DNA from: a bacterium | Lineage (GTDB): Bacteria > UBP15 > UBA6099 > DSWB01 | Assembly: GCA_020061125.1 (NCBI GenBank) | Contig: JAGUYV010000280.1 | Span: 1-8,109, forward strand | Direction: 5' to 3' | Length of the DNA: 8,109 nucleotides | In this document: positions 1-8,109 of the stretch, piece by piece | Layout of the letters: each line of letters opens with the position of its first letter | Position numbering within the stretch: the first letter of the stretch is position 1 | Notes under the pieces: model-generated | Database searches by the model: none | The model's input: the letters and a program-made list of their open reading frames with translations, nothing else | Told to the model about the DNA's origin: nothing | Program-made: the position numbers and the translations under genes

Positions 1-747
1 AAACGCCTGCGGCCCGGCGCCCTTCTATGGCGCGAGAACGACCCGGACCCCGTGTGCCGCGTGGCGGAAAAACGCGATGGCGGGGTTGCGATCTTCGATT
101 GGCTGCGAACGGAGCCGGTCTTCGATTTCCTGGACCGCTGCGGCGTCACCCCCCTGCCCCCATATATCAAGGAGCGGCTCGACGACCGGGACCGCTACCA
201 GACCGTGTATGCGCAGCGCACAGGATCCGCGGCCGCGCCCACGGCCGGGCTGCACTTCACGCCCGAAATTCTTTCAGCGCTCGAAGAAAGCGCGCACACG
301 GAGCGCGTGACACTGCACATCGGTATGGACACCTTTCAGCCCGTGGCCGTGGACGACCTGGCGGACCACCGCATGCACACCGAGCACATCGAAATTTCCG
401 AAAGCGCGGCCGCGGCCGTGTGCAATGCGCGCGATCAGAACCGCCGCGTCACGGCCGTGGGCACCACTGCGGTGCGCGCCCTCGAATCCTGGGCCGCGCA
501 TTGCATGCAGTCCCACGGAGAACTCCGCCCCCTTCCCCTGTCCGCGCGCACGGACCTGTTCATCCACCAGGGCCACACATTCCGCGCCGTGGACGCGCTG
601 CTCACCAATTTCCACCTGCCCCGGTCCACGCTGCTGGTCATGATCTGCGCATTCGCGGGCCGCGAGAATGTGCTGCGCGCCTACGCCGAGGCCGTGGAAC
701 GCGGATACAGATTTTTCAGTTTTGGCGACGCCATGTTGATCCTCTGA
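1..747 (+). CDS. queA: S-adenosylmethionine:tRNA ribosyltransferase-isomerase (QueA), 5'-truncated by the window edge
   Basis: QueA transfers and isomerises the ribosyl part of S-adenosylmethionine onto 7-aminomethyl-7-deazaguanine in tRNA, giving epoxyqueuosine at the wobble position; it acts in the cytoplasm. The frame is open from base 1 to the TGA at 745-747, giving 248 residues. QueA proteins are usually about 340-350 residues, so roughly the first 100 are missing. Family hallmarks are visible in order: PLPPYI near 151-168, RYQTVYA near 193-213, AAPTAGLHFT near 232-261, HIGMDTF near 316-336, DHRMHTEHIEIS near 364-399, AVGTTAVRALES near 454-489, VDALLTNFHLPRSTLL near 589-636, and the C-terminal YRFFSFGDAMLIL ending at the stop. 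One small oddity is HQGHTF where the family normally has a PGY-x-F segment just before the VDALLTNFHLP block. A GTG at 52 is internal to the conserved protein and is not the real start. Identification is secure. Confidence 0.96.
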   Translation, partial: KRLRPGALLWRENDPDPVCRVAEKRDGGVAIFDWLRTEPVFDFLDRCGVTPLPPYIKERLDDRDRYQTVYAQRTGSAAAPTAGLHFTPEILSALEESAHTERVTLHIGMDTFQPVAVDDLADHRMHTEHIEISESAAAAVCNARDQNRRVTAVGTTAVRALESWAAHCMQSHGELRPLPLSARTDLFIHQGHTFRAVDALLTNFHLPRSTLLVMICAFAGRENVLRAYAEAVERGYRFFSFGDAMLIL

Positions 748-765
748 CCCTGTTTGCCATACAAT
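736..765 (+). promoter_or_regulatory. Candidate sigma70-type promoter for the SDR gene
   Basis: TTGATC (736-741) and TACAAT (760-765) are separated by 18 bases and match the -35 and -10 consensus at 4/6 and 5/6 positions. The -35 lies inside the last codons of queA, and the -10 lies 38 bases before the ATG at 804. This would let the SDR gene be transcribed independently of queA. The call rests only on consensus matching; read-through from queA is equally possible because no terminator is seen between them. Confidence 0.35.
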
Positions 766-803
766 AGTCCCGGAAATCACAAGTCCATGTTCGAGGTGGC
801 CCC

Positions 804-1883
804 ATGGCTGAACGCACCATGCTTTTCACCGGCGGCAACGGATTCATCGGCAAGCGCATCCTCGCCAATTTTCTGGAAAAGGACATGCGCATCATCCTGC
901 TCACACAGGAAAAATTCATCGAGGAAACCGAGATTCTGATCAGCGACTTCGGGAACTTTCCCGGCTGCCGCGCGGAACTGGCCTACGCCGTGGGCGACAT
1001 CACCGCGCCGGGACTGGGCCTGTCCGCCGCGGACATTGACGATCTGAAACTCAACTGCACGGACGCCTTCCACCTGGCCGCGGCGTACAATTTGGGGCTG
1101 AAGAAATCCGTGGGCGATCTCATCAATGTGCAGGGCACGCGCAACACCATGGAATTGCTCGCGGGCCTGCCCAACCTGCGCCGCCTCGGATACATGAGCA
1201 CGACCTCCATCTCCGGCACGCACAAAGGCCTGTTCTCGGAGAACGACTTTGACGCGGGCCAGAAATTCAAGAACCATTACGAGTCCACCAAGTTCGAGGC
1301 CGAACGCATCGTGCGCGAGTACGCGGACCGCATTCCCACGGTGATCTTCCGCCCCACCATCGTGGTGGGCGACAGCCACAGCGGCGAAATCGAGAAGATT
1401 GACGGGCCTTACTACGGGTTCGTGATGATCTCGCGCAACCTGCACATAGCCATCCAGAAATCGGGGCAGACGAAATGCCACATAGCGCCCGTGGATTTCG
1501 TAACCGACGCCATCGCCGCCATCTACGAAAAGCCGGACGCCGCGGGCAAGGTCTTTCATGTGGGCGACCCGCAGCCCATGCTTTATGATGAATTTTTCGA
1601 TCTGGTGTGCGAGCGCTGGGGCAAGTTCAAGCCCCTGCTCAAGCTGCCGCCAAAACTCATGGGCAAACTCCTCGAAGTGCCGGTCATCGAAAAAACCTTC
1701 GGCGTGCTCAAGGAATCGTTCCCCTATACGCACCTGCCCGTGGAGTATGGGTTCGACAACATGCTTGCCGCGCTCGAGGGCACGGGCCTGCGCTGCCCCA
1801 CGGTCCCCGAGTATGTTGATGCGATGATTGATTATTACAAAAACCATCTCAAACCGGCGGCGCTCAAGAAACATCGCTGGTGA
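804..1883 (+). CDS. Extended SDR, NAD(P)-dependent oxidoreductase/epimerase-like (fatty-acyl-reductase-like NAD_binding_4 type)
   Basis: This is a 359-residue extended short-chain dehydrogenase/reductase, presumably cytoplasmic. The Rossmann dinucleotide-binding motif T9-G-G-N-G-F-I-G16 sits at the N-terminus. The active-site tyrosine and lysine are seen as Y159-E-S-T-K163, and the catalytic Ser/Thr falls in the STTS stretch at 132-135. Other family features are HLAAAYNLG after the cofactor half, NVQGT leading into the helix before the active site, and FRPTIVVGD after the YxxxK motif. The spacing and C-terminal half (HIAPVDFV, FHVGDP) resemble the NAD_binding_4 group, which includes fatty acyl-CoA and thioester reductases, more than nucleotide-sugar epimerases, but the substrate cannot be read from sequence. 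There is no carrier or adenylation domain, so this is a stand-alone reductase. ATG 804 is preferred because GAGGTG (793-798) lies 5 bases upstream; M6 (819) is an alternative. It starts 56 bases after queA. Confidence 0.88.
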   Translation: MAERTMLFTGGNGFIGKRILANFLEKDMRIILLTQEKFIEETEILISDFGNFPGCRAELAYAVGDITAPGLGLSAADIDDLKLNCTDAFHLAAAYNLGLKKSVGDLINVQGTRNTMELLAGLPNLRRLGYMSTTSISGTHKGLFSENDFDAGQKFKNHYESTKFEAERIVREYADRIPTVIFRPTIVVGDSHSGEIEKIDGPYYGFVMISRNLHIAIQKSGQTKCHIAPVDFVTDAIAAIYEKPDAAGKVFHVGDPQPMLYDEFFDLVCERWGKFKPLLKLPPKLMGKLLEVPVIEKTFGVLKESFPYTHLPVEYGFDNMLAALEGTGLRCPTVPEYVDAMIDYYKNHLKPAALKKHRW

Positions 1884-1930
1884 CGCATGCCGCGTTTTCG
1901 CGCCCGGACTTCGCGTCGCAAATCTTTTTT
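1880..1930 (+). terminator. Possible intrinsic terminator at the 3' end of the SDR gene
   Basis: G-T-GACGC (1880-1886) can pair with GCGTC-G-C (1913-1919), giving a stem of seven pairs with one G-T wobble that includes the stop codon. A nested CGCG-TTTT-CGCG hairpin (1891-1902) can form inside it. A run of six T (1925-1930) follows after five bases (AAATC). The gap between stem and T-run and the large inner loop make this weaker than a textbook terminator. Confidence 0.33.
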
Positions 1931-1933
1931 CCT

Positions 1934-1939
1934 TATACT
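1934..1939 (+). promoter_or_regulatory. -10-like TATACT immediately before the radical SAM start codon
   Basis: TATACT matches TATAAT at 5/6 positions and ends 8 bases before the ATG at 1948. A transcript started 6-8 bases downstream would begin at or within two bases of the start codon. No recognisable -35 lies 16-18 bases upstream (TCGCGT at 1911-1916), and no Shine-Dalgarno sequence precedes the ATG. If this is real, the mRNA would be essentially leaderless. Confidence 0.3.
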
Positions 1940-1947
1940 AGCGTGTT

Positions 1948-2898
1948 ATGACGGACCAGGATAAGCGCTACCGCGCGTTCAGCGATTTTCTCAAGCAGAC
2001 CCTTGGCGAAAAGGTTTATAAAATTTCCATTCATGCGGGATTCACCTGCCCGAACCGGGACGGCACCCTGGGCATGGGCGGATGCATCTATTGCAACAAT
2101 CAGGGATTCAGCCCCAATACGCGACGCGCGCGCATGAGCGTGCGCGAGCAGGTGGACACCGGCATCTCCTACATTGAAAAACGGTACAAGGCCAAAAAAT
2201 ACATCGCCTACTTTCAGGCCTACACCAACACCTACGGCCCCTACGAACAGCTCAAGGCTGCGTATGACGAGGCCCTGGAGCGTCCGGATGTGGTGGGCCT
2301 GTCCGTGGGCACGCGCCCGGACTGTCTCGAAGACGATGTCCTGGAACTGCTCGCGGGCTACGCGGCCGGGGGACGCCATGTATGGATCGAACTCGGCTTG
2401 CAATCCATGCACGACGCGACTCTGGACCGCATCAACCGTCATCACACGGTGGCGGATTTCACGAACGCGGTCCGGCGCATCAAGGCGCATCCCGGCCTTC
2501 ACATTTGCGCGCATGTCATTCTCGGCCTGCCCGGCGAGACGCGCGAGATGATGCTGCAATCGGCATCGTTCCTCTCGGACCTGGGCGTGCACGGCGTGAA
2601 GATTCACCTGTTGCACATACTGCGCGACACGCCGTTGGAAGATCTCTACAACCAGGGCAAGGTACCGATCTTCAACCGCGGCGAATATGTGTCGCTGGTG
2701 TGCGATTACCTGGAACTGCTGGATCCCGGCATGGTGATCCAGCGCCTGACCGCGGACGGGCCGTCCAGCATTCTGATCGCGCCCCAGTGGGCCATGGAAA
2801 AGAAGAAGACCGTCGAGATGATCACACAGGAACTGCGGCGCCGGGATTCGCGCCAGGGCGCGCGCCGCCTGGGTTCATCAGCCCCTGCCCGGCCCTGA
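1948..2898 (+). CDS. Radical SAM protein, YhcC/TIGR01212 family
   Basis: This is a 316-residue protein, close to the roughly 300-310 residues of E. coli YhcC, with which it shares blocks along its whole length. It should bind a [4Fe-4S] cluster and S-adenosylmethionine and make a 5'-deoxyadenosyl radical; the physiological substrate of this family is not established. The cluster cysteines are C34, C46 and C49 in the family's atypical C-x11-C-x2-C spacing (FTCPNRDGT, then GGCIYC). Further family blocks are YIAYFQAYTNTY, SVGTRPDC (119-126), the SAM-domain strand ELGLQS (148-153), INRHH, and HVILGLPGE (189-197), followed by a VKIHLLHIL segment. The last 15 or so residues are a basic, low-complexity tail without obvious family counterpart. 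ATG 1948 is chosen because only about 33 residues precede the first cluster cysteine, as in homologues. No ribosome binding site is visible. It starts 64 bases after the SDR gene; no functional link to that gene is evident. Confidence 0.93.
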   Translation: MTDQDKRYRAFSDFLKQTLGEKVYKISIHAGFTCPNRDGTLGMGGCIYCNNQGFSPNTRRARMSVREQVDTGISYIEKRYKAKKYIAYFQAYTNTYGPYEQLKAAYDEALERPDVVGLSVGTRPDCLEDDVLELLAGYAAGGRHVWIELGLQSMHDATLDRINRHHTVADFTNAVRRIKAHPGLHICAHVILGLPGETREMMLQSASFLSDLGVHGVKIHLLHILRDTPLEDLYNQGKVPIFNRGEYVSLVCDYLELLDPGMVIQRLTADGPSSILIAPQWAMEKKKTVEMITQELRRRDSRQGARRLGSSAPARP

Positions 2899-2920
2899 CC
2901 GGCGTTTTCCTTTTTCTTTT
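2889..2920 (+). terminator. Weak terminator-like hairpin and T-rich tract after the radical SAM gene
   Basis: CCGG (2889-2892) can pair with CCGG (2899-2902) around a six-base loop spanning the TGA stop. It is followed by a pyrimidine stretch (2904-2920) with 13 T in 17 bases. The four-pair stem is short, so only the position and the T-rich tract favour a terminator. Confidence 0.28.
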
Positions 2921-2923
2921 AAA

Positions 2924-2953
2924 TTGACGATGCATCACAGCCTGGAGTACACT
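2924..2953 (+). promoter_or_regulatory. Candidate sigma70-type promoter for the giant repeat-protein gene
   Basis: TTGACG (2924-2929, 5/6 match) and TACACT (2948-2953, 4/6 match) are 18 bases apart, just after an AT-rich stretch (2911-2924) that contrasts with the GC-rich surroundings. The predicted start of transcription near 2960 would leave a leader of about 30 bases before the ATG at 2990. A second -10-like hexamer, TAGAAT (2953-2958), overlaps but is too far from the -35. This is the best promoter candidate in the window. Confidence 0.5.
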
Positions 2954-2973
2954 AGAATCGTGCTCTGGAGTAC
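2942..2973 (+). repeat. 9-bp direct repeat (CTGGAGTAC) in the promoter/leader of the repeat-protein gene
   Basis: CTGGAGTAC occurs at 2942-2950 and again at 2965-2973, with starts 23 bases apart, about two helical turns. The first copy overlaps the proposed -10 hexamer and the second lies just past the expected transcription start. This arrangement would suit a repressor-type operator, but no regulator is known and the repeat could be chance. Confidence 0.4.
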
Positions 2974-2989
2974 TGGCTTGAAACACTGA

Positions 2990-3064
2990 ATGCATACGCT
3001 CAAACCGATCCTTGTTCTCATATTGCTGACGGCCTGCGCCTCCTCGTGCGGCCCGGCCCATGCC
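2990..3064 (+). other. Signal peptide of the repeat protein (SPase I or lipoprotein type)
   Basis: The N-terminus has one lysine (K5), a hydrophobic core of about seven residues (7-13), then L13-T14-A15-C16, which fits a lipobox, followed by a small-residue segment ending A23-H24-A25. Cleavage at C16 would give an outer-envelope lipoprotein with Ala at +2; cleavage after A25 would give a soluble exported protein. The sequence does not decide between the two. Confidence 0.72.
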
Positions 3065-6000
3065 GTTGCTTTCACGGACAGCGGGCAGTCCCTGGCATGG
3101 GGTTCCCTGCAATACGGCGTTCTATCGGATCTTGACGGCGACGGTTTCGCGGACATCGTGGTGGCGCGAGACGGCGCAAACACCGTGTGGATGAACGACG
3201 GGAGCGGCGCATTCTCGAACAGCGGCCAGAACCTGGACGCAAACGACACGCGCGGCATCGCGGTTGCGGATTTCGACAACGATGGGGATCTGGACCTGGC
3301 TTTCGGCAACGACGACGCGGGCATGTCCGTGTGGCGCAACAACGGGGCCGGTACATTCACGGACACCGGGCAAACCCTGGGCGCGGGGGCTTGCGTGCGC
3401 CTGGCCGCGCTGGACATTGACAACGACGGCGACATGGACATCTTCGAGGCCCGCAGCGCCGCGCCCAAAGGCAGGTTCTGGCTCAATGACGGCTCGGGAG
3501 CATTCACCCTGTCATCAGAAACCATTGCCCCGGACACGGCATGGCATGTGAAGGCCGCGGATATGAACGCCGACGGATACGATGATTTGATCATCGCCAC
3601 GACTGTGAACATCACGGTTTATTACAGCGACGGCGAAGGCGGGTTCGACACATCCGACACCGTGGCCGCCACTGGTGAAATCCTGTGCATTCACGACTAT
3701 GACGCCGACGATCAACCGGACATCGCGAATTTCTCCACCACCGGAGATAACGCGCTGTTCAAGGTCTGGGCCTCTCCATTCCAGTTCTATCAAGACAAGG
3801 GCCAGTCTTTCGGGGATTACAATTCTGGCGGATGCGCGGCCGCGGACCTGGACAACGACGGGGATGTTGACCTGGCGCAATCCGGCGCGGATGTTCCCAC
3901 GCCTACGCGCTTCTGGCTCAACGATGGCGTTATGTCTTTCTCCGCAGCCACGGATACTCTTGCGCTCGGCCCCGCAACAATTCTCGGCGCATCGGATGTG
4001 GACGGAGACGGCGACGCGGACCTGGTGTTCCATCCCCTGGCCGGAAACGGGCTTGTATATCTGAACCAAACCGCTGACGGCGGCAACGCCAACGCCGCGC
4101 CCTCGGCCCCATCGTCCCTGTCCGTGCAGACCGCGGGCGAGTTCGAGCGCACGCCCTCGCTCCAGTGGTCGGGCGATTCCGACGACACCAGCCCAGCCGG
4201 GCTTTTGTCTTATGAGTTGCGTATCGGCACAGCGCCGGGCGCGTATGACGCGCTGTCGTTTCTTGCCGCCGAGGAACCACCGCGGCTGCGCAAAAGCCCG
4301 TTCAAGCCCCACGCCCTGGCGGACGGCGATTACTACTGGGCCGTGCGCACCGTAGACGCCGCGGGCGCGCGTTCCGCGTGGTCCGCGGAAAGCTCCTTTT
4401 CGATTTCCTCTTATTTGTGGCGCAAAAGCAACCCTGTGATAGTCCCTTCGACTTCCGAGACCATGAACCTGATCGCCGCGGACGCTGACGGCGACGGGGC
4501 CGTTGACATCATTTCCGCGTCCTCGAATGCGGCACGGCGCGGAATTTTTCTGAACCAGGGCAACGGCGATCTTGAGGACAGCGGCACGGTTGTTTCGTGC
4601 GAAGCCGCGCGCGCCGCGGATGTGGACGGCGACGGGGATCTGGACCTTGTGTGCAACAACGATGTGTATGTGAACGGCGGCGGATTGTCGTTCACGGCAT
4701 CCGGTCAGAGCCTTGGCATGGACGGCCTGTGCGTGGCGGACCTCGACGGCGACGGCGATTCGGACATAGCGGGTGGCGGCCCGCGCCGTGCGTATTTGAA
4801 CAACGGTTCGGGCGTGTTCGGCCCCACCCTCGAGGGCGCATTCGGCTCATGCGTGATCGCCGCATGCGGGGATCTGGACGGCGACGGCGACGACGATGTT
4901 GCCGTGAATCCATGCGGCGAATCATCGGTTTCCCTATGGAAAAACGACGGCAAGGGCGGGTTCGGCGCTGCGCCATGGCAGACGCTGACTCTGGAAATGG
5001 ACCCAACGGCCCTGGAACTTTTGGACCTGGACGGCAACGGATATCCCGACATTGTGTACAACACGGGCGCGCCGCTTATGAATAACGCGGGTTCGTTCAC
5101 CGCGGGATCTGGTTCTCTGAATCCGGGACTGGCCCCCCTTGGCATGACACTCGGAGATTTGAACAACGATGGCTGGATTGACGCTTATGTGACCGCTGCG
5201 GGCACAAGCATTCCAAGATTGAACAACGGCGCCGGCGGATTCCAGAACGCAACGGAGTATTATCTCTATGAAACCGGCAAGTATCCGGCCGCGGCCGCAG
5301 CCGCGGACATTGACGGAGACGGGTATCTCGACATCGTCACTTCGGGCGGGTCCACTTTTTTCAATGATGCGTTCGACGGCCCCCCGGCGCCCGCAGCAGC
5401 CAACACGCCCCCCGCGGCCCCGACGCCGGTGGCTCTCCCGGACACCGCCACCTCCACCATTACATTCGCCTGGACCCAGGCAACAGACGCGCAGACTCCT
5501 GACGCGCACATCACTTACAATGTGCGCATCGGCACGGTCAGCGGCGGCAACGACATCCGCTCGGGCGAGGCGCCCGTTGGCCCGGGGCGTGCGGGCGCGG
5601 CCGAAACCCTCACTTTGAAAAATCTGCCCGAGGGAACCATCTACTGGTCCGTACAGGCTGTGGACACGGCCTGGGCCACCTCCCCTTGGTCCGCGGAGGA
5701 TTCTTTTGTCATCTCCATCCCCTTCGCATTCACCGAATCCACGGCCACTCTGCAAACCGCGAACACGGCCTCGGTGTTTCTGGCCGATGTGAATTCCAAT
5801 GACGCGAACGGCCTTGGCGATGTGATCACGGCCACAGAAAACGGGGCGGCCGTGGCTCTGAACGCAGGGAACGGAACCTTCTCCGCGCCGTCGAATTATG
5901 GGACCGCTGCGCCCTCGTGCGCTGTGGGCGCGGACCTCGACGGCCAGCCGCCATCCTCGGGAAACGGCGCCACGGATTTGATCCTCTGTTACAACGGCAT

Positions 6001-8109
6001 GAATACGGTCATGCTCAACAACGGAGACGGGACCTTCAGCGCCACCACGGTGAGTTTCGGCGCGGGCGACACATCTTCGGCCGCGGCGTTCGATGCGGAC
6101 GGAGACGGCGACAACGACATTGTTTTCGGCAACCGCACGGGCGCAAGCACGGTCTGGATTAACAACGGAAACGCCACCTTCACGCAGGCGGCCGGCAGCC
6201 TCGGAAGCAACACGGTCAACGCCGTTGTTCCCGGAGATGTTGACGGCGATGGAGACACGGATCTGATTCTTGTGATCAATGGCGATAATTTGCTTTTAGT
6301 CAACGACGGAGACGGCGGTTTCACGGACAGCGGGCAGACTCCTGGCGCGGGCGAATCCCTGTCCGGCGCGCTCGTGGATATTGACGCGGACGGAGACCTG
6401 GATTTCATCGAGGGCCGTTCCGGCGCAACCCGCATCTGGCGTAACAACGGCGCGGGCAGCTTCACGGATACCGGCGCCGCGCTCGGCGCGGGAGACACCG
6501 TTGCCATCGCGTACGCGGATTTCGACAACGACGGGGACTGGGACTTTTTCGCGGCCAACAGCGGCTCGGCCTCCAAACTGTGGCTCAACAACGGCGCGGG
6601 CGTCTTCTCGGACTTCGGTTCGGATTACGCGGCCGCGGACATAGTGACTTCAGCCAGGGCCGCGGACCTGGACGGCGATGGCGATGTGGACATCTACCTC
6701 GGCATCCAGGGCCAGGACAAAATCCTGTTCAACAACATCGCCGACGCATCAGGCGGCATCAGCCCGAACTCGCCCCCTTCCGCTCCCTCCGTCATCGCCG
6801 TTGGCAACCCCTCCCTGACCACCATCACCCTCGAATGGACCGCCGCTTCGGATGTCGAGACCCCGGCAAACCAGATTTCGTACAATGTGTGCGTTGGTAA
6901 AACTTCGGGCGGAGGCGAGGTCATGGCCTGCCGGAACGGCATCGGCCCGGGCAATGCGGGCGCGGCCTTGAGCCACACCATCGGAAATCTCTATCCCGGA
7001 ACCTATTACTGGTCCGTGCAGGCCGTGGACGGCGCCTTTGCGCGATCCGCATTTTCCGCTGAAGACATCTTCAACAATATCGCGCCTTTCGACGACACGG
7101 AACAGACCCTGGGCAACTCCAAGACTCGCGGCGCGTTCGCCGCGGATGTCAACATGGACGGGGACATTGATGTGATCGCGGGCGCGGACGGCGCATCCAC
7201 CCTGTGGGTCAACGACGGCGATGGCGCGTTCACAAATTCCGGCCAGAATCTCGGCACGCACAGCACCATCGCCGCGTTCGGCGGCGACTTCGACAACAAC
7301 GGATATGTGGATCTGGTCAAGGCCGAATACAACGGCGCGGCCCATGTGTATCTGAATACAAACGGCATATTCACGGACACGGGGCAAACCCTGGACATGT
7401 CCGGCTCCAATGTATACGGCGTCACGGGCATTGACGCGGACGGCGACGGCGACATGGATCTTGCCTTCGCCACATACGGCAACAACAGACTCTTCATCAA
7501 CGACGGCTCGGGCGCATTCACGGACTCCGGCGAACCCATGCCCGGCACCGTGTCCAACAGCTTGGCCGCCGCGGACATAGACGGCGACGGCGACATGGAT
7601 CTCCTCGACGCCACTTCCTCGGGCATCAAAATCTGGACCAATGACGGGTTCGCTTCCTTCACGCTCCAGTTCGCAAGTTACGGGACCAACGCCACCGAAG
7701 TGGCGGTTGCGGATGTGAACGGCGACGGCATCCCGGACATCATCCGCGGCGGCTCGCTCGGCACCAACATCTTCACGGGCAACGGCAACGGCACATTCAA
7801 CGACACCGGCGCGACCCTGTCCACTGCAGCGAGCATTTCTTCCCTGCATGTCGTGGACGCGGACCTGGACGGCGATTTCGACATCCTCGCCGCCACCAAT
7901 CAGGGAACCTACCTGTTTCTGAACGACGGCACTGGCGCGTTCACGGATTCGCAACAGCGGCTCGGTCCCAACGATACGCGCGCCATCGCCGCAAGCGATT
8001 TCGACGCGGACAGCGACCCCGACCTTTTCGCTGGAAACTACAACCAGCCGGACAAAGTCTGGGAAAACTGGCGCATCAGCTCCGGTTCTCCGATCAGCGC
8101 CAACACCAC
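2990..8109 (+). CDS. Giant exported multi-propeller protein: (7 FG-GAP/VCBS blades + FN3)x4, 3'-truncated by the window edge
   Basis: The frame is open from ATG 2990 to the right edge (1706 complete codons, no stop), so the protein is larger still. An in-frame TGA (2987-2989) abuts the ATG, and a later start would remove the signal peptide, which fixes this start even though no good ribosome binding site is seen. Residues 1-25 form a signal peptide: K5, then the hydrophobic stretch ILVLILL. It carries both a lipobox-like L-T-A-C (C16) and an A-H-A site (residue 25). Then come four seven-bladed propellers (about 26-364, 474-797, 910-1256 and 1362-1700) separated by FN3-like domains (about 370-473, 805-909 and 1260-1361). 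Blades are about 40-53 residues and follow the pattern calcium loop, then a hydrophobic strand, then W/F-x-N-[DN]-G-x-G-x-F. Such proteins are typically surface or secreted binding or structural proteins; no catalytic domain is visible here. Ligand and anchoring are unknown, and the C-terminus, where a sorting signal would lie, is not in the window. Confidence 0.93.
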   Translation, partial: MHTLKPILVLILLTACASSCGPAHAVAFTDSGQSLAWGSLQYGVLSDLDGDGFADIVVARDGANTVWMNDGSGAFSNSGQNLDANDTRGIAVADFDNDGDLDLAFGNDDAGMSVWRNNGAGTFTDTGQTLGAGACVRLAALDIDNDGDMDIFEARSAAPKGRFWLNDGSGAFTLSSETIAPDTAWHVKAADMNADGYDDLIIATTVNITVYYSDGEGGFDTSDTVAATGEILCIHDYDADDQPDIANFSTTGDNALFKVWASPFQFYQDKGQSFGDYNSGGCAAADLDNDGDVDLAQSGADVPTPTRFWLNDGVMSFSAATDTLALGPATILGASDVDGDGDADLVFHPLAGNGLVYLNQTADGGNANAAPSAPSSLSVQTAGEFERTPSLQWSGDSDDTSPAGLLSYELRIGTAPGAYDALSFLAAEEPPRLRKSPFKPHALADGDYYWAVRTVDAAGARSAWSAESSFSISSYLWRKSNPVIVPSTSETMNLIAADADGDGAVDIISASSNAARRGIFLNQGNGDLEDSGTVVSCEAARAADVDGDGDLDLVCNNDVYVNGGGLSFTASGQSLGMDGLCVADLDGDGDSDIAGGGPRRAYLNNGSGVFGPTLEGAFGSCVIAACGDLDGDGDDDVAVNPCGESSVSLWKNDGKGGFGAAPWQTLTLEMDPTALELLDLDGNGYPDIVYNTGAPLMNNAGSFTAGSGSLNPGLAPLGMTLGDLNNDGWIDAYVTAAGTSIPRLNNGAGGFQNATEYYLYETGKYPAAAAAADIDGDGYLDIVTSGGSTFFNDAFDGPPAPAAANTPPAAPTPVALPDTATSTITFAWTQATDAQTPDAHITYNVRIGTVSGGNDIRSGEAPVGPGRAGAAETLTLKNLPEGTIYWSVQAVDTAWATSPWSAEDSFVISIPFAFTESTATLQTANTASVFLADVNSNDANGLGDVITATENGAAVALNAGNGTFSAPSNYGTAAPSCAVGADLDGQPPSSGNGATDLILCYNGMNTVMLNNGDGTFSATTVSFGAGDTSSAAAFDADGDGDNDIVFGNRTGASTVWINNGNATFTQAAGSLGSNTVNAVVPGDVDGDGDTDLILVINGDNLLLVNDGDGGFTDSGQTPGAGESLSGALVDIDADGDLDFIEGRSGATRIWRNNGAGSFTDTGAALGAGDTVAIAYADFDNDGDWDFFAANSGSASKLWLNNGAGVFSDFGSDYAAADIVTSARAADLDGDGDVDIYLGIQGQDKILFNNIADASGGISPNSPPSAPSVIAVGNPSLTTITLEWTAASDVETPANQISYNVCVGKTSGGGEVMACRNGIGPGNAGAALSHTIGNLYPGTYYWSVQAVDGAFARSAFSAEDIFNNIAPFDDTEQTLGNSKTRGAFAADVNMDGDIDVIAGADGASTLWVNDGDGAFTNSGQNLGTHSTIAAFGGDFDNNGYVDLVKAEYNGAAHVYLNTNGIFTDTGQTLDMSGSNVYGVTGIDADGDGDMDLAFATYGNNRLFINDGSGAFTDSGEPMPGTVSNSLAAADIDGDGDMDLLDATSSGIKIWTNDGFASFTLQFASYGTNATEVAVADVNGDGIPDIIRGGSLGTNIFTGNGNGTFNDTGATLSTAASISSLHVVDADLDGDFDILAATNQGTYLFLNDGTGAFTDSQQRLGPNDTRAIAASDFDADSDPDLFAGNYNQPDKVWENWRISSGSPISANT
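3065..4081 (+). repeat. Propeller 1: seven FG-GAP/VCBS-type blades
   Basis: Calcium loops begin at 3128 (DLDGDGFAD), 3269 (DFDNDGDLD), 3413 (DIDNDGDMD), 3560 (DMNADGYDD), 3695 (DYDADDQPD), 3845 (DLDNDGDVD) and 3995 (DVDGDGDAD), spaced 135-150 bases. The fifth is degenerate: the glycine is replaced and the sixth position is D. Seven blades match the closed fold of integrin-alpha-like propellers. Three cysteines occur, before the loops of blades 3, 5 and 6. Confidence 0.88.
4097..4408 (+). other. Fibronectin type III-like linker domain 1
   Basis: About 104 residues (370-473) lack the calcium loop and show an FN3-like pattern: a proline-rich entry (APSAPSSL), a central tryptophan (LQWSGDSDD), the YELRIGT strand, and the late signature YYWAVRTVD followed by SAWSAE. 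Its middle (around 4234-4310) differs in sequence from the other two copies, which share a SGG motif there. Confidence 0.75.
4409..5380 (+). repeat. Propeller 2: seven FG-GAP/VCBS-type blades
   Basis: Calcium loops begin at 4481 (DADGDGAVD), 4619 (DVDGDGDLD), 4739 (DLDGDGDSD), 4871 (DLDGDGDDD), 5024 (DLDGNGYPD), 5156 (DLNNDGWID) and 5306 (DIDGDGYLD). All seven are intact. Blades 2 and 3 are the shortest in the protein (loop spacing 120 bases between them). The first four blades carry all six cysteines of this propeller. A run of six alanines precedes the seventh loop. Confidence 0.88.
5402..5716 (+). other. Fibronectin type III-like linker domain 2
   Basis: Residues 805-909 open with NTPPAAP, then show TFAWTQATD, the YNVRIGTVSGG strand, YWSVQAVD, and SPWSAEDSF. 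It resembles domain 3 (YNV-x-x-G-x-x-SGG and YWSVQAVD shared) more than domain 1. Domains of this kind commonly link VCBS propellers in large secreted proteins. Confidence 0.78.
5717..6757 (+). repeat. Propeller 3: seven blades, the first two with enlarged calcium loops
   Basis: Loops begin at 5786 and 5933 (both lengthened, 12 and 15 residues instead of 9), then 6092 (DADGDGDND), 6236 (DVDGDGDTD), 6377 (DIDADGDLD), 6518 (DFDNDGDWD) and 6665 (DLDGDGDVD). Blades 3-7 are regular at 141-147 bases. Despite the enlarged loops, the blade count stays at seven, and blades 1 and 2 keep the N-x-G-x-G-T-F end motif. Confidence 0.86.
6767..7072 (+). other. Fibronectin type III-like linker domain 3
   Basis: Residues 1260-1361 begin NSPPSAP and contain TLEWTAASD, the YNVCVGKTSGG strand, YYWSVQAVD and SAFSAEDIF. 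Unlike domains 1 and 2 it has two cysteines (codons 6890-6892 and 6929-6931), 13 residues apart on either side of the SGG turn, which could form a local disulfide after export. Confidence 0.78.
7073..8089 (+). repeat. Propeller 4: seven FG-GAP/VCBS-type blades
   Basis: Loops begin at 7145 (DVNMDGDID), 7286 (DFDNNGYVD), 7433 (DADGDGDMD), 7574 (DIDGDGDMD), 7712 (DVNGDGIPD), 7856 (DADLDGDFD) and 7997 (DFDADSDPD). The last has Ser in place of the loop glycine. This is the most regular propeller (138-147 bases per blade) and has no cysteine. The residues after it (SPISANT) resemble the entry into FN3 domains 2 and 3, so another FN3 domain probably starts at the window edge. Confidence 0.87.

Follow-up and report, generated by a model that had tools for sequence, protein, structure and literature searches.

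The window analysed here is 8109 bases long, which is the full length of contig G000:C386 in a metagenome-assembled genome (79% complete), and ends in a large gene built of FG-GAP/VCBS repeats. The question it raises is whether these repeats are an uncounted row or a series of separate closed propellers, and what such a series would do outside the cell. The open reading frame (2990..>8109, + strand) encodes 1706 aa and is open at its 3' end, truncated by the contig end. ATG 2990 was taken as the start because an in-frame TGA lies at 2987. Upstream, bases 1-2895 carry the end of queA, an SDR-family reductase, and the tRNA-modifying radical SAM protein MnmL/YtqA; none of these was seen beside the relatives' genes, and no gene neighbourhood common to the window and the relatives was found.

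The protein begins with an export signal (Table 1), and its relatives have signal peptides at the matching position, without a clear lipobox. A possible lipobox, L13-T-A-C16 (LTAC, 3026-3037), was noted in the window signal peptide and was not seen in the relatives. Cleavage by signal peptidase I near AHA is a possible alternative, so that the sequence would allow either a lipoprotein or a signal peptidase I substrate.

Blade count and domain order

The preliminary description had proposed profile searches with FG-GAP, VCBS, and FN3 models. The whole window protein matched PF13517 (FG-GAP_3) at 1e-141 (462 bits, cut-off 26.9) in 21 stretches and PF01839 at 1e-38 (131 bits). The fn3 model (PF00041) scored 27.3 bits for the whole protein, above its cut-off of 25, while single FN3 domains fell just below it (Table 1). 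Two other candidates were dismissed. NCBIfam NF052323 was a propeller cross-match with a score far below its cut-off, and TcdB_toxin_midN reached 24.3 bits against a cut-off of 24.8, which was read as a cross-match of the same kind because the Tc B component bears this propeller class.

All 28 loops that had been named beforehand were found, and they fall into four groups of seven. The protein was also segmented with two HMMs, one for blades and one for FN3 domains, which were first trained with the window sequence and then refined with order-level relatives; the result was B7-F-B7-F-B7-F-B7. The sequence itself shows the start (SANT) of a further FN3-like domain after the last set, in agreement with the description of one such domain after each set and a fourth beginning at the edge. 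The spacings also held exactly: the first loops of the sets lie at bases 3128, 4481, 5786, and 7145, that is, 1353, 1305, and 1359 bases apart, and the gaps from each last loop to the next first loop are 486, 480, and 480 bases. If 28 blades were dropped at random into 4 bins, an exact 7/7/7/7 split would have a probability of 0.0066.

The loops match D-x-[DN]-x-[DN]-G-x-x-D strictly in 24 of 28 cases, and the remaining 4 are variants. The canonical G is missing from two loops, in blade 5 of module 1 (DADDQPDI) and blade 7 of module 4 (DADSDPDL), and two loops of set 3 are longer by 3 and 6 inserted residues (DVNSNDANGLGD, DLDGQPPSSGNGATD). The metal held by these loops is probably Ca2+.

Table 1. 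Features of the window protein, with window coordinates and loop starts in residues of the protein
Feature	Position	Strand	Loop starts (aa)	Evidence
Export signal, aa 1-25 (MHTLKPILVLILLTACASSCGPAHA)	2990..3064	+		Sequence reading
Propeller 1, seven VCBS/FG-GAP blades; velcro strand FTDSGQ at 3071-3088	3065..4084	+	47, 94, 142, 191, 236, 286, 336	Loop count, HMM segmentation, two-module AlphaFold2 model
FN3-like domain 1	4085..4411	+		HMM segmentation; Ig_Rha78A_N 24.2 bits alone, below its cut-off of 27.4
Propeller 2, seven blades	4412..5395	+	498, 544, 584, 628, 679, 723, 773	Loop count, HMM segmentation
FN3-like domain 2	5396..5719	+		HMM segmentation; fn3 19.1 bits alone, below cut-off
Propeller 3, seven blades; longer putative calcium loops in blades 1 and 2	5720..6760	+	933, 982, 1035, 1083, 1130, 1177, 1226	Loops, HMM segmentation, AlphaFold2, structure matches
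FN3-like domain 3	6761..7078	+		HMM segmentation; fn3 21.4 bits alone, below cut-off
Propeller 4, seven blades	7079..8080	+	1386, 1433, 1482, 1529, 1575, 1623, 1670	Loop count, HMM segmentation
Linker and first residues (SANT) of fourth FN3-like domain, cut at contig end	8081..8109	+		Sequence reading

Ring closure and fold

By inspection, the last strand is missing from blade 7 of sets 1-3, and modules 1, 3, and 4 have such a strand before blade 1 (FTDSGQ, FAFTES, and PFDDTEQ, respectively), with a diverged version in module 2. This is the velcro arrangement described for integrin-type propellers, in which an N-terminal strand closes blade 7 (PMC3192720). In the mechanism we propose, each module would consist of one independently closed seven-bladed VCBS-type propeller, with a metal loop in each blade, and an FN3-like spacer after it, and the strand after the signal peptide or after an FN3 domain would complete blade 7 of its own ring.

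AlphaFold2 models were made of module 3 with its FN3 domain and of modules 1 and 2 together. The module 3 model was confident (pLDDT 84.5, pTM 0.84), and its residues 1-340 matched seven-bladed structures at Z 29-33, including LGI1 EPTP (33.0), CRTAC1 (32.8), aldos-2-ulose dehydratase (31), and integrin alphaIIb (30.7). In the two-module model (pLDDT 63.7, pTM 0.42) the rings were moderately confident and the FN3 was unstructured; the first ring closed within residues 1-345, with Z 30.9 against the seven-bladed aldos-2-ulose dehydratase. Structure matches to this model extend no further than residues 335-375, which is short of the FN3 domain or slightly into it. The folding alignment was enriched in seven-blade relatives, which may bias a model toward seven blades; the query's own seven units are independent of the relatives chosen for that alignment. 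The structure prediction and blade count that had been proposed earlier thus gave a closed seven-bladed ring predicted with high confidence for ring 3 and moderate confidence for ring 1, and the two-module model did not settle the hinge geometry or the FN3 fold. For rings 2 and 4, seven-bladed closure is suggested by the count of loops in the sequence.

It is conceivable that blades pair across the FN3 domains or that ring sizes differ, since some VCBS propellers have lineage-specific blade numbers that arise by internal blade amplification (PMC9218822). We regard this as highly improbable given the velcro layout, the module 3 model, the matches that stop at 335-375, and the invariant number of seven. 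Separate, self-closing seven-bladed rings on FN3-like hinges are the best reading and are supported by the data. The earlier claim to that effect is borne out by the same layout and model, by one-ring matches that end at the FN3 domain, and by the recurrence of seven blades plus FN3 in relatives.

Relatives and known systems

The window protein and six relatives from the same order were segmented with our own HMMs. All 26 complete propellers (4 in the window protein, 6 in L026, 8 in L027, 4 in L028, 1 in L029, 2 in L030, and 1 in L031) have seven blades, and no complete ring with another blade number was found in this order. L029 has a second ring cut by the contig end. L026 and L027 consist of the unit B7-F repeated six and eight times, respectively. 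An in-frame TAG at residue 1401 of L026 (G001:C201, a 3430-aa frame), near the end of the third FN3 domain, splits its otherwise open six-module gene; it could reflect a nonsense mutation, a fault in the assembly, or a gene that is truly split. The own-genome sibling L030 (G000:C83) combines two propeller modules in one chain with a GH130-like domain (43.2 bits, cut-off 26); a Big_2-like domain and a recurrent terminal domain are also part of the fusion.

Seven blades per ring are not special to this protein. In a single-protein scan of 80 loci from many phyla, uninterrupted internal blade runs were of 7 in 78 of 124 cases and of 14 in 13 of 124; because runs of 7 or 14 dominate across phyla, seven is a general rule of VCBS/FG-GAP propellers. 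What is new here is the module number, which differs among proteins (2, 4, 6, or 8). Same-position blades resembled each other across modules more than they did when circular registers were chosen at random, in the window protein (3/500) and L026 (0/500), weakly so in L027 (9/500), and not clearly in L028 (80/500) or L030 (60/500); the reduced length of blade 7 in every module may contribute to this similarity. These sequence comparisons suggest that module number probably changes partly by whole-module duplication, in some proteins. By such whole-module steps the string would lengthen or shorten, and its reach and avidity would be set.

The protein adds a well-ordered member to a described class, because VCBS-core strings with Ig-like domains and tandem bacterial rings are already known (PMC8023676, PMC3192720). 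VCBS-core proteins have a signal sequence, several propellers, and mostly Ig-like companions (Pereira and Lupas 2021, PMC8023676). The window protein shares with the VCBS-core prokaryotic propellers (PF13517) the signal sequence, the DxDxDG loop between strands A and B, and the presence of several propellers; it differs from VCBS-core proteins generally in its strict alternation of seven blades and FN3 within one bacterial order. Strings from Ignavibacteria, Rhodothermia, and Cryomorphaceae (L042, L043, L061, and L114) likewise have seven-bladed rings every 1300-1400 bases, but their linker is Big_5 (PF13205), above cut-off in L042, L043, and L061 and weak in L114, whereas that of the window protein is FN3-like. 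Bacterial tandem seven-bladed integrin-type propellers, including 14-repeat proteins, have also been described (Chouhan et al. 2011, PMC3192720). Like the window protein, these have tandem rings of seven repeats each, with a metal motif in almost all blades and an N-terminal strand that closes blade 7. In contrast, the window protein matches PF13517 better than PF01839 and has FN3-like separators, with up to eight rings in its relatives.

The modules had been likened to integrin-alpha heads. The likeness holds for the fold, since integrin alphaIIb (PDB 3nid) and module 3 have a seven-bladed fold in common (Z 30.7 over 308 residues, with about 15% identity). It does not extend to the sequence, which belongs to the VCBS/PF13517 branch; all 28 blades carry a metal loop, whereas integrin alpha has metal sites in three or four blades. 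By inspection, thigh or calf domains, a transmembrane helix, and a cytoplasmic tail of the integrin type are found in none of the complete relatives; the window gene itself is truncated at its 3' end. The only PDB sequence match at E <= 0.001 was CRTAC1 (PDB 9etn; 3e-7), which also matches over the module at Z 32.8. CRTAC1 is a single-ring animal extracellular protein, whereas the window protein is a multi-ring string.

C-terminus and function

The window stops about four residues into the fourth FN3 domain, and contig C88 of the same genome, when reversed, starts about ten residues into an FN3 domain of the same class. Strong matches to the module-type FN3 within this genome were confined to the window (three), the sibling on C83 (two), and the edge of C88 (one), the last with 44% identity to window FN3 3. 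C88 can also be aligned continuously with the last part of the L030 propeller string, from L030 residue 836 onward (E 3e-25). From these orphan ends we infer that the window gene quite likely continues on C88. The join stays an inference because the two contigs do not overlap exactly by 15 or more bases. Further FN3 domains follow on C88 before a type I dockerin (PF00404, 27.2 bits, cut-off 22.9) forms the C-terminal end, and the cut C-terminus would most likely follow the same course. Beside that dockerin end lies the gene of a second secreted dockerin protein (617 aa; L032:2205-4055:-), whose N-terminal region looks cohesin-like by eye and has no Pfam match.

A dockerin end could dock the string onto a cohesin-bearing lipoprotein of the same genome. 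One cohesin, and only one, scored above cut-off in the genome (PF00963, 40.5 bits). It forms the C-terminal part of a protein encoded on G000:C118 (L158:2255-3655:-), which starts with a lipoprotein-type signal and has Ig-like repeats; the gene adjoins another with an N-terminal dockerin-like region. We offer only tentatively the idea of a calcium-dependent, length-adjustable surface string that is held by its dockerin in the cohesin lipoprotein rather than by a membrane anchor, as a non-cellulosomal cohesin-dockerin display of integrin-like rings. A dockerin is not the usual end of this family, because complete same-order relatives of the window protein end in a different, recurrent terminal domain.

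This domain spans about 150 aa, contains the motifs GWNLIGNP and PWKGYxxKA, and was observed at the C-terminal end of L030 (G000:C83:5472-5930) and at loci L130-L149. It occurs in 16 copies in the own genome and in 7-23 copies in each of six other same-order genomes, and gave one marginal match in six genomes outside the order. In 16 of 20 loci checked it stops 1 to 37 residues before the stop codon; in others it comes after the signal peptide. Pfam and NCBIfam gave no match to it above cut-off.

A recurrent terminal domain, together with very regular modules in variable number, would suit a mainly passive stalk or surface-layer spacer, in which rigid Ca-loaded discs extend a terminal functional domain and the rings have no binding role. 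We find this improbable; propellers are costly as spacers compared with FN3 or Ig repeats, and the rings differ strongly (identities to window module 3 of 32-36%), whereas repeats that act purely as spacers often remain similar.

VCBS propellers serve mostly in the recognition of glycans or proteins (PMC8023676, PMC9218822), and rings outside the cell would most likely bind glycans or surface proteins. The GH130-like domain of L030 hints at glycans. The GW motif of the PVL/tachylectin sugar pocket (loop DA'), which is characteristic of that branch only and not universal in the supercluster (PMC8023676), was present in 0 of 28 window blades; the window protein is therefore not placed in the PVL/tachylectin lectin branch, and the missing motif speaks against a PVL-type sugar site. 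Rings that are not adhesive could instead bind substrate or act as a scaffold within an extracellular system for polysaccharide degradation, holding substrate near enzymes through dockerin and cohesin. The GH130-like domain after two modules in the sibling, the occurrence of both dockerin and cohesin families in the genome, and the typical tie of VCBS propellers to carbohydrate recognition (PMC9218822) are all consistent with such a role. However, we consider it rather unlikely, as no multi-cohesin, cellulosome-like scaffold was seen in the genome beside its single cohesin above cut-off, the window protein has no enzyme domain, and the GW motif is absent.

Taken together, the data make it reasonably probable that the protein is an exported, modular, multivalent binder, composed of closed, Ca-stabilised seven-bladed rings on FN3-like spacers and likely ended by a dockerin via C88. 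Knowledge of the propeller fold itself is unchanged by the window protein. What changes is that an uncounted FG-GAP/VCBS row becomes a testable architecture of separate closed rings, hinges, and variable module number. The cohesin-dockerin route would be a possible anchor for a propeller string, and the natural series of 2, 4, 6, and 8 modules is suited to asking how avidity scales with ring number.
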